Source: Lachnospiraceae bacterium A4 | GTDB taxonomy: Bacteria; Bacillota; Clostridia; Lachnospirales; Lachnospiraceae | Direction of reading: 5' to 3' | Assembly: GCA_000403215.2 (NCBI GenBank) | Contig: KE159562.1 | Location: 1 to 44,501, forward strand | DNA: 44,501 nucleotides | Shown: positions 1-44,501 of the stretch, piece by piece | Layout of the letters: each line of letters begins with the position of its first letter | How positions within the stretch are numbered: the stretch's first letter is position 1 | Position numbers and translations under genes: made by a program | Notes under the pieces: generated by a model | Databases searched by the model: none | Seen by the model: only the letters and a program-made list of their open reading frames with translations | What the model was told of the DNA's origin: nothing

Positions 1-31
1 GGTTAACCACTGGAAAGTATGGTAAACTCAT
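1..31 (-). CDS. IS4-like transposase, first ten codons only
   Basis: Read leftward from 31, an ATG opens a frame giving MSLPYFPVVN before the window ends. This matches the N-terminus of the transposase at 41151, which starts MSLPYFPVVD but from GTG. The start in this copy is ATG, which supports 41151 as the true start of the other copy. The rest of the gene lies outside the window. Confidence 0.7.
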   Translation of the reverse strand, partial: MSLPYFPVVN

Positions 32-144
32 ACATGAAATAACTCTTTCAGTGGTTTATATCTTTCTTAAGTGTTGCAACTTAAAGATACCATAAATCCA
101 TACGAAAGGGTTATTTTTTTTATTGAGAACTTTCAACTCATAAG
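1..144 (-). mobile_element. End of an IS element (IS4-like), second copy
   Basis: These bases are the reverse complement, with scattered mismatches, of the left end of the IS at 41037-42649. The shared part includes the transposase start, the 5' untranslated region and the terminal repeat, which here reads GAACTTTCAACTCATAAG near 127-144. The element therefore lies in the opposite orientation to the right-hand copy and runs out of the window to the left. The exact terminus is uncertain by a few bases because the end has diverged. Confidence 0.85.
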
Positions 145-834
145 AAAAAAGCAAATGAATTGATAGAATTATTTACCACGGCCTTTGACGAGTGTATAGA
201 GATAATAGATACGCTTGAAATGACTGTTGAAGAAGCAGAAGCCGTGGAAGCTGTTGCTCAACAGGTGGTAATGCAGAATGAACAGCCAGATACGTTTGAA
301 AGAGAAAATTTTTCTGCAAGAATTAAGTCATATCCATATAGTGTTAAATTAAATTCAGAAGCTTTGTCGGGTGGATTAAAAATTACAGGGGATGCAATCA
401 AAGCAACTGGCTTTTCTTCGGTTTCAGATTCTGCTTTAAGTATGGCAAATACTTTAAGCAGTGCATTTGGAAATTTGACAGATATAAGAGGTCTTATTAC
501 TGGTGCGCAGGGAGTTACACCAACATTATCTGCAATGGCAAAAAGTAATGGATTAGCTATAAATAGCGAAGGATTGTTAAAGGGAGCTGAACGTATGAGT
601 GAGATGCTGGCGCCATTATCATCGCAAGTAAATGTTTCATCTGGATTGAGTGAAGCATTGAACGTACAAAAAATCGCAGCGGCTTTAGATAAACCTATAG
701 TTATTGATTCTCCAATATCAAAAATGATGATTAATGAGAATATAAATTTGGTAGCAAAGTCGAAAGAAGATTTTTTGGATGGAACAGAAATTAAGATAGG
801 TCGATCATATGAAGATGATAAGGACAAGGAATAA
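142..834 (+). pseudogene. Unknown protein, 5' end cut off by the IS
   Basis: The open frame runs out of the IS end without a stop and without a good start. The first usable start codon is a TTG at 160 with no ribosome binding site before it. About 230 residues remain. The N-terminal part is acidic and helical (KKANELIELFTTAFDECIE, then many Glu and Ala). The middle is rich in Ser, Gly and Ala with a repetitive small-residue character (SGGLKITGDAIKATGF). The C-terminus is charged (RSYEDDKDKE). I do not recognise the family. The base composition matches the AT-rich accessory block. The simplest reading is the C-terminal part of a larger gene whose front was removed when the IS inserted or recombined. 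A functional short protein from TTG is possible but unsupported. Confidence 0.55.
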
Positions 835-879
835 ATCATAGTTCGATTAATGATGGATGATGAATTATTTACTCAAACT

Positions 880-901
880 GGGTGCAAATGCACCCGGTGC
901 G
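880..901. other. Hairpin without T-tract
   Basis: ACTGGGTGC and GCACCCGGT pair over nine base pairs (one G-T) around a four-base AAAT loop. No run of T follows on either side, so it is not a clear terminator. It lies between the truncated unknown gene and the truncated hsdM, close to the presumed rearrangement junction. Confidence 0.4.
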
Positions 902-932
902 TGTTCATCGTTACCATAGTACAGAGTTGTAA

Positions 933-1940
933 AAGTTACATTGTATCATTTTAGTAACGGCAACCGACCCATGCTGCGGTTCGGGAGGTATGTTTGTACA
1001 GTCTATAAAGTTTATTGAGGCGCATCATGGGAATAAAAAGAAAGTTTCCATCTATGGGCAGGAATATACAAATACAACGTATAAGCTGGCGAAAATGAAT
1101 CTGGCAATTCGGGGAATAGCGGCGAATCTTGGAGAAATGGCGGCGAATACGTTTACAAATGACCAGCATAAAGATTTGAAGGCGGACTATATCATGGCAA
1201 ATCCGCCGTTTAATCAAAAAGAATGGCGTGCTGCTGATGAACTGACAGATGATGCAAGATGGAATGGATATGAAGTACCACCGACAAGTAATGCAAATTA
1301 TGGGTGGATATTAAATATTGTATCAAAAATGTCACAAAACGGAGTGGCAGGCTTTTTGCTTGCCAATGGCGCATTGTCTGATGATGGAACAGAGTTGAAA
1401 ATCAGGCAAAGATTGATTGAAAATGATTTGGTGGAAGCAATATTGATATTGCCTAGGAATCTTTTTTATACGACGGATATCAGTGTAACGCTTTGGATTC
1501 TGAATAAGAATAAAAAAGAGCGTACAGTGGATATGAATGGGGTAGAGAAACATTATCGTAATCGGGAAAAAGAAATACTTTTTATGGATTTGCGACAGAT
1601 AGGAAGTACATATGAAAAGAAGTACATAGAATTGACAGAGGCGGACAGAGCAAAAGTGGTTGAAACGTATCATAACTGGCAGCAGGCAGGTTATGAAGAT
1701 ACTTATGAGAATATACCAGAATTTTGTTATTCTGCTGGATTTGACGAGGTAAAAGAAAAGGGATTTACGCTTGTGCCAAGCAGATATATTGAGTTTGTGA
1801 ATCGGGATGAGAATATTGATTTTGATACGAAGATGAAAACGCTGCAAGCGGAATTAAAGGAATTGCTGATTGAGGAGGAAAAATCGAAAGCAGATTTGTT
1901 AGAAGTGTTTAAGGAGTTGGGGTATGAAATCGAATTATGA
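933..1940 (+). pseudogene. hsdM: Type I RM methyltransferase HsdM, 5'-truncated
   Basis: This is the DNA-binding and catalytic part of an N6-adenine methyltransferase of type I restriction systems. The SAM-binding motif I reads DPCCGSGGMF (from about 966) and the catalytic motif IV reads NPPF (about 1200). The frame opens only at 933, after an in-frame TAA at 930-932, and homology-like sequence begins right at the Asp of motif I. The helical N-terminal domain (roughly 170 residues in a 480-530 residue family) is absent. The first ATG (990) lies inside motif I and cannot be a native start. The last 17 bases overlap hsdS, as in an intact operon. Without the N-terminal domain a working methylase is unlikely, unless an intact copy exists elsewhere. 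Confidence 0.85.
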
Positions 1941-3063
1941 TGTTTTGGGTAATTATATTCGTTTGATTGATACACGCAATAAAGATAAAGTAACGAATAA
2001 AGTGATGGGGATTAATATTGACAAATTTTTTATGCCTTCCGTTGCAAATGTGATTGGAACAGATTTGAGCAAATATAAATTGATAACAAAAGGAAAATTT
2101 GCCTGTAACCCTATGCATGTTGGTCGTGATGAAAGGCTTCCAGTTGCATTATATGAGGAAGTGGAACCAGCCCTTGTTTCCCCAGCGTATTTTATGTTCG
2201 AGATTATAGATAATACTGTTCTTGATGAAAATTATCTAATGATGTGGTTTCGCAGAGCAGAGTTTGACCGTATTTGCTGGCTGCATACAGATAGCAGTGT
2301 TAGGGGCGGAATCACTTGGGATGATATTTGCCGAATGGAAATCCCTGTACCAGATATTGGTCAGCAAAGAAAAATTGTTGAAGAATATAAGATTGTAGAG
2401 GAGAGAATTATCCTTAAACGAAAGATAAATGATAATTTAACAGAGCAAATGGTCAATATACAAAAAGAATTATTTCCTTTGTCGGAAGATAAAGATGAGA
2501 ATGCTACTCTTTTTGAATATTGTGAAAAAATTTATAGTGGTGGTACTCCGTCTACAACAGAAGACAGTTATTGGAATGGTGAATATTTTTGGTTATCATC
2601 TGGCGAAACATCACAATCATATATAACAAATACTGAAAAAACAATTACTCTTGAAGGTATAAATAACTCATCAACAAAACTTGCTGAAAAAGGTAGTATT
2701 GTGATTGCTTCGGCAGGCCAGGGGCTTACAAGAGGACAAACATCTTTATTATTTGTTGACACATATGTAAATCAGTCAGTCGTTGTTATTAAGCCTAAAC
2801 CTAATCTTTCAGGATTACTTTATAGCAACCTTAAGGGGCGCTATAATGAAATGCGTGTGCTATCAGACTTAGATAGTATTAGAGGTAGTTTAACAACAAA
2901 AACTGTATCTTCATTGCCAGTGTGTTTTCCTAATGCTGATATTGCAAAGAGTTTTAGTTGCTATTGCGGGCAATTATTTAGGGTAATTTATAACAATTTA
3001 CAAGAAATTGATACGTTGAACACCTTGAAAGCTACAATAATTTCATCAATCTTAAGCCGCTAA
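1924..3063 (+). CDS. hsdS: Type I RM specificity subunit HsdS
   Basis: The 379-residue protein has the classic two-repeat layout of HsdS. A first target recognition domain (about 1-145) is followed by a conserved helical spacer (QQRKIVEEYKIVEERI, about 155-185). A second target recognition domain starts at YSGGTPSTTEDSYWNGEYFW (about 203-222), and a second helical region closes the protein (about 345-379). The two recognition domains would read the two halves of a bipartite site, and the spacers contact HsdM and set the distance. The start ATG lies seven bases after AAGGAG and overlaps the end of hsdM, so the two are translationally coupled. With hsdM truncated, the specificity can only be used if another HsdM is supplied. 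Confidence 0.92.
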   Translation: MKSNYDVLGNYIRLIDTRNKDKVTNKVMGINIDKFFMPSVANVIGTDLSKYKLITKGKFACNPMHVGRDERLPVALYEEVEPALVSPAYFMFEIIDNTVLDENYLMMWFRRAEFDRICWLHTDSSVRGGITWDDICRMEIPVPDIGQQRKIVEEYKIVEERIILKRKINDNLTEQMVNIQKELFPLSEDKDENATLFEYCEKIYSGGTPSTTEDSYWNGEYFWLSSGETSQSYITNTEKTITLEGINNSSTKLAEKGSIVIASAGQGLTRGQTSLLFVDTYVNQSVVVIKPKPNLSGLLYSNLKGRYNEMRVLSDLDSIRGSLTTKTVSSLPVCFPNADIAKSFSCYCGQLFRVIYNNLQEIDTLNTLKATIISSILSR

Positions 3064-3091
3064 ATTATCATTTATAAGACAAGGAGAATGT

Positions 3092-3610
3092 ATGCCTAAA
3101 TTACCAAAAGATCGTGAACAAAGAGTAATTGGTTCAACAGCAAGGGGCTTAGTTCATTACAAATTTCCAAAAGAACATTGGGAATATCATGAAATGACAG
3201 GTGCTGACCGCGGTATAGATTGCTTGGTTGAATTGATAGAAGATGAGGAATATCATAATAAAAAAATTGAGGGACAAATTAAAGGTACAAGGAGTCCGAC
3301 TACTATTAGCAATGGTGAATTTTTTTCTTTTCCTATGGAACTTAAGACAATTAGATATGGATTAGGAAGTTCATCTGCCTTTGTTTTATTTTATGTGGAT
3401 AATATAAATGAAATAGTATATTATTTACCAATTCAAGATTATTTTATTAGCAACCCTAAATTATTTGATAAATTGGATACGGAACAAAAGACGATGAATG
3501 TACATATTCCATCAGATAATATTGTTTCTGAAGACGATTATGAACTTCAACAAATTGCAAAGAGCGTTTATGTTGAGGGACCTTCTCGAAGCTTACATAA
3601 AGCAATGTAA
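3092..3610 (+). CDS. DUF4365-domain protein in the RM operon
   Basis: The 172-residue product has the DUF4365 pattern: an early basic segment, then ADRGIDCLVEL (about 40-50) and a KIEGQIKGT motif (about 59-67). GID...E...Q.K is a PD-(D/E)XK nuclease-like arrangement, so this may be a small nuclease or DNA-interacting protein. Genes of this family are often found in defence loci, including between RM subunits. It follows hsdS by 28 bases with a good AAGGAG site and precedes another small gene and hsdR. A structural role in the restriction complex is an inference; no experiment-based function is known to me. Confidence 0.75.
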   Translation: MPKLPKDREQRVIGSTARGLVHYKFPKEHWEYHEMTGADRGIDCLVELIEDEEYHNKKIEGQIKGTRSPTTISNGEFFSFPMELKTIRYGLGSSSAFVLFYVDNINEIVYYLPIQDYFISNPKLFDKLDTEQKTMNVHIPSDNIVSEDDYELQQIAKSVYVEGPSRSLHKAM

Positions 3611-3700
3611 ATTGATATATAAACAACAAGGAAACCCAGTAAAATCAACGGGTATGGTAATTTAATAATTGCCCAATCTTTTAATTATATGGAGGGAAAT

Positions 3701-4615
3701 ATGTCATTGGTAGATATTATTCAAATTATTATTGGAATAATGACATTAATAGCAACTATAGCAGTTTCATTTTCAATTTATTGCTTACAGTTGCGTCATG
3801 AAAAAGAAATACAGAAAATTGTTAAGTCGCAAGAACATAAAGAGTTAGAAGAAAAGGCAAAATTGTTTTTGATAGATAATGAGGCAGAACGAGAGTATTT
3901 ACCTTGGTGCGTCATTGCAGCAAACATTCATCGACTTGATAAACATACAAGAGAAATTTATAATTCATTTTGTCGCTCTCCTGAAGAACTGCGAAATGAA
4001 ATATTGAAGCAGGCAGGAATCGGAATGGAGTCAATTATAGGGCAGACATGGCTTAATGATTGCATTGAAGCATTGAAAAAGGATATTCAACAATATAATC
4101 TTGGTAGGGATTATTTATATGAAGGAGCGAAATACTTTCAAAGGAGTTATGAGCGATATCGAAATTTGAAATGGAGTGATACTCCACGAGTTTTTGAACC
4201 GATTAGTAAAAATAATCGCACTAGGATTGCCTTTGGAATAGATAAATTAGACATTGGAAGATACATTGATGAATACTTTTACTATTTTATAGATAAGCGA
4301 ATTGATTTAAAGGAAAGTGAACCGATTCCGCCAATAGATTATGTGTGGAATTCTCAAAATTTAGCAAATGCCAACGAAGAAACAGTTTGTATGTGGATGA
4401 TGGAGCTGATACAGAATATTGCTATTATCATATATAATAGAAGTGGCGTTGAAAAAATAAATGGAGAAATATTAGAATATACGGATGCGCAAGTGGAAAC
4501 TTATGAAGACAAATATTATGCAACGCTACAGGTGCTTTATAACGCTTATTATATAACGCATATGGATGAGAAAAGAGTATCTCGTAAAAAGAAGAAACAA
4601 AAAAACAGGAAGTGA
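3701..4615 (+). CDS. Unknown membrane-anchored protein in RM operon
   Basis: About 304 residues. One N-terminal hydrophobic helix (IIQIIIGIMTLIATIAVSFS, about 5-24) is followed by a charged, coiled-coil-like stretch (about 30-60) and a soluble domain rich in aromatic and charged residues, ending in a Lys-rich tail. This suggests a cytosolic domain tethered to the membrane. I chose ATG 3701 over ATG 3689 because GGAGGG lies just before it; 3689 would overlap that site. Its stop overlaps the region just before hsdR, so it is co-transcribed with the restriction genes. I do not recognise the family. An accessory role in defence is suggested only by its place between hsdS and hsdR. Confidence 0.7.
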   Translation: MSLVDIIQIIIGIMTLIATIAVSFSIYCLQLRHEKEIQKIVKSQEHKELEEKAKLFLIDNEAEREYLPWCVIAANIHRLDKHTREIYNSFCRSPEELRNEILKQAGIGMESIIGQTWLNDCIEALKKDIQQYNLGRDYLYEGAKYFQRSYERYRNLKWSDTPRVFEPISKNNRTRIAFGIDKLDIGRYIDEYFYYFIDKRIDLKESEPIPPIDYVWNSQNLANANEETVCMWMMELIQNIAIIIYNRSGVEKINGEILEYTDAQVETYEDKYYATLQVLYNAYYITHMDEKRVSRKKKKQKNRK

Positions 4616-4620
4616 ATACA

Positions 4621-7600
4621 ATGGCGAATTTCAACGAACACGCATTAGAACTATCTATCATAGAACTTTTACAAAACAAAGGCTACATTCACCAAACAGG
4701 CAGTGAATTATCACGTGAAAAGTCAGAAGTTTTGATAGTAGACGATTTAAAAGATTATTTGCGTACTCGATATGTTTCAGATGAACTGACAGAAAGTGAG
4801 ATTGACAGCATTATCCTCTCCCTACGCACAGTAGGCGGAACTTTGTATGAATCCAACAAAGCAGTTCTGTCCATGATAATAGACGGCTTTGTATTTAATC
4901 GTGAGGATAGGAATAAGAAAGATATATTTATTGAGTTGATAAACTACGAAGAACTCAAAAAGAATATCTTTAAGATTGTAAATCAGTTGGAAATAGAGGG
5001 ATACAATTATCAGATTCGTATTCCCGATGGCATTATTTATGTGAATGGACTTCCGCTTGTGGTATTAGAGTTTAAGACTGCAATACAAGAAAATACAACC
5101 ATAATGGATGCATATACGCAGTTGACAGTCAGATATCAGAGAGATATTCCAGAAATTCTCAAATACAATGCATTCGTGGTTATTAGTGACGGTGCAAACA
5201 GTAAGTATGGTTCTCTATTTACACCATATGAATTTTTTTACGCTTGGAGAAAGGTTCATGATGATGACAAGGAAATGGACGGTATCAATTCTTTGTTCAC
5301 GATGATAGACGGTTTGTTTGCACAGGACAGACTTCTTGCGGTAATAAAGAACTTTATCTATTTTCCTGACGCTTCAGACAAAAATACAAAAGTAGTTTGC
5401 CGATATCCACAGTTTTTTGCAGCCAATAATCTGTATGAAAATGTGAAAGCACATATGAAGTCAAATGGTGATGGTAAGGGCGGTACATATTTTGGAACGA
5501 CAGGATGCGGGAAAAGCTATACAATGCTTTTTCTTACCCGAATGATTATGAAAAGCAGTTATTTTAAAAGTCCAACTATTTTAATTATTACGGATAGAAC
5601 CGATTTAGATGACCAGCTTTCCAAACAATTTGTTGCATCAAAACAGTTTATTGGCGACAATAATGTAATCAGCATAGAGTCAAGGGATAAGCTGCGAGAA
5701 GAATTACAGGGCAAGCCAAGCGGCGGGGTGTATTTGACTACAATACAGAAGTTTACAGAAGATACACAGCTTTTAACAGATAGATATAATGTAATTTGCA
5801 TTTCAGATGAGGCGCACCGTTCGCAGATTAACCTTGATATGAAAGTAAAAGTTACGGATAAAGGCGTAAATAAAACGTTTGGTTTTGCCAAGTATCTGCA
5901 TGATTCCTTACCGAATGCAACCTATATTGGTTTTACAGGGACGCCGATTGATGCTACAATGGAAGTATTTGGAGATATTGTCGGGCATCCATATACCATG
6001 ACAGAGGCAGTGAAGGATGAAATAACGGTAAATCTTGTTTATGATGGACGGGCGGCAAAGGTAACATTGCGAGAGGACAAGCTGCGTGAAATTGAAGAAT
6101 ATTATGATAAGTGTGCCAGTCTTGGAGCATCTGAAGAACAGATTGAGGAAAGCCAAAAGGCAGTAGCGCACTTGGATGCAATTATTGGCGACCCTGAAAG
6201 GTTAAAAGCAGTAGCAAAAGACTTTGTATCACATTATGAGAAAAGGGTAGAAGAAGGTTCGACAGTAGCGGGCAAGGCAATGTTTGTATGTGCAAACAGA
6301 CTGATAGCCTATGCGTTTTATCTGAATTTGATGGAGCTACGTCCTGAATGGAAAGAAAAGAGGAAAGCACCGGAGGGTGTGGAATTAACGGAGAAAGAGG
6401 AAAAGGAATTAAAACCCATAGAGAAAGTGCGCCTTGTCATGACAAGAAATAAAGATGATGAAAAAGAGCTTTATGAAATGCTGGGTACAAAAGAAGACAG
6501 GAAGGAACTGGACAGGCAGTTTAAGAATGTAAAATCCAATTTTAAAATTGCGATTGTGGTTGATATGTGGCTGACGGGATTTGATGTGCCGTGTCTGGAT
6601 ACAATTTATATTGATAAGCCAATTCAGCAGCATACATTGATACAGACAATTTCCAGAGTGAACCGTGTCTATGAGGGCAAGGACAGAGGCTTGATTGTTG
6701 ATTATATCGGCATCAAGAAAAACATGAATGCTGCACTTCGCAAATATACAAATTTTGAGAAAGAGGAACTGGATGATATTAGTCAGGCGGTGACGATTGT
6801 TTTAAATCAACTTGAGGTGTTAGACCAGATGTTTCACAATTTTAGTGCAAAGGATTACTATGTGGGAAGTCCGGTTGAACAGTTAAATTGCCTGAACAGA
6901 GCAGTAGAGTATGTGCAGTTGACACAGGACTTGGAACTCCGGTTCATGGCGGCAGTTAGAAAAATGAAACAGGCATTTAACTTGTGCAATTCCAGTGAAC
7001 AGTTTACCAATGCAGATATTGAAAAAGTGCATTTTTATCAGGCGGTGCGTTCGGTACTGTTTAAACTGACAAAAGGAGAAGCGCCGGATGTTTCCCAGAT
7101 GAATGCCAAAGTTCGTAAATTGCTGGATAGTGCAATACAGTCTGATGGTATTGAGGAACTATTTGAAACGGGGAAACATATAGATGTTGATATTTTCAGC
7201 GATGCGTATATGGCAAGAATTGAAAAGATTCCTATGCCCAATACGAAGATTAAAGCATTGCAGAGATTGCTGTCTTATGCTATTGAGGAGTTTAAGCGGG
7301 TAAATAAAATAAAAAGTATTGAATTTGCTGAGAGAATGAAAGCAGTTGTAGAAACCTATAATAACCGAAGGAAAGATGAAGCATTTGCAAATGAGGTTCT
7401 TGATGATGTGGCAAATCAGCTTGCGGATTTAATACAGGAATTGAAAGCGGAAAGAAATTCGTTTCAAGATATAGGGATTGATTATGAGGAAAAAGCCTTT
7501 TATGATATTCTGCTTGCAGTATCAAAGAAGTATGAATTTGAATATCCAGATGATAAAATGATTGCGTTGTCAAAAGAAATTCGGGCAGTTGTAGATGATA

Positions 7601-7764
7601 AGGCAAAATATACGGATTGGTCTACCAGAGAAGATATCAAAGCAACTTTGCAGGTGGATTTAATTATTCTGCTTGATAAATATGGTTATCCGCCAGTTAC
7701 GATTGATGATGTTTATAAGGAAGTACTGGAACAGGCGGAGAATTTTAAGAAGTATGCGAGATAA
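4621..7764 (+). CDS. hsdR: Type I restriction endonuclease subunit HsdR
   Basis: About 1047 residues, normal for HsdR, the DNA-translocating and cleaving subunit. The PD-(D/E)XK nuclease core reads PDGIIYVNG then LEFKTA (about 130-152). The SF2 translocase follows: Walker A GTTGCGKSY (about 293), DEAH-type box SDEAHRSQ (about 395), motif III GFTGTPI, and motif VI QTISRVNRVYEGKDRG (about 675). A helical C-terminal region binds the HsdM/HsdS core. ATG 4621 has AGGAAG eight bases upstream; a GTG at 4612 is also in frame and would overlap the previous stop. The gene is intact, unlike hsdM. Without a methylase partner it is probably silent, since HsdR needs the M2S core to load on DNA. Confidence 0.95.
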   Translation: MANFNEHALELSIIELLQNKGYIHQTGSELSREKSEVLIVDDLKDYLRTRYVSDELTESEIDSIILSLRTVGGTLYESNKAVLSMIIDGFVFNREDRNKKDIFIELINYEELKKNIFKIVNQLEIEGYNYQIRIPDGIIYVNGLPLVVLEFKTAIQENTTIMDAYTQLTVRYQRDIPEILKYNAFVVISDGANSKYGSLFTPYEFFYAWRKVHDDDKEMDGINSLFTMIDGLFAQDRLLAVIKNFIYFPDASDKNTKVVCRYPQFFAANNLYENVKAHMKSNGDGKGGTYFGTTGCGKSYTMLFLTRMIMKSSYFKSPTILIITDRTDLDDQLSKQFVASKQFIGDNNVISIESRDKLREELQGKPSGGVYLTTIQKFTEDTQLLTDRYNVICISDEAHRSQINLDMKVKVTDKGVNKTFGFAKYLHDSLPNATYIGFTGTPIDATMEVFGDIVGHPYTMTEAVKDEITVNLVYDGRAAKVTLREDKLREIEEYYDKCASLGASEEQIEESQKAVAHLDAIIGDPERLKAVAKDFVSHYEKRVEEGSTVAGKAMFVCANRLIAYAFYLNLMELRPEWKEKRKAPEGVELTEKEEKELKPIEKVRLVMTRNKDDEKELYEMLGTKEDRKELDRQFKNVKSNFKIAIVVDMWLTGFDVPCLDTIYIDKPIQQHTLIQTISRVNRVYEGKDRGLIVDYIGIKKNMNAALRKYTNFEKEELDDISQAVTIVLNQLEVLDQMFHNFSAKDYYVGSPVEQLNCLNRAVEYVQLTQDLELRFMAAVRKMKQAFNLCNSSEQFTNADIEKVHFYQAVRSVLFKLTKGEAPDVSQMNAKVRKLLDSAIQSDGIEELFETGKHIDVDIFSDAYMARIEKIPMPNTKIKALQRLLSYAIEEFKRVNKIKSIEFAERMKAVVETYNNRRKDEAFANEVLDDVANQLADLIQELKAERNSFQDIGIDYEEKAFYDILLAVSKKYEFEYPDDKMIALSKEIRAVVDDKAKYTDWSTREDIKATLQVDLIILLDKYGYPPVTIDDVYKEVLEQAENFKKYAR

Positions 7765-7910
7765 CAGGCGGTTCAATGAGGCACCTTATAATATTGCCAT
7801 TGTTGGTAAATAGGGATTAAGAAAGTATTCTTTGGTTCATAGGGCACTTGCGCCTTTTAAGAAAATAGGAAATAAGAATAATAAATGGTAGCAGAAAGTA
7901 GGTGAAGAGT

Positions 7911-9278
7911 ATGCCAGAACATCAGACAATAGAATACAAAGAATCGTGGCATGATGAGTTTTTAGAATGGATATGCGGATATGCGAATGCTTATGGTGGA
8001 ACACTTTATATAGGAAAGAATGACAATGGAGATGTTGTTGGGCTTAGCGATAAAGACAGGAAAAAACTATTGGAGTCTATTCCAAATAAAATTACAGATA
8101 CGATGGGCATTGTAGCAGATGTCAATTTGCTATACAAAAATGATTTGCAATACATTGAAATTATTGTAGACAAGTACCCGTCCCTCATTAGCTATCATGG
8201 TAAATATTTTTATCGTTCCGGCAGCACGATGAGAACGATAACAGGAAAAGAACTGGACAAAGCAATTCTGAAATCACAGGGCAGAACATGGGATGGTATG
8301 CCAATTCTGAAGCTGAAAGTGACAGATTTAAGAAGAGAAGCAATTGATTTGCTGAAAGAAAAAGCAATAAGAAGAGGAAGGCTGACAGAGGAAGAAACAA
8401 AGGTTGATGATACAATATTGATGGAAAATCTTCACCTCATTGATGATGATGGTTATCTGATCAGAGCAGCAATGCTTGCCTTCTATAAAGATCCAGAGAG
8501 ATGGGTTACAGGTTCTTATATTAAGATTGGTTATTTTGGAAAATCAGATGCTGACTTGAAATATCAAGACGAGGTACATGGTTCTCTAATTGAACAGATT
8601 GATAAGACGATAGATTTGGTTTATACGAAATATTTGAAAGCCTTGATTTATTATGATGGGATTCAGAGGATTGAGCAGTTTATGTTTCCACAAGAAGCAT
8701 TTCGTGAGATATTGCTGAATGCGGTGGTTCACAAGGATTATAGTGCCTGCAACCCTATTCAGATTAGTGTATATGAGGATAAAATATATATCTGGAATGA
8801 TGGAGAGATGCCGTCTGAACTGGATTCAACGGAGAAACTGTTCGAAAAGCACTCCTCCAAACCATATAATCCTAAGCTGGCAAATGTTTTCTTTAAAAGC
8901 GGTATGATAGAGGCATGGGGCAGAGGTTTTGACAAAATCAAGGAGGCTTGTGCAAGGTACGATGGACGTCTGCCGGAATACAATATCAGTGCATCTGGAA
9001 TTATGGTGTTGTGTAATGCGTGTGATAAGTATTTGGATTTGCTGAATGAAGATTTGCGTCTTGGTCAAAGTGACCAAGATAATGAACAAGATGTGACTAA
9101 GATGATCATTGCATTTTGTAAACAGCCACATTCTGCTAAGGAAATTATGGAGTATATTAAAATAAATGATAGGAGCTTTTTTAGAAGGCATTATCTTAAT
9201 CCTATGATGAAAACAGGACAGTTAAAAATGACAATTCCAGATAAGCCAAAAAGTGGAAATCAAAAATACTATGTTTAG
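7911..9278 (+). CDS. AlbA_2/Schlafen-like ATP-binding regulator
   Basis: 455 residues. The N-terminal AlbA_2 (divergent AAA-4) domain shows EYKESW and CGYANAYGGTLYIGKNDNG (about 7-40). The C-terminal half has the ATP-binding fold typical of this family, with FREILLNAVVHKDY (about 263) and WGRGFDKI (about 338). A short tail looks like a winged helix (KEIMEYIKINDRSFFRRHY). Such proteins are usually called transcriptional regulators or ATP-binding proteins and are frequent in mobile regions; their true function is poorly known. ATG 7911 is preferred because AGGTG lies seven bases upstream; an in-frame GTG at 7902 overlaps that site. Part of the tail (9059-9090) is duplicated just after the gene. 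Confidence 0.85.
   Translation: MPEHQTIEYKESWHDEFLEWICGYANAYGGTLYIGKNDNGDVVGLSDKDRKKLLESIPNKITDTMGIVADVNLLYKNDLQYIEIIVDKYPSLISYHGKYFYRSGSTMRTITGKELDKAILKSQGRTWDGMPILKLKVTDLRREAIDLLKEKAIRRGRLTEEETKVDDTILMENLHLIDDDGYLIRAAMLAFYKDPERWVTGSYIKIGYFGKSDADLKYQDEVHGSLIEQIDKTIDLVYTKYLKALIYYDGIQRIEQFMFPQEAFREILLNAVVHKDYSACNPIQISVYEDKIYIWNDGEMPSELDSTEKLFEKHSSKPYNPKLANVFFKSGMIEAWGRGFDKIKEACARYDGRLPEYNISASGIMVLCNACDKYLDLLNEDLRLGQSDQDNEQDVTKMIIAFCKQPHSAKEIMEYIKINDRSFFRRHYLNPMMKTGQLKMTIPDKPKSGNQKYYV
9059..9090 (+). repeat. Direct repeat copy 1 (inside AlbA_2 gene)
   Basis: A 32-base stretch that recurs at 9296-9327 with one mismatch. It contains the perfect palindrome CTTGGTCA-AAG-TGACCAAG (9060-9078) and encodes LGQSDQDNEQ near the C-terminus of the protein. 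Confidence 0.9.
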
Positions 9279-9295
9279 TGATCAATTGGCTCGTA

Positions 9296-9327
9296 TCTTG
9301 GTCAAAGTGACCAAGATAATGACCAAG
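9296..9327 (+). repeat. Direct repeat copy 2 (after AlbA_2 gene)
   Basis: Matches 9059-9090 in 31 of 32 bases, including the palindrome (9297-9315). It lies in the same frame as the upstream gene, beyond two stop codons (TAG 9276, TGA right after), and reads YLGQSDQDNDQVVILRILKN before a stop. That looks like the winged-helix tail of a sister protein, so 9279-9360 is best seen as the relic of a related gene's 3' end. Confidence 0.85.
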
Positions 9328-9417
9328 TTGTAATACTGAGAATTTTGAAAAATGGTAGTCAGTGATGAAGATGTATTTGCAAGATCTGAACGGTTCAAAA
9401 ACAGAATATGGAGGCTA

Positions 9418-9802
9418 ATGCCAATCAGACTTTTATGGAAGGATACAATGCAGCTTCAAAAATGTTCTATTCAAGATGCAGGGAAACTTGCGCTCTTCAA
9501 TAAGCAGCTTATCGAAGATGAAAAAAGGTGACAATCCTATGGATTTGATGGACTTGGAAAGGCGAATGAAAGAATTTTTAGAAACTGAGTACAATGCTTA
9601 TTTTTTCATTGAAAATAGTCAGATAATCGGATATGCACAAGCGTTTCATATGCTATTAGAGTATCTAGGAATAAAAGAAATAGAGTTAGATGTATTGCCG
9701 TGGAACAAAAGAGGATTGGCTTTTGGGAAACAGTGCGGTTTCAGTGAGACTTGTATTGCAATGAAATATAAAGAGCAGAGAGGAATAAATTGTACCAAGT
9801 GA
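9418..9802 (+). pseudogene. GNAT acetyltransferase, frameshifted and deleted
   Basis: ATG 9418 opens a frame with CSIQDAGKLALFNKQLIEDEK and then hits TGA at about 9529. The continuation (GDNPMDLMDLERRMKEFL, FFIENSQIIGYA) is in another frame; the shift lies in a run of six A near 9521-9526. Directly after IIGYA the text jumps to FHMLLEYLGIKEIELDVLPW and GLAFGKQCGFSETCIAMKYK, the last part of a GNAT fold. The central segment that would hold the acetyl-CoA binding loop (usually R/Q-x-x-G-x-G/A) is missing, about 40 residues. So the gene is broken twice and cannot make an active N-acetyltransferase. Confidence 0.8.
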
Positions 9803-9814
9803 GGGAATGTATTC

Positions 9815-10858
9815 ATGAGAAAACTATTGACGAACTCTAAAATAAAGTCTCTTTTTCTTCGCATATTGTTCTGTACCTTGTTATTTGAGACAGGAATGAT
9901 TGTGCTGCTGTCGCTGCGATCAGCGCCGGCAGCATATTTGTTGTGTCTGCCAGTGCTGATGGGAGCTGTGACTGCCTTTTTCTGCTACAGATTTTTCAGG
10001 GAGCAGGAGCAGATTATTGAGGACGCTGCCGAGAAGGTCAGGGAATACATTTCCGGCAACCGTGAAGCCCGCATCGAGTGCAGCGAGGAGGGGGAATGGT
10101 ACAGACTGTTCCACGAGGTTAACGCGCTCGCAGCCATATTGAATGCAAAGGCAGAGAATGAGGGACGTGCGCGCGCGGCGCTGAAAAATACGATATCCGA
10201 CATTTCACACCAGCTAAAGACGCCGCTTGCCGCACTCAATATCTACAATGGCATTATACAGACAGAAGCGGAGGCAAAAGAGCTGTCGGAAGTGCAAGAA
10301 TTTTCCGCGCTGTCCGAGCAGGAGCTTGACCGTATTGAGACGCTGGTGCAGAATTTGCTGAAAATAGCGAAGTTTGATGCCGGAACGATTGCAATTGAGA
10401 GAAAGTCCGAAAATCTCGCGGAGATGATGGCGGATGTGAGGAAACGATTCTTGTTCCGCGCCACACAGGAGGGGAAGGAGATTGCCCTTGCGGGCAGTGA
10501 ATCCCTCTCCTTTTTCTGTGACCGGTACTGGATTGTGGAGGCAGTCGGCAATATTGTGAAAAATGCGCTTGACCACACAGACAGCGGGGACGTTGTGCGG
10601 ATTATATGGGGACAGTCGGCATCGGTGGTGCACATCACGGTACAGGACAACGGAAAAGGAATCTGCCCAGAGGATTTACACCATATTTTCAAGCGCTTTT
10701 ACCGCAGCAGATATTCTAAGGACACGCAGGGGATCGGCTTGGGACTGCCGCTGGCAAAATCTGTGGTGGAGGCGCATAACGGTACGATTGAGGTGGATAG
10801 CTGGCTTGGCGAGGGGACTGCGTTTGACCTTAGTTTTTTAATTCCTACAAAAATGTAA
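9815..10858 (+). CDS. Sensor histidine kinase, intramembrane-sensing type
   Basis: 347 residues. Two N-terminal membrane helices with almost no loop between them (about 12-34 and 38-58) suggest an intramembrane sensor. These are followed by a linker, the dimerisation/phosphoacceptor domain with ISHQLKTPLA (His about 131) and the ATPase domain with NIVKNALDH (N box), DNGKGI (G1), GIGLGLPLA (G2) and GEGTAF (G3). It would phosphorylate a response regulator controlling the exporter encoded downstream, the usual arrangement for antimicrobial-peptide resistance modules. No response regulator gene is present: upstream lies the broken GNAT gene at the edge of the AT-rich block. The partner was probably lost with the rearrangement at this edge, or is encoded elsewhere. 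Confidence 0.9.
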   Translation: MRKLLTNSKIKSLFLRILFCTLLFETGMIVLLSLRSAPAAYLLCLPVLMGAVTAFFCYRFFREQEQIIEDAAEKVREYISGNREARIECSEEGEWYRLFHEVNALAAILNAKAENEGRARAALKNTISDISHQLKTPLAALNIYNGIIQTEAEAKELSEVQEFSALSEQELDRIETLVQNLLKIAKFDAGTIAIERKSENLAEMMADVRKRFLFRATQEGKEIALAGSESLSFFCDRYWIVEAVGNIVKNALDHTDSGDVVRIIWGQSASVVHITVQDNGKGICPEDLHHIFKRFYRSRYSKDTQGIGLGLPLAKSVVEAHNGTIEVDSWLGEGTAFDLSFLIPTKM

Positions 10859-10902
10859 TCAAAATGAAGCCTGACTGTAGGATTTGCATGTTATCCTGTC
10901 AT

Positions 10903-10929
10903 TGTACAGAGGAGGGCAATCTGTACAGA
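10903..10929 (+). promoter_or_regulatory. Paired TGTACAGA repeats, likely response-regulator site
   Basis: TGTACAGA occurs at 10903-10910 and 10922-10929, 19 bases start to start. Because TGTACA is itself palindromic the pair also reads as an inverted repeat (TGTACAGA, nine bases, TCTGTACA). A -10-like TATGAT follows at 10931-10936 without a -35 at the right distance, as expected for an activator-dependent promoter of the ABC genes. Confidence 0.55.
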
Positions 10930-10953
10930 ATATGATAAGAGAGGTGCTTATAG

Positions 10954-11637
10954 ATGAAGTTATTGGAAATTCAGAAATTATGCAAAACATATGGCAGTGG
11001 TGAGACGGCAGTGCAGGCGTTAAAAAATGTCAGTTTCTCCGTTCAGAGGGGAGAGTATGTGGCGATTGTCGGGGAGTCTGGCTCTGGCAAGAGCACGCTG
11101 TTAAATATGATTGGGGCGCTTGACACACCTACGTCGGGCAAGGTGCTGATTGACGGCAAGGACACTTTTTCCATGAAGGATAAAAAGCGCACCATTTTCC
11201 GCCGGCGCAATATCGGATTTATTTTTCAGGCATTTAATCTGATTCCTGAATTGACCGTGGAGCAGAATATTATTTTTCCACTGCTGCTTGACTACCAGAA
11301 GCCTGACTGGGATTACTTGGAGGAGCTTCTTGCGGTGTTGAATCTCAACGAGCGGCGAAACCATCTGCCAAGCCAGTTGTCAGGCGGGCAGCAGCAGCGG
11401 GTGGCAATCGGGCGCGCACTGATTACCCGTCCGTCGCTGATTCTCGCGGACGAGCCGACCGGAAATCTCGACACGCAAAACAGCAGGGAAGTGATTGCAC
11501 TCCTGAAAGGGACATCAAAAAAGTATGAACAGACAATTATTATGATTACGCATAACCGCAGTATTGCGCAGACTGCCGATCGGGTATTGCAGGTATCGGA
11601 CGGCATATTAAGCGATTTGGGGAGGTGTTCGGAATGA
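10954..11637 (+). CDS. ABC exporter ATPase (MacB/LolD-like)
   Basis: 227 residues, the usual size. Walker [10 protein letters not shown] (about 39-47), Q loop [11 protein letters not shown], signature [15 protein letters not shown] (about 142-156), Walker [13 protein letters not shown] (about 162-173) and the H-loop His in MITHN. The family powers FtsX-type permeases that pump peptides or release them from the membrane. Its TGA overlaps the ATG of the permease gene (ATGA), so the two are tightly coupled. A GAGAGGTG ribosome site precedes the start. It lies behind its own regulatory region (10903-10936), separate from the kinase. Confidence 0.93.
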
Positions 11638-13973
11638 AACGTGCTGTGATGAAGAGTTATCTTGACCTGATACCGATTTCGGCAAGAATGCGCAAAAAAC
11701 AGAACCGAATGACGCTGTTTTGCATTGTGCTTGCGGTGTTTCTGGTGACATCGGTCTTTTCCATGGCGGAGATTATGGCAAAGGGCGAAGAGGAGGCGAT
11801 GATCAAAAAGCACGGCAGCCATCACATTGCGATAAGCGGTCTGACGACGGAGGAGGCAGCGCAGCTCGCAGCCGGCAGTGACGTGTCCGCGTCGGCATGG
11901 TATCGAGCGTTTGGAGAGGATATCTACGAGGGATATCAGATAGGCGGCAGGCGCGTTATTTTGTACGGGACAGAGCAGGCGTATGTGGATAATCTGCGGG
12001 GGTATGAGATGGAAGGCGTGTTTCCGCAGAAAGAAAACGAGGTCATGCTGAACACGCCGGCAAAGGAACAGCTTGGCATTCAGATTGGGGACAATGTCGT
12101 GATTCAAACACCGTCAGGCGCATTTGATTTTACGGTGACAGGATTTTGTCTCGATGAAATGGCGAAGTATAACAAGAAGTATGAAGGGGTCTGTGCCTAT
12201 CTTCGTCCAGAAATGCTGGACAGCGTATTGCAAACAAATGGGGAAACGTGTACGTCCTTCTATGTTGTCCGCTTTGCGCAGCGAACAAAACTCAAGCAGG
12301 CGATTGCGGACGTGAAGGAAAAGTATGGTCTGGCTGACGGGGCTGTCGAGGAAAATCTGGCTGCGGTTGCCTTGGCAGGGGGGAGCAGCAGTCAGCAGGT
12401 CAATGCGCTTTATCCGCTTGCGGCAGTCGTGTCTGTTTTGGTTTTGACTGCCGGCGTGCTGATGATTTCAAGCTGTATGAACAGCAGTGTCTCGCAGCGG
12501 ACAAAGTTTTTCGGCATGATGCGCTGCATTGGCGCGAGCAGGAAGCAGATTGTGCAGTTTGTTCGGCTGGAAGCCCTGAATTGGTGTAAAACAGCGATTC
12601 CTTTTGGCTTGGCACTCAGCATTGCAGTGACATGGATTGTGTGTGTTGTCCTAAAAAATATAGTGGGGGGAGAGTTCAGTGAATTTACGTTCCGATTCAG
12701 TGCGCTCGGCATTTTGAGCGGCGTTTTGGTCGGTGTGATATCTGTATTGATGGCAGCGCATTCTCCGGCGCGGCGCGCGGCGAATGTCTCTCCTGTGGCG
12801 GCGGTGTCAGGCAGCATGGAGATTGGGAAAACAGTGTCCCATGCGGCAAGTACCCGTCTTTTCAAGGTGGAGAGCGCCCTTGGCGTGTATCATGCGGTCT
12901 CCTCAAAGAAAAATATGACACTTATGTCATTATCCTTTGCCTTTACGGTGGTGCTGTTTCTGGGCTTTTATGCGCTGCTTGACTTTGCAAACAGGCTTCT
13001 TCCGGTAGATGGGGAATTGAATCCTGATATTTCTATTGCTCCGGTGGAAAATGTCAACGCGATTCCCAAGAGCATGAAAGATGAAATGAGCAGGCTTTCC
13101 GGCGTGGAAGCAGCTTTCGGGAGTGCGATGGCATTTGATCTTCCGGCGCTGATTAACGGAAATGAGGGCAGCGTCGATTTGGTTTCCTATGATGACTACA
13201 TGTTTCGGTGGACTCAGAATGCAGTTGCCAGCGGCAGTATGCAGTCTGTTCATGGAGATACAAACAATGTGCTGACAATCTTTAATAAAGACAGCCGTCT
13301 GGATGTCGGCGATAGGATTCAGATTGGGGACACGGAGCTGAATATTGTATGCGTCGTCTCATCAGGAATCGGAACGGAGAACCGTCCGGCACTGGTGTGC
13401 ACGGAGGAAACTTTTGCGCGCATCACAGGTGAGAACAAGTACATGAGTCTGAACGTACAGCTTACAAAAGACGCGACAGAGGAAACAGTGGACACACTCC
13501 GCGCAATCGCAGGCGACAATCTGTTTTATGACCGGCGCGAGGAGAATAGAGAGAACACTTCTTCGTTTGGCGTGTTTCAGGCTGCGGCATATGGCTTTCT
13601 GGCAATCATCGCGCTGATTACGTTTTTTAACATCATGAACAGTATTTCTATGAGCGTGTCGGCGCGAATGCGGCAGTATGGCGCGATGCGCGCCGTCGGT
13701 ATGAGCACGCACCAGATGACAAAGATGATTGCGGCGGAGGCGGCATCATACGCGGTGTGCGGTCTGGTCATCGGGTGTGTGGGAGGGCTTTTCGTCCACC
13801 GAATGATGATGAATAAGCTTGTCTATCAACATTTCGGCGGGAGCTGGGAAATCCCAGCCGAGCCGATTGTGATTGCCGCCGTAATTTTTGCACTGTCCTG
13901 CGCCGCGGCAGTATATGCGCCAGCAAAGCGGATTCGGGAAATGGAGATTACGGAGACGATTAATGAGTTTTAA
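11634..13973 (+). CDS. ABC exporter FtsX-type permease
   Basis: About 779 residues. An N-terminal membrane helix (about 25-45) leads into a large extracytoplasmic domain. A three-helix FtsX domain with the motif [15 protein letters not shown] (about 297-311) is followed by a linker helix, a second outside domain, and a second FtsX domain near the C-terminus with [14 protein letters not shown] (about 682-695). This is the two-FtsX layout of permeases linked to MacB-type ATPases in Gram-positive bacteria, often for peptide antibiotic resistance; the substrate is not visible from sequence. The start is ATG 11634 after GGAGGTG; an upstream GTG at 11625 overlaps the ribosome site and is rejected. 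Confidence 0.9.
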
Positions 13974-14005
13974 AAAGGGGCGGTTTGGAATATGCGGATT
14001 TTGGA

Positions 14006-14034
14006 TTGTTTTCTGGCTGTAACCGGCATATAAT
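14006..14034 (+). promoter_or_regulatory. Sigma-A-like promoter of the flavin reductase gene
   Basis: TTGTTT (14006-14011), 17-base spacer, TATAAT (14029-14034). It lies about 90 bases before the start of the flavin reductase gene and after the exporter operon. Confidence 0.6.
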
Positions 14035-14123
14035 GGAATTGATAGCGGCGGGGAGCAGGCAGCTAAAGCAGTTGATAGACATAAAACAGAGTCAGCCAGT
14101 TCAGGCGCAACGAGGAGGAAAAA

Positions 14124-14687
14124 ATGAGTAATATGATTATTTTAATGGGCAGCGTGCGTAAAGGCGGCAATACAGATTTGCTGGTACAGGCTTTTGCTGA
14201 GGGTGCCCGCAGGAACAATACAGTGGAAATTATATCTGTTGCAGACTACAGGGTCAATCCCTGTATTGGCTGCAATTCCTGTTTTACGCGGGAGGGAAAC
14301 AGATGTTTTCAGGAAGATGATATGGTGCAGATTTACGAAAAATTAAAAAACGCTGATATTGTGGTGGCAGCGTCACCAGTATATTTTTATGGCATCAGTG
14401 CACAGTTAAAAGCGGTCGTTGACCGACTGCACACACCGATGAGGAATACATTTTCTATAAAAAAGCTTGGACTGCTGCTGGTGGGCGCTGCCGGGCTGCC
14501 AGAGCTGTTTGATGCTATATTAATGCAGTACCGCATGATTTTGGATTATTTTCAATTGGAGGATATCGGCAGCGTTCTGGTGCGCGGCGTGCGTGAGAAG
14601 GGTGATATCAAGGGAAATGCAGCGCTGGGGGAGGCGTATGAACTGGGGCTGTCAATTGGTATGGAAAATAAAATTTGCAGAGGATAG
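14124..14687 (+). CDS. NAD(P)H-dependent FMN reductase, flavodoxin fold
   Basis: 187 residues. The N-terminal strand and phosphate loop GSVRKGGNTDLL (about 9-20) bind FMN. The next part carries a Cys cluster NPCIGCNSCFTREGNRC (about 50-66) typical of the iron-sulfur flavoprotein branch of this family. SPVYFYGISAQLK (about 90-102) is the conserved flavin-side segment. It would transfer electrons from NAD(P)H to FMN and on to an unknown acceptor. Four Cys in the cluster may bind an Fe-S centre or be redox active. GAGGAGG stands just upstream of the start. It seems monocistronic, with its own promoter at 14006. Confidence 0.85.
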   Translation: MSNMIILMGSVRKGGNTDLLVQAFAEGARRNNTVEIISVADYRVNPCIGCNSCFTREGNRCFQEDDMVQIYEKLKNADIVVAASPVYFYGISAQLKAVVDRLHTPMRNTFSIKKLGLLLVGAAGLPELFDAILMQYRMILDYFQLEDIGSVLVRGVREKGDIKGNAALGEAYELGLSIGMENKICRG

Positions 14688-14711
14688 CAAGATAAAAGAT
14701 ATGAAAATTTT

Positions 14712-14740
14712 GGGACAAATACAGTAGAAAGTAGTATAAT
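14712..14740 (+). promoter_or_regulatory. Promoter of the small membrane-protein gene
   Basis: GGGACA (14712-14717, four of six matches to TTGACA), 17-base spacer, perfect TATAAT (14735-14740), 35 bases before the next start codon. Confidence 0.65.
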
Positions 14741-14774
14741 GGATAGAAAATACAATTAGGAGGAAATTTTTTTT

Positions 14775-15191
14775 ATGAAAAGAAAAGTAATGCTGATGTG
14801 GATTCTGTTTGTGGTATGTGTGATCACTACTTTGGTGATGCGGTATTTTTTGGAAAGACAGGATGTGGAATTTGAGGAGGTTACAGTAACAGTGGTGAGT
14901 GCAGAGAAAAAAGAGCTTGAAAACCGTAAAACAAATACTACATTAACAATAAACGATGTCAAAGTAGAATACGAAGGAGAGGAATACGCACTCAAGAATG
15001 CATACGATGTCTACATGTATCCCACCGGAAAAGAAGTTACAGCGTATCTGTCCCATGGTAAGCTGTATGCAAATATAGCAGGTGTAGAGTCATCAACACT
15101 ATTGTATTATGTTTATTTGGCTTTTCTGATTGCATCGTTTATCATGTTCGGCGTTGCAATCAATGAAAGCATACAAGCAAGGCGGAGATAA
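14775..15191 (+). CDS. Small two-helix membrane protein, DUF3592-like
   Basis: 138 residues with one membrane helix at each end (about 5-23 and 109-129) and an outside beta-rich domain between them. The middle shows VTVVSAEKKELENRKTN, then VKVEYEGEEYALKNAYD and YPTGKEVTAYLSHGKLYAN. This recalls DUF3592-type proteins, where a V-x-Y-x-x-x-G-x-x-Y motif precedes a pG-x-x-V-x-V-Y-x-x-P-type strand. The function is unknown. It has its own promoter and an AGGAGG site followed by a T-rich spacer. The family call is tentative. Confidence 0.7.
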   Translation: MKRKVMLMWILFVVCVITTLVMRYFLERQDVEFEEVTVTVVSAEKKELENRKTNTTLTINDVKVEYEGEEYALKNAYDVYMYPTGKEVTAYLSHGKLYANIAGVESSTLLYYVYLAFLIASFIMFGVAINESIQARRR

Positions 15192-15201
15192 TCAGTATTG
15201 G

Positions 15202-15234
15202 TTTGATACAAATTTGATAGAAATATGATAGAAA
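15202..15234 (+). repeat. Three 11-bp direct repeats before the Crp/Fnr gene
   Basis: TTTGATACAAA, TTTGATAGAAA and TATGATAGAAA follow each other without a gap (15202-15212, 15213-15223, 15224-15234). The 11-base period places each copy on about the same face of the helix. They lie 75-107 bases before the regulator start. They may be binding sites for a regulator or part of the promoter (the third copy contains TATGAT). Confidence 0.6.
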
Positions 15235-15308
15235 GAGCAGAATCATGCAGATTAGGCTTTTTGAGGAATCATTCATGATATGCAATACATAGAAAGGGCA
15301 GTGACACA

Positions 15309-15986
15309 ATGGCATCATCAGAGCTTGCACATATTTACAGCGAGATATTTCCGTTCTGGAATACGATATCGGAGGAGGACCGAAGGGCGCTCTGCCAAAA
15401 TACACAGATCATATCTTATGATAAGGGAAGGACGATCCACCGCGGCGGCGAGTGCTCTGGCGTGATTCTGGTGCGGTCGGGAAGCCTCCGGTTATATATG
15501 ATGTCGGAGGAGGGAAAAGACATTACGCTGTACCGCCTGCAAGGGGGAGAGCTCTGTATGCTGTCTGCCTCCTGTCTTTTGGGTGAGGCCATTACCTTTG
15601 ATGTGTTTGTGGACGCCGAGGAGGAGAGTATCTGTTATGTGATAAATGGCGCTGTCTTTGCGGCAATCGCAGAGCGCAGTCCAGACATGAAAATATTTGC
15701 GCTGGAAACCGTGGTCAGCCGATTTTCCGATGTGATGTGGGTGATGCAGCAGATTCTTTTTATGAGTATGGACAAGAGACTTGCCATCTTTCTAGCGGAC
15801 GAGTCGGCGCGCACCGGTGCGGATACCATAGCGCTGACGCACGAGCAGATTGCCCGCTATATGGGTTCTGCCCGTGAAGTGGTGTCAAGAATGCTGAAAT
15901 ATTTTGCAAACGAGGGAATTGTGGAAGTATCCCGCAAGGGAATCAAAATCCTCGACAAAGCGCGTCTGCGCCAGCTCGCACTATAG
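15309..15986 (+). CDS. Crp/Fnr family transcription regulator
   Basis: 225 residues. An N-terminal cyclic-nucleotide-binding-like beta barrel (about 25-140; GGECSGVILVRSGSLRLYM) is followed by a long dimer helix and a C-terminal winged helix with LTHEQIARYMGSAREVVSRMLKYFANEGIVEVSR (about 172-205). The last helix SAREVVSRML is the recognition helix and carries the E-x-x-S-R pattern typical for TGTGA-type half sites. The four-Cys N-terminal cluster of true FNR is absent, although several other Cys are present. It converges with the ferredoxin operon, whose promoter holds a matching palindrome (16869-16881), so it probably controls those genes in response to redox state or a small ligand. Confidence 0.88.
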   Translation: MASSELAHIYSEIFPFWNTISEEDRRALCQNTQIISYDKGRTIHRGGECSGVILVRSGSLRLYMMSEEGKDITLYRLQGGELCMLSASCLLGEAITFDVFVDAEEESICYVINGAVFAAIAERSPDMKIFALETVVSRFSDVMWVMQQILFMSMDKRLAIFLADESARTGADTIALTHEQIARYMGSAREVVSRMLKYFANEGIVEVSRKGIKILDKARLRQLAL

Positions 15987-15994
15987 CGGCAAGG

Positions 15995-16600
15995 CTATGC
16001 GCGGTGTGAGGAGACGCCATTGCGCGCTTTACAGATTAGCTGTGTCATGGTGCCCATTGGACAGTACACACACCATGAGCGCGGCTTGAACAAAAGCATG
16101 GTGACAAAGCCTAGCACCGTGGAGGTGAGCATCACGCTGTAAAATCCGAAGGCAAACTGCACTGTGCCGTCTGAAAAAAGTGTGCCGTGGTATGCCCAGT
16201 GCCACGGAAGTTTAAAGGTCCATAGCAGTGTCACTACAGTGCTCAAATCCTTTGTGCCTGCAAACACAAGATAGGTGTTCCACAGCATGAGAAAGAACAT
16301 TACGAAAAAGAATGTCAGGAAGCCATATCTGAAATAGCGGGATTTCAGCCATGTGGGGACGTCCTTTTTGCGGGACAGACCGAATCTGCCGCCGACGAGG
16401 GCAAACAATTGTCCTCTGCCGCAGTATTTGTTGCAGTAGGCTTTGCTGCCCGTTGTGACAGAGATGATGAGCGGGATAAAGAAGCACAGCAGCCCAAGCC
16501 ACGCAAACAGGATATTTAGAAATCCCAGAATCAGATAAGTCAGTGAGACAATCCAGAGATAATCGTACCATTTCTTGTTTGGAGTTCCTTTTTGTTTCAA
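15995..16600 (-). CDS. NapH-like membrane 4Fe-4S protein
   Basis: 201 residues with about four or five membrane helices. Two Cys motifs sit on the cytoplasmic side: YCNKYCGRGQLF (about 54-65) and WCVYCPMGTMTQ (about 176-187). The CxxxCGRG and CxxCPMGT signatures belong to the NapH/CcoG-like electron-transfer membrane proteins. It probably moves electrons between the quinone or membrane side and the small ferredoxin encoded just before it. The start is TTG at 16600, which overlaps the ferredoxin stop (TTGA), with GGAGGTG ten bases upstream. The stop lies only eight bases from the convergent Crp/Fnr stop. Confidence 0.8.
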   Translation of the reverse strand: MKQKGTPNKKWYDYLWIVSLTYLILGFLNILFAWLGLLCFFIPLIISVTTGSKAYCNKYCGRGQLFALVGGRFGLSRKKDVPTWLKSRYFRYGFLTFFFVMFFLMLWNTYLVFAGTKDLSTVVTLLWTFKLPWHWAYHGTLFSDGTVQFAFGFYSVMLTSTVLGFVTMLLFKPRSWCVYCPMGTMTQLICKARNGVSSHRA

Positions 16601-16809
16601 ACTTCATACACCTCCAATGTAATGACACTCGCGGGGCATTCTTTCGCGCATTTTCCACAGCCGACGCACAGATTCTGATCGACGATGGCGCAGATTCCCT
16701 TAGGGATTGTGATGGCATTTCTGGGGCAGACCTTCATACAGCACCCGCAGGCGACACAGGTATTGGAGTCTACAACAGCTTTTCTGGCTGGCATTTTTTT
16801 TGTTGACAT
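16597..16809 (-). CDS. Two-[4Fe-4S] ferredoxin
   Basis: 70 residues. Two clusters of CxxCxxCxxxCP type: CVACGCCMKVCP (about 18-29) and CVGCGKCAKECP (about 48-59), which bind two [4Fe-4S] centres. The protein is a cytosolic electron carrier. It is first in a two-gene operon with the NapH-like gene and overlaps it by four bases. AAGGAG stands seven bases before the ATG. The promoter on the minus strand has a -10 TATACT and a Crp/Fnr-like palindrome at about -42. Confidence 0.93.
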   Translation of the reverse strand: MSTKKMPARKAVVDSNTCVACGCCMKVCPRNAITIPKGICAIVDQNLCVGCGKCAKECPASVITLEVYEV

Positions 16810-16839
16810 GATGATTCTCCTTGGTTATGATTTTTTTAT

Positions 16840-16881
16840 AGTATACAGCAATTCGGATTGCAGGTTCAGTGACAAAGTCAC
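16840..16881 (-). promoter_or_regulatory. Ferredoxin operon promoter with Crp/Fnr-like operator
   Basis: On the minus strand, TATACT (16845 to 16840) is a good -10 and would place the transcript start near 16833. A palindrome GTGAC-AAA-GTCAC lies at 16869-16881, centred at 16875, that is about -42. This is the class II activator position, where a bound Crp/Fnr dimer replaces the -35. No good -35 hexamer is present at the normal place. Confidence 0.65.
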
Positions 16882-16904
16882 ATTGAATTATGGAGGTTTG
16901 TGGA

Positions 16905-18203
16905 ATGTTTACATATAAAGAAGGGAGAATGGATATGAAGCAGGAAATGAGAACGGCGGACCCCTGTCTGATCGGTGCCATTGAAGGCAGTGACAGAGTT
17001 CCAGCGGTATTGTATGATTTAAGGAAAATCAAGACTTTAAAGTTAGATGAGCGGACAAAACCATGCAGCAGGTTGAACTTTTTACAGCGTAAGGACCATG
17101 ATTTCTCTGTGCTTGGAGAGATGGAAAGTCTGCATACACTGATCATGAACACACGAAATCCATTGACGGTGGACGATTTTTCATTTCTGGAAAAGTGCAA
17201 AAATCTAAAAAAGCTTGATTTGGTACAGACAAACTTTACGGACTGCGCATACTTAACACAGCTTCCTGCGCTGACCTTTGTCCGCCTTCCCGCACAGAGC
17301 CGCCTTGTCAATGCGCAGGTTCTGGCTTCGCTTCGCGCAAAGGTTGAATTTGCAGAGACCACGACCTATGACTATCCGATTGAGGAGATTGCCAGCTTCG
17401 TCAAACAGCAGACCCGCAAGGCAGCGTATGCGCTGACGTTGCAGAAGGGGACGGCACCCGATTTATTTGACAGCAAATTTGGCGGTCTGCCCTACTGGAA
17501 GCCAGACATGCAGTATCCTGTAGACAGAACAGGGCGAAAGATGCTGCTGCTTGCGCAGATTAATTTTGACCGTGCAGCAGTGGACGAGCGTCTGCCGCAG
17601 CAGGGGATGCTGCAATTTTTTATCGCGCTGGATGAAGTGGACGGCACCTACGGTTATGATGATGCAGCGCCGGACAGCCAAGAAATGTTTCGCGTGATAT
17701 ATCATGAGACGGTGGACTACGCTGTCACACAGGAGGAGATTTTGAAGATGGAGGTTCCGGTTTCATCCGACCCTGCCCTCGAGGATTTGACGCCGGTCTG
17801 GAAGCCGTTTCGCGTTGACATTGCACCGCGGGCGCTTTATATCAATACTGCTGACAGGCGCTTTGACAAGCTGTTTCGCGATGCGGTGCGGACGCTGACA
17901 GGAAAAAAGCTGGGGAAGCAGTTGGCGTATGATATTTTGACAAGGGAGGATTACGACTATCTGGATAACGAATTGTCCTGCTATGGGCATAACATGCTGG
18001 GCGCTCCATATTTTGTACAGTATGATCTGCGGGAAAATCCGAAGTATTATGATACGGTGCTGTTACAGCTCCACTCTGAGCTGGGAGCGGAGGACGACTA
18101 TATGTGCTGGGGGGACGGCGGTGTTGCCAATTTCTTTATCAACAGCGAAGCGCTGGCGCGGCGGGATTTTAGCAAGGTGCTGTACTGCTGGGACTGCGGT
18201 TAA
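16905..18203 (+). CDS. YwqG-like (DUF1963) protein with N-terminal LRR-like part
   Basis: About 432 residues. The N-terminal 150 residues look like leucine-rich repeats (LEKCKNLKKLDLVQTNF, LTQLPALTFVRLP). The rest is a DUF1963/YwqG domain, with FGGLPYWKPDMQYP (about 190-203), LLLAQINFDR, and the later WGDGGVANFFI and YCWDCG. The domain's function is unknown; members occur in immunity-like and stress contexts. ATG 16905 follows GGAGG by eight bases. ATG 16935 also has a fair site (GGGAG), so the start may lie ten codons later. It diverges from the ferredoxin operon and shares its control region. Confidence 0.8.
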   Translation: MFTYKEGRMDMKQEMRTADPCLIGAIEGSDRVPAVLYDLRKIKTLKLDERTKPCSRLNFLQRKDHDFSVLGEMESLHTLIMNTRNPLTVDDFSFLEKCKNLKKLDLVQTNFTDCAYLTQLPALTFVRLPAQSRLVNAQVLASLRAKVEFAETTTYDYPIEEIASFVKQQTRKAAYALTLQKGTAPDLFDSKFGGLPYWKPDMQYPVDRTGRKMLLLAQINFDRAAVDERLPQQGMLQFFIALDEVDGTYGYDDAAPDSQEMFRVIYHETVDYAVTQEEILKMEVPVSSDPALEDLTPVWKPFRVDIAPRALYINTADRRFDKLFRDAVRTLTGKKLGKQLAYDILTREDYDYLDNELSCYGHNMLGAPYFVQYDLRENPKYYDTVLLQLHSELGAEDDYMCWGDGGVANFFINSEALARRDFSKVLYCWDCG

Positions 18204-18315
18204 CAGGAAGTTGACCGTTCGCGATACCAAAGCGGCAGTCTGCGAAAGAACGGCGCAGTGGCGGGCTTGTGCTGCTATAATCAATTCATCAATCAAACAA
18301 AGGAGTGTGAATATT

Positions 18316-18771
18316 ATGGCAAATACAAGAAGAATCACAGAGGTGTTACAGCAGATTGGCTATGAGCCGCAGGAGGGAAAGACGATCGTTGTCTCCTACG
18401 CACCTGAAAATCTAAGCGATGCGATCAGGAAAATCTTTATCTTGAATAACTTCTACGCACTCTCTTTCTGTAAGGAGCAGCTCGTCCTGATTCCGTATAG
18501 ACATTTCTGGGCAGATGTGAAGAAGGAGGTAACGCTCGAGTTGCCGTACTCTTCTGTCGTCGGCGTGGAGGTGCGGGAGACAGGAATCAACTACCGCATC
18601 GACATCAAGCTTGAGGATGAAGTGATTGCGCTGTCCGCGCAGCAGGCAGAGCTGTCTGCACTCCGCAATTCGGGAATGTACAGTCTGGAGGACTGGTCCG
18701 GCACAAACAACTGGCACAAGAATAATCTAAAAGGGACGCTCAAAGCGTTGAAAGCACTGGGCTGTGCATAA
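18316..18771 (+). CDS. Unknown 151-residue protein
   Basis: A compact soluble protein, MANTRRITEVLQQIGY at the start and a C-terminal tail WHKNNLKGTLKALKALGCA. The middle, with VLIPYRHFWADVKKEVTL and YSSVVGVEVRETGINYRIDI, resembles a PH-like beta barrel by alternation, but I cannot name a family. The start is ATG 18316 after AGGAGTG. A longer in-frame extension (from 17983) overlaps the preceding gene and is rejected. A strong terminator follows at 18821. Confidence 0.75.
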   Translation: MANTRRITEVLQQIGYEPQEGKTIVVSYAPENLSDAIRKIFILNNFYALSFCKEQLVLIPYRHFWADVKKEVTLELPYSSVVGVEVRETGINYRIDIKLEDEVIALSAQQAELSALRNSGMYSLEDWSGTNNWHKNNLKGTLKALKALGCA

Positions 18772-18789
18772 AAAGAACCCCTCCCCCCG

Positions 18790-18819
18790 CTTACAAAAAA
18801 GAACGGTATGGGATATAAT
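18790..18819 (+). promoter_or_regulatory. Promoter-like site in front of a terminator
   Basis: CTTACA (18790-18795, four of six), 18-base spacer, perfect TATAAT (18814-18819). A transcript would start near 18826, inside the 5' arm of the following hairpin. It may be the start of an attenuated transcript for the importer operon, or chance. Confidence 0.4.
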
Positions 18820-18820
18820 G

Positions 18821-18866
18821 AATTTCAGTACGGTATTTGGGCAGAGTACCGTGCTGGAATTTTTTT
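18821..18866 (+). terminator. Strong intrinsic terminator
   Basis: A 15-base-pair stem (18821-18835 with 18847-18861, two G-T pairs) around an 11-base loop, followed by seven T (18860-18866). It can end transcription of the preceding gene. It also lies between a promoter-like site and the importer genes, so it could act as an attenuator. Confidence 0.85.
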
Positions 18867-18894
18867 GTGCGCATAGACAGTTTTTGTGCGCATA
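18862..18894 (+). repeat. Two 14-bp direct repeats before the importer operon
   Basis: TTTTTGTGCGCATA occurs at 18862-18875 and 18881-18894, 19 bases apart. The core GTGCGCATA holds the palindrome TGCGCA. They lie 40-72 bases before the binding-protein start and may be operator sites for a regulator of this importer. Confidence 0.6.
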
Positions 18895-18933
18895 AAAAGT
18901 TTGCAAAAGAAGTGTAGCAAGGGGGATAGATCA

Positions 18934-20574
18934 ATGCAGAAAATTTTACATAGTTTTAAAATAAAGCGATTGCTTCGCGGGCTGCTGGCTGGCGTGGTTA
19001 TAATGAGTATGCTTTCTGGCTGTGCCTCGCAGCATAGCGCAGCCTTGGTGGAAACAGAAACTGACGGCAGCACTGCCCCGCGTGAGCAGGTGGTGGTGGC
19101 TATTTCGACAGAGCCCTCCTCGCTAGACCCGTGTCAGGGCTGGGGGCATGGAAATACACCGCTGATTCAGAGCACGCTGATCAAATACAATGAAGAAATG
19201 CAGTTTGAAAACGACTTGGCGTCAGACTATAGTCTGGACGGGACAGGGTGCACATGGACGTTTCATCTGCGCGGCGATGCGAAGTTTACAGACGGGGAGG
19301 CAGTCACCGCGGAGGATGTGGCGTTCACCTTTGAGACAGCCAAGGCGGCGCAGGCGTCTATTGATTTGACTTTTCTGGAGAAGGTGGAGGCAGTAGATGA
19401 CACGACTGTCATTTTCTCCTTGTCCAGACCTACGTCTGTCTTTCTGAATACAGTTGCGTCGGTGGGGATTATTCCAGAGCATGCCTATGACGCGGAGTAT
19501 GGGAGGAACCCAGTCGGTTCAGGACCCTGGAAATTTGTGCAGTGGAATCCGCAGGAGCAGCTGATTTTGGCGGCAAACGAGGATTATTATGGAGAAGTTC
19601 CTTCTATAAAAAAGGTGACAATTGTCTTTATGACGGAGGATGCCGCTTTTGCGGCAGTGCAGGCGGGGCAGGTCGATGTGGCGCTGACCGCGGCGACACT
19701 TGCGGACAAGGAGATTGACGGCTATCATCTGGCGCGCGTCACCACCGTGGACAACCGTGGATTCACGCTGCCGTTACTGCCCAACGAGGGGGAAGTGACC
19801 GAGAGCGGCTATCCGATTGGAAATGATGTGACCTGCCATGTGGAAATCCGGCAGGCAATTGCCTATGCGGTTGACCGTGAATTGGTTGCGGAGGCAGCAC
19901 TCAATGGATTTGCAACGCCCTGTTATTCCGAGAATGACAAAATGCCGTGGAATCATCCGGAGGTGGTGATTGAGACAGACGTAGCGTATGCAAAAAAACT
20001 CCTTGCAGATGCAGGCTGGTCGGACGAAAATGGAGATGGCATTGTGGAGAAAGACGGGCTTGCGGCAGCGTTTACCGTTTTATATCCCAGCGGGGATTCC
20101 GTGCGGCAGGCAGTTGCGCTTGCGGCGGCAGAGCAGGTGAAGCAAATCGGTATCCGCATCACAGTGGAGGGCACCAGCTGGGACGATTTGGCGAAGCGTA
20201 TGTTTTCCGATGGCGTCATGATGGGCTGGGGCGCGGCAAATCCGTATGAGAGCTACTGTCTGTATTACAGCAAAGGTGCATTCCGGGACGATTTTTATAA
20301 TCCTGAGGGGTACCAATCCGAGAAAACGGACGCGTATCTATCTGCGGCGATGGAGGCGCTGACCACAGAAGAAGCGTATGAGAACTGGCGGCTTGCGCAG
20401 TGGGACGGCGCGACGGGCACGTGCATGAAGGGGGTCTGTCCGTGGGTGTGGATTGTCAATGTGGATCATCTGTATTATGTGCGCGACGGGCTTGACATTG
20501 GCAGGCAGCAGCGCCATCCGCACGGTGCCTCCATGCCGCTTTTGCAGAATCTGCACAGGTGGCGGTGGATATGA
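18934..20574 (+). CDS. Extracellular solute-binding lipoprotein (SBP_bac_5)
   Basis: 546 residues. A lipoprotein signal with lipobox MLSGC (Cys about 30) anchors it outside the membrane. The mature part has the family-5 binding protein hallmarks: AISTEPSSLDPC, WTFHLRGDAKFTDGEAVTAEDVAFTFE (split), GSGPWKFVQWN, and IRQAIAYAVDRELV. The family binds oligopeptides, nickel or nickel-chelates. The ending (VDHLYYVRDGLDIGRQQRHPH) resembles the NikA-like group, but the ligand is uncertain. It heads an operon with two permease genes. A GGGGGAT site precedes ATG 18934. No ATPase gene of this importer is in the window. Confidence 0.9.
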   Translation: MQKILHSFKIKRLLRGLLAGVVIMSMLSGCASQHSAALVETETDGSTAPREQVVVAISTEPSSLDPCQGWGHGNTPLIQSTLIKYNEEMQFENDLASDYSLDGTGCTWTFHLRGDAKFTDGEAVTAEDVAFTFETAKAAQASIDLTFLEKVEAVDDTTVIFSLSRPTSVFLNTVASVGIIPEHAYDAEYGRNPVGSGPWKFVQWNPQEQLILAANEDYYGEVPSIKKVTIVFMTEDAAFAAVQAGQVDVALTAATLADKEIDGYHLARVTTVDNRGFTLPLLPNEGEVTESGYPIGNDVTCHVEIRQAIAYAVDRELVAEAALNGFATPCYSENDKMPWNHPEVVIETDVAYAKKLLADAGWSDENGDGIVEKDGLAAAFTVLYPSGDSVRQAVALAAAEQVKQIGIRITVEGTSWDDLAKRMFSDGVMMGWGAANPYESYCLYYSKGAFRDDFYNPEGYQSEKTDAYLSAAMEALTTEEAYENWRLAQWDGATGTCMKGVCPWVWIVNVDHLYYVRDGLDIGRQQRHPHGASMPLLQNLHRWRWI

Positions 20575-20626
20575 CACATGTGTCAGAAATTTGTTGGAGC
20601 CGCGATGGGCGGCATGGGAGACTATG

Positions 20627-21619
20627 ATGAAAAATACGGCTGGGCGGCTTGTGCCGCTGTTTTTCAAAAACTGCATACGAATCGTTACACTGCTCTTGGC
20701 AATCAGTATACTGTCTTTTGCCTTGGTGAGCGTCTCGCCAATAGACCCGGTGCAGCAGTATATTATGGGAATCGGACCTGTGTCGGAGGCGCAGCGGGCT
20801 GAGATTGCGGCATACTGGGGGGCTGACAAGCCGGTGGCGGCGCGTTATGTTAGCTGGCTTTGCGCGCTGCTTCGCGGGGACTTTGGCCTGTCGCTTCTGT
20901 ACCGCAGGCCCGTCATTGCTGTTATCGCGGAGCGTTTTCAAAATTCGCTTGCCCTCATGCTGTGTGCGTGGGTGTTTTCGGGAGGTATTGGATTTTTGCT
21001 CGGCTGCGTGATGGGCACATACCGTGACCACTGGCAGGACAAGCTTCTCCGGCGGCTGTGCTGTCTTTTGAGCAGTATGCCGGCGTTCTGGCTGGGGCTT
21101 GTATTGCTGCTGGTGTTTTCGGTGAAGCTTGGCTGGTTTCCGATTGGCTTCTCGACGCCGATCGGTATGCTGGACAGCGAGGTGAGCGGCTGGCAGCGGC
21201 TGCATCATCTGGCGCTGCCGGCGCTGACGCTGAGTCTGATGTCCTTTTCTAATATTGCCCTTCACACAAGGCAGAAAATGATTGATGTGATGAACAGCCC
21301 GTATATCTTGTTTGCACGCGCACGCGGGGAGAGCGGCTGGACGCTGTTTGTACGGCACGGGCTGCGCAATACGATTCTGCCGGCGCTGACCTTGCAGTTT
21401 GCCTCGTTTGCAGAGCTGTTTGGCGGTTCTGTGCTGGCAGAGAATGTGTTTTCTTATCCGGGTCTCGGCTCGGCGGTCTCGGCGGCGGGACTTAACTCAG
21501 ATGTGCCGCTGCTGCTTGGCATCACACTCTTTTCGACACTGTTTGTCTGTGTGGGCAATATGATTGCGAATCTGCTGTATGGTGTCATTGACCCTAAAAT
21601 GCGAAACGGTGAGGAGTAG
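20627..21619 (+). CDS. Peptide/nickel-type ABC permease, OppB/NikB-like
   Basis: About 330 residues with around six membrane helices. The first helix (about 16-36) is followed by the conserved periplasmic segment and RGDFGLSLLYRRPV, and the cytoplasmic EAA-type loop reads RARGESGWTLFVRHGLRNTILP (split at about 225-247), where the ATPase docks. The C-terminus ends with LLYGVIDPKMR, as is typical. It pairs with the next permease to form the channel. I chose ATG 20627, six bases after GGGAG; ATG 20624 is one codon earlier. The gene lies 52 bases after the binding-protein gene. Confidence 0.88.
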   Translation: MKNTAGRLVPLFFKNCIRIVTLLLAISILSFALVSVSPIDPVQQYIMGIGPVSEAQRAEIAAYWGADKPVAARYVSWLCALLRGDFGLSLLYRRPVIAVIAERFQNSLALMLCAWVFSGGIGFLLGCVMGTYRDHWQDKLLRRLCCLLSSMPAFWLGLVLLLVFSVKLGWFPIGFSTPIGMLDSEVSGWQRLHHLALPALTLSLMSFSNIALHTRQKMIDVMNSPYILFARARGESGWTLFVRHGLRNTILPALTLQFASFAELFGGSVLAENVFSYPGLGSAVSAAGLNSDVPLLLGITLFSTLFVCVGNMIANLLYGVIDPKMRNGEE

Positions 21620-21624
21620 GAGGA

Positions 21625-22455
21625 ATGGGACAGTTCAAACAAAACCGCTGGTATCATATGAATACACGGGCAAGTGCCCTGATGCTGACAGGGGTTTTCG
21701 TTCTTGTGATTCTTGGATTCTATGGGGCTGGCCTGCTGATACCGCAGGAGGCTGTATCGACAGATTTTATCCATGCCAAGCAGCCTCCATCGTGGCAGCA
21801 TTTGTTCGGTACGGACAATCTGGGACGCGATCTTTTGATGCGCACCTTAAAGGGAATGTCTGTCAGTGTGACGGTCGGCATTGTGGCATCGTGCATCAGC
21901 GCATTGATTGGTGTTTTGATTGGCATTGCGGCAGCGGCTGGCTCCCGTTTTTTGGATAGCGTGATTAGCTGGGTGATAGATTTGATGATGGGGATTCCGC
22001 ACACCGTGCTGATTATCTTGATTTCTTTTGCGCTGGGAAGGGGACTGCGCGGGCTGCTTGCGGGAATCGCGGCAACCCACTGGACAAGCCTTGCGCGGCT
22101 AATCCGCGGGGAGGTGATGCAGCTTCGGAGCCAGCACTATATTGCAGTGTCGCGGCGCATGGGGAAATCAGGCAGTTGGATTATGCTGCATCATTTCCTG
22201 CCGCAGCTTGCGCCACAGTTTCTGGCGGGGCTGGTTTTGATGTTTCCCCATGCCATACTGCATGAGGCAGCCATTTCTTTTCTCGGGTACGGGCTGCCGC
22301 CGGAACAGCCTGCGGTTGGCATCATACTGGCAGAGAGCATGACGTATCTCTCCTCGGGAATGTGGTGGATGGCAGTCTTTCCGGGAATGGTGCTGGTGCT
22401 CATGGTCTGGCTGATTGACCGGCTGGGGGAGACACTGCGGCAGTTGTTAGCGTGA
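21625..22455 (+). CDS. Peptide/nickel-type ABC permease, OppC/NikC-like
   Basis: 276 residues. One N-terminal helix, then GTDNLGRDLLMRTLKG (about 60-75), the usual OppC/NikC motif, and four more helices. The EAA loop is around ISRRMGKSGSWIMLHHFLPQL-like text (about 172-190). The end has LGYGLPPEQPAVGIIL and a final helix. It forms the second half of the channel with the preceding gene, five bases away. Downstream an unrelated AAA protein follows. The ATPase subunits normally found next (OppD/OppF or NikD/NikE) are missing here. Confidence 0.88.
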   Translation: MGQFKQNRWYHMNTRASALMLTGVFVLVILGFYGAGLLIPQEAVSTDFIHAKQPPSWQHLFGTDNLGRDLLMRTLKGMSVSVTVGIVASCISALIGVLIGIAAAAGSRFLDSVISWVIDLMMGIPHTVLIILISFALGRGLRGLLAGIAATHWTSLARLIRGEVMQLRSQHYIAVSRRMGKSGSWIMLHHFLPQLAPQFLAGLVLMFPHAILHEAAISFLGYGLPPEQPAVGIILAESMTYLSSGMWWMAVFPGMVLVLMVWLIDRLGETLRQLLA

Positions 22456-22466
22456 CAAATCCTTTG

Positions 22467-22495
22467 TTTACAGATTTCGGATAAGATGCTAAAAT
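22467..22495 (+). promoter_or_regulatory. Promoter of the AAA-gatD-jetABC operon
   Basis: TTTACA (22467-22472), 17-base spacer, TAAAAT (22490-22495), 37 bases before the AAA gene. It fits a sigma-A-type promoter and could drive the whole run of five closely spaced genes up to 30555. Confidence 0.6.
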
Positions 22496-22532
22496 GGTCT
22501 GAGAGACTACGGCATGAACGGAGGGCATGGTC

Positions 22533-24122
22533 ATGAAACGGCGTTTTAATGTGACAGGTTCTTGTATTCCTGAGCGGCATTATATGGTAAGGCTGGAGGA
22601 ACGGCTACGGAAGATCAAAGAAGAGTTTGTGGATACTGGCAGCTATTTTGTCATCAACCGCGGCAGACAGTATGGCAAGACGACAACGCTTGATGCGCTG
22701 AAAACTTATTTGCAGGAGGACTATATCGTTTTGTCGCTGGATTTTCAGCAGATTGCCACAGAGGATTTTGCAGATGCGCAGTCGTTTGTCCGGGCGTTTG
22801 CGGAAGTGCTTATGGAAACACTTGAAATCAGTGGATTTTGCGGTATAAAAGAATTGACAGGGCCGCTCGAGGAGCTGCTTCAAAAAAGCCAGAACCGCCT
22901 CAAGGATTTGTTCGCAAGTCTGAGCATGATGTGCAAAAACAGCCCGCGCCCGGTCGTGCTGATGATTGACGAGGTGGACAGTGCATCAAACAATCAGGTT
23001 TTTATTGACTTTCTTGCCCTGCTTAGGGCGTATTATCTAAAACGTGAGGAGCGAGCGGCGTTTCATTCCGTAATACTTGCGGGAGTGTACAGTATTAAAA
23101 ATCTAAAGTTAAAACTGCGTCCTGAATCTGAGCATCAGTACAACAGCCCATGGAATATTGCGGCAGATTTTAACATGGATTTTAGTTTTTCACCAGTTCA
23201 GATTGAGGGCATGTTAGCGGAGTATGAGCAGGATTATCATACAGGCATGGAATTGCAGGCCGTTGCGAAAGAAATCTATGCGTACACCTCAGGGTATCCG
23301 GTGCTTGTCTCGCTGATTTGTAAGCATCTTGCCAAGATGGCTGCGGAAGGGTCGTATTTTACAGAGCCAGAGAGGGCATGGTCGAAAGAAGGGATTGAGA
23401 GGGCAGTTGGTATGATCCTCAAAGAGAGTACACTCCTGTTTGAGAACATGGCAAAACAGCTTGACACGTACAAAGCTCTTTATAAAATTGTGGAGGATAT
23501 TCTTTATTGTGGAAAGCGCATTCCGTTTAGCATGGAGGAGAATGCGATTAATTTGGGGGTTATGTTTGGCTTTATCAAAGAAGAGAACGGACATGTGGCA
23601 ATCGCAAACCGCATGTTTGAGATGTGTCTGCTGAACTTGTTTATGGCAAGGGAAGCGATAGACAGTGATGTCTATACACAGGGCGGAATTGACAGAATTG
23701 GATTTATCAAAAACAATCAGTTAAATATGGATTTGGTACTCAAAAAGTTTGTCGAGTACTTTACAGAAATTTATCATGAAAAAGATATGAAATTTGTGGA
23801 AAAGTACGGGCGCAAATTTTTTCTGCTGTATTTAAAGCCCATAATCAATGGGACAGGCAACTATTATATTGAGGCGCAGACAAGGGACGAGCGGCGCACA
23901 GATGTCATCGTAGATTATCTAGGAGAGCAGTTTATCGTCGAACTCAAAATCTGGCATGGAACTGAATATAACGAAAGAGGCGAGGAACAGCTTTCGTCGT
24001 ATCTGGATTACTACAATAAGAAAAAAGGGTATCTGCTCAGCTTTAATTTTAATAAAAATAAAGTAACAGGCGTGAAAGAGATTCAAATTGGTGATAAAAC
24101 GATTGTCGAGGCAGTCGTGTAG
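22533..24122 (+). CDS. AAA-family ATPase with C-terminal PD-(D/E)XK domain
   Basis: About 529 residues. N-terminal P-loop NRGRQYGKTTTLDAL (about 42-56), Walker B-like VVLMIDEVDSASN (about 140-152), then helical lid regions. The C-terminal end has TRDERRTDVIVDYLGEQFIVELKIW (split at about 455-478): D...E-x-K is a PD-(D/E)XK nuclease-like core. The ending IQIGDKTIVEAVV is typical of a family abundant in gut Clostridia. The function is unknown; proposals include defence or mobile-element related nuclease. I prefer ATG 22533, seven bases after GGAGGG, over ATG 22527. It is 27 bases from the dehydrogenase gene and shares its direction. Confidence 0.82.
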   Translation: MKRRFNVTGSCIPERHYMVRLEERLRKIKEEFVDTGSYFVINRGRQYGKTTTLDALKTYLQEDYIVLSLDFQQIATEDFADAQSFVRAFAEVLMETLEISGFCGIKELTGPLEELLQKSQNRLKDLFASLSMMCKNSPRPVVLMIDEVDSASNNQVFIDFLALLRAYYLKREERAAFHSVILAGVYSIKNLKLKLRPESEHQYNSPWNIAADFNMDFSFSPVQIEGMLAEYEQDYHTGMELQAVAKEIYAYTSGYPVLVSLICKHLAKMAAEGSYFTEPERAWSKEGIERAVGMILKESTLLFENMAKQLDTYKALYKIVEDILYCGKRIPFSMEENAINLGVMFGFIKEENGHVAIANRMFEMCLLNLFMAREAIDSDVYTQGGIDRIGFIKNNQLNMDLVLKKFVEYFTEIYHEKDMKFVEKYGRKFFLLYLKPIINGTGNYYIEAQTRDERRTDVIVDYLGEQFIVELKIWHGTEYNERGEEQLSSYLDYYNKKKGYLLSFNFNKNKVTGVKEIQIGDKTIVEAVV

Positions 24123-24149
24123 GCTTCAAAAGCATAAGGAGGAACTTGA

Positions 24150-25217
24150 ATGAAGGCATGGGTTTTGCATGGCGTGGGTGACATTCGCTTCGAGGAGGTG
24201 GAGACGCCGCAGCCGACGGACGGGGAGGTGCTTGTAGCCGTGAGGGCGGCAGGTATCTGCGGCTCGGATATTCCGCGAATTTACCAGACGGGCGCACATG
24301 TGCAGCCGCTGATTCCGGGGCATGAGTTTGCGGGGCAGGTGGTTCGGACGGGCAGAGATGTCAGTGCGGACTGGCAGAACCGGCGTGTGGGTATTTTTCC
24401 GCTGATTCCGTGCAAAGATTGCGTGTCCTGCCAGAAGCAGCACTATGAGCTGTGCCGCAGTTACAGCTATCTCGGCTCGCGCAGAAACGGCGGTTTTGCA
24501 GAGTATGTGACAGTGCCTGCGTGGAATCTGATTGCACTTCCTGATACGGTCTCCTATGAGCAGGCGGCGATGATGGAGCCTATGGCGGTGGCGGTCCACG
24601 CGATGCGGAGCGCGCTCGCTGGCGATGCCGACAGGTCAAAGGCTATTGCGGTCTGCGGCCTTGGCACCATCGGCATGCTGCTGGTCTTGTTTTTGATCGA
24701 GGCAGGCTATACCAAGATTTATGTGATGGGCAATAAGGCGTCTCAGCGCAGCATGGCAGCGGCAGCCGGCGTGCCGCAGGAAAATATTTTTCAGGACAGG
24801 AATATTCGTGCAAGGGACTGGCTGATGGCGCAGACAAAAGGCGCAGGCGCCGATGTATTCTTTGAGTGTGTCGGCAAAACGGAGACGATTTCCGATGCAT
24901 TTTTGTGTACGGCGCCAAACGGCATGGTACAGCTTGTGGGAAATCCGGCGTCAGATATCGGACTAGACCAGAATACCTACTGGAAAATCCTTCGCAGCCA
25001 GCTGACGGTGAAGGGGAGCTGGAACTCGTCGTTTACCCATAATGCAGAGGACGACTGGCAGTATGTGCTTGACAGATTACAGCACGGGCGTATCCAGCCG
25101 CAGCAGTGTATCACACACCAGTTTGTGCCCAGTGCGCTGGAACAGGGACTGCTGCTCATGCGGGATAAGACGGAGGCGTACATGAAGGTAATGCAGACAG
25201 GTGATTGGGACAAATGA
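24150..25217 (+). CDS. Zinc-dependent sugar-alcohol dehydrogenase, GatD-like
   Basis: 355 residues of the medium-chain dehydrogenase family. Catalytic zinc ligands: Cys in AAGICGSD (about 37) and GHEFAGQV (about 58). Structural zinc ligands: CKDCVSCQKQHYELC (about 88-102). The NAD-binding Rossmann motif reads VCGLGTIGML (about 167-176). The text is closest to galactitol-1-phosphate or related polyol dehydrogenases; the exact substrate is open. AGGAGG stands before the start. Its stop codon overlaps the ATG of jetA (ATGA), an odd coupling of a metabolic gene with a condensin-like set. Confidence 0.85.
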   Translation: MKAWVLHGVGDIRFEEVETPQPTDGEVLVAVRAAGICGSDIPRIYQTGAHVQPLIPGHEFAGQVVRTGRDVSADWQNRRVGIFPLIPCKDCVSCQKQHYELCRSYSYLGSRRNGGFAEYVTVPAWNLIALPDTVSYEQAAMMEPMAVAVHAMRSALAGDADRSKAIAVCGLGTIGMLLVLFLIEAGYTKIYVMGNKASQRSMAAAAGVPQENIFQDRNIRARDWLMAQTKGAGADVFFECVGKTETISDAFLCTAPNGMVQLVGNPASDIGLDQNTYWKILRSQLTVKGSWNSSFTHNAEDDWQYVLDRLQHGRIQPQQCITHQFVPSALEQGLLLMRDKTEAYMKVMQTGDWDK

Positions 25218-26647
25218 TATTAAAAAAGACAATTCCGAAAGATTTTTATAAACTATTCCGGACGCGGAACATGGATGCCTATATGATGTTTTTGGTCTCC
25301 ATCTATGATGAGAACAATGAGGTCTATACGGCGCTTGGACTCACCATAGAGGATGGGCAGGCAATCATCGGCGAGGTGTGCAGCAAAATGCAGATTGAGT
25401 GGATGGAGGACAGCGAGGAGGCGCCCGATTCGGCGCCGGGCACGCCCTCTGCGATTCTGAATACCCTGATTCGCTGGGGATGGATTAAGAGCGATTACGA
25501 CGAACAGTTAAATACATATATTTTATCCTTTCCAGAGTACAGCCAGCTCTATGTAGAACTGTTTAAGAAGCTGCAAAGCGAGGACGACAGCAGGGAGCGC
25601 GAGAGTATTCTTTCTATATATAGTGCGCTGTTTACCTATCAGGCGGAGCATGAAAAAAATAATGGAATATTAAGAAGTGCGCTGGCAACCTCGAAAAATC
25701 TCGAGACGCTGCTCTCCAATATGCAAAATGGAATGCGCACGTATTTTGACGTGCTTTCTGCCAGCAGGAATTTCATACAAATCCAGCAGGTGCTGGTGGA
25801 GGAGATTAACAACAGCGACAGCCAGAGATATGCGATTCTCACGACGACGGACAGTTTTTACCGCTATAAGGAGTCTGTAAAGGAGTTGATCAGTCAGATC
25901 TTGAGCCAGCATGATCTTATGAAAACAGAACTTTCGCGGACATTGCGCCAGAGTACAGCCAATACACCAGAATACACCCGCGCGGAGACTGCGCTGCACT
26001 ACAGCGACGAGGCGGTCGGGCTGATTTACAAGATTGAACGTCAGTTTGACTTAATTGAGCGCAAGTACAACAAACTTGTCGAGCAGAAGGCAGTCTTTGC
26101 CAAGCGCGCCCTCGCAAGAATTCACTATATTTTTCAGGAGGGGGCAGCGGAGGAGGACAGCGTCATTCGGCTGCTTCATTTGATAGAAAAGAGTCCCGAG
26201 TCGGAAAGGATACTTGGGGCGTTGGGCACCAAGATTTGCCTGACAGCGCCGTTTAAGCGCTTTGACGACAACAGTATCTACAAACGCCATGACAGCAGTG
26301 AGACGCCGTTTCAGCCCTTGGCGGTGGAGCGTGCACAGGAGAAAGCGGCACAGATCACGGACTTTGTGCCCAAGCCGCGCTACACGAGAAAGGAGTTAAA
26401 GGCGTTTTGTGACCGGAATATAAAGGACGGCGTGTTTCGCGCGACGGCGGAGACAGTCCAGTCAGTAGAGGATTTGGAAAAACTGCTGTTCTTATGGCAG
26501 GAAGTCACAGGAAAACAGACAAAGCAGGACCTCGTACAGCTTGGAGGCGAAATCCAGAACGAGGAGGGATTTACCTTTTCAGCGCTATGCATGACGATGG
26601 AGGAGGAGTTCGGCGATGAAGTACATAGAGGAGTTGTCGCAGAGTGA
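25214..26647 (+). CDS. jetA: JetA/MksF-like kleisin subunit (Wadjet family)
   Basis: 477 residues, largely helical. The pattern fits the kleisin subunit of the Wadjet/MksBEF condensin-like complexes: an N-terminal winged-helix-like part (KDFYKLFRTRNMDAYMMFL), helical middle with RESILSIYSALFTYQAEHEKNN, and a C-terminal part with RYTRKELKAFCDRN. JetA bridges the heads of the JetC dimer and binds JetB. The ATG at 25214 overlaps the dehydrogenase stop. It overlaps jetB by 32 bases, so the three jet genes form one tightly coupled unit. The name rests on order and general likeness, not on a search. Confidence 0.82.
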   Translation: MILKKTIPKDFYKLFRTRNMDAYMMFLVSIYDENNEVYTALGLTIEDGQAIIGEVCSKMQIEWMEDSEEAPDSAPGTPSAILNTLIRWGWIKSDYDEQLNTYILSFPEYSQLYVELFKKLQSEDDSRERESILSIYSALFTYQAEHEKNNGILRSALATSKNLETLLSNMQNGMRTYFDVLSASRNFIQIQQVLVEEINNSDSQRYAILTTTDSFYRYKESVKELISQILSQHDLMKTELSRTLRQSTANTPEYTRAETALHYSDEAVGLIYKIERQFDLIERKYNKLVEQKAVFAKRALARIHYIFQEGAAEEDSVIRLLHLIEKSPESERILGALGTKICLTAPFKRFDDNSIYKRHDSSETPFQPLAVERAQEKAAQITDFVPKPRYTRKELKAFCDRNIKDGVFRATAETVQSVEDLEKLLFLWQEVTGKQTKQDLVQLGGEIQNEEGFTFSALCMTMEEEFGDEVHRGVVAE

Positions 26648-27227
26648 GGCGGCAGGAATCAAGAAAACGATACAGGATTTGTTTCGCCAGACCTGTATTT
26701 TGCAGGTAAAATGTGACCCTGTGACGCTGGTGCAGCGGGACAATCCCAGATACCGCATCTGTGCAAACCACAGAGAATTTATTGCGGATTATCTGTCGGT
26801 GCTTGACTGTGAACTGGTGCATGACCCGCAGGAACATATCTTCCGCATTAAGGGAGAAAGTATGCCAGTTGACCGGCTGACACTCACCGGGACACGCCTT
26901 CTGCTGATTCTAAAGGTGATTTACCGGGACAGAATTATGGGGGAGGGACTGAACGCGACGGTGACATGCCTTAGGGAAATCCGGGAGACTGGCAGCAATA
27001 CAAACCTGCTCACGCGCAAGCTCACCGCACAGGAATGGCAGGACGCGCTGTCCGTGCTCAAGGTGCACCAGATCATAGAGCTTCCCGGCGCAATTGGAAA
27101 TCTTGAAGATGACACACCGATTTACATCTACAGTACCATCAATATTTTCTGTTCGTCGGTGGAGATCAATGAGCTGATAAAAATGTATGAGGAGTCTACA
27201 GGTGAAGAACGCGAAGAAGATATTTAA
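26616..27227 (+). CDS. jetB: JetB/MksE-like subunit (DUF4194)
   Basis: 203 residues. It has the DUF4194 pattern: a helical start, then LQVKCDPVTLVQRDNPRYRICANHREFI (split), YLSVLDCELVHDP, and LTLTGTRLLLILKVIYRDR. It is a winged-helix (kite) subunit that binds the kleisin JetA. The start has GGAGGAG eight bases upstream. It overlaps jetA at its start and jetC at its end. Confidence 0.85.
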   Translation: MKYIEELSQSEAAGIKKTIQDLFRQTCILQVKCDPVTLVQRDNPRYRICANHREFIADYLSVLDCELVHDPQEHIFRIKGESMPVDRLTLTGTRLLLILKVIYRDRIMGEGLNATVTCLREIRETGSNTNLLTRKLTAQEWQDALSVLKVHQIIELPGAIGNLEDDTPIYIYSTINIFCSSVEINELIKMYEESTGEEREEDI

Positions 27228-30200
27228 GAGAATGTGCCTCAATAACTGGGGCGGAATCACGCACCAAATCCTTGAGTTTCACGAGTATGTCAACCTGTTC
27301 AGCGGCATGAGCGGCTCGGGAAAATCGACAGTGATGGACGCGATACAGGTCATACTGTACGGCAGTGTCTCGTCGAGCTTTCTCAACAAGGCGGCAGACG
27401 ATGCCAAGAATAAGCGGAGTGTGCTAAGTTATCTGAGAGGAGAGCAGAAGGATGGAACGGCAAACCGCGCAGGGAGTGACTTCTGTTCGACGATTGTGCT
27501 GGAGATTGAGGATACAGGAAGCCATATCTCAAACTGTGTAGGGCTGGCGTTTGAAGTGCGCAGGAATGACACCGAACTTCGGAAAATGATTTATTTCAGC
27601 CATTCTGGCAAAATGCCTGCGCAGGGTTATCTGACCAGCGCGGGCTGTCCTTATACCAATCAGGAGATACGCAGGCTGGTGGAGGAGCGCGCTGTAAACA
27701 GTTCATACAGGGAGCGCAGTGACGTGAACCGCATCTATCCGTCCAAGGAGGCGTACACCAATGCACTCTATGACAGCCTGCTTGGCTACATTGACGGAAA
27801 ACGCTTTCATGTGATGGAAAAGAGCGCGATTGCACTCAAGATGACAGACGGGACAGGGCAGTTTATCAAGGACTATATGTTTCCCAAAAATGACGGGGAT
27901 ATCATCAGCAAAATCAGCGAGCAGTTAGGCTCTTACCGCGATATTCAGGAAAAGATTCAGGATATGCGCCGCCGCATCGAGCTGTTGAATGAGGTGCAGG
28001 AAGCCGGAGGGCGCAAGGCGGGAGTCAGCGCAGAACTTTACCGCACAAGGGCAATGGTGCGGTGTGTGGATATGATGGAGCTGCAGGAGAAGCTTGCGGC
28101 AGATGAGGAGGGAAGCCAAAAAGCGGCGGACGAGCTGCTTCGCCTTGAGGAGCGCCAAAAAAAGCTTGATGCCGAACTAGAAGCGCTTGATGCGGCGCTG
28201 ATACAGGTGTCTGCGGACTTGAAGGCAAGTGATTTGGGCGCAAAGGAAATACAACTGGAAGAGCTTGTAAAATTACAGGAAATGTACGCGGCGGACAGCG
28301 AGCAGTGGCGCAAGGTCACGACAGGGCTTAGGCGCTGGGAGGAGGATGAGACCGTCACAGATTATGTGAGCAATCCCATGCTCAACAGAATCTCCGATTT
28401 CTGCAAGGGAAAAATAGACCAGGAACTGTGCGAAGGACTGCGGAAAAATATAAAGGCTGCCAAGGCTGCCATTGATGAGCTGCTAGAGGAGTACAGCAGC
28501 CAGCGGCGCGAGCTTGAGCGGGAGATGAAGGAGATTGGGCATCTGGTCGAGGATATGCAGAATGACAGAAAACCATACCCCGCAGTGCTCAAGGAAGCGA
28601 GGGCGGCACTCGAGCGCAAGCTGACAGACCGTTATGGGCGCACCGTTAAGGTACAAATTCTTGCCGATTTGTTTAATGTGGAGGACGCCGTCTGGAAAAA
28701 TGCTGTCGAGGGCAGAATGGGCAGGCTCAAGCTCTCGCTGGTGACAGAACCCAAGTATGCGCGCGACGCGGCAGCGCTGTTTCGTGAGATGAAAAAGTAT
28801 GAGGAGGTCGAGCTGCTCGACACAGACGCCCTCGTCAAAGCCAACGCTGCCGCCGATGGCAATTCGCTGTATGAGGCAGTCTTTACCGACACGCCATATG
28901 TTGATGCGTGTCTGAGACGGTATCTGGGACACATTCAAAAGTGCGGCACCATCGAGGCGCTAGAGCAGGTACGCGACGGTGTCACGCCCGACTGCTATTC
29001 CTACAGCAATTACAGCTTCCGCCACCTTCGCAGGAATGACTATGAAAAGTATGCCTGTATCGGCACAAGGGTGTCCAAGACAAAACTTGCATCGTATCAG
29101 GAGACGCTTGCAAAGCAGGAGGCGGCGCACAGGGAATTGAAACATACGATTGAGCGGCTAAAGGCGTCCGAGGGATTTGAGAAGCTGGACAATGACATGG
29201 AATACTTTGTGCGTCTGTCAAAGGCTGGAAAAGAGCTTGGGAAGGTCACAGGGAATATCGCGGCGCTCAGGCAGGACATCACACGGCTCAGAGAGGGCGA
29301 GTACAGAGCGCTTCAGGAGGAGAAGGAGAGACTCGAGGCGCGCAGGGACGAGAAGCGGATTGAGCAGAAGCAAAACCAGCGGCTGACCAATGAGTACACT
29401 CGGATAAAGAGCCAGAAGGAGGGAGAGGCGGGCAGGCTTCGAGCCGAGCTTGACGAGAAGCGTGCCGGCTATCATGCGGACGCGCAGATGGAGGAGGAGG
29501 CAGCAAATCAGCTACAGACACGCTCGGCACAGACGGTGCGAAACCGCCTTTTTGCGCAGATCAGTACACTGGAAGAGAAAGAGCAGGCGGAGGCAGAAGT
29601 CCTTCAAAATGCAAGAAACCGCTTTAACAGAGAGTATCCTTCGGTCGGTTTTAACGGTATGGAGAAGGACAATACTTGTTATGAGCGCCTATTGCAGGAT
29701 TATCAGAGCGATTACGAGCCGAAATACGAACAAGAGTTTGAAAAACAGTGTAAGCAGATTTACAAAAGTCTGCGTGAGAATGTGATTGCGACGCTGCACG
29801 GCGATATCAATGCTGCCAAACGCCACACCTGTGACATTAACAGACTTCTCCGCAAGACGAATTTTGCAGACAGCACCTATCAGATTAAGGTTGAGCCTGC
29901 CAAGGACGAGCGGGGACAGTTTTATGAGCTCCTGACAGCGCCGGAGCTTGACAGCAAAAATACAGGCTCACACATGACGGAGGGGCAGCTTAGTCTCGGG
30001 GAGGATGAATTTTACCGGAAATACGAACAGAAGCTCCAGCTTCTGACAGATAAATTCATGCCGGTACGCGAGGAGGACGGCAGAGTGCGCGAACAGCGTC
30101 TGCGGGATATGGAGGCGTATGCCGATTACAGAAATTACCTGTCTTTTAGCATGTATGAGCAGGTGACAGATGAGAACGGGACTGTGATCCGGGAGAATTT

Positions 30201-30555
30201 TGTGGACGAGATGGCAGGGCGGGACTCCGGCGGCGAGGGGCAGAATCCAAAGTATGTGGCGCTGCTTGCAGGCTTTGCCATGCTCTACAATTCACAGAGC
30301 AGCCGCGACTCCAAGATTAAGCTGGTGCTGCTCGACGAGGCATTTTCCAAGATGGACCAGGAGAGGAGCGCCGTCTGTCTGAAATACGCGCGCAAGATGG
30401 ACTTACAACTGATTGTCTGCGTCCCGGACGAGCGCCTTCAGTCCCTGATTCAGAATGTGGATTGTGTCTATGGCTTCAGGAGACACCAGAACCGCATCTC
30501 CATGATGCATATAGACAAGGGGAATTATCTTGAGCTGCTTGAAGGAGACTTCTGA
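27202..30555 (+). CDS. jetC: JetC/MksB-like SMC ATPase
   Basis: About 1117 residues, the usual size. Walker A SGMSGSGKSTVMDAI (about 34-48) follows WGGITHQILEFH. Two long coiled-coil arms flank a hinge in the middle (about 270-440 and 640-800). The ABC signature-like SGGEGQNPKYVALL (about 1008) and Walker B KLVLLDEAFSKMD (about 1040) close the head. Such proteins dimerise, entrap DNA and extrude loops; in Wadjet they sense small circular DNA for cutting by JetD. GTG 27202 has GGAG seven bases upstream and is preferred; ATG 27187 and ATG 27232 are alternatives. No jetD gene follows; a convergent deacetylase gene does. Confidence 0.88.
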   Translation: MKNAKKIFKRMCLNNWGGITHQILEFHEYVNLFSGMSGSGKSTVMDAIQVILYGSVSSSFLNKAADDAKNKRSVLSYLRGEQKDGTANRAGSDFCSTIVLEIEDTGSHISNCVGLAFEVRRNDTELRKMIYFSHSGKMPAQGYLTSAGCPYTNQEIRRLVEERAVNSSYRERSDVNRIYPSKEAYTNALYDSLLGYIDGKRFHVMEKSAIALKMTDGTGQFIKDYMFPKNDGDIISKISEQLGSYRDIQEKIQDMRRRIELLNEVQEAGGRKAGVSAELYRTRAMVRCVDMMELQEKLAADEEGSQKAADELLRLEERQKKLDAELEALDAALIQVSADLKASDLGAKEIQLEELVKLQEMYAADSEQWRKVTTGLRRWEEDETVTDYVSNPMLNRISDFCKGKIDQELCEGLRKNIKAAKAAIDELLEEYSSQRRELEREMKEIGHLVEDMQNDRKPYPAVLKEARAALERKLTDRYGRTVKVQILADLFNVEDAVWKNAVEGRMGRLKLSLVTEPKYARDAAALFREMKKYEEVELLDTDALVKANAAADGNSLYEAVFTDTPYVDACLRRYLGHIQKCGTIEALEQVRDGVTPDCYSYSNYSFRHLRRNDYEKYACIGTRVSKTKLASYQETLAKQEAAHRELKHTIERLKASEGFEKLDNDMEYFVRLSKAGKELGKVTGNIAALRQDITRLREGEYRALQEEKERLEARRDEKRIEQKQNQRLTNEYTRIKSQKEGEAGRLRAELDEKRAGYHADAQMEEEAANQLQTRSAQTVRNRLFAQISTLEEKEQAEAEVLQNARNRFNREYPSVGFNGMEKDNTCYERLLQDYQSDYEPKYEQEFEKQCKQIYKSLRENVIATLHGDINAAKRHTCDINRLLRKTNFADSTYQIKVEPAKDERGQFYELLTAPELDSKNTGSHMTEGQLSLGEDEFYRKYEQKLQLLTDKFMPVREEDGRVREQRLRDMEAYADYRNYLSFSMYEQVTDENGTVIRENFVDEMAGRDSGGEGQNPKYVALLAGFAMLYNSQSSRDSKIKLVLLDEAFSKMDQERSAVCLKYARKMDLQLIVCVPDERLQSLIQNVDCVYGFRRHQNRISMMHIDKGNYLELLEGDF

Positions 30556-30575
30556 CTGCACCGGGGCAGTCAGAA
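30550..30575. terminator. Hairpin spanning both convergent stop codons
   Basis: TTCTGACTGC and GCAGTCAGAA form a perfect ten-base-pair stem around a six-base loop. The stem contains the stop codon of jetC (30553-30555) and that of the convergent deacetylase (30570-30572). No T-tract follows on either strand, so it is a likely but non-standard two-way terminator. Confidence 0.6.
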
Positions 30576-31379
30576 ATCCTCCAGTGTACGGAACGTATAA
30601 CCCATCTCTTCCCACTTGGTCAGCAGTTCATCCAGAATCTCACCGTTGGTCTTGGACGTGCTGTGCAGCAGGACGATCGCACCGGGATGGATGCGCCCGA
30701 GCAGTTTTTTGAAGGCTTCCTCCTTTGTCGGCTGTTTATCCTGATACCAGTCCACATAGGCAAGGCTCCAGAAAAAGGTGTCATAGCCAAGTTCCTTTGC
30801 CATCGCGAGATTTTTGGTGCTGTATTTGCCCTGCGGCGGGCGATAGAACCGCGCCAGTTCCGTTCCGGTGATTTCTTTGAATTTCGTTTCGACGTCCCGC
30901 ATTTCCCTCTCGAAGGATTCCTTTGAGGAGATGGAGGACATATCCAGATGATGATAGGTATGGTTGCCTACAAAATGCCCGTCCGCCACCATCTGTTTTA
31001 CCAGCTCCGGTGCGGATTCGAGATAATGCCCCACCACGAAAAAGGTCGCTGGCACCTGATGCTTTTTCAGGGCATCGAGAATCGGCTGTGTGTTTCCGTT
31101 CTCAAATCCAGCGTCAAAAGTCAGATAGATAACTTTCTCCTGACTGTTTCCGACATAGTGGGCGTCGTACTTTTGGAGCTCCTCGACGGACGCGTTTCCG
31201 GTCGGCTGGGTGCCCTCCTGCCCGAAGCCAAGCCCCCAGTTTTCGGCGCCGGCGCTTCCGCTTGCGGGGACAATCCATTCGTCTAATTTTTCGTACTTGA
31301 CATAAGCGGCGCCTCTGCCAGCCAGAAAGGCGGCGGAGAGGAGAAGGGCCAGCAGCGCCAGTTTTTTAAAATTTTTCAT
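30570..31379 (-). CDS. PdaA-like polysaccharide deacetylase
   Basis: 269 residues. An N-terminal membrane helix (about 5-25) sends the enzyme to the outside. The NodB fold shows motif 1 as TFDAGFENGNT (Asp present, the second Asp of TFDDG replaced), motif 2 as HTYHH (metal His), motif 3 as RPPQGKYS and the last motif as IVLLHST. TFDA-G-x-ENG is the signature of the PdaA branch, which removes N-acetyl groups from muramic acid as a step to the delta-lactam of spore cortex peptidoglycan. This fits a spore former, though other wall roles are possible. It converges with jetC. Confidence 0.85.
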   Translation of the reverse strand: MKNFKKLALLALLLSAAFLAGRGAAYVKYEKLDEWIVPASGSAGAENWGLGFGQEGTQPTGNASVEELQKYDAHYVGNSQEKVIYLTFDAGFENGNTQPILDALKKHQVPATFFVVGHYLESAPELVKQMVADGHFVGNHTYHHLDMSSISSKESFEREMRDVETKFKEITGTELARFYRPPQGKYSTKNLAMAKELGYDTFFWSLAYVDWYQDKQPTKEEAFKKLLGRIHPGAIVLLHSTSKTNGEILDELLTKWEEMGYTFRTLEDF

Positions 31380-31465
31380 CTTTTCGCTTCCTGTTTCGAT
31401 TCATTCTTATTTAAAGATATTTCTTATTATCAAAAAAATTCCTGTTCAAAACGAAAAACTGGGAG

Positions 31466-31494
31466 TTGTTATCAAAGTCTAATGAATGTATAAT
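31466..31494 (+). promoter_or_regulatory. Promoter of mutY operon
   Basis: TTGTTA (31466-31471), 17-base spacer, perfect TATAAT (31489-31494), 57 bases before mutY. A small hairpin GCCGC-TTT-GCGGC follows in the leader, near 31504-31516. Confidence 0.7.
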
Positions 31495-31550
31495 AATAGA
31501 TATGCCGCTTTGCGGCTGCATAAAAAACTTAGGAAGCAGGGGACAAATAG

Positions 31551-32654
31551 ATGGAGTACAGCCAACTGGAACAGATTGTTGCGCCGCTGTTAGCGTGGTA
31601 TGAGGCAGAGCACAGGCAGCTTCCGTGGCGCAGGACCAAAGACCCCTACAAAGTGTGGGTGTCGGAGATTATGTTGCAGCAGACGCGGGTGGAGACCGTC
31701 ATTCCATATTTTGAGCGTTTTATGGAACGGTGCCCCACCGTTGCAGCGCTTGCGTTGTGTGAGGACGAAGCGTTATTGAAGCTGTGGGAGGGGCTTGGGT
31801 ATTATTCGCGCGCAAGAAACCTCAAGAAAGCAGCGCAGGTGATTTGTGCCTCCTATGATGGAAAGTTTCCAGAGGCGTATGAGGCAATCCGCGCGCTGCC
31901 GGGAATCGGGGACTACACAGCGGGCGCCATATCGTCGATCGCCTTGGAGCAGGCGCGGGCAGCGGTGGACGGGAATGTGCTGCGCGTGGTGACAAGGCTC
32001 ACGCAGGACAGCCGTGACATTATGGAGAATAAGTTCCGCAGACAAGTCACAGAGGCGCTTGAAAACGTCTATCCATCTGCGCGGCGGGGAGATTTCACGC
32101 AGAGCCTGATGGAGCTGGGGGCGGTGGTCTGTGTGCCAAACGGTGAACCGCTGTGCGGGCGTTGTCCGTTAAAAACGCTGTGTGGTGCGCAGGAACGGGG
32201 TACACAGATGCAGTATCCTGTCAAAAAGAAAAAGCCGGAACGAAAAACGGAGTACAAAACCGTTTTTATTCTAATAAATGAGAATAAAATTGCACTTAGA
32301 AAGCGCGGTGCGCAGGGCATTTTGTCAGGAATGTGGGAGCTGCCCAATATAGAAGGCATACAGACTGCCAGCCAGATCAGACAAGAGCTTGCAGAAAAAA
32401 ACATAGCGCTTAGCGAATTGAGGGAGGTTTCTGGCGGCAAACCGCCGTTAAAGCATATTTTTACACACATGGAATGGCATATGGCCTGCTGGGTTGCAGT
32501 TTGCAGCACTGTGGGAACGGACAATGAACTGACATGGGTCACAGAGGAACAGCTAACACATGAGTTTGCACTGCCCACGGCATTTAAGAAGTGCTTAAAG
32601 TGTTGCGGGAGGGTGTGGGAAGGTACAGGAGGGCAACAGCAGCATGACAAATGA
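31551..32654 (+). CDS. mutY: A/G-specific adenine glycosylase MutY
   Basis: 367 residues, normal length. It removes adenine mispaired with 8-oxoguanine. The catalytic Glu lies in VSEIMLQQTRVETV (about 37-50), the helix-hairpin-helix reads LPGIGDYTAGAI (about 117-128), with catalytic Asp in AVDGNVLRV (about 141). The [4Fe-4S] loop is C...CGRCPLKTLC (about 192-209). The C-terminal NUDIX-like domain (about 235-355) recognises 8-oxoG. It starts an operon with an XRE regulator and a GNAT gene; each overlaps the next by a few bases. Confidence 0.95.
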   Translation: MEYSQLEQIVAPLLAWYEAEHRQLPWRRTKDPYKVWVSEIMLQQTRVETVIPYFERFMERCPTVAALALCEDEALLKLWEGLGYYSRARNLKKAAQVICASYDGKFPEAYEAIRALPGIGDYTAGAISSIALEQARAAVDGNVLRVVTRLTQDSRDIMENKFRRQVTEALENVYPSARRGDFTQSLMELGAVVCVPNGEPLCGRCPLKTLCGAQERGTQMQYPVKKKKPERKTEYKTVFILINENKIALRKRGAQGILSGMWELPNIEGIQTASQIRQELAEKNIALSELREVSGGKPPLKHIFTHMEWHMACWVAVCSTVGTDNELTWVTEEQLTHEFALPTAFKKCLKCCGRVWEGTGGQQQHDK

Positions 32655-32988
32655 AAAGATCAAGACCAAAGAATCAAGTATCGACCTGATGATGACAGGG
32701 CAGGTCATGAAAAGAGAGATTAAGAAGAAGGGCTATACCGTCCGTGAGCTTCAAAAGAAACTGGGACTGTCCTGCCCGCAGCCCATCTACCGCTGGCTTC
32801 AGGGACGGACACTGCCTTCGATTGACAATCTGTACATGCTGAGCAGACTGCTTCGATTAACCGTAGATGATTTGATCGTTCCGATGCAGAATCAGGCTTG
32901 GATTTTGCAGGAGGCATGTAACATGAAATTTGATGTCAGAATGTGGGCTTATTTTGAGGGAATCAGCGCAGATGAAAAAAATGAATGA
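32644..32988 (+). CDS. XRE-type helix-turn-helix protein
   Basis: 114 residues. The HTH (about 30-62) reads YTVRELQKKLGLSCPQPIYR, then WLQGRTLPSIDNLYMLSRLL, the XRE pattern with the second helix for DNA contact. The C-terminal part is short and acidic. It overlaps mutY by 11 bases and the GNAT gene by 17 bases, so it is translated from the same message. Its targets are unknown; autoregulation of the operon is possible. Confidence 0.85.
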   Translation: MTNEKIKTKESSIDLMMTGQVMKREIKKKGYTVRELQKKLGLSCPQPIYRWLQGRTLPSIDNLYMLSRLLRLTVDDLIVPMQNQAWILQEACNMKFDVRMWAYFEGISADEKNE

Positions 32989-33682
32989 GGTTCGGATTAC
33001 GGAGGATCCCGCGGAGGCGGCGCATCTTGCCGCCAGCAGGACGCCGTATATTGTCTGGCTAAATGACCGGAATAAGGATGCGTGCTTTCCGAGCGGCGCT
33101 TATTGCGTAGAGCGGCTGAGTGATATTGATGCGCAGTATCTTGACAGGGTTTACCGGCGTTTCCATAATCTTCCATGGGAGATTGCCGAGACGCCCAGAG
33201 TGCGGATTCGGGAGATTACCGTGGAGGATGTGCCGCAGTTGTATGAATTGTACCGCGATGCGAGCGTCACCGCGTTCATGGAACCGCTGTTTGCGGATCC
33301 GGAGCAGGAGATCGCCTACACGAAGGAGTATATAGAAAATGTGTACGGTTTTTACGGATATGGCATGTGGGTGCTTGAGGAGAAAAAGAGCGGACTGGTA
33401 ATTGGAAGAGCTGGGCTGGAAAACCATGAGGGGTTTGAGGGGCTGGAGCTGGGCTTTATGCTGGGCGTGGCATATCAGCACCAAGGCTATGCGTATGAGG
33501 CGTGCAGCGCAATTCTCACATACGGGCTTCAAGAGCTGGGACAGCAGCGGTACTGTTGTTATATTAATCAAAAGAACTATCCATCTATCCGTTTGTGTGA
33601 ACGTCTGGGATTTGAAAAGCAGGGAATCCGAGGCTGTAGTACACTCAATCCTGAATACATTCAATATGTTTTTGAGAAATAA
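32972..33682 (+). CDS. GNAT family N-acetyltransferase
   Basis: About 236 residues. A ~75-residue N-terminal extension (ITEDPAEAAHLAASRTPYIVWLN in two parts) precedes a RimJ/RimL-like GNAT domain: RIREITVEDVPQLYEL, VIGRAGLENHEGFEGLELGF, the acetyl-CoA loop YQHQGYAYEACSA (Q-x-x-G-x-A type, about 164-176) and SIRLCERLGFEKQGI. The substrate is unknown. ATG 32972 is chosen; it lies within the end of the XRE gene, with GAGGGA about ten bases upstream. ATG 32981 is an alternative. Confidence 0.85.
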   Translation: MKKMNEVRITEDPAEAAHLAASRTPYIVWLNDRNKDACFPSGAYCVERLSDIDAQYLDRVYRRFHNLPWEIAETPRVRIREITVEDVPQLYELYRDASVTAFMEPLFADPEQEIAYTKEYIENVYGFYGYGMWVLEEKKSGLVIGRAGLENHEGFEGLELGFMLGVAYQHQGYAYEACSAILTYGLQELGQQRYCCYINQKNYPSIRLCERLGFEKQGIRGCSTLNPEYIQYVFEK

Positions 33683-33762
33683 TACTCATGTAAATAGATC
33701 AAGCAAAAAATCTGAGCATTAATAACTGAGCAAAAATATAGCAAAAATAAAAAAGAAAGAAC

Positions 33763-33791
33763 TTGACATTGGAAAAATGTGGTGGTATGAT
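33763..33791 (+). promoter_or_regulatory. Consensus promoter of amt-PII
   Basis: TTGACA (33763-33768, perfect), 17-base spacer, TATGAT (33786-33791, five of six). The transcript should start near 33798, so that a leader of about 92 bases precedes the amt start. Confidence 0.88.
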
Positions 33792-33802
33792 AAGTCACAT
33801 GA

Positions 33803-33843
33803 AGCAAAGGTGCTGCGGGACAGAATCCCATAGCACCTTTTTT
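33803..33843 (+). terminator. Leader terminator overlapping ANTAR-like hairpins
   Basis: AAAGGTGCT (33806-33814) pairs with AGCACCTTT (33832-33840), followed by T to 33843: an intrinsic terminator that begins about ten bases into the message. It competes with a small hairpin AGC-AAAGGT-GCT (33803-33814). A second, GGG-ACAGAA-TCCC (33817-33829), sits inside the terminator loop. Both hexaloops carry A at position 1 and G at position 4, as in ANTAR antiterminator targets. Confidence 0.75.
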
Positions 33844-33848
33844 CGTCC

Positions 33849-33862
33849 TTTATGCGCATAAA
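33849..33862. promoter_or_regulatory. 14-bp perfect palindrome in amt leader
   Basis: TTTATGCGCATAAA lies between the leader terminator and the ribosome site. Its core TGCGCATA is shared with the direct repeats at 18862-18894. It may bind a protein or fold in RNA; its role is unknown. Confidence 0.4.
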
Positions 33863-33889
33863 GTGTACTTAAAAATAAAGGAGGAGATT

Positions 33890-35689
33890 ATGATGACAGA
33901 ATTACAGGAATTACTCGACGCCGTCAACGGTGAGATCTATGGGGTATGGTTTTTGATTGGCGCTGCATTGGTATTTTGGATGCAGGCAGGCTTTGCGATG
34001 GTGGAGGCAGGCTTTACCAGAGCAAAAAATACAGGAAACATTATCATGAAAAATCTAATGGATTTCTGCATTGGTACATGTACGTTTATTATAATCGGGT
34101 TCGGGCTGCTGCTTGGAGAGGATTTGATGGGATTAATCGGTAAGCCCGGCTTTGATATTTTCACAAGCTATGCGGATTTTGACTGGTCAAACTTTGTGTT
34201 TAACTTGGTGTTTTGTGCGACGACAGCGACGATTGTTTCGGGTGCGATGGCAGAGCGGACAAAGTTTTTATCTTACTGTGTGTACTCCGGGGTGATTTCC
34301 GCACTGATTTATCCGATCGAGGCACACTGGATCTGGGGCGGCGGCTGGCTTGCGCAGTGGGGCTTTCATGATTTTGCTGGCTCCTGTGCGATACATATGG
34401 TGGGCGGAATCAGCGCGCTGATTGGCGCCAAAATCCTCGGACCGCGCATCGGGAAATTTACGGAGGATAAGCAGGGCAGGATTACCAAGGTGAACGCATT
34501 TCCCGGGCATAATCTCACAATTGGCGCACTCGGCGTGTTTATCCTGTGGCTTGGCTGGTATGGGTTTAACGGCGCGGCGGCAACGAGCTTGTCAGAGCTT
34601 GGCTCAGTCTTTGTGACGACAACGATCTCCCCTGCAATTGCGACCGTGGTCTGCATGATTTTCACTTGGGTGAAATACGGCAAGCCTGATGTGTCCATGT
34701 GCCTGAATGCGTCGCTTGCCGGGCTGGTGGCAATTACCGCAGGGTGTGATGTGACAGATGCCCTTGGCGCGATCGTGATTGGCGCGGTTGCCGGTTTGCT
34801 GGTGGTATTTGGCGTCTGGCTTCTGGATTACAAGCTTCATATTGATGACCCCGTGGGCGCAGTGGCGGTGCACTGTCTGAATGGGATTTGGGGGACTGTT
34901 GCAGTCGGCTTCTTTGCGACGGACACAGCGCCTGCCTACGCGAGAGGCTATGGCGACGGTGTGACATTTGGTGCAAATCAGATCTGCGGAACGGGGCTTT
35001 TTTACGGGGGCGGCTTCAAGCTGCTTGGAATCCAGCTTGCGGGAATGGCGTGTGTGATTTTGTGGACAGTAGTGACGATCACAATCACCTTTTTGGCGAT
35101 CAAAGCCATCTTTGGGCTGCGTGTCACAGAGGAGGAGGAAATTGTCGGGCTGGATGCCACAGAGCATGGACTTCCGTCGGCATATGCAGGCTTCTCCATG
35201 ATGGATATTTCAAACAGCATGATTATGGAAGAAAATGAGAATACGCAGCTTGGTTCAGACTGCTATGAGGAGGCGTCTGAGGTGCAGAAAAATGCTGCGG
35301 TCAAGGTTTCACAGCTTCCGACGGCGTCCGCGACAGGGATTTACAAAGTTGTCATCATTGCAAAACTTGCAAGATATGATGTGCTGCGCAAGGCGATGAA
35401 CGCAATCGGCGTGACGGGCATGACCGTGACACAGGTTATGGGGTGCGGCATTCAGAAGGGCGCCGGCGAGAAATACCGCGGTGCAGAGATTGACGCGACC
35501 CTGCTACCAAAGGTGAAAGTCGAGGTAGTGGTGTCCGCAATTCCTGTGGAAAAGGTGATAGCGTCTGCCAAGAAGGCGCTCTATACAGGGCACATCGGTG
35601 ATGGAAAGATTTTTGTATACAATGTGGATAAGGTAGTCAAGATTCGCACAGGGGAGGAGGATTTGGCGGCGCTTGCAGATGTTGAATAA
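33890..35689 (+). CDS. amt: Ammonium channel Amt fused to a P-II regulator domain
   Basis: About 599 residues. Residues 1-425 are an Amt channel of eleven helices, with IEAHWIWGGGWLA, FAGSCAIHMVGG and AVHCLNGIWGT (the twin-His conduction path). A linker (about 425-480) leads to a P-II domain (about 483-599): GIYKVVIIAKL, GVTGMTVTQVMGCGIQKG, YRGAEIDATLLPKVKVEVVV (T-loop end), TGHIGDGKIFVYNVDKVVKIRTGEED. P-II proteins normally plug Amt channels in trans; here it is built in. The Tyr that is uridylylated in E. coli GlnB (Tyr51) is Ile here, so control must be by ligand only. AAGGAGG precedes ATG 33890; ATG 33893 is equally possible. Confidence 0.95.
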   Translation: MMTELQELLDAVNGEIYGVWFLIGAALVFWMQAGFAMVEAGFTRAKNTGNIIMKNLMDFCIGTCTFIIIGFGLLLGEDLMGLIGKPGFDIFTSYADFDWSNFVFNLVFCATTATIVSGAMAERTKFLSYCVYSGVISALIYPIEAHWIWGGGWLAQWGFHDFAGSCAIHMVGGISALIGAKILGPRIGKFTEDKQGRITKVNAFPGHNLTIGALGVFILWLGWYGFNGAAATSLSELGSVFVTTTISPAIATVVCMIFTWVKYGKPDVSMCLNASLAGLVAITAGCDVTDALGAIVIGAVAGLLVVFGVWLLDYKLHIDDPVGAVAVHCLNGIWGTVAVGFFATDTAPAYARGYGDGVTFGANQICGTGLFYGGGFKLLGIQLAGMACVILWTVVTITITFLAIKAIFGLRVTEEEEIVGLDATEHGLPSAYAGFSMMDISNSMIMEENENTQLGSDCYEEASEVQKNAAVKVSQLPTASATGIYKVVIIAKLARYDVLRKAMNAIGVTGMTVTQVMGCGIQKGAGEKYRGAEIDATLLPKVKVEVVVSAIPVEKVIASAKKALYTGHIGDGKIFVYNVDKVVKIRTGEEDLAALADVE

Positions 35690-35692
35690 AAT

Positions 35693-35722
35693 AAGAACCC
35701 GAGGGTAAAACTTCGGGTTCTT
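35693..35722. terminator. Two-way terminator between amt and HD-GYP genes
   Basis: AAGAACCCGA (35693-35702) and TCGGGTTCTT (35713-35722) form a ten-base-pair stem with a ten-base loop. The minus-strand side is followed by a T-rich stretch (TTATTTTATT), the plus side only by TTGCATTTG. It separates two convergent genes. Confidence 0.8.
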
Positions 35723-35736
35723 GCATTTGTTTATAT

Positions 35737-36888
35737 TTAGATGATTGACTCAATGGATAAATTTTTCATGGTGGACAATTTCAGAATGCTTTGATAATAG
35801 TTCTCCTGCAAGTCGATAATCTCATTGTTCTCAGTACGGATTACGGGTTTGGAGAAATTATTTGGATTGATAAAAATAACATTTCCCTCCATGCCGTTGC
35901 TGAGGGTAACATGGTGGTTGAGATAAGAATTTGCCACGTTCTCGAGGAAGGTAAGAATATATTTTATTTCATATTTATGGATACCGTCATCTTCAAAATA
36001 TTTAATGACAGAGAAGGGACACATTGCCGAACGGTACACGCGCTCGCTTGTCATGGCGTCAAAGATATCCGCGATGGTGACAATCTTGGAAAATTTATCA
36101 ATCTCGCTGCCCGACAGCCCGTAGGGATAGCCGCTGCCGTCACATTTCTCATGGTGCATCAGCGCAGTATTCTTGACAGGGTCCGGGATACTGCTGTAGC
36201 GCCCGAGCAGATGAAACCCTTCTGTCGTGTGGGTCTTGACAATCTCAAACTCGTCCGGGGTCAGCTTGCCGGGTTTTCGCAGGATACCCGCAGGCAGCAT
36301 AAACTTGCCCACATCATGAAATAACCCGCAGGCAGTCGCCATCATCTGATCTGCCTCTGAGAAGTGAAGCCAGCGCGCGAGCACATTGGAGATGAGTGCC
36401 ACATCAATGCAGTGGTTATAGACGGAATCCTCCATGCTGCGCACACTCAAAAGCATGTCAAAGACGCTGATGCTCTGCCGGTTCTGTGAAAGCAGCGCCA
36501 GCGTTTCTTTTAACAATTCATTTGCGCGGAACGGTTCATTGCGGTATAGTGAATTCATGAGATTGTTCTGGTAATGCTCTGCGCACCGTGCAAACTGATG
36601 GGAAAAAATGTTTTCTTCCGTGTTGGAATGTACCTCGGCATTGCTGTATAAATTTGTGATGGACGCGTCTTGGTGCTGGTCAACTGCCGCGCTGGTCATC
36701 GGCATGGACATGTCAACGACAAGATTGTCCTCAATATGTGCATAATAGATGGAATATCCTTCTAATCGTGCTATAATATTCTCAGTGAGGATGATGCCTT
36801 TGGGAACAACGGTTTTGTGGTCATAAGACAAGATGGCTTCGGCAGTTACCATACCCGGTGTAAGCGCTGTGATGGGAATTTTTCGCAT
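35737..36888 (-). CDS. HD-GYP domain protein (cyclic-di-GMP phosphodiesterase type)
   Basis: 383 residues. An N-terminal domain (PITALTPGMVTAEAILSYD, VPKGIILTENIIARL) precedes an HD-GYP domain (about 165-330). The metal-binding signature reads HCIDVALIS, GLFHDVGKFMLP, then KTHTTEGFHLL, HHEKCDGSGYP (GYP motif) and IADIFDAMTSERVYR. The family cleaves cyclic-di-GMP or related dinucleotides. The C-terminal tail (about 340-383) is a small extra domain. The start is ATG 36888 with GAGGAA seven bases upstream; a longer frame to 37014 covers the promoter and is rejected. It is transcribed from a strong promoter at 36972-36944. Confidence 0.9.
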   Translation of the reverse strand: MRKIPITALTPGMVTAEAILSYDHKTVVPKGIILTENIIARLEGYSIYYAHIEDNLVVDMSMPMTSAAVDQHQDASITNLYSNAEVHSNTEENIFSHQFARCAEHYQNNLMNSLYRNEPFRANELLKETLALLSQNRQSISVFDMLLSVRSMEDSVYNHCIDVALISNVLARWLHFSEADQMMATACGLFHDVGKFMLPAGILRKPGKLTPDEFEIVKTHTTEGFHLLGRYSSIPDPVKNTALMHHEKCDGSGYPYGLSGSEIDKFSKIVTIADIFDAMTSERVYRSAMCPFSVIKYFEDDGIHKYEIKYILTFLENVANSYLNHHVTLSNGMEGNVIFINPNNFSKPVIRTENNEIIDLQENYYQSILKLSTMKNLSIESII

Positions 36889-36943
36889 AAGCCCATTCCT
36901 CTCTTTTTCTAGTAAGTTATAATAGGGTAAAAAGTATACTCTC

Positions 36944-36972
36944 ATTGTAGCGGTTTTAACCTTAAATGTCAA
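36944..36972 (-). promoter_or_regulatory. Consensus promoter of the HD-GYP gene
   Basis: On the minus strand TTGACA (36972 to 36967, perfect), 17-base spacer, TACAAT (36949 to 36944). It lies 56-84 bases upstream of the start, partly under the ribosome-site region of the divergent NUDIX gene. Confidence 0.8.
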
Positions 36973-36990
36973 ACAAAAGGAGGTAATTCT

Positions 36991-37608
36991 ATGAAAAAAT
37001 ACACAAATATTCACAAATTGTCTGACAACAGATTTCTAAATCTGTTTCATCTGGACGCGCTGACGGACAGCGGGCGCCCGTTTGATTATTACTTTGTATC
37101 CAGAAGAAAGGCAGACAAAATCAAGCTGCTGACCAAGGACAGCGCAGCGGAGGGCGTTGTTATTTTTCCAGTGTGGAGGGAGGACCCGGAGAAGATCGTG
37201 CTGCTCCGGCAGTATAGATATCCTTTAGATGATGTGCTGTATGAGCTTCCTGCCGGCTTAATCGACGCGGGGGAGACGCCGGAGTGCGCCGCCATACGGG
37301 AGATGAAGGAGGAGACAGGGCTTTCATTTGAAGTGTATACAGGAGGAGATGCAGCGTACCGCAGGCCATTTTTTATGGGGGCTGGCTTTACGGACGAGAG
37401 CTGCAATGCAATCTTTGGCTATGCCAGCGGTGCCATCAGCCGCAGGGAGCAGGAGGACACCGAATCTATTCAGGTGCTGGTTGCCGGCAAGGACGAGGTG
37501 CGCCGCATTCTCCGTGAGGAGAAGGTTTCCATCAGGGCGGCATATCTGCTCATGAGCTTTTTAAATGCCTCCGAAGAGGCGCCGTTTGGTTTTCTGGATT
37601 CATTTTGA
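36991..37608 (+). CDS. NUDIX hydrolase, ADP-ribose pyrophosphatase-like
   Basis: 205 residues. The Nudix box GLIDAGETPECAAIREMKEE then TGL (about 89-111) fits G-x5-E-x7-R-E-U-x-E-E-x-G-U. Upstream, VVIFPVWREDPEKIVLLRQYRYPL matches the ADP-ribose pyrophosphatase group (split between about 55 and 77). Such enzymes hydrolyse ADP-ribose or other nucleoside diphosphate derivatives. The N-terminus is longer than in minimal members. AGGAGG precedes ATG 36991. It diverges from the HD-GYP gene. Confidence 0.88.
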   Translation: MKKYTNIHKLSDNRFLNLFHLDALTDSGRPFDYYFVSRRKADKIKLLTKDSAAEGVVIFPVWREDPEKIVLLRQYRYPLDDVLYELPAGLIDAGETPECAAIREMKEETGLSFEVYTGGDAAYRRPFFMGAGFTDESCNAIFGYASGAISRREQEDTESIQVLVAGKDEVRRILREEKVSIRAAYLLMSFLNASEEAPFGFLDSF

Positions 37609-37734
37609 AAATTATAGTGAAAAATCAAAAAAGTGTGTTCATTTTCTAAAATATGTGATATGATGGACAAGAAGAAGGATAAGTATTTGTTCAGATGTAT
37701 ACATATGAAAGTTGAGGCAAAGCGTTTCCGGCTT

Positions 37735-37869
37735 TGAGCGCGCTGGCCTTCAGGAAGAAATGACGCATCCAAGATCGGGTTGATTCAGGTGTACTTAAAG
37801 CCTACTGATTATACGGCATATTATGTGATTAACAGTTCCTATGAGGGAAAGATTCCTTTATTTGAATAA
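37735..37869 (+). pseudogene. Relic of a DUF6465-like gene tail
   Basis: Between 37609 and 38010 there is no intact gene. One frame gives SKIGLIQVYLKPTDYTAYY then VINSSYEGKIPLFE and a stop at 37867, which looks like the conserved C-terminal strand pair of DUF6465-type proteins (K-P-x-x-x-x-A-Y-Y-V-I-N). There is no start codon in this frame after the TGA just before 37735, and upstream parts seem shifted between frames. I take it as a decayed gene end. Confidence 0.4.
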
Positions 37870-37900
37870 GGGCAGAGAGGTTGAGCAAAAGAGTGCGCTG

Positions 37901-37950
37901 TAATAATAACCGTTATGGAGATGGGATTCTCCGTAGCGGTTATCTTATTA
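37901..37950 (+). terminator. Long hairpin, likely terminator
   Basis: TAATAATAACCG (37901-37912) pairs with CGGTTATCTTATTA (37937-37950, one bulge), and GGAGA with TCTCC inside. The tail is A/T-rich but without a clean T run. It separates the relic from the LacI-type gene. Confidence 0.5.
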
Positions 37951-38010
37951 TGCACAGACCCGCGCAGAGGAAAAAGCCGAAATGATGAAAGAAAGGGGCA
38001 GGGGGAACAG

Positions 38011-39024
38011 ATGAAAAAGGTAACAATACAGGATATTGCGGCGGAGATGGGGCTTAGCCGCAATACCGTGGCAAAAGCACTCAACGGAGGGCTTGTCTCT
38101 CCGCAGACAAGACATGCGGTCGTGCAGAAGGCATGGCAGATGGGGTATAACAAACTCGATGACAAGCTGGTGGAGGAGGTTAAATCGACATACCGAAGGG
38201 CGAACACGGGGACAATACTGGTGTTATTTAATCATATGGAGTCTGCCTTTTGGACAAGGGCGCTGGCAGGCATCAGCAATGCAGTCAATGACGAGGGCTA
38301 CCGTATGCAGCTTCATGTGGTGGATGAGAAGGACAAGGATGGAGAGAGCACAGGCAGTCTGATAGCGGACGATGTGAAGGGCATCATCTTTCTGAGTGTC
38401 TTTTCTGTCAAGTTTGTCAAGGCGATCGGACGGAAAAAACTGCCGATGACATTTTTCAACAGCCCTGTCAATGCGAAGGAGTACATCAAGCTTGGCGATG
38501 TGATCAATGTCGAGGGCTTTTATTCCATGAGTACGCTCACCGAGTATGTGATCAAGCAGAAGGGCTGTACGCGACTTGCCTATATTGGCTTTGCGGAAGG
38601 GTCACGAATGATACAGGCGCGGTATCTGGGATTTTTGAATGCGTGCACGCAGAATCATATTCAGTTAGATGAACGGATGCAGTTCACGCGGCCGGCAAAC
38701 AACCTCAGCTTTAGCTATGCGATGGTGGAGGAGGTTGTCAAGGATATGGCGTATATACCAGATGCGATCATCTGTGAGGATGACGATGTGGCAAAGAACG
38801 TGTCGCTCGCCCTGCTGCAGCGGGATTCGAAGGCGGTGAAAAAGATGGTGATCACAGGGTTTAACAATACACTGGAAACCGATTTCTTCAAGAGTGACAT
38901 TCTCACGGTGGACGTGCGCATCGAGGAGATGGGCAGACGGCTGGTTAAATCCGTGATTGACAAGGTGAAATGTCCGACAATGGATGTAGCGTTCACGACC
39001 ATCGCGACCTATCCAAAATTCTAA
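38011..39024 (+). CDS. LacI family transcription regulator
   Basis: 337 residues. The HTH and hinge helix (about 1-55) read VTIQDIAAEMGLSRNTVAKALNG (split), then VSPQTRHAVVQKAWQMGY. The rest is a periplasmic-binding-protein-like sensor domain with GTILVLFNHMESAFWTRAL, GIIFLSVF, YIGFAEGSRMIQARYLGF and AIICEDDDVAKNVSLALLQ. The effector and the controlled genes are unknown; no sugar operon lies directly next to it, although an aldose epimerase gene lies 1.1 kb downstream. GGGGGAA stands before ATG 38011. Confidence 0.88.
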   Translation: MKKVTIQDIAAEMGLSRNTVAKALNGGLVSPQTRHAVVQKAWQMGYNKLDDKLVEEVKSTYRRANTGTILVLFNHMESAFWTRALAGISNAVNDEGYRMQLHVVDEKDKDGESTGSLIADDVKGIIFLSVFSVKFVKAIGRKKLPMTFFNSPVNAKEYIKLGDVINVEGFYSMSTLTEYVIKQKGCTRLAYIGFAEGSRMIQARYLGFLNACTQNHIQLDERMQFTRPANNLSFSYAMVEEVVKDMAYIPDAIICEDDDVAKNVSLALLQRDSKAVKKMVITGFNNTLETDFFKSDILTVDVRIEEMGRRLVKSVIDKVKCPTMDVAFTTIATYPKF

Positions 39025-39089
39025 ATGAAAAAGAAGTTAAAACATAGAGTATAAATAGATGAAATAAGAATGAAAATAGAAGATATCCG

Positions 39090-39118
39090 GTGACAATGAG
39101 GGAAATACGTGATATAAT
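39090..39118 (+). promoter_or_regulatory. Promoter of the degV-epimerase pair
   Basis: GTGACA (39090-39095, five of six), 17-base spacer, perfect TATAAT (39113-39118), 95 bases before degV. Confidence 0.7.
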
Positions 39119-39212
39119 TCCAATATCTACATAACGTGGTAATAAAAACGTCATCTTGTATGATGAAAAGTTCCGGCGTTAAATATATAGATTGTAAGAG
39201 AGGTTTAAAGCA

Positions 39213-40112
39213 ATGGAGTACAAAATAGTAACAGACGGTTCTTGTGATTTGCCGCCAGCCTTCTGTCAGGAAAAAGATGTTTGCGTAGTTCCCTTTTATG
39301 TATCCTTTGACAGTGAGACATACCAAAAAGAAATCGCTGAGATGCCAATTCGCGACTTTTATGAGCAGATGGTGTCAGACCCCGCCACGTTCCCCAAATC
39401 CTCTATGCCCTCTGTGCAGGACTATGTGGATGTTTTTCTGCCAATTGTGAGAGAAGGAAAGGCAGTCATTTGTATCTGCATCACCACCAAATTCAGCGGC
39501 TCTTACCAGTCTGCGATGAATGCAAAGGAAATGGTGCTTGAGAGCTTTCCAGATGCCAGAATCACCGTGATGGACTCCACGATTAACACGGTATTGCAGG
39601 GAATCTTTGTGATTGAGGCGGTCAGAATGCAGGAGGCAGGGCTTCCATATGATACAGTGTTAGAGCGGCTTGAGGCAATCAAGAGCACCGGGCGGATTTT
39701 CTTTACTGTCGGCAATATTGACTATCTCAAACATGGCGGGCGCATTGGCAAACTGGCTGGTATCGCAGGGTCCATGCTGGGCATCAGACCGCTGATCACC
39801 TTAAAAGAAGGAGAAATCTTTCCGTCAGGTCTGGCACGCAGCCGCAAGAAATCGCTTGAGAAGGTGTATGAACTTTTGTGGCAGTATCTTCAGGAAGTTC
39901 ATGCAGTATCAGGAGAATATCATATCTGTGTGGGCTATGGCTATGATCTCGAGGAGGCGGAGGAGTTCCGCAAGGGGGCAGTCAGCTACCTCAATGCAAA
40001 GGGCTATGCCATTACCGATGCCGAGCTGCAAAAGTATCAGATCGGCGCGACGATCAGCGTGCACACAGGACCCTATCCGCTGGGATTTGGTGTGATTAAA
40101 AAAAGCATGTGA
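39213..40112 (+). CDS. DegV family fatty-acid-binding protein
   Basis: 299 residues, normal for the family. Signatures: TDGSCDLPP (about 7-15), PKSSMPSVQDYVDVF (about 61-75), TTKFSGSYQSAMNA (about 97-110), LKHGGRIGKLAGIAG (about 175-189) and a C-terminal HTGPYPLGFGVI. DegV/FakB proteins hold a fatty acid and present it to a FakA kinase; a FakA gene is not in the window. It is 30 bases from the epimerase gene and shares its promoter. Confidence 0.92.
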   Translation: MEYKIVTDGSCDLPPAFCQEKDVCVVPFYVSFDSETYQKEIAEMPIRDFYEQMVSDPATFPKSSMPSVQDYVDVFLPIVREGKAVICICITTKFSGSYQSAMNAKEMVLESFPDARITVMDSTINTVLQGIFVIEAVRMQEAGLPYDTVLERLEAIKSTGRIFFTVGNIDYLKHGGRIGKLAGIAGSMLGIRPLITLKEGEIFPSGLARSRKKSLEKVYELLWQYLQEVHAVSGEYHICVGYGYDLEEAEEFRKGAVSYLNAKGYAITDAELQKYQIGATISVHTGPYPLGFGVIKKSM

Positions 40113-40142
40113 TATGGAAACAAGAAAGGAGAACGAACGCAT

Positions 40143-41018
40143 ATGGCAAGATATACATTAAAGAACACACAGATCAGTATTGAGGTGGACACACTGGGTG
40201 CTGAGTTAAAGTCACTTAAAAAAATAACAACCGGAACGGAATATATGTGGGATGCAAAACCCGAATACTGGAAGCGGACATCACCCGTACTGTTTCCCTT
40301 AGTAGGCAGCTTGAATAACGGTAGTTATATATATGAGGGGAAGGAATATCCCATGTCCCAGCACGGCTTTGCGCGGGATATGGAGTTTGAACTTCTGCGC
40401 CAGACAGAGGATACACTGGTATTTGAGCTGAAGTCCACGGACGAGACTAAGGCAAAGTATCCGTTTGATTTTGCGTTAGAGCTTGGCTATCGTCTGGAGG
40501 AAGATCATGTTATCTTATCGTGGAAGGTGACAAACTGCGGCGAGAAAGAGATGCATTTCAGCATCGGCGGACATCCGGCATTTCTGTGTCCAATTAATAA
40601 CAGGGGTGTGCAGACAGAATATAAGCTGTTATTTGATGCAAAAGATAAGATAACATCTGGCATTATTGGTGACGGCGGCACGCTCTCAGCGCGCACCAAG
40701 GACTTTATCCTGCAGGATGGCATGATGGATATTACAGCGGATTTGTTTGATGAGGATGCGCTGATTATCGAGCACGATCAGGCGCACAGCGTAGCGCTGT
40801 GTGACAGCGAGGGGCAGCCTTATTTAACAGTGCGCTTTGATGCGCCGCTGTTTGGCATCTGGTCGCCCGCGAAGATCAATGCACCGTTTATCTGTATCGA
40901 GCCGTGGTATGGCAGATGTGACCGGGAGGCGTTTGGCGGCGACTTGTCTGAGCGCGAGTGGGGCAATACGCTTGCGGCGGGCGAGGTGTTTGCTGCGGAG
41001 TATACGGTAACTGTATAA
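40143..41018 (+). CDS. Aldose 1-epimerase family protein (LacX-like)
   Basis: 291 residues. GAELKSLKK (about 19-27), TEYMWDAKPEYWKRTSPVLF (about 33-52), YPMSQHGFARDM (about 75-86, with the catalytic-type His), FSIGGHPAFLCP (about 139-150, second His) and CIEPWYGRCD (with the Glu, near 253). These are the galactose-mutarotase fold residues of the LacX-like branch, which interconverts sugar anomers; the sugar is unknown. It ends 18 bases before the IS element begins. Confidence 0.88.
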   Translation: MARYTLKNTQISIEVDTLGAELKSLKKITTGTEYMWDAKPEYWKRTSPVLFPLVGSLNNGSYIYEGKEYPMSQHGFARDMEFELLRQTEDTLVFELKSTDETKAKYPFDFALELGYRLEEDHVILSWKVTNCGEKEMHFSIGGHPAFLCPINNRGVQTEYKLLFDAKDKITSGIIGDGGTLSARTKDFILQDGMMDITADLFDEDALIIEHDQAHSVALCDSEGQPYLTVRFDAPLFGIWSPAKINAPFICIEPWYGRCDREAFGGDLSEREWGNTLAAGEVFAAEYTVTV

Positions 41019-41036
41019 CATCAATTATTGTAGAAA

Positions 41037-42649
41037 ACTTGAGAGTAAAAAGTTCTATCAAAAAAATAACTCTTCCATATGGATTTATGGTATCTTTAAG
41101 TTACCACACTTAAGAAAGATACAAACACCACGGAAAGAGTTATTTCATGTGTGAGTTTACCATACTTTCCAGTGGTTGACCATACGATTATGATGAATTT
41201 TATTGAAATTGTTTTATGCCACTTTGAATCCTGTTTCTCCCGAAAAGCTGCTTTCCGCTGGTTTGTTACCATTACGGTCGGCTTTATGCTGCGTTCCGAT
41301 AAACTTGGACTTACTTCTGTTATCCGTGACCTTGCCCTCAGCCCAGGTTCTTATGATTCCATGCTGCATTTTTTCAGGGCATCCTCCTGGTCCTGGAAGA
41401 TATACGCAGACGCTGGTTTTCAGCCGTCATGGATCATGCACCTCTTTATAGGGAAGGCGGCTTCCATGTTCTTGTAGGCGATGGGGTAAAGCAGTCAAAA
41501 GAAGGACGCCGGATGCCGGGAGTCAAAAAACTGTTCCAGGAATCTGAAAATTCCGCAAAGCCTGAGTACATCCACGGGCATATGTTTGGAGGACTTGGCA
41601 TTCTGGCTGGAAGTGTCCGCAGCTGGGCATGTATCCCCTTAAGCATCCGGCTCCACGACGGCCTTCAGGCTGCCAGGGAGTGGAAGGACGCGGCTGTTTC
41701 CAGCTCCTCCCATGTAATACCGATGGTAGAGGATGCTTATCAGGCTGCCCTCACATTTGGGGATTGTCTGCTCCTGCTGGACAGATATTTCCTTACCGTC
41801 CCGGCCCTTGAAAAGCTGAAAACACTTAACAGCAGCGGGGCGGCGCACATGGAGATCATTACCAAGGCAAAGAAATCCTGCACAGCATATGAAAAAACCC
41901 GGCCCCCGGAAACCCGGAAGGGGACGTCCTCCCAAAAAGGGAGCCGCTGTCCGCCTGAAAGAATTATTCACCTCCCAAAAGGAACAGTTCCAGGATGCAG
42001 AGATTGAGCTTTATGGGAAGAAGGAATCCATCCGTTACTACTGCATTGACCTGCTGTGGGGGCAGAAGTTTTATCAGGAGCTGCGGTTTGTGCTGGTGGA
42101 AATGGATGGCATCCAGAGCATCCTGGCAAGCACCAGCCTGGCACTGGAGCCGCTGTCGGTCATCCGGCTTTACAGTTACCGGTTCCGGATCGAATGCACC
42201 TTCCGGGAGCTGAAACAGCAGGTTGGCGCATTCTGCTATCATTTCTGGTCAAAGCATATGCCAAAATTGAGTTATTACCAGAAGAAAGATGAACCGTCAC
42301 CCCTTGAACGTGTGGGAAATGAAAAATCCCGCCGGAAAGTATTGGAAACGGTACGTGCTATTGAGATGCATATGGCACTGTCCTGTATTGCAATGGGAAT
42401 ACTGCAGAGCGTTTCCATTCGTTTTGCCGGAGAGTTCCACCCCGGGCAGATACGTTACCAGAGGACGCCTTCCAGGGGGCGGATGTCAGAAGCCGCTGTC
42501 ATGCACTATCTGCGGAAACATTTTTTCCGCCTTTTAGGAAAACAGCCAGAATTATGCATAACGCAGATAATTCAGGAACAGCAGGATGAGTCCGGAACCT
42601 ACTGGGGTTCACGGGCTTCTTAAGCAGCGCAAACTTTTTACTCACAAGT
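41037..42649 (+). mobile_element. IS4-like insertion sequence, about 1.6 kb
   Basis: Terminal inverted repeats ACTTGAGAGTAAAAAGTTC (left, from 41037) and ACTTGTGAGTAAAAAGTTT (right, read on the minus strand from 42649) match in 17 of 19 bases. Between them lies one transposase gene with two frameshifts. A possible target duplication TAGAAA occurs at 41031-41036 and 42653-42658, but the right one is three bases off the repeat, so this is uncertain. A second copy starts at position 1 in the opposite direction. Confidence 0.88.
41151..42623 (+). pseudogene. IS4-like DDE transposase, two frameshifts
   Basis: The reading frame MSLPYFPVVDHTIMMNFIEI runs until about 41400 and then must step back one frame near TCCTCCTGGTCCTGG to continue as LEDIRRRWFSAVMDH. 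A second change near 41890 in a run of six A leads back to the first frame (KPGPRKPGRGRPPKKG). Joined, the protein is about 490 residues with DDE residues in VGDGVKQSKEGR, LLLDRYFLT and YRFRIECTFRELKQ. The two shifts cancel each other, but the middle part is out of frame, so no full protein is made unless ribosomes slip twice. Sequencing error cannot be ruled out. The start GTG 41151 corresponds to ATG in the other copy. Confidence 0.8.
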
Positions 42650-43137
42650 ACTTAGAAATAGAAAAGTATAAACAAGGGATTCATGTGCTGAATAATGGAA
42701 TAACAGAGGCGGAATTAACAGATTTTGAGATGAGATATAATATCTGTCTGCCTTTTTATTACAGGGAATGGCTAAAATTGAACAACGGAGGAGAATTATT
42801 TATGCCAGGCACTGTATTGGCAAGAATTCAGGGGAATGAGGAATATAAAGTTGGGAGACTATATGTGGAAAACAATTTTGACCTTAATAAGCGATGGCCT
42901 CAAATGCCAAATTATTTGTTGATTATTGCAGATGAATGCAATGGAGATGCTGTTGGTTTTGATTTGAGACATACGAATAAGTATGATGGTGTTATTATTT
43001 ATTGGGATCATGAAACCGCAAAGGTTAGCAAAAAGTGGAATAGTTTGGCGCAATGGTTAGATTATGAAATGGAGATGGGAAAAAATTTAGTGAATTATGA
43101 TGGAAGTGAAAGCGACTATTTTGATTTTTTAAAATGA
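42586..43137 (+). CDS. SMI1/KNR4 (SUKH) family protein, front end replaced by IS
   Basis: The SUKH domain starts about residue 22: YLEIEKYKQGIHVLNNGI, then ITEAELTDFEMRYNICLPFYY (split), REWLKLNNGGELF, IADECNGDAVGFDLRH and VIIYWDHETAKV. It is a typical immunity-type SUKH protein that protects against a nuclease or similar toxin. The first 20 or so codons come from the IS end, including the nominal start ATG 42586, so the native start has been lost; the domain itself is nearly complete. No toxin gene lies next to it: the IS and native chromosome lie upstream. Confidence 0.75.
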   Translation: MSPEPTGVHGLLKQRKLFTHKYLEIEKYKQGIHVLNNGITEAELTDFEMRYNICLPFYYREWLKLNNGGELFMPGTVLARIQGNEEYKVGRLYVENNFDLNKRWPQMPNYLLIIADECNGDAVGFDLRHTNKYDGVIIYWDHETAKVSKKWNSLAQWLDYEMEMGKNLVNYDGSESDYFDFLK

Positions 43138-43159
43138 ATAACGTCATTTTACAATTCGT

Positions 43160-43328
43160 ACCTAGTACTCCATCCGGCCAGAAATTAGATTCGTGAACCG
43201 CCTGTTTCGCACCGTTGCGTCGTTAAAATTTCTAGACGATGCCACCGCATCGTCTAGAAATTTTGCCTAGCACTGGCACAAACCATGCAGTGCACAACTC
43301 TAATTTCTGTCTGGATGGAGTACTAGGT
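43160..43328. repeat. Nested palindromic element, about 169 bp
   Basis: Outer arms 43161-43189 and 43299-43327 (CCTAGTACTCCATCC at the tip) match in 27 of 29 bases as an inverted repeat, with a further A/T pair outside. A second, perfect 18-base-pair palindrome lies in the middle (43225-43242 and 43247-43264, four-base loop). A transcript would fold into a long stem. It looks like a MITE-like or structured repeat; no coding frame of note is inside. Confidence 0.8.
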
Positions 43329-43425
43329 GTTAGAAACGAACTTTATTTTTATGAGGAACTCCTGGGTGAAATCAAGAGCGGAAACGACATGGTATGAGAT
43401 GTAATGTCAATTTTAACAAAAATAG

Positions 43426-43502
43426 ATAGACAGAAAAAGGATATTCAGCATTATTGAAGAAGGATCTTCTAAAAAGATGTTTAGAATTATCCTTCTGTCT
43501 AG
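43426..43502. other. Second imperfect hairpin region
   Basis: TAGACAGAAAAAGGATA near 43426 pairs with TATCCTTCTGTCTA near 43489 (three extra A on the left arm); inside lies GAAGAAGGATCTTC. The rest of 43329-43568 has no gene that I can support; a small stem TGTAAG/CTTACA follows at about 43519-43542. Confidence 0.5.
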
Positions 43503-43568
43503 CCAAAAAGAATAAGCCTGTAAGTTGTTGTTCTTGCTTACAAATTTATTATATGAGGAGATATATAA

Positions 43569-44126
43569 TTGAAAATATGGAAATTAGGTATAGATACAGG
43601 AAAAAGAGATGACAGCCAGCAATATCAGTTGGTGAACAGGGATAAATTGTTTTTACTGGATTTTATGAGAAAGATTGGTATGACAGAAAAACAAAATAGA
43701 ATGTTAGATAATCTTCCAGTACATATTATTCGCGGAAGAAAAGAATATGATATATCTTATTTGTGGAATGGAGTAGATCTTTACCTTGTCAATGAGAAGG
43801 CAAAAAATAGTTTGGCTTGTATATTGGAAGAAAGCGTTGAATTTATACCTGTGAAAAATGAAAAAAAACTTTATCTATTAAATATTTTATGTGTTGCAGA
43901 TGCACTGGATTTAAACAATATAAAAGCAAAATTTTATGAAGGAAAAATTACGTATATAAAAAAATTTTCATTTGTAAAAGAAAAGTTACCAAGGGTTCCA
44001 ATTTTTAAGGTAATGTGCGAAGGGCGTATTTATACTGGTGCTGTTTTTGTGACTGAAGATTTTAAAGAAAATGTTGATAAGAATGAATTAATAGGATTTC
44101 GTTTTGAGGAGGTAGGTGATTTTTGA
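43569..44126 (+). CDS. Imm11-like (DUF1629) immunity-type protein
   Basis: 185 residues. The C-terminal half has the pattern LYLLNILCVADALDLNN (about 98-114), then VPIFKVMCEGRIYTGAVFVTEDFKE (split), LIGFRFEEVGDF, as in Imm11/DUF1629 proteins that accompany polymorphic toxins. The start is TTG 43569, with GAGGAG eight bases upstream; no in-frame ATG fits better. Its stop overlaps the next start (TGATG). The family call is moderate; the place beside a SUKH gene supports it. Confidence 0.65.
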   Translation: MKIWKLGIDTGKRDDSQQYQLVNRDKLFLLDFMRKIGMTEKQNRMLDNLPVHIIRGRKEYDISYLWNGVDLYLVNEKAKNSLACILEESVEFIPVKNEKKLYLLNILCVADALDLNNIKAKFYEGKITYIKKFSFVKEKLPRVPIFKVMCEGRIYTGAVFVTEDFKENVDKNELIGFRFEEVGDF

Positions 44127-44501
44127 TGACAAGAGAAGAACTGGAGAAAAAATTTATTGAATTAGGGCTTCCTGAGGGTGCAGCAAGAATTTATGCGGAA
44201 AAAGAACAGCAGAATAAAAAGATAGCGTGGTTAGCAGGTTATCATTTTGTGTATGGTCTTAATGAGAGGCTAAGATTTTATGATGATTCATATGCCGAAT
44301 TGATTAAGCAAGGAAAGATTAAAACAACAGAAAGTATAGCATTGATGGAAGCTGGGGCAACACCAGAATTAATTGCAGACTTTGCATATCAGATTACATT
44401 GGAAGCTTATTGTGATGTGTTACACCAGCTCAGTGATTTTGAGGCAGAGTATGGAATGGAGGATCTACCAACATGGAAGTTGAAGGAAAGAACTGCTGAT
44501 G
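44126..44501 (+). CDS. Unknown protein, cut by window end
   Basis: ATG 44126 overlaps the preceding stop. The frame stays open to the end of the window (about 125 codons): MTREELEKKFIELGLPEGAA, LAGYHFVYGLNERLRFYDD, LMEAGATPELIADFAYQIT. It is helical and acidic. I do not recognise it; the tight coupling suggests a partner of the Imm11-like gene. Confidence 0.7.
   Translation, partial: MTREELEKKFIELGLPEGAARIYAEKEQQNKKIAWLAGYHFVYGLNERLRFYDDSYAELIKQGKIKTTESIALMEAGATPELIADFAYQITLEAYCDVLHQLSDFEAEYGMEDLPTWKLKERTAD

Follow-up and report, generated by a model that had tools for sequence, protein, structure and literature searches.

A putative single-hexaloop ANTAR-type attenuator at the start of the amt-PII transcript in a Lachnospiraceae genome

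The window, by which we mean the whole 44,501-nt stretch of DNA analyzed here, carries a gene for a fusion protein made of an ammonium transporter (Amt, residues 19-428) and a P-II domain (residues 486-589). The closest named Amt record belongs to a Lachnospiraceae MAG and shares 91% Amt identity. The gene is preceded by a leader whose features are collected in Table 1, and the upstream neighbor of this leader, a GNAT acetyltransferase gene, ends at 33682. An inverted repeat, CTTTATG-CG-CATAAAG (33848-33863), lies between the terminator and the ribosome-binding site. Downstream, an HD-domain gene (HD_5; 35737-37014, minus strand) is placed tail to tail with amt-PII.

Table 1. Elements of the amt-PII leader and the gene behind it, in window coordinates.
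Feature	Position	Strand	Remarks
Promoter, sigma-70 type, TTGACA-17 nt-TATGAT	33763..33791	+	11/12 consensus matches; spacing to the hexaloop recurs in relatives
Transcription start (inferred from promoter position), ~7 nt past the -10 box	33798..33799	+	
ANTAR-type hexaloop hairpin AGC-AAAGGT-GCT (hairpin 1)	33803..33814	+	loop 33806-33811, with A1 and G4; C-G closing pair
Intrinsic terminator	33806..33843	+	5' arm AAAGGTGCT 33806-33814; 3' arm AGCACCTTT 33832-33840; T run 33838-33843
Inner hairpin GGGA-CAGAA-TCCC, terminator apex	33817..33829	+	second hairpin of the original prediction; part of the terminator; loop not conserved
Ribosome-binding site GGAGGAG	33880..33886	+	assigned from sequence
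amt-PII fusion gene	33890..35689	+	ATG start at 33890 or 33893

An earlier reading of this DNA (the original prediction) had described a promoter followed closely by an intrinsic terminator and by a hairpin that excludes it, and each of these three elements was borne out. The promoter recurs in relatives in both position and sequence, although shuffled sequences yield 1.2 comparable sites per 400 bases, so that the promoter match alone is weak. The terminator stem and its T run lie within a segment (33796-33850) that folds at -25.2 kcal/mol, with a z-score of -6.3 and none of 200 shuffles equally stable. A simple terminator scan listed nothing at the leader, probably because of the internal mismatch in the stem. 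Mutual exclusion follows from predicted pairing, since the loop and the 3' arm (33812-33814) of hairpin 1 together make up the 5' arm of the terminator, and paired changes are seen in both the hexaloop stem and the terminator. In a 36-nt nascent RNA lacking the terminator 3' arm, hairpin 1 is predicted by RNAfold to form. Its three-pair stem is weak, and because loop position 6 is U in the window, A1 is able to pair with it; RNAfold draws this A1-U6 pair, giving AGCA/UGCU with an AAGG tetraloop. From these sequence features and their recurrence, we judge hairpin 1 and the terminator to be beyond chance. No Rfam family reached its gathering score anywhere in the window, the top score for 33700-33920 being 28 bits against a gathering score of 55, and a known RNA family was on this ground rejected as the identity of the leader. 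No tRNA genes were found in the window.

The leader core was recovered with no more than one mismatch from all 28 amt leaders of the genus, a set of 28 genomes with amt at E below 1e-70 in which the genome under study is included. Across the wider set of amt loci, from which divergent amt copies without a locus fell outside, a hexaloop with A1 and G4 overlaps a terminator before amt at 81 of 109 loci, compared with 0-13 loci for any other pair of letters at these positions (109 of 110 loci were used for this control, L003 being dropped as a duplicate of L088). The A1/G4 unit was absent at the remaining 28 loci. Two loci of the same genus, L087 and L096, contain the core without passing the rule for a unit. 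Among these terminator-linked finds, the loop is closed by a C-G pair in 87 of 97 A1/G4 units versus 15 of 96 other units, and the second loop base of the 97 A1/G4 units is mostly A (91 units) and the fifth mostly G (85 units). The original prediction had named loss of the loops in relatives as one of two observations that would count against it, the other being the lack of an ANTAR protein, and these checks went largely its way. Hexaloop 1 and its G4 are kept, but A1 gives way to G in 7 of the 73 amt units aligned and, within the genus, in 7 of 15 glnN leaders of the GAAC type. When hexaloops were counted without reference to a terminator (stem at least 4), A1/G4 outnumbered every other class in leaders, with 73 of 287 hairpins, against 9.7 of 133.5 in shuffles. 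It also led in the amt coding control (50 of 138), though not far upstream (10 of 139), and because of this high coding control the terminator-linked count is the one we build on. A search for the amt-type core pattern in the genome under study, allowing one mismatch at most, was little informative, with 49 matches against 34 in the reversed control (30 of the 49 were viewed, and the plus-strand ones alone were judged by eye).

Compensatory changes, which the original prediction had proposed as a check, were found in the hexaloop stem. Across the 73 units of the alignment (out of 90 unit sequences, the 17 omitted being mostly long or second units), the stem has 55 double-change cells compared with 15.2 in shuffles and at most 27 in slid controls, an excess to be read with the caveat that kinship alone can lift related sequences above shuffles without any structure. 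Because the three inner pairs had been part of unit selection, the two outer pairs were also counted apart; they alone have 18 double-change cells versus 7.1 shuffled and at most 11 slid. The number of pairs showing any double change was not above shuffles, 462 and 477 of 500 being as high. For the terminator, 187 double-change cells were counted versus 57.0 in shuffles.

To place the hairpin relative to transcription, we considered 110 first units, namely 27 of 29 loci from the class at large and those amt leaders that passed the filter on loop and closing pair (L003 and L088 both included). A promoter with at least 9/12 matches lies within 80 nt upstream of 92 of them, and the -10 box ends no more than 30 nt from the loop in 91 leaders versus 8.5 in shuffles. 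The distance from the -10 box to the loop is usually about 14 nt and, where a promoter was matched, falls between 13 and 17 nt in 74 of 92 leaders. This nearly fixed distance makes the hairpin the first transcribed element in most leaders.

A covariance model built from amt leaders (R1) recognizes the window leader at E 1e-11, the window being a member of its training set. The search for further sites suggested by the original prediction led to two more operons of the same genome with the element, purF-carAB and glnN. R1 gave two strong matches in this genome, the window leader and a leader before purF, carA and carB; at E≤10 the total rose to nine, with a match on the opposite strand of the window leader and six weaker ones added. 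The element before glnN, which encodes a type III glutamine synthetase, was missed by R1 and found by eye (GAAC-AAAGGT-GTTC, G000:C40:54869-54856). The stems of the amt-PII, purF-carAB and glnN leaders differ, and the loop class is common to all three. Upstream of glnN more widely, 22 of 31 loci have a C-G-closed hexaloop whose first base is A or G, a count in which flanks are cut at eight of the 31 and some matches are possibly due to chance. The purF-carAB leader (L210, 13715-13763 on the minus strand of G000:C23) has an apparent second terminator behind the first, and a possible second hexaloop in it, AAC-AAGGGC-GTC, has a stem of two pairs only.

R1 matches in other Clostridia lead into glnN-amt, asnA-glnN, asnB and gltB, and 24 of 29 class loci stand before nitrogen-assimilation or glutamine-using genes; at one of the class leaders (L223), amt does not start until 706 nt downstream. 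The five loci where no such gene was seen are L230 and L247, which are cut, L248, which resembles a plain terminator, L233, which precedes an ABC transporter, and L245. At L233 (G110:C5:49380-49506), two successive units of the AAAGC-AAAGGC-GCTTT type precede two genes named by eye, the first for an ABC-type ATPase and the second for a likely binding protein; perhaps these genes encode an importer of a nitrogen compound. At another locus, L260 (G156:C15), asnB, glnN and gltB are preceded by R1 leaders, three in all, that share a strand and lie within 8 kb. In 12 stretches chosen for closeness of leader and ANTAR gene, the leader faces divergent glutamate-synthase-type genes together with glnA and the ANTAR gene in eight, faces glnA-ANTAR alone in three, and has everything on one strand in one.

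The original prediction called for an ANTAR protein encoded elsewhere in the genome, and a single one is present (E 3.8e-15, above the Pfam cut-off). It has 181 residues, and its gene lies directly behind glnA. The same arrangement, with glnA directly upstream, was seen at 26 of 30 ANTAR loci (30 of 45 matches covered); as for the other four, L159 is truncated at a contig end, and L143, L144 and L146 resemble response regulators of the normal type. Relatives in the PDB identified by sequence include Rv1626, AmiR, EutV and NasR. The predicted model (mean pLDDT 89) keeps the receiver fold; its top Foldseek match is RNA-bound EutV (6ww6; TM 0.75 by query), and its VIA-align list is filled by receiver domains, with EutV among the rows. 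Where the original prediction expected an ANTAR response regulator, the protein is not a normal one. The acceptor Asp is gone in all 22 genus proteins aligned, and the acidic pair of the receiver is replaced in all 21 that include that part (L159 is cut), as read by eye from the alignment. With the phospho-acceptor site lost, the signal is probably not phosphorylation. By our own reading of equivalent positions against the RNA contacts given for EutV in the accessible text of PMC8934654, Lys149, Glu160 and Met172 are kept, Tyr164 is replaced by His as in AmiR, and the aligned positions do not preserve Arg142, Lys143, Lys147, Arg168, Asn173, Arg175 or Arg177. The RNA contacts of this protein may thus differ from those of EutV.

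Leaders and ANTAR genes co-occur across the class. Among 292 class genomes that are at least 90% complete (the genome under study excluded), at E≤1e-6 there were 51 with both, 6 with a leader only, 104 with an ANTAR gene only and 131 with neither (Fisher 1e-10), an association that, like the proximity of the two, is inflated by shared ancestry, and the class genomes may overlap the amt leaders used to train R1. At the stricter cut-off of E≤1e-8, 19 genomes had both and none a leader only; the leader-only class rises to 13 at E≤1e-5 and to 21 (against 93 with both) at E≤1e-4. Leader and ANTAR gene lie within 10 kb of each other in 23 of the 44 genomes that, out of the 51, have a listed ANTAR place, where about 0.4 would be expected by a rough estimate. 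Leader-only cases are of several kinds. Behind the matches in G102, G223 and G244, no gene fits the nitrogen reference set; in G092 and G241, the contigs appear from their lengths to stop short of the position that the ANTAR gene takes in sister genomes; and in G273 the leader stands about 950 bp before glnN. The R1 match in G051 likewise has no nitrogen gene behind it. G021 (96% complete) has leaders before amt and glnN, with an ANTAR match absent by both profile and tblastn, and G014 (78% complete) has an ANTAR match only below the cut-off. R1 also picks up plain terminators, and weak matches are unspecific, as some match was obtained in 52 of 60 relatives at E≤0.1. The best R1 matches of the ANTAR-negative genomes G011 and G023 were 1.2e-4 and 7.9e-5.

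In its original form, the prediction was of a canonical leader with two hexaloops, hairpins 1 and 2 acting jointly as the recognition element. In the window, a six-base drawing with A1 and G4 is indeed possible for both loops, the 2-nt linker is inside the range accepted for actinobacteria according to the available text of PMC8164766, and some inner A1/G4 hexaloop can be drawn in 7 of 27 genus-level units (L110, from another genus, included). Nevertheless, the six-base register proposed for the second hairpin, GGG-ACAGAA-TCCC, has a G-U closing pair, and the predicted fold has a loop of five bases. Across 92 units, moreover, an inner A1/G4 loop (13 of 92) is no commoner than A1/A4 (13 of 92) and is C-G closed in just 2. 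Apical loops of relatives diverge in length and letters (GAAA, TAAAC, TACAC and others). The inner hairpin is also compatible with the terminator, so a protein gripping it would leave termination intact. Nor is a partner found on the other side: of the 110 first units, one has another A1/G4 hexaloop closed by C-G within 25 nt upstream, and dropping the closing-pair rule brings this to 8 of 110, below several other letter pairs. Some leaders, for example L005, L013, L045 and L077, do have two hexaloop-terminator units in series. Recognition through both hairpins is in our estimation quite improbable, and we take the second-hairpin half of the observation, on the sequences compared here, to be due to chance. 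The leader lacks the tandem second hexaloop of the two-hairpin ANTAR motif (Ramesh et al. 2012) and looks, by its sequence, like a variant of ANTAR antitermination with one hexaloop placed at the transcript start.

The conserved hairpin might instead be read by something other than an ANTAR protein, either another RNA-binding protein or a small ligand. G021, with its leaders and undetected ANTAR gene, would fit such a recognizer, as would the several EutV contact residues that are not kept. We nonetheless regard it as unlikely, because NasR selects the same bases at loop positions 1 and 4 and the same C-G closing pair (per the accessible part of PMC7496416), leaders co-occur with and lie near ANTAR genes, and the Rfam families stayed below their gathering scores. 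An operator or promoter part acting as DNA, with the terminator a passive bystander, would account for the near-constant distance between loop and -10 box; yet the stem letters change pairwise across relatives and vary between this genome's own three leaders, and the glnN element is, as judged by eye, far from its likely promoter, which leaves a DNA site very improbable. Leader-peptide attenuation was rejected and has next to no probability in our view: an ATG at 33799 opens a short frame across the hairpin, but it is kept in only 9 of 28 same-genus leaders (by eye), and there is no room for a ribosome-binding site between the inferred transcription start and this ATG.

We consider it likely, on sequence and comparative grounds, that the leader is a short transcription attenuator through which the GlnA-linked ANTAR protein, using one hexaloop, turns on amt-PII. 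RNA polymerase would start some 5 nt upstream of the hexaloop hairpin. When free, the GlnA-linked ANTAR protein would hold the nascent hexaloop and trap the 5' arm of the terminator, allowing read-through into amt-PII; when the protein is unavailable, presumably in nitrogen excess, the RNA would refold into the terminator and transcription would stop near +45. A single hexaloop would suffice, and the same protein should also control glnN and purF-carAB in this genome. Given the dead receiver, the signal that sets the activity of the ANTAR protein is probably a ligand or a protein contact, with glutamine synthetase and P-II as candidates, rather than phosphorylation. Sequence and comparison provide the anatomy, the paired stem changes, the co-occurrence, the gene neighborhood and the loss of the phospho-site, and from these we infer binding, read-through, the direction of control and the signal. 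The loss of several contact residues and the leaders in which A1 has become G slightly lower our confidence in the attenuator. The broader proposal has in our view an even chance of being right, namely that throughout Clostridia, glutamine-synthetase-linked dead-receiver ANTAR proteins control amt, glnN, asnA, asnB, gltB and purF-carAB via single terminator-overlapping hexaloops, often at the transcript start, with one hairpin being enough and the signal being contact with glutamine synthetase or P-II instead of a kinase.

Control of amt by ANTAR proteins is of an already known kind. For the papers cited here, we refer to what their available text states. Ramesh et al. 2012 (PMC3369931) defined the ANTAR RNA motif as two hairpins, reported ANTAR sites before ammonium transporter, P-II, and glutamine and glutamate synthase genes elsewhere, with Desulfotomaculum as an example, and found that a single stem-loop was bound worse or not at all by an EutV ANTARcc fragment. 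NasR SELEX (PMC7496416) likewise yielded a pair of hairpins whose A1/G4 loops are closed by C:G. The 2022 EutV-RNA structure (PMC8934654), on the other hand, redefined the minimal ANTAR target as one hexaloop in which G4 is contacted and A1 is not, reported binding to isolated hexaloops, and noted that single-hexaloop sites may exist. The present leader resembles the EutV/eut, NasR/nasF and AmiR/amiE RNAs, as described in these sources, in its A1/G4 hexaloop, C-G closing pair, mutually exclusive terminator and ANTAR protein. It differs from those two-hexaloop RNAs in having one hexaloop at the transcript start, and in that the loop as well as the 3' arm belongs to the terminator. The leader is accordingly filed as a variant outside the two-hairpin motif, and search models requiring two hairpins would be expected to miss it. 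It matches the minimal target of PMC8934654 in having one hexaloop, and many natural candidates in Clostridia are given here with their genes, unlike in the available text of that paper. Similarly, the GS-GOGAT ANTAR of C. thermocellum (Clo1313_2030) has been suggested as an antiterminator, with NitR of C. acetobutylicum likewise linked to GS-GOGAT (PMC4676874). Our protein shares with these the ANTAR gene beside glutamine synthetase, and here, in contrast to what that text presents, likely RNA targets are shown. From phosphorylated REC-ANTAR regulators of the EutV type it differs in its replaced acceptor Asp and acidic pair. The GlnR repressor of Gram-positive bacteria, which is controlled by feedback-inhibited glutamine synthetase (PMC9249791), may serve as an analogy, and as an analogy only, for the signal to the ANTAR protein.

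Among the titles and abstract openings searched, with subscription journals thinly covered, we found nothing on single start-proximal hexaloop leaders before clostridial amt or glnN. About 100 natural leaders seemingly have one hexaloop, the shortest running about 45 nt from inferred start to terminator. With so many short natural examples, the question of one or two hexaloops left by the 2022 EutV-RNA structure becomes directly testable. For ammonium assimilation in Clostridia, Lachnospiraceae among them, the set also offers a likely RNA regulon with its regulator, and its sequences may point to nitrogen sensing via a pseudo-receiver protein tied to glutamine synthetase.

Elsewhere in the window, jetA, jetB and jetC of a Wadjet type I system occupy 25205-30555 (PADLOC E 4.1e-216, 2.4e-109 and 0); no jetD was seen directly behind jetC, where the next gene is on the other strand. 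A type I restriction enzyme subunit (PADLOC REase_I) is encoded at 4612-7764.
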